Below, in pieces: positions 1 through 64,000 of a stretch of DNA of 64,000 nucleotides. The first letter of the stretch is position 1, and each line of letters begins with the position of its first letter. The stretch covers positions 146,477,743 through 146,541,742 of the forward strand of contig OY294067.1 in assembly GCA_958510875.1 (NCBI GenBank), in the 5' to 3' direction. The notes below the pieces were generated by a model. That model was not told where the DNA came from. It saw only the letters and a program-made list of their open reading frames with translations, and searched no databases. Source of the stretch: Endomychus coccineus (Eukaryota > Arthropoda > Insecta > Coleoptera > Endomychidae). The position numbers and the translations under genes were made by a program.

Positions 1-755
1 ATAGGTGCCCCCATAGCACAGCCAGTTGTTTGTGAATAAAACACATCATGGTACTGAAAATAAGTTGAATTTAAAGTGAGATCCAAAGCTTTTAAAAACT
101 CTTCTTGAGGTAAATCACTATGTTTTTTTATATCTGGCCATTTTTTGATAATTATGTTTCTAGCCAATTCAATGGGGATACTAGTGTATAAGGATACGAC
201 GTCTAAACTAACTAGTTTTTGGTTGCTAGTGATTTCTACTTTATTAATAAATTCTTTGAAATCCCATGAATCTTTAATATGATAGTCAGATTTGCCTAAA
301 ATAGGTGATATTGCGTCAGCAAGATATTTTGATAAATTATATAACGGGCTTTGAACACATGAAACAATAGGTCTCAATGGAATACCTTCTTTATGTAGCT
401 TTGGTAGTCCATAGATTTTTGGTGGTTGTGAATTATGTACCTTCAGTTTATTACATAAGGATTTAGGTAATATATTTTTTGTTTCCCATTCTTTTATTAA
501 TTTATTATTTTTCGTTTGTATAATATGTGTAGGGTTTGTCCGTTATTTTTTGTATGTGTTTGTATCATTTAAGAGATTTGTCATTTTTTCATCATATTCA
601 TCCTTATCCATAATTACTGTCTCATTACTTTTATCAGGTTTGAGGACTATTATCTGTGGATTATTTTTGATCAACTGTTTCGTTGCATTAATATTTTTTC
701 CCAATTCTTTTTCTGTTAATGTTCTACGAGTTGAACTTTTTTTAAAATTGTATAT
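1..755. repeat. Left arm of 755-bp inverted repeat
   Basis: It pairs without gaps with 1405-2159 (position n pairs with 2160-n). The spacer is 649 bp. The repeat ends in the shared bases ATATAC. It is made by two head-to-head Penelope-like copies and is not a DNA-transposon terminus. Confidence 0.9.
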
Positions 756-1338
756 TATATTTGTTACTTTTGATCTTATTTCGTTTTGGCTTTCAGATGG
801 TAGTTTATATATTCCTGATTCCATTTGTGCAATTATATTTTCCACAGGTATGTCTTTTTTGTTGTAATTATATGCATAATTATAACCTAAACCTAAAATA
901 TGTTTAACATCTTCAGGTATAACAGTGTTGGACAAATTCTGTACCCACATATTGTTTTGATTGTTTAAACGGTTACTATTATGTTGACTGTTGTTCTTTT
1001 TGGATTTAAGGTTGCTAATTTTATTTATTTGCCTGTTTTTAATTGAATTGAATTGTTTCTCTAATTGGTTATGTAAATTACTTGAATATTTATCTTTAAT
1101 TTCATTAGGTTGTATTTCATTAATTTTATTTGATAGATTTGCTACTTTTGACTTGAGATGATTTATAATTTTTGTTGTGTCATTTATTAATAAGTTCAAC
1201 GTGGTGAACTGGAATCTGTTCAAATTGTGAGTTAATTTTCTTGATAAATAGTGATCTGTAATGCTTATCTGATCAATGTTTATAGTTAAAAAGTTTGGGA
1301 CCAGAGCAGCTATGATGGTCAAAGAATATACCAAAGTT
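1..1338 (-). pseudogene. Penelope-like element, inverted partial copy (5' part of RT ORF)
   Basis: This is the N-terminal half of a Penelope-like retroelement polyprotein on the minus strand, and it runs off the left edge. The open frame from about 1334 down to 543 is rich in Asn, Lys and Ile. It continues toward position 1 only after a nonsense change: the minus strand reads TAA at about 540-542 where the plus copy has TTA. Bases 1-755 are the exact-length reverse complement of 1405-2159, with only scattered substitutions, so the two copies are young relative to each other. The stretch 756-1338 encodes N-terminal sequence that the plus copy lacks. Inverted, 5'-truncated partner copies are a known habit of Penelope elements. 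Confidence 0.85.
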
Positions 1339-3147
1339 CAGAAATTGTTAATCAAACAAAAAAACAGAAGAGTTTTTTTAATTCACTGCAAGAAGCAAGA
1401 ATTGATATACAATTTTAAAAAAAGTTCAACTCGTAGAACATTAACAGAAGAAGAATTGGGAAAAAATATTAATGCAACGAAACAGTTTATCAAAAATAAT
1501 CCACAGATAATAGTCCTCAAACCTGATAAAAGTAATAAGACAGTAATTATGGATAAGGATGAATATGATGAAAAAATGACAAATCTCTTAAATGATACAA
1601 ACACATACAAAAAATTACGGACAAACCCTACACATATTATACAAACTAAAAATAATAAATTAATAAAAGAATGGGAAACAAAAAATATATTACCTAAATC
1701 CTTATGTAATAAACTGAAGGTACATAATTCACAACCACCAAAAATCTATGGACTACCAAAGCTACATAAAGAAGGTATTCCATTGAGACCTATTGTTTCA
1801 TGTGTTCAGAGCCCGTTATATAATTTATCAAAATATCTTGCTGACGCAATATCACCTATTTTAGGCAAATCTGACTATCATATTAAAGATTCATGGGATT
1901 TCAAAGAGTTTATTAATAAAGTAGAAATCACTAGCAACCAAAAACTAGTTAGTTTAGACGTCGTATCCTCATACACTCGTATCCCCATTGAATTGGCTAG
2001 AAACATAATTATCAAAAAATGGCCAGATATAAAAAAACATAGTGATTTACCTCAAGAAGAGTTTTTAAAAGCTTTGGATCTCACTTTAAATTCAACTTAT
2101 TTCCAGTACCATGATGTGTTTTATTCACAAACAACTGGCTGTGCTATGGGGGCACCTATTTCTAGTGTTATTGCAGAACTAATAATGGAGGATCTTGAAA
2201 CTTCGGTTATAAAAAAATTAAACTACCCCCTCCCCTTTTTTAAACGTTTTGTTGACGATTTTATTACATGTTGTCCCGAAAACTGTATAGAAGACATTAA
2301 AGAAAAATTTAATCAATATCATAATGAATTACAATTCACATCAGAGATTGAAGTTAATAAAAAATTAAATTTTCTAGATATGACGCTAATTAATAATGAT
2401 ATAAACATATTAACTACCTGGTATACCAAATCAACTTTCTCAGGTAGATACTTAAATTTCAATTCTGTTACACCAGTAAATCATAGAAGGAGTGTAATAA
2501 TAGGTGTAGCTGATAGAGCCATTAAACTTACTTCTGCACAGTTTCGAGAAGAAAGTATACAAAAAGCTAAAAAAACATTGATACAGAATTCATACCCAAC
2601 AAATCTAATAAACAAAATATTTAAAGAACGAATTCATAGATTTTATAATAAAACGGAAAACATAAATAAACAAAATAGTAATGACAAAAATAATAAATAT
2701 ATTTCAATCCCATATGTGAAAAATTTATCGGAAAAAATTAATAAAACTTTGAATAAATACAATATTACAGTAGCACACAAAAGTAAAAACAATTTAAAGT
2801 CAATTTTTACCCAATTAAAAGCTAAAATACCCAAATATAAAATAACACATAGTGTTTATGAGGTATCATGTACTCAGTGTCCGTCTAAATATATCGGACA
2901 GTCATCACAATATATTTCTGAAAGAATGAAAGGCCATAAGTATTCGAAAAATGTAGCAGCGTTAAAAAAACACGAAACGGAAACTAAACATACATTCAGT
3001 TTAAATGATGTTAAAATCTTAACAGTGGAACATAATCAAAAAGTCAGAGAAGTACTTGACATGTTACACATAAATAAACAAATAAATAGAATTAATGACC
3101 GATCTGACATCAAAGGGCTTGGAAATATTTACAATATTATAATGTAA
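1276..3147 (+). CDS. Penelope-like element reverse transcriptase / GIY-YIG endonuclease
   Basis: A 623-codon open frame encodes the PLE polyprotein: a Penelope-clade reverse transcriptase followed by a GIY-YIG nuclease, used for target-primed insertion in the nucleus. Visible motifs are YGLPKLHK (158-165), motif A SLDVVS (226-231), TTGCAMGAPIS (286-296), the catalytic RFVDDF (324-329) and LNFLD (364-368). The C-terminal nuclease shows VYEVSC (527-532), YIGQSS (539-544) and Arg550. The frame is uninterrupted. The first 43 or so codons (1276-1404) have no counterpart in the inverted copy and look like junction sequence, so the element is probably 5'-truncated and the ATG at 1276 may be fortuitous. 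Homology starts at IYNFKKSS. The copy could still give a nearly full RT-EN protein but lacks the native N terminus. Confidence 0.88.
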   Translation: MFIVKKFGTRAAMMVKEYTKVQKLLIKQKNRRVFLIHCKKQELIYNFKKSSTRRTLTEEELGKNINATKQFIKNNPQIIVLKPDKSNKTVIMDKDEYDEKMTNLLNDTNTYKKLRTNPTHIIQTKNNKLIKEWETKNILPKSLCNKLKVHNSQPPKIYGLPKLHKEGIPLRPIVSCVQSPLYNLSKYLADAISPILGKSDYHIKDSWDFKEFINKVEITSNQKLVSLDVVSSYTRIPIELARNIIIKKWPDIKKHSDLPQEEFLKALDLTLNSTYFQYHDVFYSQTTGCAMGAPISSVIAELIMEDLETSVIKKLNYPLPFFKRFVDDFITCCPENCIEDIKEKFNQYHNELQFTSEIEVNKKLNFLDMTLINNDINILTTWYTKSTFSGRYLNFNSVTPVNHRRSVIIGVADRAIKLTSAQFREESIQKAKKTLIQNSYPTNLINKIFKERIHRFYNKTENINKQNSNDKNNKYISIPYVKNLSEKINKTLNKYNITVAHKSKNNLKSIFTQLKAKIPKYKITHSVYEVSCTQCPSKYIGQSSQYISERMKGHKYSKNVAALKKHETETKHTFSLNDVKILTVEHNQKVREVLDMLHINKQINRINDRSDIKGLGNIYNIIM

Positions 3148-3560
3148 TAATTTAAAACAACATTAAATTATAACAGATGGTAGTTCGATATTATCCTGTA
3201 GAATAAAGCAAAAACGCAACGGTTGATTAATCATATCATTTCAGACTGAACGATGAAAGGTGACAGTAGTGGTTATCCGATCTCTATAATATTATGTTAT
3301 GTCAATTAGTGTTTGTAAATGTGTTTTATAGGTATGTACAAGTAAGAATATTGCATGTTAGAATAATCATTGCTCATATTTTATAATATATAATACATGT
3401 CTTTCACGATTCACGATTTTAAAGTAATAACATAAGCTTCAACACTAGTCATTATTAAACAATATATATTTTTGTAGAGTGAATTATCTTCTGAGGATGG
3501 GATCTAAATCCCGAAACTAGTAAAGATGTATAAATAATCTACGTGTTTCAATAAGCCGCT
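1405..3560 (+). mobile_element. Penelope-like retroelement, plus copy
   Basis: The element runs from the start of homology with the inverted copy through the RT-GIY-YIG frame, a 330-bp AT-rich 3' part and a probable hammerhead ribozyme. The right end lies near the AT-rich tract at 3560-3605 and is not fixed. No target duplication was identified. Confidence 0.7.
3474..3542 (+). ncRNA. Type I hammerhead ribozyme of the Penelope-like element
   Basis: The conserved core is in order. CTGAGGA (3491-3497) is followed by stem II GGGAT/ATCCC with a CTAA loop (3499-3512). GAAAC follows at 3513-3517 and GTA at 3520-3522, with cleavage expected after A3522. Stem I is ATCTT (3486-3490) paired with AAGAT (3523-3527). 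After an internal loop, GTAGA (3474-3478) pairs with TCTAC (3538-3542). Stem III is minimal, but ACTAGT (3516-3521) is a palindrome, so two ribozymes could share a 6-bp stem III as a dimer. Hammerheads of this minimal type are known from PLEs. The position just downstream of a PLE ORF fits well. Activity is inferred, not shown. Confidence 0.75.
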
Positions 3561-3984
3561 ACTCCCAAGAAAAATAAACTAAATAAATATATATATGTAT
3601 ATATGCGCGCTGGGTCGGCAAATTGACTGAAATGTTGATGCACCCTTGAAATAGAGCTTTTTTCCGAAATTTCATATTTCGAAGGGTCAGGGGTCCCGAG
3701 AGCGGGCTCTTTTAAGGCCGAAATATAGCCCTCTCAAGCCTGTTCTTCATATGCTGGTACTCAGTGCCGTTCAAACAACAAAACTTCTGCATAAGCTCAT
3801 CTCTTCCTTAATGTCTTCTAGAACTCGCAAAAATAAAATTAGGCGCCCCGAACTGAAGGCGTCCGTTAGCGACCTGATAGAGTGTAACCCAAAATTTGAT
3901 TCAAAATATATTCCACAGCTCTTAATCTGTTTCTCTGTTCTTGACCTTTCAAATGAGCACTTGAATATTGGAATTGGTCAACTA
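3561..3984. other. Non-coding stretch between Penelope element and fold-back element
   Basis: It begins with an AT dinucleotide run (about 3586-3606) and then moderately GC-rich sequence. The bases around 3631-3655 resemble the unit of the direct repeat at 19640-19665 (shared core TGCACCCTT.AAATAG). A 99-codon frame at 3751-4050 runs into the fold-back arm and has no recognisable motif. No gene is supported. Confidence 0.4.
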
Positions 3985-5157
3985 GGGCCTAAGTTACAGC
4001 TATTTAAAGAAATCAGATTTGCGAAAAAACACGTTTTTCACGAACTTTGACCAGCTTAAACTCTTTTCTCTAAAAACCGAAATCAACAAAACTTCATAAG
4101 ATGTTAGTTGTGTAACTCTCCTATTACCATAAAAAATTTGGAGGAAAATATTCGATTACTCTAGGCTCAGTGAATTCTTGAATATTGCGAAATATCGGTT
4201 TGCCTTATTCAGTGTTCCAACTAAAAACTCATTTCAGATGCCGCAAAATTAACAAATTATAATATGACTCATTATTATTTGATGATATTAATACGTATTA
4301 TTTCACAGAGTCATTTGTAACCACTGGAATTGTGGGTCATCTATGCGTGAAATTGTAAGTTGTTGTTGTGATACGGGAGGCAGCAGCTGTTCTTTGTTAT
4401 TGAATTAGTGCATTGGTTATTCGGTTAGTTGTTCAGTTATATAGTTCTTGTTAAGCTAGTATTTTGAGTTTTATTTTGAGTTGTAGTTTGGTATCATAGT
4501 TAAAATGAGATTAATAGCAATTGTGTCGATGAAATTCGTTATTAAAGTTCTCTAACTCTGTACATTTTCTTCTGTAGTGTGTATAGATCTAAAGCTGTAT
4601 ATTATCGACGTTTTTCAAACAAACTGATGTGATGAATTTTCTCACTATTGAAACGTGCACGATTGGGTATTTGACAAGTACCTCATGTATAACCAATACA
4701 CTAATTTGATATCAAAGAACAGGGGCTGGCCCTCCGTATTGCAACAACAACTTCCGATTTCACGCATAGATAGTAGCACAATTCTCTCAAAATTAGCACA
4801 TTCTTTAAACTATCTTGAATCAACTTTGCCAGTGGTTTCAAATGATTTTGTGAAAAAATACGTACTAAATCATCGAATAATATTGAGTCATATTATAATT
4901 TGTTAATTTTGCCTCATCTGGAATAAGTCCTTAGTAATAACACTGAATTAGGCAAACCCATATTTAAAAATTCACTGTGCCTAGAGCAATCAAATATTTT
5001 GCTCCAAATTTTTCGGAGTGATAGAAGAGCTAATGTCCTAACATCTTTCGAAATTTTGTCAATTTCGGACAATAGGGAAAAAAGTTCAAGCCGGTCAAAG
5101 TTCGTAAAAAAGCGTTTTTTGTCAAAACCCCTTTCTTCAAATAGCTATCAGCTTGTT
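3985..5157. mobile_element. Fold-back / long-TIR non-autonomous DNA element
   Basis: Left arm 3985-4430 is the imperfect reverse complement of right arm 4660-5157. Matching blocks include AGCTATTTAAAGAA near the left end against its complement at about 5130-5147, and TCTATGCGTGAAAT (left, about 4340) against ATTTCACGCATAGA (right, about 4758). The right arm carries about 60 extra bases near 4775-4835. The loop of about 230 bp has no coding sequence. No transposase is present, so it would need help in trans. The exact tips and any target duplication are unclear. Confidence 0.7.
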
Positions 5158-5199
5158 ATACCTGACGGTCGGAAACGGGTGATTCAGTAGATCGGGTAT

Positions 5200-5770
5200 C
5201 TCTCGTTTCCGACAACGGACTCAATATCTCCAGGGCAGTAAGGCAGCACCGGCTCCTGGTCTATTCCTTACGAGTGGCTCAAGATGGTAATACAGCACCC
5301 GTAGAGTAGGATTATGGCGATACGTGTACGCCGAGGACGCTTTTATCGGACATGCCGACAGAAGGTAGAGAAGCGTCCTAGTAAGCTGCGGTCTTGGATT
5401 TAAGCCCGGCTGACTTTAGGTAGCCGAAGGTTAGCCTGGCTCACAAGAAGAGCGTTTCGATGTTTCGCTAGAAAAGACCGTGCGTCGGCTTGCCAACATG
5501 CCGCCTGAGGATGAGATTTTGCTCTGTGGCATTTATCTGGAATTCCAAGCGGGGAGGTTGTAAATCGAGGTCGGCCTTCTTCACTGGTGTGAGATCCGAG
5601 ACCAAGTTCTCCGCAGCTTTTTGTACTGCCTTAACGATAAATGAACTCAATCCGGCCAATTCGTAACTATTGACAAGGGGGTCCGAACTCCTAGGAATTC
5701 TTCAAGCTATACTCAGAACCACGCTTCGATGCAGACCCTCCAGACGAAGGAATCCCCCCCCCCCCCCCCT
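5200..5770 (-). other. GC-richer block, possible 5' fragment of a non-LTR retrotransposon
   Basis: The base composition jumps relative to both flanks. On the minus strand 5468-5659 is open and codes a short acidic/basic segment ending RRHVGKPTHGLF. This loosely recalls N-terminal ORF1 segments of R1-type LINEs, but the match is from memory and weak. A 16-base poly-C run lies at 5754-5769. No RT or endonuclease motif was found. Confidence 0.25.
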
Positions 5771-6507
5771 TGGTGACGTGAGAAATAAATGCGGTAAACG
5801 AACGACCTAGAATGCAAACTGTAGGATATGCATCATCTTTTGGATGCCTATGCAGCTCATAGACAACAACATAATAGAACAGGACTGGAACGGAAGCATA
5901 TTTATTCCTAACACGGCTCCGCTACAATATTGAAATTAATAACTGGCACACTCTGAAGAATATTATATTGTAACGGCTAAAATGTTTGTGCTGCAACATC
6001 ATATGTTTGTTGTTATATCGCGAACAAACTTGTTAGTTTAAATTTAGAACAACATTTAGTTGACAGATGTTTGGTTATCCAAAGAAAATAAATTTGTTCA
6101 CGAGTATGTCAATGTGACAAATGGATTGGTTGTGATAAAAAGTTTTGATAATAAAAATTAATTCGCTTGATCGTCTAATTTTATTTGTTCATGAAAATTA
6201 TTGTATTAGTCGAAATCGAAGACGTGACCTACCTCATCTTCTTTCTTAATATGTAAAACTTTGATAGTCAGTGTTGAGAATGATCCTGAATAATTGGCAA
6301 AAACCATTTGTTCCTATGGAAGATTGATGTCCGGGATCGTATACAAATTTGGTTTGTAAGTATGAATACTTTGTATTTTCTCAAATAACAAATGAACTAT
6401 GTTCTGGCTCATATTCCAGAATCAAGCATTCCGATTTCAATGATGATAAATAATTATCTTAGATGTGACAAAAAATCTCTGAAGTTCATCACCTTCCAAA
6501 CAATTAA
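5771..6507. other. AT-rich intergenic DNA
   Basis: I see no gene, motif or clear repeat in this stretch on either strand. Confidence 0.4.
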
Positions 6508-7151
6508 TAGTCCAGGCTGTGAACCGGGATTTTAGCTATAATGAAAAAAAAGGTGTCAGTTCGAATCAAAAATTTTTTCTTGCATTAGCTTCAGGAGGTT
6601 CTCAGAATCATTCACATACCTTGAAACCTCTTGTGAACCCCAACCGCACCTATTTGGGGCGAAGATGACCCGAAATCTCCAAGTCTTGAATTGCATTTTC
6701 TACAAAAAAAGTTATTTTGACATTTCGAGTGCACCTAAAGAGTTTTTTGGGTCGCTAAACACGAATCCGTAGCCAGATTTACTTCCAATCGATCGTAGGC
6801 GTGGTAAAATCGACCAAATTGGCCAATTTTGCACCCCTAATATGTTATTTTGCAATTTACGGGTTTTGGGCATTTCGAATGCACCAAGGAGGTTTTTTGG
6901 GTCGCTGAATACGATTCCGGAGCCAGATTCACTCGAATATCATCGTAGGGGTGGGAAATTACAAAAATGGCTAATTTGAAACACTTCTAAATTTTTATTA
7001 TTTTTGCATTTGTTTCGCCCACAATGGGTGGGGTTGGGGTTCCCAAAAGGTGTATGAATGATACAGAGAACCTCCTGAAGCTAATGCAAAAAAAAATTTT
7101 TGATACGAACTCACACGTTTTTTTTTATTTTCCGGTTCATAGCCTGGACTA
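6508..7151. mobile_element. Fold-back MITE with TAGTCCAGG termini
   Basis: Left arm 6508-6660 begins TAGTCCAGGCTGTGAACCGG, and right arm 7020-7151 ends in its near-exact complement. Further paired blocks include AGGAGGTTCTC against GAGAACCTCCT. The interior (about 6721-6804 and 6871-6953) holds two diverged copies of a unit containing TTTTTTGGGTCGCT. There is no transposase. The short frame at 7024-7266 spans the right arm and is not a gene. The element shares terminal TAGTC and an interior motif with the element at 51313-52157. Confidence 0.75.
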
Positions 7152-8421
7152 TAGAAACGGCCAGATCATTGGAAGAATAGATTTTGGTAATGAGGCTTTC
7201 ATATACATTTCAACATTAATTGTAAGTATCATATTTCTTTTTTTTTTCGATATGAATCATTTCTAAAAGTGAACGAGTTCACATGTAATGCAATAATATT
7301 TATAAGAAGAATAGAAGGATATAAGTTCTGTTCATTCTATGAGAAAAATAAAGTTAGAATGTATTCTCTTAATCTGGAAATAATATTATTCAATGAAAAT
7401 TCTTTAGTGATTCAATTTTTGAACAACATTCTTAGCAAAAGTAAGCAATGAAGGATAGTGATGATGTCTCATCAACTGTTTGAAAAAATAGCATCAAAGA
7501 ATTTCGTGATTTTTTTATTTTCTTCATCTAAAATCTCTGGAATGCCACTTCCAAGTGGTTGATCCGGAGGATAAATGTCGCCAAAATTAGTAATATTTAA
7601 ATTTAATTGAAATGGATGAAGAAAGAGTACTTCGGCTTCAAATATTTCTTAAAACTTTCCAAAATCAGAGTACGATGGAATTTCTTGTAGAGTATAACAC
7701 TATTAATATTATTATATTACGGAAATCAAAGAGTGTCAGTAAAGCAGAAACATTCTCATTCGGTGACACTAATATCGCGTGAAGATCAAGAATACCTTAT
7801 TGGAATAAAAAACATACCATACAAGTTTTAAATCCCTCATTGTACAGGAAGCGGTAAAATATTACTTCATAGTGGGAACATCAATCAAAAATAAAATAGA
7901 CATATCATTTAGCAAGAATGAGAGATTATTCAGTGGAATATTGAATGTAATAAATGACTTGAGTTGTTGTCAAGGCACTAGTGCAAGCGGTTAGACATTA
8001 CGCGTTAAAGCACTACTACGGATATAGCTTCGATTTCATCACAAATTTCTATTTTAAGTTCATTCGAGGTTCGTCACTGTCCTTCGTATACAATGTTCTC
8101 TAAAAGTTACATTCGGCAACCAGGCTCTCCATAAACCTACGTACGTATGATAAACGTTGAATACACGTTTTTGTGTTGAAAGTAACATTTCACGTTGAAA
8201 ATATCATCGTTGATAATCACTGGGATTTTAATCGTTTCAAGACAATGTTAATTGCACGGAGGTCTCAACCAAATGTGATGAGTAAAGATGAATAAAACTT
8301 GATAATAACGAGAATTCAATATATTCAACAACATTCTCGCAAACATTGAGCTATAACGATGTATTCAGATTATAACTTTGATATTCCGCGTCTGTGGATG
8401 ATGTGATTTTTTTCATGATGT
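7152..8421. other. Intergenic DNA without recognisable gene
   Basis: The DNA is AT-rich with many stops. A weak tRNA-like pair of promoter boxes occurs near 7981-8035 (AAGCGGTTAGAC and AGCTTCGATTTC), which could be a SINE head but does not fold as a tRNA by eye. Confidence 0.35.
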
Positions 8422-8665
8422 AGGCCGAGCCATGGTCAAAGTATAAGGGTCTGTTGAAGCCTCCCTTCTACTCTTTTCAAAATTCGAGTGCAAGCTGATC
8501 GGTCGTTTATTTCGTTTATTTAATGTTATTGACGACGACATAATATGATGTCGGCGACGAGCCGAAGAGAGCAAGGCTGTGATTGGAGGATACAGGTGAC
8601 GTCACCAAGCGCGAGAAACAATGATAGGGAGGCTCCAACAGACCTTTATACTTTGACTATAGGCC
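8422..8665. mobile_element. Short MITE with about 45-bp terminal inverted repeats
   Basis: The left tip AGGCC...GGTCAAAGTATAA.GG.CTGTTG.AGCCTCCCT (8422-8470) pairs with the complement at about 8617-8665. The element is about 245 bp, non-coding and somewhat GC-richer than its flanks. Small size and TIRs without coding are the usual MITE signature. No clear target duplication was seen. Confidence 0.65.
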
Positions 8666-9030
8666 TGGTGTTGTCATTACATTATTGTTGATAGAACGAC
8701 AGATGTTGTAAAACATTAAGATTTTGATCTGTATCAATTTGAATTACTATATTTCGAATTATGAAACAGTAGTTTTAAAAGAAAGCCTTTCTTTTAAAAG
8801 TACACACAATTAAACATGGTCCTTCGATAACGTATAAAGCGAGCAGTAGTCAATCAGTGGAATTTGAAAACATAGCTCATCACTGGCATTCTATAGGTGG
8901 AATCAAGGTATGAGTTCCCAAAGTGAGTGCGTACTCAGTCCTCATTCCTTATTTCCATCCATAATACTATTACTTTTATACTCTCTACTTTTGTCAGTAT
9001 TCAGTGTGATTTACAAAAATTATATACACA
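8666..9030. other. Leader region upstream of outer BEL/Pao gag
   Basis: This is non-coding sequence directly before the gag ATG at 9031. It should contain the 5' LTR and primer-binding site of the outer BEL element, but no TGG-type primer-binding site or LTR boundary could be recognised. Confidence 0.3.
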
Positions 9031-9915
9031 ATGACTGATCTATCAAATTCGATATTGAAACGTTACTCTATTGAAGGCCTGTCAACTCGTTCCAATACAT
9101 ACATTGATGTGTTTCAACGAGATGAATCTCAAGACATTTTTCAGCTGAAAATACGTCTCTCAAACGCCATATTGTTAGACAGTTTCAATGAAATTCATTT
9201 AAATATCGAATTACTAGATAACGATGTGAGTATTAACGATGTCGAACGAAACGATTTCGAACAATACTATTATTTGATCATTCCTAAGGCAAATCAACTC
9301 ATAAATCAATCAAATCCCAAGGAAGGTTCAGTAGATGGATCGCGATCCGAAATTCATGATACAAATCAGATGAAATTGCCAACTTCAAATTTACCAACAT
9401 TCGATGGTAATTACAACCGGTGGTTATTCTTTAGAGATACCTTTGATTCTATAATTCACGCTAACAATGCTATTCCAGATGTACAAAAGTTCGACTATTT
9501 ACGATTATCATTGAAGGGGGAAGCGTCAGTTATCATAAGATCATTAGAAATTTCCTCTGCGAACTATGACGTGGCTTGGAAGTTATTATTGGAACGCTAT
9601 GAAAACAGAAGACATCAATCAATAATTATGTCAAAGGTCTTTTCAATTAGACAAACATTAGCAAAGAATCCTTCATAAACTTACGCCATCTATTAGATGA
9701 AGTCTGTGCATTTGAGAGCTCTAGAAGCTTCGAATCAACCAAAAGAACAATGGGATATATTATTAATACATTCGATTATCTCGAAATTGGACACTATCAC
9801 AAGACGTGAGTGAGAATCTGAGAAAACCATCTCTGACATACCCACCTACACGGAATTAATTTCATTTTTGATTTAAAAATTCCGAATACTAGAAACTTCA
9901 CAATTGAACGATAAT
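9031..9915 (+). pseudogene. Outer BEL/Pao element, gag (5' part)
   Basis: A 215-codon open frame from ATG 9031 encodes the BEL/Pao capsid region. It has the family signature LPTFDGNYNRWLFFRDTF, then a segment around SLKGEA and NYDVAWKLLLERYENR. After a frameshift at about 9675 the gag continues (LRHLLDEV, then the QPKEQWDILLIH region) up to the insertion point of the inner element at 9915. The rest of this polyprotein resumes at 16139. Frameshifts and stops make it non-functional. Confidence 0.85.
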
Positions 9916-10291
9916 TGTCGGAGACATAAAGACATTTTCGTAATTACGGCAATACTGGAATTACCTGATATACGCTTCGTACGCGTAGTGACATCGTTTC
10001 GCCTTTAAGTAGGTAGTGAAAAAGACAGTCACTGACCGTTGCCGGCCGGCGTCACAATTCATATTTCGTTTGAATAATATTCACTTTGTATTACTTGGAG
10101 GGCAGCTTTGTGTTACTGTTTTATGTATTTCGCACTCTTGATACTTATTGTTACAACCCAGTATATTTGTTATTCTGTTAGGTAGGTATTACGTAAGTAA
10201 ATCTGTACCTATTAAGTGTTTGTTTATCTAACAACGAACCATCGTTAACCGGGGAGAACGGGTACTTCTGCTTTTGGGTACGAACAGAACA
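9916..10291 (+). repeat. 5' LTR of inner BEL/Pao element
   Basis: It starts TGTCGGAGACATAAAG and ends GAACAGAACA (TG...CA ends) and is 376 bp. It is a direct repeat of 15762-16138. The left flank is ATAAT. Confidence 0.93.
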
Positions 10292-10292
10292 T

Positions 10293-10308
10293 TGGCGACC
10301 GTGACAGG
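10293..10308 (+). other. Primer-binding site of inner BEL/Pao element
   Basis: TGGCGACCGTGACAGG lies one base after the 5' LTR. TGG is the expected complement of a tRNA CCA end. The primer tRNA was not identified. Confidence 0.7.
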
Positions 10309-10440
10309 ACAACTTAGAGAAAATACAGGGTTGTGCGTGGGAGATTTTTGGTGGGTTGACCGTGTTTTTTCATGAAAAACATAACCACGTTCCATAGGTG
10401 TTTCGTATTCAAAGTGTTCGAAAATTTGTCGTAAGTAAAT

Positions 10441-11824
10441 ATGGCCGGTAACGTCAACATTTTGATGGAAAGCCGCATAGTAATTCGGAGCTTATTCACG
10501 AGGTATGTTAATGAACTTGATAGATAACTCAGTGCCGATCCGGTTGATATTGAAACATCGGAGGTTACATTTGATCTTTTAAAGTCGAAATTCGACGAAT
10601 TAAAAGTACTGAACAGTGAAATTTGCGAATTTGTGTTAGACAGTGCTTCAGAAGATGAGTTAACCAGTGGAATAGTGAGCTGTGAGGATTTCAGTAAGGA
10701 GTACACCACACTGAGGATGAAATTCGAGAAGATACAGGTTGATTAGGCTACTAAACCAGCAAGTGCACACAGACACGGCATTCCTGAGAAAAAAAGGTAT
10801 GCATAAGTTTAAGTTACCTAAAATTGAGTTTAAATGTTACGACGGGAGTATAAAGGGGGGTGGTTGTCTGTTTGGGCTCAATTTAGAAATATACACTACG
10901 ATAACTCTATACATAAGAGCGACAAAATTGAATACTTGCGTCAAACTTCAGTACAGATAGCAGGGCTAGGCGGCTAGTAGAAAGTTATCCAGCTATGAGA
11001 GCATTATAACAAAATCATTGAGAGTTTGCAGTGTAGATTCGGCAGGGAAGATTCACAGATCGAAGTGTATATCAGAGAACTTTTGAAATTAATTCTCAGC
11101 AATTCTGTTTCCAAACAAAAATGTGAGATTGGCATCCTGTTTGATCAAATAGAGACACAGTTGCGAACTCTTGAGACATAATGCATAACTTCGGACAAGT
11201 GTTCTGCCATGCTGTTCATACTAATCGAATCTTGCTTACCTCAAGAACTAATTAGCGTTTGGCAGCACTCATCGCTTTTTAATGATGCTCCTTTCTTAGA
11301 AACTGCAGGCGTTCACTCAAAAGACGAAACCTCTGTTTCCTCTTCAGAAGGTAGAGAACGAGCAACGAATCGACTTAGCGGCAGAAGGTTCCGGTATCAA
11401 GGAACCAACACCAATTAATAAAGACAGAAAAGAGGGTTATGTAAGGGATATAAGGTTCAGACAAAATAGTGAAATCCCTACAGCTGCGTGGCTCATGAAT
11501 TGCGAGGTTTTAAAGCACAAAATGTCTTATGAACAACGAAAGGAAACCATTGCGCAAAAAAGAGCTTGTTGTCGCTGTTCAAAGGTGAGACATCAGTCGA
11601 AAAAATGTAGAGGGCATCTGAGATGTATTTTATGTAGGCGATCTCATGTCTTTCTGATGTGCCCTGAAACTACTACTGGAACGAGAAATAAGCCAACTAA
11701 CAGCAAAGGGGAGGGCATCACGAGAGAGGTCCAAAAGGAGCAAACCCTCGCCAACTATACTAGCACCCAGGTATTCTTACAGACGATTCGAGTAACTCTG
11801 AGAGGTAAGGGCAAATCCAGGTAA
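10441..11824 (+). pseudogene. Inner BEL/Pao gag with zinc knuckles
   Basis: The gag starts at ATG 10441. The first segment is an acidic, helical N-terminal region interrupted by TAG near 10525 and again near 10744. Coding resumes in other frames to the nucleocapsid part (11495-11824), where two CCHC-type clusters are visible (CCRCSKVRHQSKKC and LRCILCRRSHVFLMC). The gag would bind and package element RNA. At least three inactivating changes are present. Confidence 0.8.
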
Positions 11825-12361
11825 ATGCGAGCCTTGATTGATAGCGGATCGCAAAGATCGTACATTTTAAAAACCACGGCTGCACAACTAGGATATAGAC
11901 CCAAACGCCACGAGAAAATCGTTCATTGTCTATTTGGTGGGAGAGAGATACCAATCACGCACAACTGCTATGATGTTACGATTTCTGAAGGAAATTACAC
12001 CTACACGTTCGAAGTTCTCGATGAAGCGACCATTTGTGGTGATATTGTTCCAGTTCTCCAAGGACAGTGGACAGGTCATGCAGAAATCTCGAACGCCGGA
12101 AATCCTGGTCCCATCGAGATTCTATTAGGGGCTGTTATAGCCGGAGATCTGTATACAGGGGCACGCAGGGAATTGAAATGTGGCTTATTTGCCATCGAGA
12201 CCTATTTCAGTTCGACACTCATGAGAAAAATGCCATCAACGAAGGTACGTTCCGAGGTGGTAACGACGACTTTGGATTTGCTCGTTAAAGATGTGTCGAT
12301 TAGTGATTCATGGGAACTGGAGGTTATTGGCATCAAAGATCCTACAGATAAACGTAACTAG
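11825..12361 (+). pseudogene. Inner BEL/Pao aspartic protease region
   Basis: This 178-codon frame contains the catalytic signature ALIDSGSQRSYI (DSG form) of BEL/Pao proteases close to its start, followed by about 150 residues typical of the protease-RT linker. A TAG stop ends it at 12359-12361. In the family it is part of one polyprotein with gag and RT, so the stop just before it at 11822 and this one are decay. Confidence 0.82.
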
Positions 12362-12373
12362 GAAGAGAAAGAC

Positions 12374-14038
12374 GTGGAGACCAGGGAATTATTCCTACAG
12401 ACGGTAACGGTGTATAAAGGTGGAAGATACGAAGTTCAACTTCCATGGATAGACGGACATCCTCCACTCCCGACAAATTACAAAATGGCTCAAAAGAGGC
12501 TAGACGCTACCATTAGCAAATCAAAGAAACAAGGACTTTTTGAGCAATATGATACTATCTTCACAGAATGAGAGAGAGATGGTATTGTAGAAACAATTGA
12601 ACCGCCTGAAGATGGGGACTACGACAGAGGTCATTATCTGCCAGATCGACCGATGCTGAGAGGAAACAGGAAACATCATCAAGATTCGGCCGGTGCTCGA
12701 CGCATCCGCACATGATATCGGCAAACCAGCACTCAGTTGATACCGTCGATGTGATTACGGTTCAGGGAAAATAAGATAGGTGTACAGAGGTCATTCGGAA
12801 AGCCTTTTTGCAAATAGGTCTCGAGGAACACGATCGCGATTTCCTCCGATTTCTATGGGTCAAAGCTCAAGGTCAAAGGTTTGTCTTACGACACAAAAAC
12901 GCGTGGTTTTTGGTGTCAACAGTAGACCTTTTCTGCTAGGAGCGACGTTAGAATATCATTTGTCCCTGTGTCAGAAAAAGGCTTCTAATCTTGATATGTA
13001 CTCCAGCGAAACCCTCAGAAGACTGAGCAAAAGTTTCTACGTGGACAATTGCGTTACTAGTCTGCATGATGAAAAATCTCTATCTATATTCATCAAGGAA
13101 GCAACTGCGGCAATGGCCGAAGGTCTGTTACATCTAAAATGTTGGGAGCATACCGGTTCTAGCCTTTCTCATAACTTTCCCCTTCTAGGATTAATATGGG
13201 ATTCACAGAGAGACGTCTTATCTTTAAATCCTGAATTTCTTTCGTCTGATCTGGATCCTGAATTACTGGTCTCCAAACGTCTAATTTTATCTATTTCCCA
13301 GGTTTTCGACCCAATTGGCTATACCTGCCCCTCAGTTTTGCTACCTAAGCTACTATTGCAAGGATTGTGGCAACAAAGACTCACTTGGGACCAACCCGTG
13401 GATGAAGTCACCGCCCAGGGATTCAAGATGTGGGTTGGAGATGTGCAATATCTGACAAAAGTTACAATTCCTCGATGAGTGTGGGCTACGAGTTCTGAGT
13501 CACAAGATCTGAGCCTGCATACATTCTGCGATGTCAGTGGCGATGCATACGCCTGCACAATATTTTTGGGAGCTGTCATAGATGGAAAGGTTGCTGTCTT
13601 TTCGCTGACTGCTGAAGCTCGAGTAGCACCCTTTAAAAGGTCTAACGTCAAGACCTCCCCCGTCTAGAATTGTTGGCCGCCACTACAGGAACTAGGCTTT
13701 ATGCGCACGTTGTAGAAAATTTGGAGAAAAACGTCGAGTTTCTTCTGGAGCGACTCGTCCACTGTTGTATCGTCGATTCAAAGGAGGGAAGAATGGGGAG
13801 TCTTTGTCCAGAACCGAGTAACAGAGATACGCGATTTGACGAAGCGGAAAGATGGAGCCATTTACCCGGGATACATAATCCAGCTGACCTCCCTTCTCAA
13901 GGGTGTTCCCCCAAACAATTGTTCGATTCGAAATGGTGGAAGGGGCCAAAGTGGTTATTGACGAACCACGAAGATGGCCATATACGACCACATCTCTCAA
14001 AGAATAAGAAATCGAACAAGAGAGGAGAAAAAATGTAA
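12374..14038 (+). pseudogene. Inner BEL/Pao reverse transcriptase and RNase H
   Basis: The coding is split over several frames. The N-terminal RT part has LPWIDGHPPLPTNYKMA (12438-12490). A deletion or scramble follows at 12580-12800. Then come palm residues with the catalytic box SFYVDNCVTS (about 13030-13060), and the connection domain ending ISQVFDPIGYTCPSVLLPKL. RNase H begins at LHTFCDVSGDAYA (13514-13552). The region before integrase has HLPGIHNPADLPSQGC. Stops at 13476 and 13665 and frame changes show it is dead. Confidence 0.85.
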
Positions 14039-14039
14039 C

Positions 14040-15590
14040 AAGCACTCTTCTGAATGCTGAGAAATCGGTTGGTTGGCATCTTGATTATTTCTATCAGTAT
14101 AATAAGACCATACGGATGATTGCTTGGATTTTCAGATACGTTCATAACTGCAAAAATGTAGAAGAGAGACACAATGGAGAATTGGCAGTACCAGAAGTCG
14201 AAAATGCAGAGAAATTCGTATTTAAGTTGGTGCAACAAAAATCATTTTCGGGTGAAAATGACAGAAGCATAAGCTGCCTTAACCCTTTCTATGATCAAGA
14301 CTGATTACTCCGATCAAAAATCTCGAGTCCCACGAAGAGACGACAAAGAAGACTTTCGTTTCCCTATTGTGCTAGCTGCTAAGGATCCGGTGGTGAGGAA
14401 ATTGATTATGTACATGCATGCAAGCCTGTCATGTAGGAACTCAAGGACTTCTAAGCCTGATACGGGGAAAATTTTGGATTCTCGGGGGTAGACGAATGGT
14501 ACGGTCGGTTGTCTTGACATGTTCGGTTTGCCGGAAGTTCGACGCGAAACCGTTGCTGGTTGAATCCCCTCCACTTCCATTGGACAGAGTTCGTGACGCG
14601 GACCGTTTCACTTGAAGAATGATGATAAAGCCTGGACCTGTCTTTTCACTTGTGCGGTTCATCACGCGGTTCATTTGGAGTTAGATATATCTATGTCAAC
14701 CCATAGCTTTCTTCAAGCTTTGCGCCGGTTCGTGTCGAGACGGGGTAGGCCTAAAACGATATATAGTGATGATGGCACGAACTTTATAGGTGCTGAAAAT
14801 GCTGTATCAAATGTAATTGGACTGGGACAGAGTTGTGCGCGAAACCTCGGTGAGACGTATTGCATGGGAATTCAACCCACCTATCACCGATTGGTGCGGT
14901 GGCTTCTGGGAGCGACTGATCGTAGTGCTGAAACCGCTACTGAGAAAAATATTGGGTCGCGCACGTTTTGGATACGAAGACTTGTTGACCGTTTTAAGTG
15001 ATTGCGAGGCTGTGATTAACGGTAGGTCCATCATTTATTCATCGGAGAACCCTAAGGACTTTGTCGCGATAACTCCAGCGATGTTTCCTCGCGACCAAGC
15101 AGAGTGCGGTCTCCCCGAGTGTTACACTAACGGTCGCAATTCTTTGTGTAAAAAGATACGGAAGTTACAACGTTACGTGAGGACCTTCAAACCCGTTTTC
15201 GTGCGAAATATCTCGGGCAGTTGGAACTCTCATGTGAGAAACGGTCTAATCGGAAAATTACGGTCGATGAAGTTGTGTTAGTTGATAATGACAGCAGTGA
15301 TAGTATAGACTGACCGATGGCTATACTGGTCAAAACGGACAAATTCGTCTTGTACGAGTGGAAACCTCTCGGGGAACAATGTTGAGATCTTTCCAAAGGC
15401 TATACTCGCTAGAGTGTGTTAGTGCGTCGGATGTACTTCCCCAGGAAGAGAAGATACTGACGAGTAACGAGAGGGTGGATACTGATAGTTTCTATGTTCG
15501 AACCGAACCAGGGACGATTGATGATCCCGAGGGTACTATTGATGCGGGAGGAACGAAAACGAAATCTACTCGTAGTGGTCGTGTTTCCTA
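14040..15590 (+). pseudogene. Inner BEL/Pao integrase
   Basis: The zinc-binding part ends in LTCSVCRKFDAKPL (about 14510-14555). The catalytic core follows in broken frames: TCAVHHAVHLEL, then YSDDGTNFIGA (second Asp, about 14760-14795), then WEFNPPITDWCGGFWERL (Glu, about 14858-14912). The C-terminal part reaches about 15590. All three DDE blocks can be seen, but stops and frameshifts separate them. Confidence 0.85.
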
Positions 15591-15761
15591 AATGCCTCCA
15601 CTGTTTCTGTAAGGCAAACGGGGAATTCCAATTCTCGGAAGGACACTGGTATGTACGATTGAATTATTTTTTTTTGGTCTTCGGTTTATGTCCACCTCTG
15701 CTTTGTGAAAAATGTGTTCTCATAAAAAGACATTCTCGAGGACATTTTTCAGATGGGAGTG

Positions 15762-16138
15762 TGTCGGAGACATAAAGACATTCTCGCAATTACATCAAAA
15801 CTTGAATTACCAGATATTCACTTCGTACGCGTAGTGACATCGTTTCGCCGGTGGAGAAGGTAGAGAAAAAGACAGTCAGTGACCGTTGCCGGCCGATGTC
15901 ACAGCTCATACTTCGTTTGAATAATACTTACTTCGTATTACTTGGAGTGCAGCTTTGTGTTACTGTTTTATGTATTTCGGACTCTTGAAAGTTATTGTTA
16001 CAATACAGTATATTTGTTATTTTGTTAGGTAGGTACTACGTTAATAAATCTGTACCTATTAAGTGTTTGTTTATCTAACAACGAACCGTCGTAAACCGGG
16101 GAGAACGGGTAGTTCTGTTTTTGGGTACGAACAGAACA
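15762..16138 (+). repeat. 3' LTR of inner BEL/Pao element
   Basis: This 377-bp copy of the 5' LTR has the same TGTCGG start and GAACAGAACA end. A purine-rich AGATGGGAGTG just upstream (15751-15761) can serve as the polypurine tract. It is followed by the target duplication ATAAT. Confidence 0.93.
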
Positions 16139-19100
16139 ATAATGACAACAAAGTTCAACAAGTTGAGCAAAGGACAAAATCATATCCAGTTGCTAATATA
16201 TCACAATGTCCTATCTTTAGCGACAATCATTTGATTTATAACTGCCGAAAGTTCCTACACTTTTCAATAAAAAAAAGGTTTAATAACATCAAGCTATTGA
16301 ATTTATGTCTAAATTGCCTGAAGAAAAATCATAGTTTACAAAATTGTAACAAAGGTACATGTCGGAAATGTGACAAGAAACATAACACCCTTCTCCTTTT
16401 TGTAAATGCACAAAATGAGTCAATGTCAAATGGTGAGCATAACTTTGAAACAACAAATCAATGAAAATGCTTCAAGTAGTGACAGAATTTCGTCGCATCA
16501 TTTATTACAAAATATTGAGTCTCAAATTCTTCTATCTACAGCAGTTATACAGGTATCCGATAGATATGGCAAAATTCATGAATGTGGAGCCTTGCTAGAT
16601 TCAGGATCACAGTCAAATTTTATTTCTAAAGAATTGAGCGATATATTAGGAATGCAAAAATCTAATCAGACTGATTCCACTATATCGGGTATTAATCAAC
16701 CGATTACAAATATTAAGCAATGCACTAAAGTTGAAATAGAGTCACGTTGTGATTCATACAAAATATGATGTCATGTTTAATTATCCCAAAGATCGTAGAA
16801 AACCTTCCATCTGTTTCTTCTGACAGAAAATCATTGAACGTACTTCGCGATTCATAATAGGCCGATTCAAAATTCAAACATCCTGCAAAAATCGACATAT
16901 TGCTTGGTTCAGACATATTTTGCCAGCTCATAAGCGTCGGTCGAATTAAACTTGGAGAAAAAAGCCATTACTAGCAGAAACGGCAAGTTGAAAGGTTTTG
17001 GGAAATCGACAAGTATCCAGAAAGAAAATATTTTCCTTCAGAAGAAAATGCAGCAGAAGAGCACTTCGTACAACACACAATGGGAGACTCTACTGGACGA
17101 TTCAATGTCAGCTGCCTCTGAAAGAATCTATTTCTAATCTTGGTGATTCTAAAGAAATGGCATTGAAACGATTTCACTTAATGGAGAAGAAGATAAATAA
17201 GAATGTTAATTTGAAGACTCAGTGTGTCATTCATGGAAGAATATGAGAACTTGCAACACTTTTTGATAAACGAAAGCAGCATTACAATTGAGCTCCGAGT
17301 AGTATTTGATGCTTGAGCATGAACTTCATCTGGTTATCCATCAAATGATTTACAGATGATAGGGTCTACAATACAAGAGGATTTATTATTCATGGTTCTA
17401 CGGCTTAGAGAATACAATTTTGTGTTGACCGCTGAAATCACAAAGATGTATTCACAAATTTTAATTCAAAATAATCAACGATCAGACAACGCATTTTTTA
17501 GAGATCAGATGATTCCCAGGATGTATAATATTCTGAACTCAACACAGTGACATACGGTACACAATCTGCTCCTTTCCTAGCCATACGTTGTTCACACCAA
17601 TTAGCCATAGAAGCATTCGACATAATCCATTAGTAAGTAAAATCATCCGTCGAGATTTTTATGTCGATGATTCACTAACTGGTGGTGATACCTTTGGAGA
17701 CGTTGAATTAATACAACATGAAATCACTGCAATATCTTATCTGGTGGCTTTTGTCTGAACAAGTGATGTCCAATGAAGCTGAGGTGCTTGAAAGTTTATG
17801 CCCAAAGCACATTGGTGATTCGAACGCAACTAAAACCTAGGGCTTATGTTGGAGTGCTCCTGAAGATATTCTCAATTATTCAATAATACCCCAAAATAAC
17901 AAAATAATCACAAAAAGATCGATTCTTTCGACGATAGCTCAGATATTCAACCCGGCAGGTCCATTATGTCCCTCGATAATAATGGCAAAGATTTTAATAC
18001 AGAAATTATGACAGAACGGATTATCTTGAGATGAGTCGGTCCCTCCAGACATTCATACAAAGTGAGAATCATTTCAAGACAATTTGGAGTACGGCAGCTC
18101 CATCAGAATACCGAGACAAATCATTTGTAGAAATTTTCGAGAAATACAGCTACATGGATTTTCGGACTCATCCGAATTAGCATATGGGGCATGTTTATGT
18201 CTGAGATTCATTGATCAATACCACAAATGCTTCGTGAAATTGTTATGTTCGGAAAATAGGGTGACACCACTAAAAATCATAACCGTACCAAGACCTGAGT
18301 TATGTGCATCTGTATTGATAGCACAATTAGTAGATGAAGTGATCAAATTCATGAACATTGAGTTCAATAGTATTTGATATTGGTCGGACTTTACAATTGT
18401 ATTATCATGAATTAGTTCACCTCCTCATATGTGGAAGACATTTGTAGTGAATAGCCATAACCCTGGAGATTTTTTAGCACGAGGAGCTGATCCCAGGGAA
18501 TTGGAAAATTTTAAGCTTTGGTGAACCGGTTCATAGTGGTCGCGACAAAATTATTATCAAAGTTTTATCGAATTTGATGACGATTATTGCAAAGAAATTC
18601 GAAAGCAACAATTTTCAGTGAATCTGGTTTCAAAATATCCAAATCCAGAATTCATGAATATAAGAACGAAATATTCGGATTTGAATAAGCTACTCCGAAT
18701 TATATCGTATTGAATAGGTTTTAAGAATGATAGTTCAATAATTGAAGTTGAAGAACTTCACCATTCTAGGAATATAGTATATACGTCTTTCTCAAAGACA
18801 AGCACTTGTGCAAGAAATATCCGATATAAAAAAACTGGTAACGTTAGTAAGAACAGAGAAATATTGTCATTAAGTCCTTTTATAGATGGATTTGGAATCT
18901 TACGAGTAGGTGATAGATTCAAAAGTTTCAAATTTCATTATCAAAAAAAACACCCTGCTCTTTTATCATCAAAACGACATTTATTAAATCTGATTATAAG
19001 ATGTGAACATGAAAGCTTGCTCCATTCAGGATTCCAAATAGTACTATCTTCTAATCGAGACAGATTTTGGATTGTATCTGCACGTAACGCCGTGAAACGA

Positions 19101-19370
19101 ATAATTCGTCAGTGTGTTCGATACTTCAAAATCAATCCTACCAGCACTACATACCTAGCGACTGATCTTTCTGAATCTAGCATCACACCTGCAAGGCCAA
19201 TTCTGAATTCTGGCGTTGATTATGCCGGGCCATTTTTAATACGCGATAGAAAGGGTCGAAAACCATTTGCAACTTAAGCATATATTTGCTCTATCATCTG
19301 TTTTGTTACAAAGGCGGTTCACCTTAGACTTGTTAGCGATCTAAGTATACTCAATCTTTGCCTGCGTCAC
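16139..19370 (+). pseudogene. Outer BEL/Pao element, rest of gag and pol
   Basis: This region continues the gag interrupted at 9915. It holds the CCHC region LCLNCLKKNHSLQNC plus CRKCDKKHNTLL (16300-16395), protease GALLDSGSQSNFISKEL (about 16588-16640), and RT remnants from 16900 (GDSTGRFNV, NLGDSKEMALKRF) through ILSTIAQIFNPAGPLCPS (about 17920-17975). RNase H follows (LHGFSDSSELAYGA, TVPRPELCASVLIAQLVDEV; 18150-18350). The integrase N-terminal part and first catalytic segment (GILRVGDR, then ILNSGVDYAGPFLIRDRKGR) end at 19277, with KAVHLRLVSDLS just after. It is full of stops and cut off near 19370 before the other DDE residues. Confidence 0.85.
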
Positions 19371-19570
19371 GCCGTTTTGCTTAAATATACTCGCATGAGA
19401 ACCGACACAGAGCAGGAGCATGTAGGAGACCCCAAAAAATGATGATTTGACGCACCTTGCCTTCATACCAAGTTGCACTCCTTTGAAGTTATAGGCCCTC
19501 AAAGTGAGACTTTAAACTTAAAAAATTAATATCTCAATTATAGTTCAACTTAGAAAGAACAAATGTGGTA

Positions 19571-20019
19571 CACGTTGTATGCATTCCAAGAGTATTAATC
19601 GACAGTGAGTACAGTTCAGTTGGATCATTTTAAAGAGTTGATAAGGGATGGTGCACCCTTAAAATAGGACAGAATTTTTCAACCCAATCTCTATTTCGAG
19701 AGAAATTCAACTTTATTTCATGAGAAATTTTGTTTTAAAACTTTTTGTACCCTTGTAATTTTTCAATAAACTTTGCTGTTTTCAAGAAAAACGCGAATAA
19801 TAAAAGCAGCTACGTTACTTAAAATCATCGAAATTTCAGAAGTTGGCTATGAAATTGAACTTCAAACTTGACAATCAGAAAGCTAAGTAATTTATTTTAA
19901 ATAAAAGTTTGTTAAGTATGTTGAGAATCACACGTTGTATGCATTCCAAGAGTATTAATCGACAATAAGTAGAGTTCAGTTGAATCATTTTAAAGGGTTG
20001 ATAAGGGATGGTGCACCCT
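19571..20019. repeat. Pair of 89-bp direct repeats spaced 360 bp apart
   Basis: 19571-19659 and 19931-20019 both begin CACGTTGTATGCATTCC and end GGGATGGTGCACCCT, with few differences. The intervening 271 bp is AT-rich and non-coding. They may be subterminal repeats of a mariner-type element whose transposase fragment follows, or a tandem array remnant. Confidence 0.75.
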
Positions 20020-20333
20020 CGAAATTTGTTGAGGTCTGGTGATCGTAGAGGCCAAATCTGGAGGCAATTATTTCCTCTTCGAATCCATCTATTTGGATAC
20101 CGTTCATTCAAAAACTCTCTAACAATATTAGTGAAATGCGACGGAGCTCCATCATGCATAAGCCAATGTTCCAGTCTTAGTTGTAGTGGTACCTCGTCAA
20201 GTAGATCCGGGAGGGTGTTTTCGAGAAAATTCAAATAAGATTTGCCATTCAGTTGATTTGGTAAAATAACTGGACTAATTAAATATCGACCAATAGCACT
20301 GATCCACCAATAGTTAAAAGTAATCATAATCAT
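20008..20333 (-). pseudogene. Tc1/mariner-type transposase fragment
   Basis: The minus-strand coding fragment has a central DDE region. It has a segment ISPVILPNQLNGKSYLNFLE, then the second catalytic Asp in MHDGAPSHF, then about 38 residues on WPLRSPDLNKF with the third acidic residue. This spacing fits mariner-like families with a DD37-type triad. It has no start and the C-terminal end is replaced by repeat DNA. It has no in-frame stop within the fragment but is only about 100 residues long, so it is a relic. Confidence 0.72.
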
Positions 20334-20739
20334 GTAATTATCATTATACTATGGTTACAAAAATTGTTCATTCTATTCTCACAAACTATCAAATTGATCG
20401 TTATTAGTCTACTAGAGCTGATCAATTTGTCAAAATTGAAAACTTACCCATTAACTCACTTCTAGTCTTATAAAACCCAGTGAGAGAAGTCCTAGACAGG
20501 TTCAAAATGATAATATCAATTGTATAGATTTTCTTTTTCAAAAATTACAATACAAGTCAGTATATGTTTCTTTCTCAATATTCTTTGCCAATGTAGGCTT
20601 GATGATGATTGGTTCGTGAATTCGTTAATTTTTAATTTTTTGTTTCGAAATAACGTTCAAAAGTGGTAGAACATACATGTTTCATAATCGTTTGAATTTA
20701 ATATGACAATTAGCTGTAGATTATGGTTCCAATTCAACG

Positions 20740-21150
20740 TTTTCTTGACGTATGTGTGTATTGAGCGGCCGCTGGAAATACCTATTGCGCGGTATCAAAC
20801 ATCATGGAAAAGCTTCTTTCAAGATTTCCATTGATATTCTTGTAGGAACTAGTACTGTTCCTTGTCTTCATCTTCTTCTCAATATGTCTGCATATGTTGC
20901 AGAAATAACTTGTACCATTGAACCATTTTCTTCGGAAAAGTACGGACCTATAATCAAGGACTATGAAATTGCACATCAAACAGTAGCTTCAGGCAAATGC
21001 AATGGTTTCTCTTGAACTTGATATGGATTCTCAAGTGCCTAGTACCTGCAGCTTGGCTTGTTATAACATGTCCGTCTAAGCAGAAGTGAGCTTCATCCGA
21101 CAAAAGCAAACAAAGTCCAATATCAATATTGCCATTCAAATCTAAGATTT
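20740..21150 (-). pseudogene. Second Tc1/mariner-type transposase fragment
   Basis: Going leftward on the minus strand, LLSDEAHFCLDG (about 21075-21110) gives the first catalytic Asp region of a mariner-like transposase. A shifted VQFHSP and a YFSEENGSMVQVISATYADIL-like segment follow around 20880-20960. Then comes RISMEILKEAFP, the helix after the second Asp, near 20800-20840. Stops and frame changes are present. The sequence differs from the 20008-20333 fragment, so these are two families rather than one gene. Confidence 0.6.
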
Positions 21151-21159
21151 ATCTTATCC

Positions 21160-23130
21160 TGATTGGTTGATTTTTGAACTACAGCAATCTTTTTATCCCA
21201 TCTTGAACTAACTTTCGCCAAAAATCTCGTTGCACTTTGATTGTTGAACTAAATTTGACAAAATTTTCAATACAAAAATACTTTTGATTTTTGGGTCAAC
21301 ATTCCATTTCGAAAACTACTGTCAACAAGAGGAAACTCCAAAGTCTACTTTTTCCAACAATGACATAATGTTCTGTCATTTATATAGGATGCATTTTATT
21401 ACACGAATAAGACAGTTCACTCACTTTACTGCTCAGTAGGTACCTAGGTACACGAATAAGTATAAAACATGTCAATAGCTTTGGAACTTATAAAAATGTT
21501 CATCAATACTTACAGATTCCATAACATATCTCATTGTTTCAGCTTCATACTCACAATAATTATTATCGGATATAAATTTAGGTAATAGAGTTTGATTATT
21601 CTCTTTTCTACCACCTTCGAATGATGTTCAGGATACAGAAGAAAGAAATACAAATCAAACTCCGAACAAAATTGTCTCCATAATATGACCAACATTATAT
21701 CTAATAAGACCTTCAAGATATATGGTGACCACTGATCACAGACACAGGCAATATCTATTCCAAATGATGTTCCAAATTACTTATGTTCTACTCACAATTC
21801 ACAAACTATTATTTATATCTCGCACTCTATTCTTAACTAATGTAATGAGTAAGTGCTATTTCAGTCTTATTGAGTAGAAAAGAGTAAGACGTAGCCATAA
21901 ACGTCTAGAGGTATTAACAAAATGGCTCCTAAGTCTTTTTTTTCGTCCTTTTGCGCTCCAAGCGGATTATTTGTGCACTGAGTAGTAATAGGAGAATTAT
22001 CTTCTCCTCCGAGTGAACTATATTTATTTGTAAAACGGAAACAAAACGAAATTTCTTGTATTAACATATCCCACTTGTTACTGAAGCAACTTTTACTCAC
22101 CTGAATTATACAAGTTGCATGTAAAACAAAAACAATTTTCTGGAGAATCAAATAACCACTCAACTATTCCAAATTTGAGGAATGTTAGAATTCATTTTTC
22201 AGAATGCAATATCAAGAAGAAGCAAAACGTTACTATGACGCAATATTAAAATTACGAAATAATCAAAAATGAAGATAAAAATAATACCGTTGGAATATAA
22301 ATTACTGAACCTAACCCAATATGCTATTCGAAAGTTTTAAGAAACGATAACTAATGATCAAATTAAGTTGCAAGAACAAATTTAATTTATATCGGTAGGT
22401 ACCTACGAATGGAAAACACTTAATGAGTCAATGATGAATAATTCAGAGGATATAATATTATTTCAGAATTCCTATATTCAAATGGTAATTACCGTCAGAA
22501 AAATCAAGAACAGGTGCTTTAGAAATTCTGATAGATGCAATTACTTCCTCTAAATCAAATAAATTCAATCAATCCCTCCTAGAATCACTCATTGAATAAA
22601 ACATGAAGATGACTTCATCGATCCGATAGAAATTCCATTGTCAGAAATCCACCTCAAAATTCAATTGGTCCTTAGTTTTCCTTTCATCAAAGATCAGTAT
22701 TTCGGCATAAACAGTAATGAAAATTGCTCATTCAGGGTTTCAAAAGTGATTGCTATATTCATCAAAAAGACATGTGAATTTAATGTTTTTTGCAAATATG
22801 CAAACTTATTCCTCAAATCGCGTTTCGGGGAGAAAAGATGAAGAAAATGTATTCATCATGTTTAGAGATTTGAAAAAATATCTTCTTTCCTTATAAATGG
22901 GTAAATTGAGATGAGATAATATGAAAATGATTATTTCCATTGGAACACGTGTACCTTATTTTGTATTTCCAAAAAATTTTCATTATGAACAATTTGTATC
23001 CACAATTCATTGTGTAATAATCCGATGGATTATTACTTTTTGGTTTGAGGCCTTTGAATAATATTGATTTAAATCAAATTGAATATTTCATAAATTACTA
23101 TATCTTGAACACGATATACCAGACAGACAT
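21160..23130. other. AT-rich DNA without recognisable gene
   Basis: Only short chance frames occur. I recognised no protein motif, RNA gene or strong repeat. Confidence 0.4.
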
Positions 23131-24110
23131 AGCGACGGTAATCTGAGTCCTCTTTCCTGTATCATTGACCGGCCAGTCATGAACCATGCTTACCAAACGC
23201 AGCAAAGTACGCGGTCAACGGTACTTGCTTTTTCCTGAGTCAGGAAAAGTCCACGTGGACTTGAGTAGACCCGTCACTTACAACTCTTTCGCCTAGTCAG
23301 ATTCCTGTTGGCTGCTTGTATAAATTATGGGTGGGCCATGCTCCCGGTATTCTAAGTTGAACATATTTTCTGAGTTTGCGTGTGTGGTGGCCCCCGCTTC
23401 AACGATTTCATAAAAACTAATTACTTGGAGGAAAAAATACAGTTCTCAACCACCTACTGATAGTTCTTACCTACCTACTTGTTCGGTAAGTCAGCTTGCT
23501 TCATGTCCACAGGGATGCTCCATGGTTGCATTAAATCATATCGAATAATATTATGTTGTCAAGATTTAGACAGACTAAATTTCAGAAATTTATAGAGATT
23601 AAATTAATTGATCAATTTGTGTTCATTGCAAAAAGGGTTATGCATCGCTGGGGCTAAAGCAGCGCTGGACTTGTTCGCGTCTCCCGCGACTCGCGTAAAG
23701 TGTTGTTCCCTCAACTTAGGTGATATGATTAAATTCATGTATCATTTCCATTTCTAAATTTTGTAGTAATTGTATATTCGTTCGCTGTGTGTAATGGATC
23801 GAATTTTGTGAACTTTTATTCAATATATATTTCATCATTTAATTTGATTAATGAGTTTAACTGGTAATTCCTACTCACCTCTCAGCAGATACGACCTTCA
23901 GAATTTACGCTTGAATGGATATAAAGATATAAATATAGGTAATTGTACGAGGCGGTCCCTTGGAAGGGATCGCGGCCTCATAGTCAAAAACAGCTTCTAG
24001 GTGGGCTGAAATGTACGCCTAGTGTTGGCAGCTTAAAAGAACCTTAAGGGTACACGGATCAACTAAGATCTCTGGTACCCGAACAGGTTCCAACAAACAA
24101 TCTTGAAATT
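23130..24110. other. GC-richer island, possible promoter or LTR remnant
   Basis: Composition rises locally (for example 23150-23400 and 23640-23720). A TATAAATTATGGG sequence at about 23321-23333 could be a TATA box. A second GC-rich tract with GCGGTCCCTTGGAAGGGATC lies near 23951. No open frame, LTR pair or terminal repeat was found, so identity is open. Confidence 0.25.
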
Positions 24111-24726
24111 CATATAACACATCGATGAGGTATTAACGCTACCTGAAATAATATCCAGCCGACTGTTACAAGTTCAAGTGTTACAAGCAGTGAGATAGAC
24201 TTTCAAGCCTATTCACTTATTTGGAAATATTAAATCTAATTTATTTTCAGTTCAGATTTATTATGAAACAATACGCTCGGCTGATCGTTAAAATTGATAA
24301 TATTCACCTTAATAAACCCTTCTTGACGTTTTTTGGTAAACTATCCATTTCCAAAAATGTAGACTGAATTTGAATATTATCGTGGGGTGAAAAAAGTATT
24401 ACTTTGTAATATTTGTTTGGAGAAGTTACGATGTTAGCGAAATTATAGCTTTGTTTGTTCATAAATTAGTAAAAATCAAATTTTAATATTTACTATTTAG
24501 ATATAGAATGAATTTCCATCACTTATTGTCTGATTCAATTCAATTTTCTCATATAGAACATTACAATATTCAACAATAAATGTGTCTCCCGCATACGTTC
24601 GAAGTGATATTTCGATATTTGTTATTATCATCATTATTCTTTGCACTTGTCTTGATTGTAGGATTATTCGAATGCTCTCTTCAATCCCGTTCAAGTTACT
24701 ATCTTCAAGAAGCTACTTGATTCAGT

Positions 24727-25110
24727 TTGTCAAAGCTGAAAGTCAAATCATCCGGTTATTTGATGTCTGCCGTTGATAAAAACTTACGCTTACTCACATC
24801 TCCCAGTAGTAGAAAGAAGGTCCAATGCAATTTCTCTAGTAGTTCCCTCAGGAGGATCCGCAACGTTCGTCAAATTATTTCTCATGCGTCGTTTAGGGTC
24901 TTAACAGATTTTGTACTAACAGAACGATTTGGTTGTGAAAACATGATTCCATTTGTCCGAATAAATCGTAGATCATCCTGTTTCCGGAGAATGCATATCA
25001 TGTCAACGAAACATATTGGGATAACTATTAACAAAAATATTGGAACCATAACAAATCAGTTCAGCATGGAGATTGAGATGCCGTGAAACATCATTCCCTC
25101 TTCTTATCAT
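24727..25110 (-). pseudogene. Possible exon relic encoding a membrane segment, unidentified
   Basis: The minus-strand translation has a strongly hydrophobic stretch (MVPIFLLIVIPICFVDMI, about 25000-25055) followed by basic, Arg-rich sequence. A perfect-looking splice donor, GTGAGTAAG, follows at about 24790-24799. The frame has TGA stops near 24890 and 25063. I do not recognise the family. It may be a decayed receptor exon or chance. Confidence 0.2.
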
Positions 25111-26079
25111 AAGAATATTCATAATTCAATGGAAAATTATTCAGGAAGATATAGGTACACTTATTTGGAATTCAATTTAACGTGTAAAAGTTTAGATGAA
25201 GAAGACAATATGAAGGTAGATTAAATATCGATCCTAGTCTATCGATGAATATAAGACACCATTTTCCTTGGATGTGAAAAGAATGAAACGTCATCAAAAA
25301 TAAATAAAGCGAATTCAATTTGTTAATTTCTGAGATACAATCTTCGTTCGTATCAATTATACTTGGAAATTATTTACTTTCTCAATATGAGAAATTCTAG
25401 ATATAAGTTCACAACTTCTAGAAACCAATGTTTCGAATGTGAATATGATACCAAAATTGATTTCACTCTTCCCATGATCATTTCATTCAGGTTTGATCAG
25501 CTATATGTGTTGATTTATTTCAGAAAGTCTGAGTGAGCACACCAAATATATTGTAATGCAACAGCAACTAAGGTCTAACCCCTGCGGTTGAGTGGATTGG
25601 ATTTTTGATAGAAAATTGAACTCGGAGAAGTTGGGCAAGTCGAGGGTTCTCTAAGTGGTTGACATATTACATGGATAAAAGCTGTATCTGCAAGTATGCT
25701 AGTAATTGAGTCTGTAACGTATCCATCATCGCGCACGGTTCAATTCTATTTGACAACCTCTCTTGTGAAGTTAGTGGATATTGATGACGCTGACTTGCTA
25801 CATAATAAATCTCAACCAAGTCTTATTCTGCACATGGCAGAACACCGCTTGCCCGGGCAACTTTACAACTAGTGGACATTATTTCCTACAGGATGAAACT
25901 GGAACGGTCTAATTGCTATTGTTTAAAACGAAATCTCCGACGATCAGTATGATAACTCACAGATTATCATTCTATAATTATTACAAACAATAAGAATTTG
26001 ATCATTATGTAGTATGGGATAATACGTATTCGGGTGAAATTGAACTGCTAGTTTTCTTTGCGTAATTGTCTACAATTAT
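25111..26079. other. AT-rich DNA without recognisable gene
   Basis: I see no supported feature here on either strand. Confidence 0.4.
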
Positions 26080-27430
26080 ATACAGTGTTCACGTTAAGGA
26101 CTTACAACCCTTGTAACTTTTGTATTTTCTGACGGATTTTGATGAAAACTTCGTTGTTAGGTGTGTATTGAGAATGTGTATCGAACTGGAGGATAAATTT
26201 AGTATTGGGCTGTAATCATGGCCACCTACGACCACTTTTATTGGCTTAAATTTCAGAACATATCATTATGGATTTTTTTAGAGAAAAACGGATTCTTATT
26301 TAGGATTGCGTCAAACTAACCTGTACCGATTTTCACTATTCGAAAATATTGGATGTCCAAGAAATTAAAATTTAAGTATAATTTTCATTTTAGAAATTCA
26401 TAATGTAAATTCCTATTAGTATCTCTAAAGCTTGAATAGGAATTATCATTGAAATAGTCTAGAAACCTTCATTTAATGGTTTATTACCTTTATTATGATT
26501 TAAAGCATTATTAAAACAAATTAAATGTTGACCATTCGAACAATTCCCACATTTCCTTGCATTATATCATTTGATTGCAATTCGGTGAAAAAGCTTTGTG
26601 TGCTGTGAAAACAAATAAAGGTGAAAGCTGTCAGTCGATAATAATTAAGGAAACCAATTATTTTAATGATAATCCTCATTCTAGTTTCAGTGATGCTAGA
26701 AGAAATTTAAATATTTCTAAAAGCCAAATCTGAAAATGTTTGAAGAAAAGTGGTGAGAAACCTTTCAATCCAAAAAATTTTCTTCTTGAAGCTGGAGATG
26801 CTGAGTCATCTCAATTTTCGAAAAAACCTTCTGAATACGGTTGATACATTTACGGTCAACGGCATTGTAGTCCTCTTATTCGTTGGCCGCCGAGATCCCC
26901 AGACATTACGTCGCTTAATGTCTTTCTGTGGGAGACAATAAAAAATGGAGTGTATGCTACAAATCGACAAGAGCTTTGTGATAGCATCAGGGAAATTTGT
27001 CATAGTATAACTCGACAGCAGTTGAGGAATGTGATAAGGAGTAATCGGCGACGAATTGACAAGTGTATAAGGATATTTGGTGAGTTAGTGGAAATCACTA
27101 AAATACAACTCTTTCACAAATTTCTCATTTGTTAATTTAAAAATAAAATTGTTCAATAATTTGAATAAGTGTCGATAAAAGTAAATTTTTCTTTCTTGGA
27201 CAACTTTATTTTAGAACACTGAAAATCTGTACAAGTGAAATTAAAGTTATCCCCAATAAGAATCCGTCATCTGTTTTTCTCTAACAAAAACACTGATAGT
27301 ATTTTCTGAAATTTAAGTCAATAAAAGTAGTAGTAGGTGGCCATGATTACTGTCAAAAACTGAAGTTATTCACTAGTTTAATGCACATTTTGAATCAACG
27401 AGGTCTAGTATAGAGTAGACAAGTAGTGTG
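26080..27430 (+). mobile_element. Tc1/mariner-type DNA transposon relic with long TIRs
   Basis: Imperfect terminal inverted repeats of at least 150 bp flank transposase remnants. AGAGAAAAACGGATTCTTATT (26281-26301) pairs with its complement at about 27258-27288, and GGCCACCTACGACCACTTTTATTG pairs with the complement at about 27320-27343. Similarity goes on outward to about 26140 and 27410. The outermost tips are not certain. The element has lost most of the transposase catalytic core. Confidence 0.65.
26570..27135 (+). pseudogene. Mariner-type transposase relic (N- and C-terminal parts joined by deletion)
   Basis: The N-terminal helix-turn-helix region is visible as NYFNDNPHSSFSDARRNLNI (about 26658-26718). 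The reading then passes abruptly to the C-terminal part WPPRSPDITSLNVFLWETIK (about 26885-26945) and a C-terminal helical tail. The first and second catalytic Asp regions are missing, so an internal deletion removed the core. It is non-functional and possibly recognised in trans through its TIRs. Confidence 0.72.
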
Positions 27431-28020
27431 TTAAGCATAGGGAACCGCTGGTAATCTGTCGGACATTCAGTCCTTCTCGCACATGTAGTACGCTCGTAGT
27501 GCGCTCTCACTCGCACGGTCTCCCCTTCTACACCGAATTTTTAACTTTCAGGAAGTTGTTAAAATAAAATAGGCGCGCTTTTTAAAGTTGTGGAGCAGAA
27601 GAAGTAATATAGGGATCCGAAATGATAATTAGGTATATGCTTTACCATTCCAATATGGCGGACGAGTTGTCAGATTATTTGTTCACGTACATATAAAGCA
27701 ATGCGGAATGCGTATACCTTGATTTTGTTTCTAATTTAAGTGGTGATCTGTGAGGAGAGTAGACTGGAAAAGTCATAGGAAATATCGTATAACAAGATTT
27801 AGAGTTTATGAAATACAAACTTATGCCTCTAATAAAAATGCCAGGTGGAATCAAAAAAGTAATACGTACTTCAATCCCCAAGAGTGATAATTATGTTAAG
27901 TTATGAAACATAATATAATTTTATTATGTTAAATAAATATATTGGAAATGTGTATTAGTGTGTAACACAATAAAAGAAGTTGTCAGGTTAAGTTCATTTG
28001 CACAGGAAAATGTTATCAAA
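27431..28020. other. Non-coding DNA 3' of the THAP gene
   Basis: A GC-richer patch with alternating GCTCGTAGTGCGCTCTC (about 27490-27510) and CCAATATGGCGGAC (27651-27664) is visible. No gene or TIR pair was found. Confidence 0.35.
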
Positions 28021-28132
28021 CAGGTTTCATTTATTGTTTATTATATTATATTAGTCATATTTGTATTAAAATTAAGTCTAAAACAAGAAATATAATAATA
28101 AATAATAGTACCATTGATTGTGTATATATATA

Positions 28133-28454
28133 TCAGTACCTCTTTACAGCTTTATTAATAGTGGGCTTAGCATCTGACGATAATACATATCTATTACCAG
28201 TATTGGTTATATATTTATCTTCAAAATGATCACTACAAACTGTAGAAGACTTCGATATTTGACTTTCTTGCAAATCAAAAAAGTTACACCACTCTTTTTT
28301 AAATCTACAAAAAAAAAATAAACAAACACGTAGGTTATTTACAGATTCTATTATATTATACGTATTTTATTATAAAAAATACTTACTTAAAAAAACTCCT
28401 ATATGGACTTAGCGGGTTTTTATTTTTCTTACAACATTTGCAAATGCCAACCAT
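28133..28454 (-). CDS. Small two-exon THAP-domain protein
   Basis: Exon 1 is 28387-28454 (ATG at 28452-28454). The intron 28305-28386 is 82 nt with donor GTAAGT and a poly-T AG acceptor. Exon 2 is 28133-28304 and ends in TGA. The spliced product is 79 residues, almost exactly one THAP C2CH zinc finger: Cys5 and Cys8, 37 residues, then Cys46 and His49 (VCSDHF). It also has the conserved Trp28 (KKEWC) and the Pro70 (DAKPT) that closes the fold. THAP domains bind DNA and occur in host transcription factors and P-element-type transposases. Nothing beyond the finger is present. An AATAAA signal (complement of 28030-28035) lies about 100 nt past the stop. The frame has no defects. It could be a host micro-gene, the first exons of a longer gene using another splice site, or a transposon remnant. 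Confidence 0.75.
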
Positions 28455-28659
28455 TTTATCAGTATCACAAAGAGTATAAGAATATAACAGAACTTTGAAA
28501 TATAATATAGCGCGCGCATATCGTCATAGTTGAGGAGAATGTACACCACTCGAAGCCTAAGTTTTTTTTCCGAAGACCATCTGTTCGATTTGAACAACTG
28601 TATCACGCGAATAAACATCCTGATATGAATTATATTCTGGTTCTAGTTCCGATTGTCTA

Positions 28660-28895
28660 ATTGTTGCAAACTATTCCGACTGGGTCAAATAAAGGACTTG
28701 ATTATTCAAATTGATTTCATGAGTTTGGTGTTCAGCTAGACTAGGTGTACATATTTATTTTGTTTTGTACATATAATTCTTATAATCAATCATCTCCTGT
28801 ATATGTATAAACATCTGCGTTTTACTGGTGAGGAATCAATCAATTCATATCTGTCAGATTTCATTCAACGGGAAATATACAACCCTGGACCACTC
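28660..28895 (-). repeat. Possible 3' LTR of the gypsy relic
   Basis: On the minus strand, right after the truncated pol, a purine run and the sequence TGTATATTTCCCG start an AT-rich non-coding block ending near GTTTGCAACA. This would fit a short LTR if integrase was deleted. No partner LTR was found upstream of gag, so this is a guess. Confidence 0.2.
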
Positions 28896-28947
28896 ATCCC
28901 GGTGGTGACCCCTTCCAGATTTTCCGTTTAACAAGAAAACCTATTTT

Positions 28948-30650
28948 TTATCGAGGAAGACGGTCACAATATGAATTTAAAAGCTTTAAGTTTGAATCTG
29001 CATTTGTTGCGTTTCTATATTCCCTTAATTTTTGTTCACTAAAGTTTATAGGCAAGTCCACAACACGAATTTTCGAGTCTATGTCTGGATTTAAGTCAAA
29101 GTTATCTTCACATGTCGCCCTAGACAGGACGTCGGCTATATACAGATCCTTTCCGGGCTTATATACTAAGTGTATCTCGTATTTTTGCAATTGTAAGAGC
29201 ATTCTTTTTTTTTGAAGATTGTCAAAAGGGGTTTATGGTCTGTTTCAACTGTGAAACTTTTATTGTAGACGTATTGGTTGAATCTCTTGCACTCAAACTG
29301 TATAGCTAGAAGCTCCTGCCCAATTTGTGCATACCTGTTTTGAGTTTCAGTGAGGGATTTTGAGGCATAGGCACATGGTAGACTGTTTTGCATTAATACG
29401 GCCCCTAAACCCTCTTTAGATGCGTCCACTGAAATTACCGTATCTTTTTCTATATCAAAATATTGCAATACAGGATGCTCTATCAATCTCATTTCTGAAT
29501 TATTAAAAGATAAAGTATGTTTTTTCTCCCAGTAGAATAAAACCTCACTTTTTACTAATTAATTTAATTTGGAGAAGTTGGATATGAATCGACCTACATA
29601 GTTGATCATCCCTAGACATATTCGAACACCAAGTTTGTTTTGCGGCAAGGGCATATTTTTTATTGCAATTGTTTCAATAGCGTCCGGATATATCCCTTGA
29701 CTGGTTAATTTGTGCCCCATGAAAATTATTTCAGCTAAGCCAAATTTGCATTTATTTTTGTTGAATGTTATGTTATTATCTTGTGCCATTTTGAATACTT
29801 TAACAAACGCTTGTCGTGCTCTTCTTTACTGGTACCTCATATAATAATATCGTCGATATATAATTCAACTCCATCTATGTCAAAGAAATATTTAAAACGT
29901 TTGTGAAAGACTTCAGGAACTGAACTGATACCATAGGGAAGTCTCTGAAAGGGAAGTCTACCAAAAGGGGTGGTAAATGTGCATAATTTGGCTCTGACAG
30001 GGTCTAGCACTATTTGCCAAAATTCGCTATTCGCATCCAGTGTACTGAAATACTTTGCAATGGCTAGTTTGTTTTGATTTGATCGAATGTGGGTAGCTGA
30101 AAATGTTCCCTTTTTATTGCTTTATTCAGATCACGTGGATCTAGACACAAGCGTAGGCTATTGTCTTTCTTCTCAACGACTACCAATGAGCTCACCCAAT
30201 CCGTGGGTTCTTCGACCTTCTTGATTATACCATTTTTCTCAAGTTCCTTCAAGGTGTTTCTCAATGTATGAAATAGTGGAAGGAGAATTTTCCTAGGGGG
30301 GTGAACGTCAGGACTTACATGCCTTCAGACAATTTTTTGAAAGGTTTTAATAACATAGAGTAATTATTCGATTCAATCCTGATATTATTATCTATATTTA
30401 TGTTGTCAATTCGTTCTACCAAACTCAACAACTTACATGCCTCAAGGCCAAGTATTGATTGGAAATTAAAACTTACCACGAAAAATCTGAGGTGTTTTTT
30501 CACATTCTTATATCTACTTTCCAGAAAACAAGTACCTATGACCGGTAGTTTGTTATTGGTGTAAGAAGTTAACTTCAAGTGATTCTTTTGTAAGCGTGCA
30601 ATTCGAGTTTTAAGCGTTTTAAGGATATTGAGAGAAATTATATCAACCAT
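28948..30650 (-). pseudogene. Ty3/gypsy pol relic (protease, RT, RNase H)
   Basis: Order on the minus strand: protease start FKLDTGSMVDII (about 30635-30672), then a 100-residue protease-like segment to 30315. RT follows, with EEPTDWVSSLVVVEKKD and LRLCLDPRDLNKAI (30200-30120) and the catalytic YIDDIII (about 29840-29860). The RT thumb has FMGHKLTSQGIYPD. RNase H has VISVDASKEGLGAVL (about 29440) and FTVETDHKPLL, ending GKDLYIADVLSRA (about 29120-29160). Several stops and frameshifts interrupt it, for example near 29160-29200 and 29560. Integrase is absent: coding stops about 28948. The plain Ty3/gypsy layout lacks anything extra between RNase H and the deleted part. Confidence 0.85.
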
Positions 30651-30674
30651 TGATCCTGTATCTAACTTGAATGT

Positions 30675-31770
30675 TTAGTTATTATTACCATCAACTAGTA
30701 ATGTTACATCCCAAGTATTATTGTTATTTGCTATACTATCTACTTGGATTGAATCGATGAAAATATAGTCTTGGTTATCCTGATCGTAATCTTGATTGTT
30801 TTCGGCCGGATGTTCGATATTATGAACTGTTTTATTCTTACACACACTAGAAAAATGACTTAACATGCCACAATATAGAAATTTTTTTCCAATAGCGGGA
30901 CAGCTGTCTCTAGGATGTACAGTTCCACAGCGATGGCATGAAAAGATCCTACCTGGTTTTTCGATTGTTTTACCCCCTCTAGGTCCTTGATTTCTGTTGT
31001 AATCCTGGGTTTCAAAAGCACGTGATGGAATTTGCTGATTTGAGTTATTAACATTTTGATAGGAATTTGTACCTCGGCCCGCATTCTTTGAAAATCACCT
31101 CTAATGTTGTCGGCAGATCCACCATTATGACTTGTATTTGCGGACATGCTTGCTGACATGGTCGAAGGTTGTTCACGGGATTTTTCCACAGATACAATAC
31201 ACAGATAATTTTATGGCATCATGTAAACTCGAAACATCTCCTTCAAGGAGTTTTTCTCTGAGAGAATCATCACTTAATCCACAAGTGGAAATATCTTCAA
31301 TTCAAATTCTTCAGTTAGACAGTCTTTTAATTGTGCTTATTCGCAATTCAGTGCTTTATTCTCAAGATCAGTGACAAATTGTTCTACACTCTCACCTACT
31401 AATTGTTTACGTGTGAAGAATTTGAACCGTTCATCTGATAGATTTTTTTCGGCAGAGAATGTTCTTGAAATTTATTCACGACATCTGCGAGTGTTTTTTC
31501 AACTCCAAATGTAAATGTGTTTTAAACTCCAAATGCGTCTTCACCAATATGATGCAACAATGGGGTTATTTGAGTTTCATCATACTTTTTATTAATCTCA
31601 GATGCTACCAAGTAATTTTGAAAACGTTGTATCCATAGAGTACGATTTGTTGACAAATTTCCTGTCATTATCATTGGGCTTATACCACCTATACCTCGAA
31701 AATCACTCATTTTATTCAGAGTTTCAGCAAACTCATAATTTATCACTGTTTGTACGCACTTCACGATGTA
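30675..31770 (-). pseudogene. Ty3/gypsy gag relic
   Basis: The N-terminal gag is at 31764-31522 (TLWIQRFQNYLVASEINKKY, then LLHHIGEDAFGV). Further helical capsid sequence lies in shifted frames between 31520 and 31200. The nucleocapsid zinc knuckles are around 30850-30960, where a frame change separates CHRCGTVHPRDSCP from CGMLSHFSSVCK. It leads directly into the protease, as expected for one element read right to left. The 5' LTR was not recognised. Confidence 0.78.
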
Positions 31771-32013
31771 AACGTTAATATTATTGTCTTGTCTATGTGT
31801 TTAAGCGCACCGGCTTTTCTTTTGAAGTTTTTACCGACTGTGCCATGGCATATAGTGTTGAAAGCACGAGTCTAGATTACGAACTGCTTTATTATGTTAT
31901 CACACGTGGTGAGAAACAGATATCAAAGTGGATTATAAGTTGCCTATACAATACATATACAACAATTTTCCTATTTAAATTCATATCATAACAGGTTATA
32001 AATGGTTGTGAAG

Positions 32014-34045
32014 TAGGCTGTGCCAAAAAAAATCGATATTTTTTCATTCCGCTCTTCTTCAAGTATATCATTCCCCGTTCAAATTCATTGAGATCCCCCA
32101 AATTTTAAACAAATCGGGTAATACTTAGAGGTGCATCAAGCCCAAAACGTGTTTTTTGAAGTTTTCCCTCAATTTTTGAGAGGTTTCTTACCACTGTTCT
32201 ACAATAACGGGATGTTTGATACTTCGAAGACATAATTACATCCAAACACGAAGAATTCGATGCATTTCAGTCGCCACATCCACTTTCCGACAGATATATT
32301 GGCGAAAAGAATCATTTTTTTAAGGCCTCAAAACTGTAATTCCAACTTTCAACTCCAATAACTTCATGTTTTTAGGTTCGTGATGCGTCATATGCTCTCT
32401 TAACGTAGTCTAGTATCACGCAGCATTCATTGAATTGATGATTTCAGAGATAATCGCCCATCAGCTATGATAATCTACACTCGAGTGACAAAAATGACAA
32501 AAACTCAAAGTGCGTTAACTCGGTTGCATTTAGTCGAAAATGGATGAATCTTTGAATTCTGAAAAGGTTAGAACCTTCCCTTTAATGTGATGTTTGTTAA
32601 TATGATATCGAATTCATTGCACCCCCTCCCACCTCGCTAAGAAAAATATGTTCCTGGTGTCAAAAAATGTCCCACTTTGACAGCTCGTAGGCCGAGCCGA
32701 AAAAATCATGGACTGAATTAGACAACAGCTCAATAAGTTTCAATAATTTTTCTTGAAGATTCCTAGAAATTCGTGTTACTACGATGATTTGGCGTGAAGT
32801 TAAGAATTTTTCAAAAAAAGTACCTTTTTGCGTTTTTTTCTGACCACAACTTTGCTAATTTTGTATCTCAATCAATGAATCTTCATAAAATTAATCGAAA
32901 AGTAATAAAGTTGATGGAATGAGTACAGAGTATATTCTAGTATTTACGATTAAATATTTTTAACAATTAATTTAATAATTTATAATCATACATTTAATAA
33001 TTGGTAATCATACATCACATTAACGCTTTTTTCGCGATGCTTGGAATTCGCCGCCCGTGCTCCTCAACAAGTACTGCTTTTGCTTTTCGTTCTTCGTCAA
33101 TTCGGAATTATATTTTGAAATTAACGCTATACCTCTTTCCGCGGTGTCATTTGTAATTCGCGAAAATGAAATTTTTTCTCTCCCTTCTATATAAGACTCG
33201 TTGCTTTTCCACGCAGTTGGATCTTCAGTTAAAAAGTCGCAGTTCACGACAAATCTTTCCAACAAGTTACGTGTATGTTGAGAGAATAGTTCATCGATAC
33301 AACGCGTTCTCCACATCTCTAATTCGGTGTCAGAATTTGGATTTAATAATAACCTTTCAACCGGCTACGAGCTGTCAAAGTGGGACATTTTTTTCTTATC
33401 AGGGTGGGAGGATGTGGAATGCATTTGGTATCACATTAAGTAGCATCACATTGAAGGGAAGATTCTAACCTTTCAGAATTCAAAGATTCATCTCTTTTCG
33501 ACTAAACGCAACCGTGTTATGTCACTCTGAATTTTTGCCATTCTTGGTGCATTTTCAAGTGGTGCGTTTTTTCATTCGAGTGTAGATTATCATAGCTCAT
33601 GGGTGATTCTCTCTGAAATTATTGATTCAATCAATGCTACGTGATACTAGACTACATTAAAAGAGCATATGACGCATCACGAACCTGAAAATATGAAGTT
33701 ATTTAAGTTGAAATTTGAAATAACAGTTTTAAGGCCTTAAAAAAGGTTCTTTTTGCCAATATATCTGTGGGAAAGTGGATGTGGCGACTGAAATGCATTA
33801 AATACTCTGTGTTCGGATGTAATAATGTCTCCCAACTGTCAAACATCCCGTTATTGTAGAACAGTGTTATTGAACCTCTCAGAAATTTAGAAAAAACTAA
33901 CAAAAAAAAGTTTTGGGCTTGATGCACTTCTAAATATCAATCGATTTGTTTAAAATTTAGGGGACCTGGATGAAATTGAACGGGAAATAATATACTCGAA
34001 GGAGAGCGAAATAAAAAAATATCGATTTTTTTTTGGTACAGCCTA
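32014..34045. mobile_element. Long-TIR DNA element with 8-bp target duplication
   Basis: The left arm 32014-32690 and right arm 33365-34045 are reverse complements over nearly 680 bp. Tips are TAGGCTGTGCCAAAAAAAA on the left and the complement of TAGGCTGTACCAAAAAAAAA on the right. The element is flanked by the perfect 8-bp direct repeat TTGTGAAG (32006-32013 and 34046-34053). Eight-base duplications are typical of hAT and P elements, and the tip starts TAG. The loop carries only a C-terminal coding fragment (33019-33366, minus). It is presumably non-autonomous. Confidence 0.85.
33017..33366 (-). pseudogene. C-terminal coding fragment inside the long-TIR element
   Basis: It is open on the minus strand from the inner edge of the right arm to a TAA at 33017-33019, about 115 residues. 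A run ITNDTAERGIALISKYN (about 33105-33155) and LTKNEKQKQYLLRSTGG follow an N-terminal segment LLLNPNSDTELEMWRTR. The motif NDxAERGxxLI...QKQxLL recalls a family of uncharacterised arthropod proteins seen in many copies, but I cannot name it. There is no start codon context. It is probably the last exon of a transposon-encoded or captured protein kept between the two arms. Confidence 0.5.
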
Positions 34046-34053
34046 TTGTGAAG

Positions 34054-34269
34054 TCTACGGACTAGAACAGTTGACTCCCACTCAGTAAGTAGACTCGGGT
34101 TCGATTACCAGGAACGGAAAATTTGAATTCTTATATTTTGTGAAAGACGTTGTCAATTCGAATATTATTGAGTTGTGTAAAGATAATGAAATGAATGCGA
34201 AAAGTATGGAATGTAAAGCAATTATATGAAAATCAGTCACCAAATCAAATGATTTGCGAAGAGTTACTT
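34054..34269. other. Flank with a B-box-like sequence
   Basis: GGGTTCGATTACC at about 34092-34104 resembles a pol III B box, but no tRNA fold is evident. A short minus frame covers this stretch without a recognised motif. Confidence 0.25.
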
Positions 34270-35370
34270 CGCCACGCACACTATTTAGTCTATTCTCCGA
34301 ATGGCAACTCATTTCTAATTTCTCTTTATATGTTCAAAATGTTCTTCATACGTTCTTCTTCATCATAGAATATTTTTCCTAGTTTGGTCAACATAGCTAT
34401 TTGAACATGTCACAATCGATTCTGTAAATTCCGGATTTGTCAATCAGAAACTTCAACGAAGATGTTGCATAAACGGTTTTTTTTAGCTTGTTCTTACACC
34501 TATTAACTGATTGCATTGCAAATTTAAGAAATTCCCTTAACTTCGTTGCTATAATTTTGTTAGCTCAAAGGAACGTTCAACAATCTATGAATAAGACTAT
34601 CAAGCGGACTATTTTATATTTGATTGGTGTAACAGAATACGCAGGAATATTATTCCTATTCGTTTGAGTAGGTTTTCTGTATATGTTGAATATAAAGTGA
34701 TTATCATATTTTATAATGTTAATATCAAGAAACGGAATACACTTATCCGTTTATATTTTGACAGTGAATTTAAGTGAATCAAACTGGCTATTAAACATGT
34801 ACAAAAGGTCATGAATATCAGAATTCTTGCTTATAATCGTGAGAATGTCATCAATATTTCTATAGCACAATTTTGGAAACTGATTTAATTTTAATTTTAG
34901 GAAGGTTTCAATTTTGCTTAGTGAATAATTGGCCAAAAATGGAGAGTAGATTGCATGTTGCACTTCCTCATATTTGGTCATAGTAGTTTCTTGTTGGAAG
35001 AGAAATGATGTTGCTCCATACTTAAAGATGTAAGGACCAAAAATTGAATTTGAATCAGCCTTTACGTGATGAAAATCCATCCAACATGTAAGTATCACGT
35101 AACCTGTGTAGTTTGTATCGGTGATATAGATATTTGAGATCAATTTATTTGGAATGTTCATTGCTTCAGTGATTGCGGTGTTTTTAAATACTGAAACAAC
35201 ATCAAATGGAACGAGACATCACCAGGTTCGAAATCTCTGAATTAAGCAATTATTCCTGAAAATTTTTTCATAGACGAGTTTAGTATTTTAGTACGGCTTC
35301 AAGAAATCATTTTGAGATATTTTTTCAATAATTGTTGAAATCAAAATAAACAATTAACGTATGATAGATT
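34270..35370 (-). pseudogene. Degenerate Penelope-like element, second lineage
   Basis: On the minus strand RT motif A is FDVVSVFKNTAITEA (about 35160-35210). A 136-codon frame (34751-35161) contains the catalytic region CYRNIDDILTIISKN (about 34815-34860) and LKFTVKI. After a stop the reading continues CIPFLDINII. Downstream the beginning of a GIY-YIG nuclease, KSGIYRIDC, appears at about 34410-34440. The order RT then GIY-YIG and the RxxDDIL and FLD boxes match Penelope-like elements. The sequence is clearly different from the copies at 1-3147. Confidence 0.75.
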
Positions 35371-36929
35371 ATCTTCAATAGAAGACATCCGCGAGAAGCT
35401 GATTATGAAAATCTGGAGCTGATTCTTCTTGTTGCTCTATGTTTTGTGTGGAAATTTCAGACTACATCGTTCAGTACCTTGGTGTCGGTGGTTGACTCTG
35501 CTCTGGACTCCACCCTGCCGTCGTGAGATCATGTGCAAAGTAGAATTTTCAAGAATGGTCTTAAAAAACTGAGGCACGGTTCAGATTTTTTGGTGCCAAA
35601 CCAACAATGTAACCAGCAGAGACAAAAACCGGGAAAAAAAGCCTTCAGCTGCTTGTTCCAAAGAATAAAATCGAATACGTGTGTGACGTCCGCTCCTGAA
35701 CTCGGAATAGGTATTTTAGGCATTTTGGGGGTATAATAAGAGAGAATAACTAATGTGATTTTCTAATTCTGTAATTTGTTCCATACGAGGAGACAATGAG
35801 ATGGTTACTCTACCATAATATACTGTTTTTTTGCTAGAAAAAATAATCTCTTTTAGTTCCTTGAAACATGATATTGAATCATGGATTTTAAGCACCTCAC
35901 AATATCTTGCTTCAATAGACTAGGTATCTAGCTTCAGGGATCCTCTCACTAATCAATTTTTCATAATCTCAAGATGAGTCTATTTGTTTTTATTTTCCCG
36001 TTAGATATTATCAACTTGGGAGGGAGTTGTGAAGTCTGTAGATTTTCTCTCCTGCTGTCCTCCAATCTTCTAGTAGCTCTAATAGTTCAACGAAGGCTTC
36101 CATTGCATGACAAGTATTTGATGAATAAACAATATATGAGAATATAACTCCCTCTATTTCTAATGAAAAAATTGCTGAAATTACAAAACGGCCAAAATTT
36201 TTTGTCAATTACGTAATGATCTTTTATCTATTGCATATATAGCTACATATATTGAACTTTGAGGGTTCCTACAGTTTCTTAAATAACTTTTTGTAAAGAA
36301 GATCTAAAACATTGGATACAACATTTGAAATAATTGCATATTTCATCGTCTATTAACATAATGTTATTCCAGTTTATTGTGTTATATTGAAATTATGTAT
36401 TAATCGTTCACCTGCGAATGAAATTAAAGAAAATTCTTCAATATCGGATATCAGTATTTTAACAAGTCCGTCTATATAACTATGAAGTGTTATCTTATGA
36501 GATATCAGGTGTGAAGAATCATTATTTATAATAATATCACTATGAGAGTCTTCTGTTTATTTTGAATCGTCATATTTTATTCACTTTTGTAGTTATTGTG
36601 TTAAATATATATTATTGTTTTCAATTTCTAGTGGAAATTCAATTGTTTGATGTAAATTGCTTAAAAAAACTAGGAAATTATTAATTGAAACTGTGCCACC
36701 CGAATCATTAGTATATCATCTCTATATGTAAGATTTGATATTTTGACATAACAAGTTTGGCTTATCTCACATCTATCCACAAAATTCAGCTACTAATCAA
36801 CTTCAGAGCCTCTTATTACCAGAAGAGGAAACCACACTTTTATGGTGTTATCTCTTTTGAAATAGTAAATCTTTTCAATGATTATTTCAAAGGATCCTTC
36901 AAACCCTCATCTTCATAAAAAAGATGTTC
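35371..36929. other. AT-rich DNA without recognisable gene
   Basis: A GC-richer patch at 35460-35735 is open on both strands for 60 or so codons, but neither translation has a recognisable motif. The rest has many stops. Confidence 0.4.
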
Positions 36930-37130
36930 AAATTCCGGACCTCATTGATATAATTAAAAACAATACATTGGAAAAACCTTTGGAACTTTAAGAAGTCCGT
37001 TGAAAGAACATCGAAGATGCCTGAGACCAAATCATTCAGATTGCTCTCACTTTGTAAAATATATCAGATAGATGATAATGATGAAATGCGCCGTCTACAG
37101 CAGACTTGTGTATCAAACTCGAATTAATAC
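36930..37130 (+). pseudogene. Isolated GIY-YIG nuclease fragment (Penelope-type)
   Basis: One plus-strand frame reads QYIGKTFGTLRSPLKEHRRC followed by a His/Cys-bearing segment and KYIR (about 36960-37065). YIGKT...L..EH is the nuclease signature of Penelope-like elements. It is short, with no RT attached, and opposite in strand to the two neighbouring PLE relics. Confidence 0.5.
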
Positions 37131-37559
37131 TGCGGAAAAAACTGGATCGGTAATGTGTGCAATATTCTAAGAAATTGTTCATGAAGCATATTACAAATTA
37201 TCAAATTGATGAGCAAGAAATAGATTTCATCACTAATCAAATACCTAATATATTATTCTATCAGTTTTATATGTCTGGAATGTATTAGTTCTTCGGAATT
37301 AGCATTTCCATGTTTCACATTTCAGTACTTTCTAGCTACTTCTTCTATCACTGAATATTTAGTTAAGATAATTTTATGATAACTTTGAAAGCTCTGTTAG
37401 AAATGTTACAATATCAAATAATACATATCTTTTGAGCTTTAATTAGAGGGATATGAGAAAGTGATAATTCAAAATATCTCAATTAGGTTATGATTGAATC
37501 AGATTATTATAAAGGTTCCATAGATTGGAATCAATTTCATCATTGATAAATTGTTTTTC

Positions 37560-39000
37560 TTAATTTGCATACTTTCTTATATCAAACGTTCATCATTATT
37601 ATTTCAATATCCAAAAGTAGTGAAGCATGCACTGTGTCCTTTGGATCTTCATTAAGTGCATTAGATGAATTCCTTGTAAATTCATGCCCATTCAATTTTT
37701 CTTCGATGTGTTGGGAAGTTTGACCAATATGTACTTTCTTGCTATCTTTCAATTTTGTAAAAAGACTTTCCTGGTCTTAAAAAGTCGCTAATGGCATAAA
37801 CTTAGATCCTGAGGTTTCACTATATCACAACAATTTTTACGAAAGATAAAATGGTAATGCTATCTAATTTTATTTTCCCTCACTAGCAATCCTTATTGCA
37901 GTAGAATGAAAATTATAAGGTTCATGAATTTCATCTCTAGTTATAGGATTGGCCAAACAGATAGATAGGTTTCACCCTATTACTCAATTTTTCCGGAAGA
38001 TAATTAATGGTAATAATAAGTAATTTTGCTTAACCTCATAACCAGTGCTTATTCTAGCAGAGGATAAGTTATCAAGTTCATGAATTTCATCCCTAGTTAT
38101 ATATTCAGCCAAAGAAATAGAATAACCATTCTTTACTAGAATTTGTTTCGTTTTTTCAATCGATATAGCTCTAAGTTCGGGAGAACTTAGCTCAATAGCT
38201 CTATCTATCAAATTCTTAATAACGTTCTTCTATATTTCTTAGGTATTTCGGAATCGAAATACATATATCTTCCTCGCCAAGTAGATTTGGTTTACCATTT
38301 AGTTAGAATTCTGTCATCATTTGGCTTCTGTACTGAAGTTAGGGTTTGAAAATTAATTTCGTCATTATTTTCAGTTTCAATTGTGAATTGTAATATATGG
38401 TTATAACGATTTGAAAAGCTCAAAAATCTGTCACATTTATCTATTGGGATGGCAGAGATAAGATCGTCAATATATCGTTTGGAAACGGTTACGATAGAAT
38501 CAAATCGAGATATTACTTTTTCTTCAAGAAATTTCATGACAATCTGTGTTAAGATACTTAATATCGATTCCGATTATACAACCATCTAGTTATAACAATC
38601 ATCATTATATTGTGAAAAATTAGCTGTGAATATGTTTCCTATGACTGATGTCCATTCATAATAAATTTATATATAGCTTCATTCCATCACATTCATTTTA
38701 AATTATATGTGTGATTGATTCCAGAAGAATATTTCTATATAAACTAATGACATCTAGCGAAACTAACATATCTTCACAAAAAATTGATGGAAGATTGGAT
38801 GCACCACCGTGGATACTATTGCTATTGGTAGTATGAATTGAACATTTCCTAGATAACTTTGAAATGGTGAAGATGGGAGCTTTTTTGTTTTTAGGCGAGG
38901 TATTCCCCTTGCAAATGGTAGGTACTTTTGGAAGGAATGATGACTGCATATTTCCAGGTTTTTTGCGATGAAGATAATCCTGAAACCCTTTATTTAGCTC
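37560..39000 (-). pseudogene. Degenerate Penelope-like element, third copy
   Basis: On the minus strand the RT has MLVSLDVISLYRNILLES (motif A, about 38715-38770), SKRYIDDLISAIP (about 38440-38480) and a partial INF.L box. Downstream is MIDRAIELSSPELRAISIEK (38211-38150). After a frame change the GIY-YIG part is VHIGQTSQHIEEKLNGHEFT (about 37670-37730). This matches the PLE order. Stops and indels break it into at least five frames. It is closer in motif style to the 1276-3147 element (DRAI.L, LNGHK region) than the 34270-35370 relic is. Confidence 0.78.
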
Positions 39001-39661
39001 ATAATAAGGCTACATCAATTAATTGATGTTCCGAATGAAAGGCAGTATGATGCAAATAATTAGATTGAACCGAAAAATAATAATGTGAATCGAAATCATC
39101 AATTGCTCTGACCACTATTCTTATTTTCCTTATACAAGGTCTTCAGATTTTCTCATTCTTTTCAACGATCATAGAATGAATTATCAATTGAAACATTCAC
39201 GGTATGAATCGGCTATCGATCCTGGCTATACGATCTCTTATGATTTGCGATTCTACTTAGTAATTCATCTTCGAAGTCTTTTGTATTTGAATACCTTATG
39301 TATGGCTCCGATTCCAAGATGAGTTTTCGCTACCCGAACGTCTTAATATTATGCACGAATAAAACAATGTTTCAGCATTCAAGAAATACTTTGACTACCA
39401 ATTCGATTCAAAATTCAAGCAGTAATATTACTGATTCAATATGATCATTTAAAATAGTTGAAATAGTATCATATATATCATATGAATATATAGGTGGGTT
39501 ACCAAAATTCGAAAAAAAAAATTATGTCAGATTCACTTCGAAGGAATTCTTCGTTTAGTGATGGAATGAAGTGAAAAACATATCGACATTCAAGAATCTT
39601 TGTATTAATTTTTGAAAACAATATCAATATCAAACTTTTTCCAGATGAATACTAACATTTT
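39001..39661. other. AT-rich DNA without recognisable gene
   Basis: No supported feature was found. Confidence 0.35.
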
Positions 39662-40090
39662 TCAGATATGATGAAAGCAACTTGGTTTGAAGAGCTTCAC
39701 CATGAGTATGATACTAGTTACAATTATTCGTTGAAAGTCGATAATACAATTAGCACTCCGAATCTGGCGAGGAGGTGAACCTGATTTGTGAAAAATATCC
39801 ATCCATAACCGTTTCACAATCGACTTAGCTTTATTATCGTCAACTTCATCCGATTCAGTCTCCTTTTTATTCAACAAAATCCTCTCTAGAACTGGGCTAC
39901 AAAATATATATTTTATTGGTTCGTCATACATAATATCATTACACACTCCAAAACTCGACACTCCTAAAATACTCATGATGTGCCACAAAGCCGTGAATCT
40001 GAAATGCTTGTTCTTCTTTTCATGTACCCTCCCGGATGTCTGTCGCCATATTGGATTGCTTTGTCCTAATGATACTAGATTCGTGATACC
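39662..40090 (-). CDS. Unidentified minus-strand frame (possible exon)
   Basis: Open for about 140 codons without a stop on the minus strand, longer than expected for DNA this AT-rich. The codons include YIFCSPVLERILL, an acidic KKETESDEVDD stretch and RLWMDIFHKSGSPPRQIR. A CATTTCAG before ATTCACGGC (about 40006-40012) could be a splice acceptor. I recognise no family. It could be a host exon or part of an unknown transposon. Confidence 0.3.
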   Translation of the reverse strand, partial: GITNLVSLGQSNPIWRQTSGRVHEKKNKHFRFTALWHIMSILGVSSFGVCNDIMYDEPIKYIFCSPVLERILLNKKETESDEVDDNKAKSIVKRLWMDIFHKSGSPPRQIRSANCIIDFQRIIVTSIILMVKLFKPSCFHHI

Positions 40091-41489
40091 AGCATCGGAA
40101 GTTTAGAATCGGGATTTTAATCAATTTCTTATTGTAACTCATCATCATCGATGCCAGTATCCAGTAGTAGGTTCTCGAGAAATGGTGTTAAGTAGCAATT
40201 CATATGTAATTATAGGATCTAAATGAAACAGACATGTTCTATGCAAGTGATTTGGGAGAATATGGTTAGTTTTCCAAAAACGTATTCGGGCAGTTCTGAA
40301 TGAATTATTTTTTTAGTGCAGGTAATAACATTCACATTTATCACATAGAAAGATTAGCATATTCATTAGTGTCACTTCCCCACAACCTTGTTCCGTTATA
40401 TTGACCAGTAGGTATTGGTAGCCATTTCTAAATTTTGACTCTTTTCCACTCAATTGTTGAAAATATTGACATTCAAATCAAATGATTCATCCCGAAAATT
40501 ATCAATTATTCATTGTTTGATGAGGCAGTTTATTCTTCCCAATCAAAAAACTCATCGACTGTGATTAACGGGTTACATTGTAGAGATAAAATCAAATGAT
40601 TAGTCAGGTCTGACATTTGGCTTTCAGGTTTTTATCACAGTGTCACGTGAAGCTCAACATTTACGGTCGGGAGTATTCGGATTGTCCAATTTCAGTCGGA
40701 TATCTAATTGTCTTCAAAAGTCGCTTCCAATCGTTAGTCGGAACTGATATCTCACTTACTCAACCCATTTTAGATTCTATGACGTTAGTCGACTGATTCG
40801 AACATTAATGAACCATTATTCAGATTTACGAATAAATAATTACGGAAATTTTCCGTTCATTACTTTGTTGTTGTCATTGCTATTAACTTCTCATTCTTGA
40901 ATAGATTCGCTTCAGAATTAAGTTTTCCTTTTCAATTTGTTCACCAACATGAATGAGGACCACACATTATCAAGCAATATTGATTTAGGCTCTACTATAG
41001 CTGCAATCATAGAGTTAAGAGAATATAACATTTACTTCTAATGTTATTCCGTTTGAGGCAGATTCAAGCCACCTGTATTCATATATATGTGTTGGGGACC
41101 AACGTACCGTTGTGAAACTACATCAATATTTCCGATGTATGCGTGCACTATACTTCAACTTTTCGACTGCGACCCTTGCACACGGAGAGCACTAGACTAG
41201 TAATGGTCTCAGCACTAGCTGTATGTCAGAGTTTGTATTGACATATTATGACCGCAGATCGTATCAAGAATCGTATAAACTATTTAGAAACGGATGGATA
41301 GAGAAGATTTTTGTAGCCACATTCAACGTAATATTGAAAGTAACAGAAAAAATACTACAGAGGAAGTCGCACCAAACATGGCGCTGATTGGTCATTTTGA
41401 ATTGTGCTATTATGTGTTCAGTTCATGTTATCACATCATTCTCTCTCGTACTCTTGACTCGTTGGGATCTATTACAGCAGAAGATCCTT
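40091..41489. other. Intergenic DNA without recognisable gene
   Basis: Only short chance frames were found. 40620-40800 and 46290-46560 share scattered words such as ATCGACTGA/AGTCGACTGA, but not enough to call a repeat. Confidence 0.35.
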
Positions 41490-42760
41490 AGTGCACTTTC
41501 AGTGCTGTTGCCAAGTATTGTGTTGGGTGTGTTGTTTTGTGTTGAGTAGTGCAACGTTCCAAGATGGCTCCGCAACTGGACAGCTCAATATCACCCCGCA
41601 GACGACGCTCCTGCATGCTATTCAGGCGAGAATAGCCGAGCTCCAGCGAAAAAGTGGGCGACTGAAGCGGTGGTAACACCAACTCAGGCCCCGCCGGAGG
41701 AAGGCCCGACCCCAGCTCCACTGACTCCCCCGACCGACATGAAAACGGATTCAATCGTGTCTAATGAGAAGGCCAAGAAGTGGGTTTCCCAGCAATCGCA
41801 AATCACCTATAACGGACCAGGTGAGCAATTTTGGAATATCTGACCCTAATTTCCTCTCCAGCGAGAAGAAAGAAGAAAAGACACCACCGAATATTCCACA
41901 AGACAAAACCTAATGGATGAAAGTATCGCAAATACTGAACAATAACAAAATACGATATACCAAAGCAAAGGCTACGAAAGAAGGAAAAGAAATACAACCC
42001 GAAAAAGTTGAATATCATCGCAAAATGTATAGACAATTGGAAAACATGGAACTTTTCTCCCACCCATACCAACTGAGGAGTGAAAAGAATCTCAAAATAG
42101 TCATTTCAGCTGTTTGTATCGAAATATGAGAGGAAAAGATCTTCGAAGAACTTGAAAACTAGAGTAGAAAGCCGAGAAAATAATACGAATGAATTCAAAA
42201 TACCAAAAGCCAATGCCAATGGTATCAGTGGAAATACATAAATAATACGAATAAATATGTAACCATAAAAAATGATGCGGATTCGATACGATGGTCGAAA
42301 AACTCCACCTCAAAAACGGACCTAGACAGTGTCACAGGGGCCAACTCTTCAAACACATGCAACGCCTCTACCGTGCTGCATACAGAGATATGAAATGCGC
42401 AGGATAACACTCTCCTCACCTGTGCATGGAACCAAGACCTACTCCGGCTTTCTGTGCAAACTGCGGAGGTGCACATACTCTGAATCATGGCGTCTGTGAA
42501 GCCAGGCCGGAAAATTAGCCAACAAAAGAGTTGGGAAAACCGAAACCGACTACCCAAACACGTAGACCAGTGAACAATCCGTGGAACCGGAATATCACAA
42601 CAACCGCAGGGCCCAGCAAGGGAACTGAGGTTCACCCCTCTAAGAAAATAGAAGTCAAAACAACAAAACAAACATAAATCAAGCCTCATAAAATAGAACA
42701 ACCTAAAAAGATGGATCAACCAAAAATGGCGGAACAACAGAGTTCACAAACTAACAGCAA
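41490..42760 (+). pseudogene. Jockey-type LINE relic, ORF1 (gag-like)
   Basis: The region is GC-richer and proline-rich at its start (41560-41750), as in ORF1 leaders of Jockey-clade LINEs. Farther on, zinc-knuckle remnants appear: CHRGQLFKHMQRLYRA with a later MKCAG (about 42325-42410), then PAFCANCGGAHTLNHGVC (about 42437-42500). Frameshifts and stops separate the parts. It lies directly upstream of an endonuclease/RT relic in the same orientation, so both belong to one element. Confidence 0.68.
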
Positions 42761-42989
42761 AACCATAGAGCAACGGAAAAGAACAGATAGCTAAGCTGTT
42801 AACAAACCTGATTCTATCGTATTCAGAAAAGAATTCAAGCAAACAAGAACAACTGTCACTTCTCAAAAATATCTCACAGATAACACAGCTCATACAATAA
42901 TGAATACGCAACCTTACTAAACAAAACAAAACATCTCAACGATAACTAAGCTAAGCCAACAATGAATGCACAAGCAAAACGAAAACCAG

Positions 42990-44045
42990 CTACTCCCCAA
43001 ATAATGTTTTGGAATGCGTGTAGCATAACACAGCAGGAAGTATAACTAGATCAACACCTTCAACAAGAAAACTAGACGTTGCACGGATCAACGAAATATT
43101 CCAAAAAATGGAGCCAGTTGGCCGTCTACTCCGTGAACAGTTCTCCCAATAAGGAACTAGATGAAATCGAAATAGACGACTTACTAGGGACAAATGTACC
43201 CACAATAATAGTGGATGATCTGAACTGCAAACATTCGGATTGGAAATGCAGGGCGACAAATTCAGAAGGAAAACAGCTGCACAAATATGTCGAGAACTGG
43301 TAATAGTAGCTTCAACCGAACCAACGCGTTTCCCAACTAATGGCCGCAACGAGGCCTTCTTGGATATAACAATAAAGAAACACATTATACAGCCTTATCA
43401 GATTATATCAAAAGAAAAATTGGACTCGAAACATAACCCAGTGTTCCTTACGGTAGGAGTTAAAGCCGAAGAAAAGGCCGCCTACAACACTTAATTTACG
43501 GAATACGAGAGAATGAAACAGCTTATAAACCTAAACGCCCAAAGCCTGAAAATAGGATACACGGACGCGCTAGAAAACGAAATAAGTCATTTCGACAGAA
43601 CAATAGAAACGGCCTTTAACGAATCAACAACTATCGCCAGGTAAGAAATCAAATCTGCACACATCATTCATAGCACAAAAGACCTCATCAAATAGAGAAA
43701 CATGGCAAGAAAGGTATTTCATTCGAAAAAATCACCTCAAGATGAAGTGGTACTAAATAGTCTGAACACGGAAATTCAGCATAACCTATCAGGGTACAGG
43801 AACGAGAAATGTAACCCAAAAATGAAAGAGGTATGGCACGCTGGATTGCTACATAAGATGTACAGATACAACCTACCAATAGCCTAGCTGAAACTTATAG
43901 ATTCTTTGGAAGAAAGACAAGCAGAGGCAAATGTAACGCAAGGGTGATCCTTGGACCAGTACTCTATAACTTTCATGCCGCAGATATACGTAAGACAACA
44001 GGAATAGACTTAGCCCAGATGACCGATATCCTAACCCGTAGGTAC
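42990..44045 (+). pseudogene. Jockey-type LINE relic, ORF2 (endonuclease and RT fragments)
   Basis: An AP-type endonuclease fragment reads NVPTIIVDDLNCKHSDWKCR (43190-43250) and continues across a frame change as VASTEPTRFPTNGR (about 43308-43345) and DITIKKHI. DLN.KH..W.C is the endonuclease motif of Jockey-clade LINEs. The linker region 43500-43890 is in pieces. Then a piece of RT is visible at about 43935-43990, with TQG followed by LGPVLYNFHAADI, the Jockey QG-S-LGP block. The catalytic DD box is missing. The element is cut by, or adjoins, the fold-back element at 44060. Confidence 0.72.
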
Positions 44046-44059
44046 ACTATATAGTATGA

Positions 44060-46166
44060 TAGAATTATCTAAAAATGTCGGTAATTTTTGAATAATTTTG
44101 AGTTCGAAGAAAGAAATTGCTTTATGTAGATAATTATGATACAAATTGAAGGAACTAAAATCGAACATTTTTTAATCGTCGCAACAGGTCCAAAAAAATT
44201 TTTTAAAATGGCCCAAACCGGTTTTCGCGTCGGACATCATCGGATTGAGTTAAAAAGAAAAAACTTTTGATAAGCTCATGCGCCGTAAAAAGACGGAAAA
44301 AATGAGCTGCGGGTGAACCCGATTGAACCAACGGTGACCCCACAAATTGCAAAAAACCATTAATTTTGCTCGAAATTTCAAATATTCATAACTCTTGTTC
44401 TTTTGAATATTGAGAACTGTTAGATTGTAGCTTTTGTGCCCACCAAGTACCAGACCAAATTTCAGCAAGATCGGATGCACACCTTTTGCAAACCGCAGCT
44501 TATGCAAAAAAAAGCACTTTTGTAAAATGGCCCTGAAAAAGTTGTGGTGCCGTAACGCGCAATTTTTTTACGGGATCATCATCTTCAATAGCTATTGAAC
44601 AGCTTACCAAATTTCCAATCTCTTATCTTCCGTGAAAGTTGTTAAAACAATTATTTTAAATAATGGTATTTCGTGCGCTAGGCTGTGAGGCGCGCGTGGC
44701 AAGGAGAGCCGCCGCGCTAGCCAACGCACACTCTACCGCAGCTCGGCTATCAGGCGTTTTCGAGCGTATGGGTTCAAAATGCAAACGCTCGTAAAAAACA
44801 ACAATATCACGAAAATAGATGTTTTCTTATTTAATCCGTACTACCATTTAATAATATTGAGATTACGCGTATTTTCAAACTTCTAGTAATGTCGGAAGTA
44901 CTCTAAAAAATACATTGCGCTATTCGATCTATTCATTATTACTATTTATTCGCCATTTTCGAATGTGTATGGTATTTCAACATATTTTTTATTGTAATAT
45001 ATCAGATAATGATGAAAAGTAATACAAAAAGTTTGAAAAGTTACATTGATAAAACGTATTTAGTACATATTGTACTAAAAAATTGAATGTAAGTAGTAAT
45101 ATACGAAATTTCTCTTACTTATAGTATCTTAAAACTCACAAAATATTCTATTATTCACTTCAGTTTTCGAGTTATTGTTGTTTTTTACGAGCGTTTGCAT
45201 TTTGAACCCATACGCACGAAAACGCCGGATAGCCGAGTGCGGTATAGTGTGCGTTGGATAGCGCGGCGGCTCTCCCTTCCACACGCTCCAACAGCCAAGC
45301 GCACGAAATACCATTATTTAAAATAGTTGTTTTAGCAACTTTTACGTAAGACAAGAGGTTGAAAATATGGTATGTTGTTCATTAGCTATTGAAGAAGATG
45401 ATCAGGTGAAAAAAATAGCGCGTTACCGCAAATTACGTGGGGGCTTTCCAAAAACGCGTTTTTAAAAAATGAACTATTTTATTTAATTCACAATTTAAAT
45501 ATACATGTGACTCTTTTCGATGTTAGAATAAGAATGAGCTATTCTAAAAACATGTTGAATAAATCTATTTACAACTCAGTGTAATATAATATTATGATGA
45601 TATAAGTTCTAAGAAATAACGTTTACATATGCAGTTTTATATTAATATGACAATCATAACTCACACCACAACTTTTATAGGGCCATTTTACAAAAGTGCT
45701 TTTTTTTGTATTAAGCTGCGGTTTGCAAAAAGTATACATCCGATCTTGCTGAAATTTCGTATGGTATTTGTTGGGTGCAAAACCTACAACGTAACAAAAT
45801 TTCAGCTCTTAATTTACAACAGAACAAGAGTTACGTATATTTGAAATTTTGAGCAAAATCGATGGTTTTTTGCAATTTGCGGAGTCACCGCTTGTCCAAT
45901 CGGGTTCTTCGACAACTCATTTTTTTCGTATTTTCACGGCGCATAAGCTAATTGAAAGTTTTCTCCTCTTCAATTCAATCCGACGATGTACGATGCGAAA
46001 AACCAGTTTTTGCCATTTTTACCATTTTTTTTCAACCGGTTGCGACAATTAAAAAGTGTTCGATTTCAGTTCCTTCAATTTGTATCATAATTATCTACTC
46101 AAAGCAATTTTTTTCCCCAAACTCAGAATTAAAAACTTCAAAAAGCTAATTCTATCACACTAATAT
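44060..46166. mobile_element. 2.1-kb fold-back element with near 1-kb arms
   Basis: The left arm 44060-44820 pairs with the right arm 45170-46166, leaving a loop of about 350 bp. Outer tips are AGTATGATAGAATTA (about 44061) and the complement of AGTGTGATAGAATTA (about 46150). Inner arms hold a GC-rich tract (AGCCGCCGCGCTAGCC at about 44708, mirrored at about 45258). The right arm has about 230 extra bases (45425-45650) with no counterpart. No protein-coding remnant is present. A transcript would form a very long hairpin. Confidence 0.8.
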
Positions 46167-46640
46167 CGCTACTTGTAATAATATTGAAGAACGGTGTAAA
46201 TTTAAGATCACTCCATTGATTAATTTTGTTCTTGTTGTTGAACGATTTTGTCAAAATTTGAGTGGAAGCACTTTTAAATTAACCCAAATTTACGGTACAC
46301 TGACACGCCCAAAACTAGACGTCAAATATCAGACGAGTGTAGTTCGACTAACGATCAGAGATTATTTTTGAAGTTGACTAACGAACCGACTGATGTTGGA
46401 CACAAGAATAGCGAACCTTGCGTGTTAAGGCTTAACGTTACATCGTAGAATCCAAAATTGAAGGTGAAATTTCAGGCGGAACATAGGCCCTACTATAAGT
46501 TTTGAAAATCGACTGACGATCCGATTAAAATTGAATCTTCAAAAAATGCTCGACCTTTTCATAGGTTTTTCAATGTAACATCAATACACCGCAGTACTCC
46601 TATGTAGGTTGCAGATTGAGATCTTACTGATATTAAGTAA
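46167..46640. other. Intergenic DNA
   Basis: No recognisable gene, RNA or repeat. Confidence 0.35.
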
Positions 46641-46652
46641 TTTCATCTTCAT

Positions 46653-46895
46653 TTGACATTACTTTCGTATCATGAACGTATCTCCAACGTCCTGGTCAAT
46701 TTTACTTTTACTATCTTGACATTGGCTATGTATAGATTAGCGCGAATTCATGATCTAGCTGGTTCATATTCGAGTTCATCATATTATTTCAGAATCATTT
46801 TGCCGGCTGTAGCATACATGACGCATCAAACAACAGGAATATATCAAGCAATTGTCTCAAATATTATCCTACTCCTGCTTATTGGGATGAAATGA
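46653..46895 (+). CDS. Possible exon of a class A (peptide-type) GPCR
   Basis: This 80-codon frame contains a hydrophobic helix (VLVNFTFTILTLAMYRLARI), a short loop with SYSSSSYYFRI, and a second helix starting ILPAVAYMTHQTTGIYQAIV. The layout and wording resemble TM2 to TM3 of FMRFamide-receptor-like GPCRs, where a polar residue pair and an IY or VY precede the ER/DRY region. The expected Arg-Tyr box does not follow: the frame ends in LLLLIGMK and stop. It could be an exon, a decayed copy or coincidence. Confidence 0.3.
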   Translation: MTLLSYHERISNVLVNFTFTILTLAMYRLARIHDLAGSYSSSSYYFRIILPAVAYMTHQTTGIYQAIVSNIILLLLIGMK

Positions 46896-47465
46896 TCCTA
46901 AAACAATATATTCTGTTAAATAAGCTTATACTGTTCCACTTTAGTTACTTCTGAGAACATGTATATATAAATACTTCAATACCCTCAGCCTCCTCAATGA
47001 GTCTTAACTAGAAGGTTTATATGTGAAACTCAGGATGAGCAGATCGAAAAGTAAAATACATGCTCCAATTCCTGATGGATGCAAGGCCGAATAAGAGATT
47101 GAGAATATATGAATGAAAATTGATATTGGAAATAACATCGATTATATCGAAAATTAATAATTCATAATTTATATCAAATTGAATTGGAATTGCACATTAC
47201 TAGTTCGTGGCAATCACATTCACAGAACAAAGTGAGCCACAGTCAGTCTCGTTTGCATAGCCTCATTCCTATGCGAAATCCCTCATTATACAAGTCTATT
47301 GCTTAGATCAGTTAGTGAAATAAAATATGTTTTTATTCTACGCTCTCACTGCTACGTTAATGTATAGCATTACCACTTTAACTATAGTACACAAAATATT
47401 GGACTGACCATATCTGCCATGTCCCGGTACAGCTAGGGATAACCAAATTTTATACTTCGACTATC
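46896..47465. other. Intergenic DNA
   Basis: No recognisable gene or repeat. Confidence 0.35.
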
Positions 47466-47469
47466 TATA

Positions 47470-47530
47470 TGTTACGGTTAATACGAGAAATTAGTTAATT
47501 CGTGAATTAGCCATCTAAAACGCGAATCAA
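47470..47530 (+). repeat. Left TIR of the Ginger-like element
   Basis: TGTTACGGTTAATACGAG followed by AAATTAG.TAATTCG. It matches the reverse complement of 51037-51097. Confidence 0.8.
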
Positions 47531-47649
47531 TATGCCGGGGATAAAACCCGGATCTGCGTTAGTTTCTTGTATTATCCAACTTAAACCGGGCAAAACGAGA
47601 ATTATCTAAGAGCAACCTATAGATCGTTCCAATGTTGCATCATCTTAAC

Positions 47650-49260
47650 ATGGCTGGTGATATTAGAAGTGCAAACAACTTTAAAACGCGTTTTAATAAA
47701 GAATTTTTGAAAATTGCAGTTACAAAAAGTGCCAATACATATTATTCAAGCAGTGATGAATATAGGAAAATGGATGAATGTGTTAAATAGGCAAAAGATA
47801 CAACCTCCAAAACTTCTCAGAATATCGGCGTATGAAATGTTACGATGTATGTGCCATAGACGGCGTTCAAAAATTAATTAATTCGATCAAACCAAATGAA
47901 CAATACTTTGAATATTATGTGGCAAATGGGGATGTGTTTGATACTATTCATAAACCTCATTCAGCTATTCGACATGGTGGTCGCCATAGAATGGTTATGG
48001 AACTGAATAAAAGGTACAAAAATATTACGCAAGAAAGTGTTTCCATTTATTTCAGCCTGTGCACATCATGCCTAATGTAACAAAAATCTATGTGGGAGTA
48101 ATTGGTCGTAAAACCCAATATACATTCGGAAATGAGCAGCCGATGTCATCTGAATGCAGTCAAATCCTGACGGGCTTTATAAATTCATATTAGTCTATCA
48201 GGACCAAACAGAACAATTTTCGGTATAGAGCTGAAGATTGCTTCATTAGATTTCAAACTGGCCAAAGAGGTTATTGAGGGAATCTGTACTGAAAAAGAGC
48301 TGTTGGATATAGTGAAAAATACCAGCATGGAAAAAAACTTCTTAAACAAAAATACCGTAGGAGTAAATAAAAATATATCCCATGCTGAGGAAATGGGCAT
48401 TGATGAGGAGAATAAACGAACATTAATAAACAAGAATACAGATTCAGAAGATGCCTATCAAATAATAAATGGAGAAGTTGAAATGATACAGGAGGAGAAC
48501 GGAGTAAAAAATATTGAAAGCATTGAGACACATGACATAGCAAATAAAAATATACACTTAGAAATAATTGAAATATCAGAGTGAACAGAAACGGTTGAAA
48601 ATGACCAAAACACTTTCTTTCAAGTAATTGAAGTTCACAAAAACAAGGACATGCAGGGTATTATTGGTATTGGAAACAATAATAAAGTAGGAGAAGAAGG
48701 AGAAGGAAATGACCCAAATGATGTGTCGAATCTTGTCTATCTTCGTCAGATTTTAGGAAGTGAAAGTTATGATATCTGAGTGAAGCAGTTCAGTATCTTG
48801 GTGAATAGAGCACAAGCTAAAAAATGTACAGGAGAGAATCTGAAAAATGAAGCGTATATCAAATGAGACATTTCAATCTTGTGGCGTAGGGGACACTGTC
48901 AGAGTACTGATTCTAGATTTGGATAGAGGACGGTGTGAACTTAATTATACATTGATTACGATTGTTCTCTCTGAAAATGACGACGGATATCATGAATAAG
49001 ACAACGAAAACGGCACTTTCCGTGAAAAATATTCCAGAAATCAATTCGCTGTCTGCAAAAGAAAGTTAATTCCATGAGAGTGCGTGTCAAGTGAAAAAAA
49101 TCAGCAAGAGAAATTGCAAAAAAATTGTTGGTTTTATGGGGACAGGGACACCAAATATGTTATTGTGAAGGCAAATGTTCGACCAGAAAAAGTGTACATG
49201 TAGGTCAGTTACATAATCACAAGTGCAATCCAAGTCTATCCTGTTCCAGTAAGTAACTAG
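47650..49260 (+). pseudogene. KRBA2-like integrase gene relic
   Basis: The coding starts at ATG 47650 with a short N-terminal region ending in TYYSSSDEYRKMDECVK, as in KRAB-A domain-containing protein 2-like proteins of insects. After a frameshift at about 47820, MKCYDVCAIDGVQKLI leads into the integrase zinc-binding segment with DTIHKPHSAIRHGGRHRM and SLCTSCLM (His, His, Cys, Cys). The catalytic DDE core is deleted (about 48065-48190). Coding resumes with a 93-codon acidic linker (48303-48584), then a GVGDTVRVLILDLDRGR-like segment (about 48883-48930) and a Cys-rich tail CYCEGKCSTRK...NPSLSC (about 49160-49245). KRBA2-like integrases are related to Ginger transposases, which fits the flanking TIRs. 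Several stops make it dead. Confidence 0.78.
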
Positions 49261-49879
49261 CTATGTACCTACCCGTATTTTCATCTAAACTTTAACTATT
49301 TGGTTTTTAAATAATAATAATTTTTTTATTTTATTTAGCAAAGCTTCGTTACTTTGAGTTAGCAAAAAAATCACCATGATGATGTTTTTTTGTAAATACA
49401 ACTTTAATTAATACGACGGCAAAGATGAAAAGTTCCTGAAAATGAAACAGACGGCGCCACAATCGAAAGTCTCATGTGGCATTTGTGATGTACCACTATC
49501 TTTAAGTAGAACGCATTAAAATTCTCAGGCTGATATGTCATTCGCTTTTGCTCTGACATCCATCAAAAGCTAGCAGCTTCGAAGATTTATGTAAACATAT
49601 ATCTATGTTTTCGGCCTTTACGTAGTGTAAATTCATAATATTTCGGAAGTTGGAGAATAAAACTCGAATTTTACACAAAACTTTTAACATTCGATTTAAA
49701 AATGCTGACAAATTGTTTCACCACACTGTGGCATTCTCAAAGCAAGAAGTTATCAACTACAGCTGAATCTAAACGTATGTTCTTAAATATCAGGGATCAG
49801 AATTTGAGTTTTATTATTCAACTCCCGAAAAATTTTTGTAAACATTTAACAAGTGAATTTCGCGTCTTGATTTAACATT

Positions 49880-50740
49880 ATTATTTGCGTGGGAAAAACA
49901 TTACGCACACCAAAGCATCTCTTGTTGAACATTATGAGAATTCTTTACCATTGATTGGAACAATTCACAAGTGGTACACTGATTTTTGTTGTGGTAGTAT
50001 GACCACAAAGGACGCCGAAAGTTCTGGTCGTCTGATTGGGGTTACAACGTCAGAAATCGTAGATAAATCCATGGTATGATATTGAACAATCGGCGAGATG
50101 AAGTGCACGAGATGGCGAAGGCTATGTATGGACATCTCAACTGAACGGGAGCGGAACATTTTGCATAAATTTTTGAATATGAGAAAGCTATCTGCCAGAT
50201 GATATGTCACAACTTCAAAAGTGTTTGGGATGTTCAAGAGCTATCAGAAGAACTGCTTGTGCCATTTCGTAACCGCGGATGAAACATGGACCCTTCACAA
50301 CACACCAGAGACCAAAGAACAGTCGAAAAAGTGGAATCGTCTTGCCGAATGGCAGAACGGTTTATCGGCCAACAGTCATGGCGACAGCTTTTTGGGATGA
50401 ACACGATAGCGTTCATATCGGTAACTCCAAAATGGACAAAACGATTACAGGCGTATATTATGCTGAACTGTTGAATCGATTCAACTCCGATTAGGAGCGA
50501 TAGCGGCCACATTTGGCAAAAGAAATGTGCTCTCCCTCTAGGACAACGCCCCGATTTGGCTCCAACGATAAGGTCATCGCTGAAACAAACGGCTGTTTTG
50601 AAGGATTGCCGAAATCGTATTAATTGGAAGGAATCGAAAAATTGGAAGAACGTTGGAAGTGTATCGGGCTACAAGTTAATTATGTTGAGAAATAAAATAA
50701 GTCTTGACCAAATAAACCATTTCTAGTTTAATTTTTCAGG
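49880..50740 (+). pseudogene. Mariner transposase relic (DD34D type)
   Basis: The N-terminal part reads SLVEHYENSLPLIGTIHKWY with GSMTTKDAESSGR. After frameshifts, HKFLNMRKLSAR, CAISXPRMKHGPFTTHQRPKN-like text and MATAFWDEHDSVHIG (about 50368-50415, catalytic core) are followed by TITGVYYAELLNRFNSD. The second Asp region is visible as QDNAP (about 50538-50552), but the third catalytic part is deleted. The order and words match mariner transposases of the SETMAR type. It lies inside the Ginger-like element and is shorter than the usual length of about 345 residues. Confidence 0.8.
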
Positions 50741-51036
50741 GACTTCTCACGTTGCCCTAGTATTTCATAATTCAATTTAATTATCGTATTTCGAGAGATG
50801 AAGTTAACGGAATAATTTGAAACAGTGTGCTTCCGTAAAAAAATTTCATCTCAGTACATCCGCACACTTATGAATGTGACAGTCTTGCTTGCTTCCCATA
50901 TCATCCAGCTAATTCGCAAAAGAACCAAGTTTTATCGGATATAACCGATCATATTGCATAATTCGGGTTCTAAGCGGATAACTTGCTAAATTCTTGAAAT
51001 ACATCTGTTTCTTTCCGTATTAATCGGCTGTACTGG

Positions 51037-51097
51037 TTAATTCGTGTTTTAGCAGGTTAATTCGCGAATTCGCTAATTTCTCGTATTAACCGTAACA
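51037..51097 (-). repeat. Right TIR of the Ginger-like element
   Basis: It ends CTCGTATTAACCGTAACA, the exact complement of the left tip, and is followed by TATA. Confidence 0.8.
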
Positions 51098-51312
51098 TAT
51101 ATACACTCTTAAGAAAATTGTAGCCCCACACAATACATTGAATTTGATTTTCATCTCATCGTATATAAGTATATCACTGTTTTCAATGAAGTAAGGTGAG
51201 GTTAGGACTTGTTGAAGAAGTGGTAAAGTGCGATTTGAATAACATGATATTGTCAAGGATTTTATAATCGGAATAAGCTTTTGTTCTGACAGTTATTTAT
51301 GTTTGATAGTAG

Positions 51313-52157
51313 TAGTCGGGTCAAATTAGACGAAACAAGTAGAAAAGCTGGGAAATTTTGCGGGCAGCTCCGATCGACTCCGGGTTTTTTGCAAAATTTT
51401 TTTCTGAACGGATTTACAATGTTCCCGAAAAAAAACTAATATGTACTTTTCATTTTTCAATTGTTATAGAGGAATATAGAGGAAAATGACAACCATGGCT
51501 GGAAATGCCCACTCGGGGTTTTTTTGAGGTCGCTGATCACGATCCCGGAGTAGGATTTTCCATTTTTCGATTTATTGGCCAGTATTGGCCAATGTTGATG
51601 GTCAAAACGCGGAAATTTTGCAACTTTCAACGAAAATGGCTAGAAACTAGGGGGTTTCGAGGTGATTGAGCATGACGTGACTGTTGAATTTTATTGTGTT
51701 TATTATGTAATTAAGTTTATTGTGTAAACGACATCATTTTTTGGAATAATTAATAAATAGTTAATTATTCATCCACAAATTATTTTTTTTTACATCCACA
51801 AATTACGAATTTCAAGTATTCATATTCTTTTCTATTGTTCCATATCAACACAGATATTTTGAAAAAAAAAATTTTTTCTCCATAGATTTCAATTTGCGTT
51901 TGGGCAGTATTACGAGTGGGCATTTCCAGCCATTGTTGGCATGATTTCAAAATTTCAGAAATTTCCCAATTTTTTGATCATGAAAATTGGCCATTTTCCT
52001 CTATATTCCTCTATAACAATTGAAAAATGGAAGAGCACATATTAGTTTTTTTTTCGGGAATGTTGTAAATCCGTTCAAGAACATTTTGCAATGAACCCGG
52101 AGTCGATCGGAGTTGCCCGCAAATTATCGCTGCTTTTTTGCTAATATGACTCGACTA
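51313..52157. mobile_element. Fold-back MITE with TAGTCGGG termini
   Basis: Left arm (51313-51510) and right arm (about 51980-52157) are reverse complements. Shared blocks include CTCCGATCGACTCCGGGTT and TTGTTATAGAGGAATATAG. The interior carries GAGGTCGCTGATCACGATCC (about 51529), which resembles the GGGTCGCTGAATACGATTCC word in the 6508-7151 element. There is no coding capacity. Confidence 0.78.
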
Positions 52158-52530
52158 TAGGGTAAATCACAAACTGAGTAGTCTAAACATATCAGTGTGC
52201 TTCAAATGTTTCATGCCCTGTAGCGTTGGATACATTTCATTTCACAACTAATCTTGTCTTCTAAATCCTTGAACAAATAATTCGAAATTAAAATACAACA
52301 ATGAGATCTGCAACAGTTCGTGTGCAACATGAAATTTAGAGTGCAGAACAAACTCTGATCTATATATTTCGAGCTTCAAATAAATAATGCATTGAAACAA
52401 CATAGGTTCATGCCACATCTGTGACTTTGAAGTTATCGCTTAATTCAACAACGCTTCACATAGATATTCAATATTTCTAATTTGCGCTATATTTATGAAT
52501 GTCCAAAGATTCTATCTTTCCAATATTTAC

Positions 52531-52752
52531 CTAGTCAAGCACTTCTTTGAACTTGAATTCCATGTGTATCCCCATTTGCAAGCACACTTGTAAGTCCCTG
52601 GGAGGTTAATACATGCTTGAGTTCCCAGATCGCAATTATGTACGACCCCGGTGCACTCATCGATATCTACACAAATTCCAAACATTGAATTCCACTCAAA
52701 TCCTGGCGAAGGGCAGCCGCAAGTCATGTTCCATCTATTCAAAATCATATCG
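52531..52752 (-). CDS. Exon encoding calcium-binding EGF repeat of an extracellular protein
   Basis: The exon is 222 bp with acceptor TTTTCAG before 52752 and donor GTAAAT after 52531, phase 2 at both ends. It encodes the end of one EGF module (CGCPSPGFEW...C) and then a complete calcium-binding EGF module. The latter has the DIDEC start, Cys pairs, the Asn/aromatic signature NLPGTYKCACKWGY and a last Cys in KKCL. Such modules occur in fibrillin-like and other secreted matrix proteins. No stop, frameshift or transposon word is present, so this is the best host exon in the window. Neighbouring exons must lie beyond the transposons on either side, so the gene's introns are probably large. The parent gene is not identified. 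Confidence 0.75.
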
Positions 52753-53338
52753 CTGAAAATGAGTGAATATTACTCTGGAATACCTTCTGCTCAAGATATG
52801 CATTTATTGATATTGATTAACATACAATTCCGAAATACCAAGAAGCTGCGCAAGATAATTTCATATGTCATGTACGTACATATTTGATGATAGGGATATT
52901 AAGAACGTTCAAACATATTGCAGCAAGTAGTTCTCGCTTTTCAATGAATTTTATATATACCTCTAATTAGTTCAGGTAAACTGTAGATTAAATGGAAAAT
53001 CTAATATTATTGTTGTTGGAATCAGAATGTAGAAGGTCTAGAACAAGTGAGAAGCAGTCAAGGCATCCTTGAAAATAATTCTGGAGAAAAAAATTATTTT
53101 TATAGAATAAAAAAATCGTACAATATACTGAGATTTGAATCATAAGAATATCATGACCGAACTGATATGTATGCAGCAGAGTACGTATATGTAATTTCAA
53201 GTGTACCATACAAGTCAGCACTATATGGATATATGATAATTCTAGACTATTGATGTTTATAATACGATGATGTTTTCTTAAAACATAACTCCTCCCTGCT
53301 CAGAGAAATCAAAACGGAGGATGAGTAAATTGATTGAT
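52753..53338. other. Non-coding DNA between EGF exon and errantivirus-like element
   Basis: No gene was recognised. The expected LTR of the neighbouring element should lie near 53250-53338 but could not be delimited. Confidence 0.35.
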
Positions 53339-54980
53339 TACTCATCATTGTCCTGTATAGCTGGTTGTACTGGTTGAACTATAATTTCCTTGGCGGCTTC
53401 TATCCGGTGATCTTTTGGTGATGATTTATTTGATTTTGTTAGTTTATTCTTAATTAATCGAAATTTGTCGAATAATTTGGAAGTCAATATAATGATGTAT
53501 AATGGAAATGCTCAATAATGAAATGAATTTTCTGGCATGTCCTTGAGGGTTATTTGCCGAATTTCTCGTTGTTCTTTCATTAACTGACGTAGTCGGTCCA
53601 AAGCTACGTCGTGTAGGATTAATTGTTGGCTCGAATGGTTGGTAGCTTTCGATGTAGATACATCAGGTAATAACAGTGCTTGTCAAGCGATAATGTGTTC
53701 ATTAATTTGATATAGGCTTTTTGGTGTTTGAAAACTGGAATTGATGGGTTGCTCGATTGGGAAGGTGCCTCTGAAAGTAGTAAAGTCGGATTTGTGACAT
53801 GTGAACTTAAACTCGACCGCTTCTGGTAAAAAATGCATTGAAGAGATTCGTTCGATTATTTCTTGATCGACCAAAACTGGAACTTGATGACATGCTGTAC
53901 CATTTGATTTCTTCAGCTGAAGGAGTTGGTGTGTGAGGTTATTTAGAGTTCTTTGTTGTATGGATCTTCTGTTGACACAGTAATATATTGGGTGGATGTT
54001 TTTGCATTCTTCATCTTCCCCAGAGCCTGATAAGGTTTGAAAAGGTCAAGGGTGGTTTTGTCTTCAGTGGGTGAAAAATGCAAATGTTCATAGGAATAAG
54101 TTTGGGGGTAGACAATTGGAAAGTGAATCAAGAAGACTAATTGGTTCATGGAGTGATATGACTCAACATCTAATATTTCATAGTATTCAGAAATGTTTTG
54201 CAGATTGTCACCAAACATCAACACATCAGAGGAATGATGTTTCAGGAGTTTTTGTTTAATGAAGTTTATTACTAATTTTCAACATGCTGTTATGCACGAA
54301 TTTAAGTATCGTAAATGTTACTGCATTTCCTAGATTACTCAATACTTGAAGAATTATAGTCAAGACAGAGTTTACATGATCGAAAGCATTTTAGGTTTTC
54401 TTAAATTGCTTTGATTGTATCAGCCATTTTCTTTTCGTTTTGTTAAATCAAGGATAAAATGACATTGTATTCCTCGAGAATTTTCTTAGTCAGTGAAATC
54501 TGCTTATTAAAATTTGATGCAATATTATTTTGGTTCGATTTCAAATCAGTAATAGCCTAGTCGTAACGATGACAATATTCCGAACCCAAATTGCCGGAAA
54601 TACTTTTGAAGATGATTAACCATTCATCAGACCTCGTTTAAATCTTTCATTTGGCTGACGAGATATGTATCTTTGTTCGGCAAGTTCTATCTGGAAAAAT
54701 GTGCTATATTGCGTAATTCAATGAAATAGAGTTCATGTTTTTCTGTTATTAATGTTTTAATTTTTGGAAATTGATCGGATATTATATTTTATGGTGTTTC
54801 GATTGGTATTAGGTCATAGTAATGGATAAACGTGTGATAACTTTTTTCAATTTTGGAAGCCCTAATTCAAGAGGAAAGTTACCGAAATTGAGATCGAGGC
54901 TGGTTAGTTTAATGACTTGCGCAATGTTGAGAGCCGTCATTCGTAGTATCCTATAAATTGATATTGTTTTCCTTTATTCC
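53339..54980 (-). pseudogene. Errantivirus-like env relic
   Basis: Minus-strand coding in many pieces lies between the end of pol and a TAA near 53339. A segment near 54560-54640 has the GNL..E.....YD.AI..L..NQ pattern typical of gypsy/errantivirus envelope proteins just after their cleavage site. The carboxy end is acidic (QDNDE). Envelope proteins of errantiviruses let some copies spread between cells. Here frequent stops and frameshifts mean no protein can be made. This is an endogenous insect retrovirus-like remnant, and only its presence and decay are reported. Confidence 0.55.
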
Positions 54981-57630
54981 AAAGGTTTCTCAGATTGCTT
55001 TCATGATAATATGCTACAGGTGTGTCAATAGTAATTTCTTCATCAGTTTGACCTGAGTACATTCTGAATTAGGGAGCTCATCACCAATGTTTGTTTTATG
55101 GTAGATTAATCCACTCAGTACATAAATCAGAGGATCTTGTCTATCCTCGTTTCATTTTTCTGTATTTGTTTCCTTTTGATTTCACATTTGCCGATTCAAA
55201 TTTTTGTATATTTCGACAGTGCATTCTACGTGCTACTTGATAATATTGGTGTACAATTTCTCGCTAAGGTCTAGTCGAACGGAGTGTTTGTATCTAAATG
55301 ACCGTTTATGACATTTATGGGACGTTGTTCAGTGCCTTAGTTGATGGAATGATTATATCCAAGGATTGCGTAAGGCATTTGATTCAGAATATTCAGATCC
55401 TTTTTGTTCCTCTGAGAATTCTTGGGTGTTCAAGAATAGTTGGATGAAATCTTCCAATAGCATCATTAGAATTATTGTTTGGTGGTGTCGTTTAATGAAG
55501 TTTGATTTTGTGCAATGAAACAAATTCTTTATTATAATATTCCTCAACTCGGTACCATTGTCTAACGTCAATAATCTCAGAATAACGTGATGGCTTATGG
55601 AATTTATAGATGCTCCAGTGACGTGAACAGATGATTGGGTACGCATGGGCATATTCGGAGAAGGTGTCTATACTAGTGAGACAAGTAGCAGCGTGATTGA
55701 TTTTGAATGATTTTTCAGCAGAAGTAGTGATATTTCAAATTCCTGCGTAGGTGTATTCCTATTACATTTCATCCTCAGACATTACTCACAGTTGTTGATA
55801 TATTTTATGATGCTACCTCTTATATTAGGCCAGTGACACGTCCGTTTTATCTGAGCTTCTGTTTCGGTTATCCCCCGCTTTAGCTTCGTGACACAATTCA
55901 ACAATTTCGTCTTGAGATTCTTCAATTACGTTATTACAAATAATAAGTTTCAAAGTTTGGCAACATCTTGGGATAAGATCTGTTCGGTCTATGTTTACAG
56001 CTAATGTTCTATTGGTTCTAGTGAATTTTTTGAATTTGTCTATTATTTCATATTCCAAGTTATTTTCAGGAACCTGTACAGAGGTCTTGGTCCTATTTTT
56101 GGAAGGTCTGATAAGTATTATTGGTAATCGTGGTGAATGTAAAATGACTTCTAGAAATATCTGATATGGGAAACTATTAATTGCTCTTTCACGACTAGTG
56201 TGAACAGTATTATTAACACCGTCATCGTTCGGATTTTCGACGTCGTTTAGATGGTTAGTTTCGTCTATATTACTTGTGACGGAATGTGTATCGTCTTGAT
56301 TATTTTCATTGTTATTATTTGTAATTTAATTTGTAGAAAAATTTCGTTCTTGGAGATTATCATTAAATTATTTTATGCGTATTCAAAGATATCATTAGCG
56401 TGAGATTCGTGAATTTTTACTTGATTTAGTGCTTCTGCATGACCATTCAAGGCTTTTATATAAAATAGTCCAATCGAATTGGTCCAATTTCAATCATATC
56501 ATATTTTTTTGGAAATAACCAACGTCAGGGTTTGTGGTCTGTATATATAAAGAACTTGCGACCATGAAGACATGCGCGTAAATATTTATTACAAGAAGTT
56601 TCAATTGCACTATAATTTGTTCAGCCTGATTTAATGTTATCGGTGCTCAGACTACAGGCTTATCTGTTGGTCCTCACGATAGTGCCGCACCTACAGCAAA
56701 TTGGCTAACATCTGTTGACAGATTAAAGTGTCGAGCAAGATCAAGATAGCACAATAGGGGTTCATTGTTTAATACATCTTTGCAAGTTTCAAAACATTGA
56801 ATATATGCTGAATTCAGGCTGATTTTCGCACCTTGCAAACCATGATGTTAGTGGTTTAGTAATTTCTGCCTAATCTGGAATGAATTTTCTATGATAGCCT
56901 AATAATCCTGAGAATCCTCTGATTTCGTTCACTCTCTTGTTGATAATCATGTGTTCCAGACAACCAGTTTTAGTTCCAAGAATTCACATTTATCTAGCTG
57001 TATTCTGAAATTACTCTCTCGTGGGCGTTGAAACATTTACTTTACAAACTAACTATGTGTTCTTGCAAAGATAATGACAGCACTATAATGTCGTCGAGAT
57101 ATACCAAACAAATTATACCTTGTAGTTCGCGTAAAACGTCATTCATCACACGTTGAAATGTATTTTTAAGCCGAATGGCATACTGAGATATTCATAATGA
57201 TCATTCTCAACATTGAATACGGTTTCTTGAATATCGTTTTTGAATGCATTTCTATTTGGTGGACGCATCGGCCTTCTTCGGCACCACTCAAATTGGGAGA
57301 ACCAAGGTGAATTGCTGGGTCTTATAATATTTTGTTCGAACATTCTCTGAATTTGGGAGTTCACTTCGTCTTTGTAAATGAATGGATAGCGATAAGTTTT
57401 TTGGTGATCTGATATATCATCGTGTGTTCTTATTTGGTATTTAACTTGGTTAGTGAAAGTGGGATGGTTACTGCCAAATTGAAATAAGTATGACAATTCT
57501 GGACAAAAATACATAATTTGATATTTCTCTCCTTCGTTCATGTAGTCGGTGCTTCTGATTATATTGTTAATATTTTGATTCCCATGAAACGTATCATTTG
57601 GCTCTACATCCATGTGGAAGAATTCAAAAT
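54981..57630 (-). pseudogene. Errantivirus-like gypsy pol relic (RT, RNase H, integrase)
   Basis: A 155-codon frame (57146-57613) holds the RT start: YRYPFIYKDEVNSQIQRM, IIRPSNSPW, then after an internal deletion [20 protein letters not shown]. The catalytic box YLDDIIV is at about 57082-57102. RNase H is visible as LSTDVSQFAVGAAL (about 56700-56745). Integrase remnants lie at 55350-56280, including a short NGTELR segment after the second Asp position at about 55555. Stops and deletions are numerous. The layout RT, RNase H, integrase, then env is that of errantiviruses. Confidence 0.75.
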
Positions 57631-57649
57631 TAATGTTGACTGGTATTGA

Positions 57650-59200
57650 TTAGATTGGATATAGTATCGTTGAATTCTTAGCCTCTAGTGAATTATTACG
57701 AATTTCTAGGTTAGCTCATCCATTTCAGGATATTGTTGAAGTTTCGTGTATTACGGAATTTTGAATCACTTGTTGAGGAACTAAGATTCCACTTGAAGGC
57801 ATCGTAGCAGGGATATGATTATCGACAGAGTATTCCCCAGCAATATGCTTTCTACGAACCATTTTGTGTGGGAATGTATGTACTTGATTGGTATTTTGGT
57901 ATTCGGAGCTATAACATGTAAATTTATAGAATCTAATTGTGCGTCCAAAGATCGGATAAGATTGATTATGAATAGTCCTCTGAAAATATTATGGAATTTA
58001 TGGGAATGAAATGTTAGATCGGTGTTTTGCTTGAACTCCTTGAATGCTGATACTGTAATACACGTGTTGTGCTTTGAGGAAGCAAAAGAAGTCGAAACGA
58101 TAAACGGCTAATGAATTGTATATTTATTGAAATATTTGTTCATTATTTCGGGGCTTAAAAAAGATTTGGCTGGACCAGTATCAATTAATAATTCCAGCAT
58201 GAATTGTGTATGTCGATAGTAGGTAGTTTTTGTTTGTCAAAAGAATTATTGAATTCTACTATGGGTTCGGATCTTGAGACGTGTTCTTGTGAAAATCCTG
58301 ATGTTATTCTTCAAGAAACTCATAATCTCAATTATTATCGTATTCCTGATGATATCCTTCATCAGTATCGTGAGAACACTCTATATAGTTCTCATCTGCA
58401 AACTCTGTTTGTTCTTTGTTATACAATTCTTCAGCATGCGAATTTTTTTTGCGTTCGTATTGAAATTTCAATTCCGTATACTTTGTGGTCATACTCATGG
58501 GTGCTGGTCTATATGGGAACGTTGCGTTTGGTTTGGGCTTGGAAACACTCGGTGGTTTATCGAATACTTGTTCATTCGTAGAGAATTGTTGTGGTGTCTG
58601 TCTATGTGGTGGTTGAACATTTACGGGACCAGTATGAAAAGATGATCTAAATTTGGAATTTGGCTGAGAGGAGAGAGGATTGTGGGGCAAAATCGTTCGA
58701 AAGGTTATTCCGTGACTATTAATTGTGGTGTACTTGGCGACACATATATTTTTCTTTGCTGCATATTATCGGGTTGTTGAATATTATTTGGAAGTTCATT
58801 TTTTTGTTCGGTTCCTATGTACGGACCATAATTCCGTAACTGTTCCATAAACCTGCTGAGATACTTCCAGGCTTGATTTCTATACATCTGAATTTGCATA
58901 AATTCATATCGTTCCAGAGAATATCGAGATTCTTGGAAATGATGTTTAATACCATCCTCACACCACGGTCATGAAACTGATAAGGGGTTTCATGTTGCAA
59001 CTGCTTTAGGTTATTCAAGTCTAGATGTGAACAAGTTTCATTCCTAGGATCGCTAAAGTATCTTGTCAGTTCATTTCTCATCTCTTGAATGATACTAGCA
59101 AACCTTATGATAACAACTTCCCTTGCAGGTCCTCTCAATTTTCTTATTGAAGTATAAAAAATTATTGTGTTCTGGAAAAATTATTAACATTTTGTTGATC
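57650..59200 (-). pseudogene. Errantivirus-like gag relic
   Basis: The upstream capsid part is at 58815-59138 (RGPAREVVIIRFASIIQE, ELTRYFSDPRNE). Low-complexity Asn/Gln/Pro-rich sequence with aromatic spacers follows at 58328-58900, including PLSSQPNSKFRSSF. This matches gypsy-lineage gag in order and composition and lacks CCHC knuckles, as is usual for errantivirus gag. The protease should fall at 57650-58250, where only stop-rich fragments such as a possible LLIDTGPAK-like word (complement of about 58160-58195) are seen. Confidence 0.65.
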
Positions 59201-59400
59201 AAAGAAGAATGTAACTATACTATCGATATTCTCCAAAAAGAATTTCAATTTGAAAAGTCGTCAATTCTGGAATTTTTTCAGTGAAATTTGGTACTTGAGT
59301 CATCTTGTATGAATTTTGTTCAACTTGAACTGATTCGGATGTAATGTTATAATTATTCTTTATATCACTATTGCTTGATTTGTCTTCACAAAATGATCGA
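59201..59400. other. AT-rich flank of the errantivirus-like element
   Basis: It may contain the 5' LTR of the minus-strand element, but no repeat partner was found. Confidence 0.3.
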
Positions 59401-61640
59401 GAGTATCAAGAGATCAAGAGACATGGACGGTTATTGGAGTCTCAGGGCGATAACTTTCAAGGATGAGCCAAGATTGTCTGTGCGCGTCCTGCAATGGCCC
59501 TTCTTCAGGTGAACACAGTGGATCTGGACCGTGAAGTCACTAAGCATCTCTCAAGATTGAATGTTATGATACCGTGCTTTTGACTGGAAAATTGCAAACG
59601 ATTTCGTCGAGGAACAGGCCGAATCTCCGGTGTCTGAGGTCTTCCATCCTCAAGGGGCTCTGCAAACGGCGACTGACTATCTCCAATATTCCTGGGAATC
59701 CTATGGAAAATACAAAAAACTCACACACCAAGAAGGCTCCTCGGAGGAGTCCTCTACTACTTTTCCTACCTAAGGGCTCCTCACAAGAGTCCTCAGCCCT
59801 CCCATCCCTACAGAGAAACTCCTTACAGGGGCGCTCTCCCCATTTCACCCCCACCTGACAGGGGCCAAGTGAGTCCTGTCTCCAGACCGAGGCACTAACG
59901 ATCCCAATGAATGGGGTGATAGATCTGCCCAGCAAATGTGGGTCGGCAAAAAACGGTGCAGGGAGGCGCCTCAAAAGCAGGAGGCTATGGCGACTACGGT
60001 GCTCGTAGCTTCATTGTCAAAGACAGCGGTCCAAACACCGCTCAAGAAACAGGAAACCTCGGGCTCCTCTGAGGAGATCACTGGTGCTCTTTGACCTAAC
60101 AAGGCCCAGCCGGAGAGATCTGGAGAGACGGGGCCTCAAAACGCATACACTTTTCTGGTTCTACACCGCAGGACCAAAAACGCGAATGAACGTCTTATTC
60201 TGTAATAATGCACGTATAATCTCGACGTACACTTTCTAGTAAGCCTACTATCAGCTAGCAATTAGCGGATTAATTGAACTCGCCTACACTACCCACAATA
60301 CATAACTCTCACTCTCTGGATATCCCGTGGTTGAGACCAGTTTGGCCTACTCCTATCATTATTTCAGCAGAGACTGCTTCCCTCAAATAAAAGTAAAAAT
60401 ATAATGACCCTCAATATATTCCGCAAATCAAATTTTCCCCAAAAAAACAAAAAAAGAAACAAAAAATTAAACTAGCAGGATCGCGTGAAACCCTCTGTTC
60501 ACTTTGCGGCTAGGATGTGAGATTGCTGCCTATTGCGAAATTTAATATTCTATTGTTCACCAGGTTTATATATAGTTAATCGAGTTGAGTAATTTTCACC
60601 TACTCAGCAGACCAAGGTAACCCTGGGCACGGTGACGTCTTTCCTACCCCTCTCTATAACCAGCATGTCCACTACTCTGTAAGGGTGGCTTCATTCATTC
60701 TTTCAGCGGTTTCTCACTCATGTATACCGGGCGTACGTTCCTTTTTCGCCGATGTAGATCTAGCGACACATTCACACTCTCAATCATTTCCTCATATACA
60801 CACCCTTCTCATGGAGTCGTCACGCTGGGGGTTTATACTTCGCTACGACTCTCTTGACCTAGGAACCATAATATTGTCTTTCTAGCAAAACACCCACCTC
60901 CCAAAAAAAATGTATTCACGACTTCTCATATACTCTCGGTTTCAGGACCACCGAAAGTCCTACACATAACTCTCAATAGTCGTTCCCGCCCAATTCGACA
61001 TGGGTCTCAATCATCGACTATTTCCCCTATCTGCTCGCAGTATTTACGAACTAGTATCTCATTCATCACTTCCCGGCGGTATCTACTCATCAACTCGCAA
61101 TGTGCGTTAACGGCCTCTCAATCCAACCTGGATTTGTCAAGATTCCTGTCCAACCTGGCCTATCCGTCCACAGCGGAATTCCCCCAGGCTACCTTCACAG
61201 TCCACTTTGGACTTGATTAACTCACACAAAACAAGAAAACTTTCCTGACCTACTCTCCCGCTCAATCCTCCTGGTCCGCGATTCTCCGATCAGAGCACCA
61301 GAGGAGCCTTCAGATCTCTTGCTTCTCCCGGAACATCCGCGTGCTGACCGCCCTCTCGAGTATGACTGGAGGGACCTCGTGAACCTTCCCCGGTTCCATC
61401 CCTGCGGAAGATCTACTCCTTAAGTTTTGAGATTCTTATTTCCTGACAGAATTTCCACATCGTCCTGCGTCATACTCAATGTCCTTAGCACCTCAGGGCC
61501 ACCCTGGCACTCGAGACGGTTCCTTGTGGTCGCAAGGAGACCACCTCGCTAAATCCTCTACTCCGAGACATTTCTAGGGTAACAAGAAAGAGGTCTCGAT
61601 CAAAACGCGAACGATTCCAAAGCGAATCGTTCGCTCAAAC
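59400..61640. other. GC-richer non-coding block, 3' side of the macrodomain gypsy element
   Basis: The composition shifts clearly upward at about 59440 and stays high. A 136-codon minus frame (59564-59974) and overlapping plus frames exist, but neither has a recognised motif. Words like GGCTCCTC and GGAGTCCTC recur near 59735-59790 and 60055. Much of 60480-61640 probably represents the 3' LTR and untranslated part of the minus-strand gypsy element whose pol ends near 61660. LTR edges cannot be set because the partner LTR lies outside the window. Confidence 0.35.
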
Positions 61641-61660
61641 TTCCCGGCTCGAAGGCCCGT

Positions 61661-61950
61661 TTATCTTCGTTCCATGTACGCGTGATAGAATGAAGGTGGA
61701 CGCCGCACGCGCTTAGGTTTCCGCAAAGCGATGGGTGTATCCATCCGATTTCGGCTGTCCCGTACTCTTGTGGGACGATCCATTTCCGGTGCCGGCCTTA
61801 TATCTGGCAACAGAGGCAATTTATATATATATTCTTGTAGTTCGGCGTCGGTCTCCACCTGCGGGTCGTTTTTAGGGGTTGTCAGTTGGTTGATTGCCAG
61901 TTAGTTGGGCTTCTTCGTCGGAGTCCACATCCTCCGGGTCCTCATCTACA
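61661..61950 (-). CDS. C-terminal tail of the macrodomain gypsy pol in a shifted frame
   Basis: Directly after the stop of the main pol frame another frame continues with acidic sequence (NVDEDPEDVDSDEEAQ). The last 65 codons (61661-61858) end KRVRRPPSFYHAYMERR and stop. Tails of this kind follow the integrase in many gypsy elements. One or two frameshifts separate it from the main frame, so in this copy it is either lost or read only by frameshifting. Confidence 0.45.
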
Positions 61951-64000
61951 TTACCCCAGCACGGCTTCAGCCTGTTGGTGAACTACGACATCTTTCCGGC
62001 TACCTATAGGCCTGATTCGGTAATTTACCTGTCCGATTTGTTCCAATACCCGGCATGGACCCTTCCATTTATTTGCCAATTTCTTACTGACCCCAGGGGC
62101 CACTGCCTCGGCACGCAAGTATACTAGGTCTCCCAATTGACAATTCCGCGGTTTCAGGTTTTTCTTATACTGGCGTTCTCTAGTGTCGGTAGCTCGTTCC
62201 AAATTCCCCTTCACGTGCTGGAAAACTACATTTATTCGCCCTAATAGTTCAGCCGCATAGTTTATACTATCGTACCTAACACGGCCCCGTTCTAACTCCG
62301 TGGGAGAGATAGGATCTCTCTCGTAAAGTAAGAAGTGGGGGCTGTAGCCAGTGGATGAATGTATTTGTGAATTATACGCAAACGATACGTAGGGAATCCA
62401 ATTCTCCCAATCCCTCTGGTCTTTTCCTACATAGTGTGATAAAATGTCTTTTATCACTCTATGAGCTCTTTCCAATCCTCCATTTGATTGCGGATGAAAT
62501 GGAGATGTACGACACTGCTTAATTCCCAACTTCTCGCACACTTCTCTCATAACCGCTGACATGAAGTTTGTACCCTGATCTGTTATCAAGAGCGCTGGCG
62601 CAGAGTGTCGTAAAACTATACGTTCTACGAAGGCGCGTGCTACAGTGTTCGCTGACTGATCGGGAATAGGCACTATCTCTATGTATTTAGAGAAGTGATC
62701 TTGGAACGTTAACAGATATTTGTTGTTATTTTCAGATCTTATGAGCGGGCCTACAATATCCATTGCCGTTCGTTCGAACGGTTCATTTACTGGGGGAAAT
62801 CTTCCCAGCGGGGCCTTCCGCAAATGTGGAGACGTTTTCCGGAGGTTGCAGACATGACACTTCTTGACATAATTGAATATGTCCAGTCTCATCCGTGGCC
62901 AGAATAGCCTTTGTTTCATCAACTTCCAAGTACGAAATCGCCCGGGGTGACCTATATAAGCAACATCATGATAATCGTGCAACGCTCTATTTACCCAATT
63001 TCGCGGTATGACCAAACGCTTGCAGCCGTCGGCCTCCATTCTATACAACACTCCATCTTTGTTAATTCTAAAATCGCTGCCTTCCTCATAGGATACTATC
63101 GTATCCATTATTTTGACGCAACCCTCGTCGCTCTTTTGCGCCTCCGCAATCTCTGCCCAATTCCATGCGGGCTCTAGATCTACCTGCGCGGCCAATACTT
63201 TTGCCTTTGAATTTAACGCATGAACTCCTATCTTTATCGGCGTGTGACTGAACATCCACGCCAATATTCCGCGTACCGTTTCCCAACTCAACCCGTCTAA
63301 GCCCGACGCTATTTTGGGCATAGCTAACCGCATAATTCCCTGCTCTAAGCATTTTTGACGCAACCTCCACAAAGTTTGAAACACAGTTTGGTACGTTGGT
63401 TTATCGGTGCTCAATTCCTTTGTCACCAAATGAAAAGTAGGGCGCCCCTGTACCTCCATGCTGGCCACCTCACCTACCTTCTTATTCAGCTTTTTAAGCT
63501 TGAAGATATTTCCATATTTTTGTCGAAATTGGAGGGCAACTCCTTGGGACATTTTGAAGTCCGCTGCCACACAGTGGGCTAGCGCTAATTGCTCTGGGGC
63601 CTTTAATACATCCGTAACCTCTAGTTTAGTGGTTCGCACGGTTCCGCTGTCTATGTCTTTCAGACATCCTCCCAGCTCCTTACCCCAATCTGGGCCATCG
63701 TAAGCTCGGCTCAGAGCAACCACGTTCCCGTGATTCTTTCCCGGTCTTTGTATTACTTCGGAGTCATATTCTGATAGCAAAATTGACCACCTCCCTAGGC
63801 GGGATGTTGGATCCTTTAATGATAGTAACCACTTCAGAGAAATGTGATCCGTAATCAATTTAAACTCTTTTCCGTAGAGGAAACGACGATATTGTCTGAC
63901 GCCAAAGACTACTGCTATGCATTCTAATTCTGCTACTGTATACCTGGTTTCGGCATCAAGGAGTTTCCTACTTGCGAAAGCGATCGGCCTTTCCAGTCCG
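61951..64000 (-). CDS. Ty3/gypsy pol with OARD1-type macrodomain between RNase H and integrase
   Basis: One frame is open from the right edge to a TAA at 61948-61950. Residues here are counted from the Leu codon at 63858. Upstream of it, RNase H sequence RYTVAELECIAVVFGVRQY comes from beyond. Residues 1-51 finish RNase H (TDHISLKWLLSLKD, ending NVVALSR, where relatives have DALSR). Residues 86-216 form a macrodomain (see separate entry). The integrase follows: His297, His304, Cys334, Cys337 zinc site; catalytic Asp367 (AMDIVGPL), Asp427 (ITDQGTNF) and Glu463 (NGGLERAHR), with exactly 35 residues between the last two. A C-terminal GPY-like segment is at 576-606 (GDLVYLRA, KWKGPCRVL). No internal stop or frameshift was found, so this copy is fairly young. 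Gag, protease and RT lie outside the window. Confidence 0.92.
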   Translation of the reverse strand, partial: GLERPIAFASRKLLDAETRYTVAELECIAVVFGVRQYRRFLYGKEFKLITDHISLKWLLSLKDPTSRLGRWSILLSEYDSEVIQRPGKNHGNVVALSRAYDGPDWGKELGGCLKDIDSGTVRTTKLEVTDVLKAPEQLALAHCVAADFKMSQGVALQFRQKYGNIFKLKKLNKKVGEVASMEVQGRPTFHLVTKELSTDKPTYQTVFQTLWRLRQKCLEQGIMRLAMPKIASGLDGLSWETVRGILAWMFSHTPIKIGVHALNSKAKVLAAQVDLEPAWNWAEIAEAQKSDEGCVKIMDTIVSYEEGSDFRINKDGVLYRMEADGCKRLVIPRNWVNRALHDYHDVAYIGHPGRFRTWKLMKQRLFWPRMRLDIFNYVKKCHVCNLRKTSPHLRKAPLGRFPPVNEPFERTAMDIVGPLIRSENNNKYLLTFQDHFSKYIEIVPIPDQSANTVARAFVERIVLRHSAPALLITDQGTNFMSAVMREVCEKLGIKQCRTSPFHPQSNGGLERAHRVIKDILSHYVGKDQRDWENWIPYVSFAYNSQIHSSTGYSPHFLLYERDPISPTELERGRVRYDSINYAAELLGRINVVFQHVKGNLERATDTRERQYKKNLKPRNCQLGDLVYLRAEAVAPGVSKKLANKWKGPCRVLEQIGQVNYRIRPIGSRKDVVVHQQAEAVLG
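63211..63603 (-). other. Macrodomain (OARD1/TARG1-like) inside gypsy pol
   Basis: Residues 86-216 of the pol frame read like OARD1/TARG1, the enzyme that removes ADP-ribose from acidic side chains and deacylates O-acyl-ADP-ribose. Visible signatures are LALAHCVAADFKMSQGVALQ (the nucleotide-binding loop region), FHLVTKE...DKPTY, LAMPKIASGLDGLSWE and KIGVHAL at the end. Lys147 (AAG at 63418-63420) and Asp188 (GAC at 63295-63297) fall where human OARD1 has its catalytic Lys84 and Asp125. Length and order of blocks match a complete single macrodomain. The family assignment rests on remembered OARD1 sequence. Enzymatic activity is inferred. Confidence 0.87.

Follow-up and report, generated by a model that had tools for sequence, protein, structure and literature searches.

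TARG1, also known as OARD1 or C6orf130, is a stand-alone host macrodomain protein. It cleaves Asp/Glu esters as well as phosphoesters at nucleic acid ends, as set out in a section of a review (PMC7050489), and a portion of a second source describes the Lys84-dependent removal of thymidine-linked ADP-ribose from DNA (PMC8501950). Some fish epsilon-like retroviruses have extra macro-domain ORFs, as stated in a passage of PMC4977317 citing Basta et al. 2009. These endogenous retroviruses are likewise macrodomain-bearing retroelements; going by that passage, however, the domain is encoded by additional ORFs and not inside a Ty3/gypsy Pol, as we describe here. The macrodomain of the bacterial antitoxin DarG, second-best in fold to ours, retains only the Lys of the catalytic pair according to a part of PMC7050489. 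Such a Lys-only site resembles the apparent state of a telomeric ORF1 protein described below, whereas the families related to our locus also have the Asp.

Ty3/gypsy elements lacking a macrodomain have RNase H, zinc site and integrase in common with our locus. They differ in the linker between RNase H and the zinc site, which comprises 252 aa in our locus, compared to 118 and 97 aa in P0229 and P0230 (no macro match) and 92 and 105 aa in L075 and L076 from the same genome (no macrodomain). In chromoviruses, an extra domain is joined to the integrase; these chromodomains sit behind the integrase and tether the elements to chromatin. This is the place occupied by a macrodomain in a beetle form described below, but it differs from that in our locus, and the chromodomain is not a macrodomain. 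Within the open-licence PMC literature, which leaves aside preprints and most subscription papers, we found no report of a Pol-internal fusion, nor of the beetle C-terminal or the telomeric ORF1 form.

A macrodomain lies between RNase H and integrase in a Ty3/gypsy Pol

The window, a stretch of 64,000 nucleotides of the beetle Endomychus coccineus, carries on its minus strand the C-terminal part of a Pol open frame (61951..63999), which encodes 682 aa, is free of stops and remains open at the window's 5' side. A genome search with the macrodomain returned a 923-aa open frame at this locus. On the same strand, the frame comprises the C-terminal part of RNase H (63766..63999, aa 1-78; Pfam RT_RNaseH at aa 3-78, 1.4e-23), the TARG1/OARD1-type macrodomain (63214..63612, aa 130-262; Pfam, phmmer, alignment, AlphaFold2 and Foldseek), the integrase H2C2 zinc site (62833..63009, aa 331-389; Pfam Integrase_H2C2, 7.6e-18), the DD35E integrase core rve (62491..62787, aa 405-503; Pfam, 1.9e-14) and the integrase C-terminal region SH3_Tf2-1 / p58_C (61978..62133, aa 623-674; Pfam). 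The DD35E spacing can be read straight off the ORF, with 35 residues between the second D and the E. The order RNase H, H2C2 and DD35E integrase is that of a Ty3/gypsy Pol, seen in the window from RNase H on, and RT is also present in the same Pol frame of a related locus (L038, family C below).

The original prediction had placed RNase H, a complete macrodomain, zinc site and DD35E integrase in one frame, and both ORF and Pfam analysis confirm this arrangement. As RNase H, macrodomain and integrase all lie within one open frame, a frame artefact is ruled out. The bounds first proposed for the macrodomain (63211..63603) were close and only needed adjustment to 63214-63612.

Minus-strand positions 60192..61950 contain the element's 3' non-coding portion, probably 3' UTR plus 3' LTR. 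It ends in a sharp repeat edge, as 30 of 57 matches stop at the query base equal to 60192; the start of the LTR is not fixed and the terminal CA is absent at exact base 60192. No env frame, which would mark an errantivirus-like element, was found behind pol (no minus-strand ORF of at least 80 aa in 60192-61950), and no 5' LTR in the 5 kb examined, C1:146544300-146549300. Elsewhere, window positions 1-755 and 1405-2159 form a long inverted repeat of 98.7% identity. Shorter inverted pairs occur as well, e.g. 32014-32690 with 33365-34045 (80.5%), and the AT skew reaches 0.359 at 42001-44000, far higher than in the remaining window.

Sequence and predicted fold identify TARG1 as the nearest match

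Pfam Macro (PF01661) matches aa 146-244 with 23.0 bits, just above the cut-off of 22 (E 7.9e-5). This profile is a weak detector here: family B described below falls under its cut-off, and at 0.01 it matched 0 of 10 proteins, 8 of which have a macrodomain by other means. A phmmer search against PDB sequences returned human C6orf130/OARD1/TARG1 as the top match (E 3.4e-29), followed by the RNase III inhibitor 5m3i (6.7e-4), named DarG in the Foldseek list. The alignment to OARD1 covers 133 residues without a gap, 51 of them identical (38%). In an AlphaFold2 model of aa 79-331, residues 51-180 showed block-mean pLDDT values of 87-97. Foldseek ranked TARG1 (4j5s_C) first for this predicted fold, with a TM-score of 0.96 by target and an rmsd of 0.9 Å, and DarG (5m3e) second, with a TM-score of 0.82 by target. 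Thus, as judged from sequence and modelled fold, the window domain is a TARG1/OARD1-type macrodomain, as originally proposed. A chance match is excluded by these E-values together with the same domain order in other copies.

In the OARD1 alignment, Lys84 corresponds to aa 194 of Pol (codon 63418..63420, minus strand), Gly123 to aa 233 and Asp125 to aa 235 (codon 63295..63297, minus strand). For this numbering, we take the chain end to be residue 152. Residue 125 is Asp in the PDB sequence, although the review names Glu125 in the passage concerned (PMC7050489).

Three families of the genome carry the fusion

We searched the genome (906 Mb, 129 contigs) with the macrodomain and scored 150 matches of 245 candidates. 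Accordingly, the genome holds at least 150 macro matches, some copies yielding two. Three families carry the fusion: family A, that of the window, with 25 loci (L006-L030) of 81-100% identity, family B with ~60-66% and family C with ~35-41% identity. Family B includes 24 matches with one common score of 194.5 bits, 19 of which lie in a 1611-aa open frame, and open frames of family C reach up to 1678 aa. Across 32 loci (L004-L035), those Pol pieces that are present keep the order RNase H, macrodomain, zinc-site piece and integrase. Frame breaks are common among family A copies; in the stretches examined, RNase H was not seen at L024 and L026, nor integrase at L027 and L029. Such recurrence of the order across families A, B and C and in numerous copies rejects a fusion by chance or in one copy alone, which would have undermined the original prediction. 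A query with macro-less P0230 spanning the linker (150 of 4551 candidates scored) matched copies of A, B and C only from the linker on, and other copies (the first at C5:82182319) from RNase H through.

A further Ty3/gypsy element of the genome (L061, C1:167675900-167679400) has a degenerate macrodomain between RNase H and integrase. A neighbouring frame ends much like an insect env as judged by eye, an env-like tail seen at L061 only. The element bears on the possibility of a cytoplasmic counter-defence, in which the domain would strip host-added ADP-ribose from Gag, virus-like particles or element RNA, much like viral macrodomains. Besides the env-like tail of this carrier, such a role would fit the activity of TARG1 on modified proteins and RNA ends, as described in a part of PMC7050489. 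The fold ranking, led by host TARG1 with DarG next and not by viral macrodomains, speaks against it, and we regard this role as unlikely.

The catalytic pair is largely retained and the domain is constrained between families

For residue counts, rows containing stops or covering <85% were dropped, which left 16 of 25 rows for family A, 5 of 5 for B and 8 of 9 for C. Lys84 is kept in 15/16, 5/5 and 8/8 and Asp125 in 14/16, 5/5 and 7/8 of these rows, respectively. The original claim that both residues are kept thus holds for the window (K194 and D235) and for most rows of all three families. In a 40-row alignment of hand-chosen rows, Lys and Asp were the only invariant columns. In a wider set of 31 rows including the most divergent carriers, 27 of the 30 rows with a letter at the Lys position show Lys, and 26 of the 29 with a letter at the Asp position show Asp.

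To assess selection, which the original prediction had suggested, dN/dS was calculated on stop-free rows with a coverage of 85% or more per piece. For the macrodomain, the 80 pairs of a family A with a family B row have a median dN/dS of 0.15 (dS 1.47). The zinc-site piece likewise gives 0.15, from those 14 of the 80 pairs whose dS is defined, and dS is saturated for both RNase H and integrase core. In one A-B pair, the uncorrected pN/pS is 0.30 for the macrodomain (95% 0.21-0.40), compared to 0.15 for RNase H, 0.37 for the zinc-site piece and 0.17 for the integrase core. These ratios argue that the macrodomain is constrained, less so than RNase H and integrase core; on the point estimate it would be somewhat more constrained than the zinc-site piece, with overlapping intervals. 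Judging from the A-B substitution ratios, purifying selection acts on the macrodomain, and its constraint is not relaxed. All pieces give ratios of 0.37-0.49 within family A. Among family C copies, macrodomain dN/dS lies between 0.41 as the median and 0.78 as the ratio of means, both from very few changes, and dS is saturated between A and C as well as between B and C.

The integrase tree splits the carriers into two clades

Using the integrase part as query yielded 265 relatives, 120 of which were listed. Among these 120, a second-round macro profile found macro sequence before the integrase in 11 (P0228, P0309, P0313, P0315, P0320, P0324, P0325, P0326, P0330, P0333 and P0339), the match being weak in P0315 and a 21-residue stub in P0320. 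Pairwise search alone found nine carriers among the 120, P0315 weakly; P0225 and P0227 start with the apparent last residues of a macrodomain, as judged by eye. Both RNase H and zinc site were found in 100 proteins (97 relatives, the window, B and C). The linker measures at most 133 aa in 90 of them, all without a macro match, and at least 176 aa in the other ten, nine of which have one. The tenth, P0317, has a 195-aa linker in which two profiles did not find a macrodomain.

Across the integrase region, P0229 and P0230 share 51-53% identity with the window. An integrase tree was built from 49 rows, namely 43 hand-picked from the 120 listed relatives plus the window, B, C, L061, L075 and L076. 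In this tree, the carriers split into two clades, one with 9 rows (100/98) and the other with 15 (100/97), and macro-less rows lie within each. One common carrier clade was rejected (p-AU 1.7e-28) for a carrier group that was formed after an earlier tree and in which P0225, P0227, P0228 and P0320 were labelled by hand. The insertion therefore does not define one lineage, an idea raised by the original prediction: a single integrase clade is rejected, the close relatives P0229 and P0230 lack the domain, and in the beetle form it lies elsewhere.

In a macrodomain tree of 80 rows (with 35 of 80 unnamed rows used; 134 columns, long branches), one branch (96/92) sets off the linker types and a second (99/92) the beetle C-terminal types, which stand next to the host TARG1-like gene of the E. 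coccineus genome (98/82). Linker and C-terminal types as one clade were not rejected (p-AU 0.212). We read the linker macrodomains as probably derived from one source and later lost by, or swapped between, elements; two separate linker captures would also be conceivable. The C-terminal type was probably captured independently. Among IMG/VR contigs, 17 pattern matches were obtained, none of which was confirmed.

Several rows of the wider set of 31 show altered active sites. Arg replaces Lys in P0326 and P0112, Glu stands in place of Asp in P0309, P0315 has neither residue, and P0313, with no residue at the catalytic position, lacks the intact pair. A His-Cys pair is lost in five clade II rows (P0325, P0313, P0330, P0326 and L061). 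As read from these alignments, the active site is degenerate in part of the clade II carriers though the domain is kept. Such degenerate sites and the existence of macro-less relatives, with short linkers in 90 of 100 proteins, would suit a passenger or structural spacer of no biochemical role. Selection and the kept catalytic pair in A, B and C argue against this reading, and we consider it very improbable.

In beetles, a macrodomain follows the integrase

A macro-only search in proteins of 375-1193 aa gave 104 matches of 259 candidates, all from Aromia moschata (P0001-P0104). The macrodomain lies towards the C-terminus in 104/104 rows, with 0-188 residues after it. Judging by simple self-made patterns, the p58_C motif of integrase precedes it in 98 rows and a CCCH-like motif follows it in 88. 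The same macro-CCCH Gypsy form is present in P0106, P0110, P0111, P0114 and P0143, and similar-looking shorter predicted proteins occur in Brassicogethes, Callosobruchus, Leptinotarsa, Molorchus and Pyrocoelia among the 120 of 241 matches listed. The beetle proteins are frequently annotated as hypothetical or as an OARD1-like gene. In the E. coccineus genome, a macro-CCCH search (150 of 254 candidates scored) gave no row fully covering the CCCH part (query 171-189); three rows, all containing stops, reach residues 173-181. Separately, a 215-aa metagenome protein (P0191) combines a CCHC knuckle with a macrodomain and is perhaps Gag-like.

The beetle arrangement raises the possibility that the macrodomain is a reader of ADP-ribose and not an eraser: by binding ADP-ribose at DNA ends or in damaged chromatin, it would tether the pre-integration complex there. 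In the beetle form, the domain sits behind the integrase, where a chromodomain would sit; all 104 Aromia rows have it, 98 of them with p58_C before it. Clade II retains the domain despite its degenerate site, and the telomeric ORF1 protein has Lys with Gln at the place of Asp. Families A, B and C, however, keep both catalytic residues, which a pure reader would not need. By analogy with chromodomains, we hold such tethering to be possible, yet doubtful.

A telomeric non-LTR element encodes a related macrodomain

Contig C5 begins with 860 perfect TAACC units followed by a non-LTR element (L048, C5:1-7000; L047, C5:7000-10400). On C22 (L044, C22:2671-6126; L049, C22:6000-15999), 6149-bp units follow one another head to tail, separated by (TTAGG)12. 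The TTAGG location, a CCHC zinc knuckle in ORF1 and endonuclease plus RT in ORF2 are TRAS/SART-like traits of L044 and L049, which we presume to belong under these names. ORF2 has an internal stop in the C22 units. ORF1 (837 aa) contains a macrodomain (7.7e-27, 34% identity; tblastn with a fly TARG1 query) that scores below the Pfam Macro cut-off. In L044, the Lys is kept, Gln stands at the Asp place within a gappy stretch, and the catalytic pair is incomplete. The host TARG1-like gene of this genome (~C1:216515400-216520230; L062:1-756 plus L045:1480-1833) has an intron inside the macrodomain and an N-terminal extension ahead of it.

In human cells, PARP1 attaches ADP-ribose to telomeric DNA and TARG1 removes it, as described in a part of PMC11102865. 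TARG1-type domains in two Ty3/gypsy linker clades, behind a beetle integrase and in telomeric ORF1 may mean that retroelements took up ADP-ribose handling repeatedly. Lys without Asp, in a relative of the enzyme that clears this mark at human telomeres, would make the domain a tether or slow trap holding the element at chromosome ends. We put forward both ideas tentatively.

A possible eraser of ADP-ribose at integration

We give roughly even chances to the reading that a Ty3/gypsy group kept a predicted-competent TARG1-type hydrolase that would work on the integration complex or the DNA ends of the element itself. Host PARPs would put ADP-ribose on element proteins or on the DNA ends and nicks of cDNA synthesis and integration. 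The ADP-ribosylhydrolase, delivered in cis together with RNase H and integrase, would strip it from these proteins, ends and nicks, so that strand joining and gap repair may proceed. We infer the hydrolase role, delivery in cis, substrate and benefit from TARG1 being the best match in sequence and fold, the catalytic pair kept in A, B and C, the A-B selection and the recurrent association of TARG1-like domains with retroelements. In another retroelement, PARP1 was captured with LINE-1 ORF2p, and less so with endonuclease and RT mutants, as reported in a part of PMC5821459. Against the eraser reading stand the degenerate site of clade II, the macro-less near relatives P0229, P0230 and L075, and the dN/dS within family C with its very few changes, together with the saturated dS between C and the other families.

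With the fusion, the known components of LTR retrotransposons come to include a domain that would remove ADP-ribose or read it. The families concerned have many near-identical copies, and their macro-less relatives serve as natural controls, so that one can test whether cDNA integration is held back by ADP-ribose that PARPs attach. The telomeric retrotransposon parallels the clearing of telomeric DNA ADP-ribose by human TARG1, as described in part of PMC11102865. Macrodomains borne by Pol hint that the ADP-ribose marks of host repair matter to retrotransposons.
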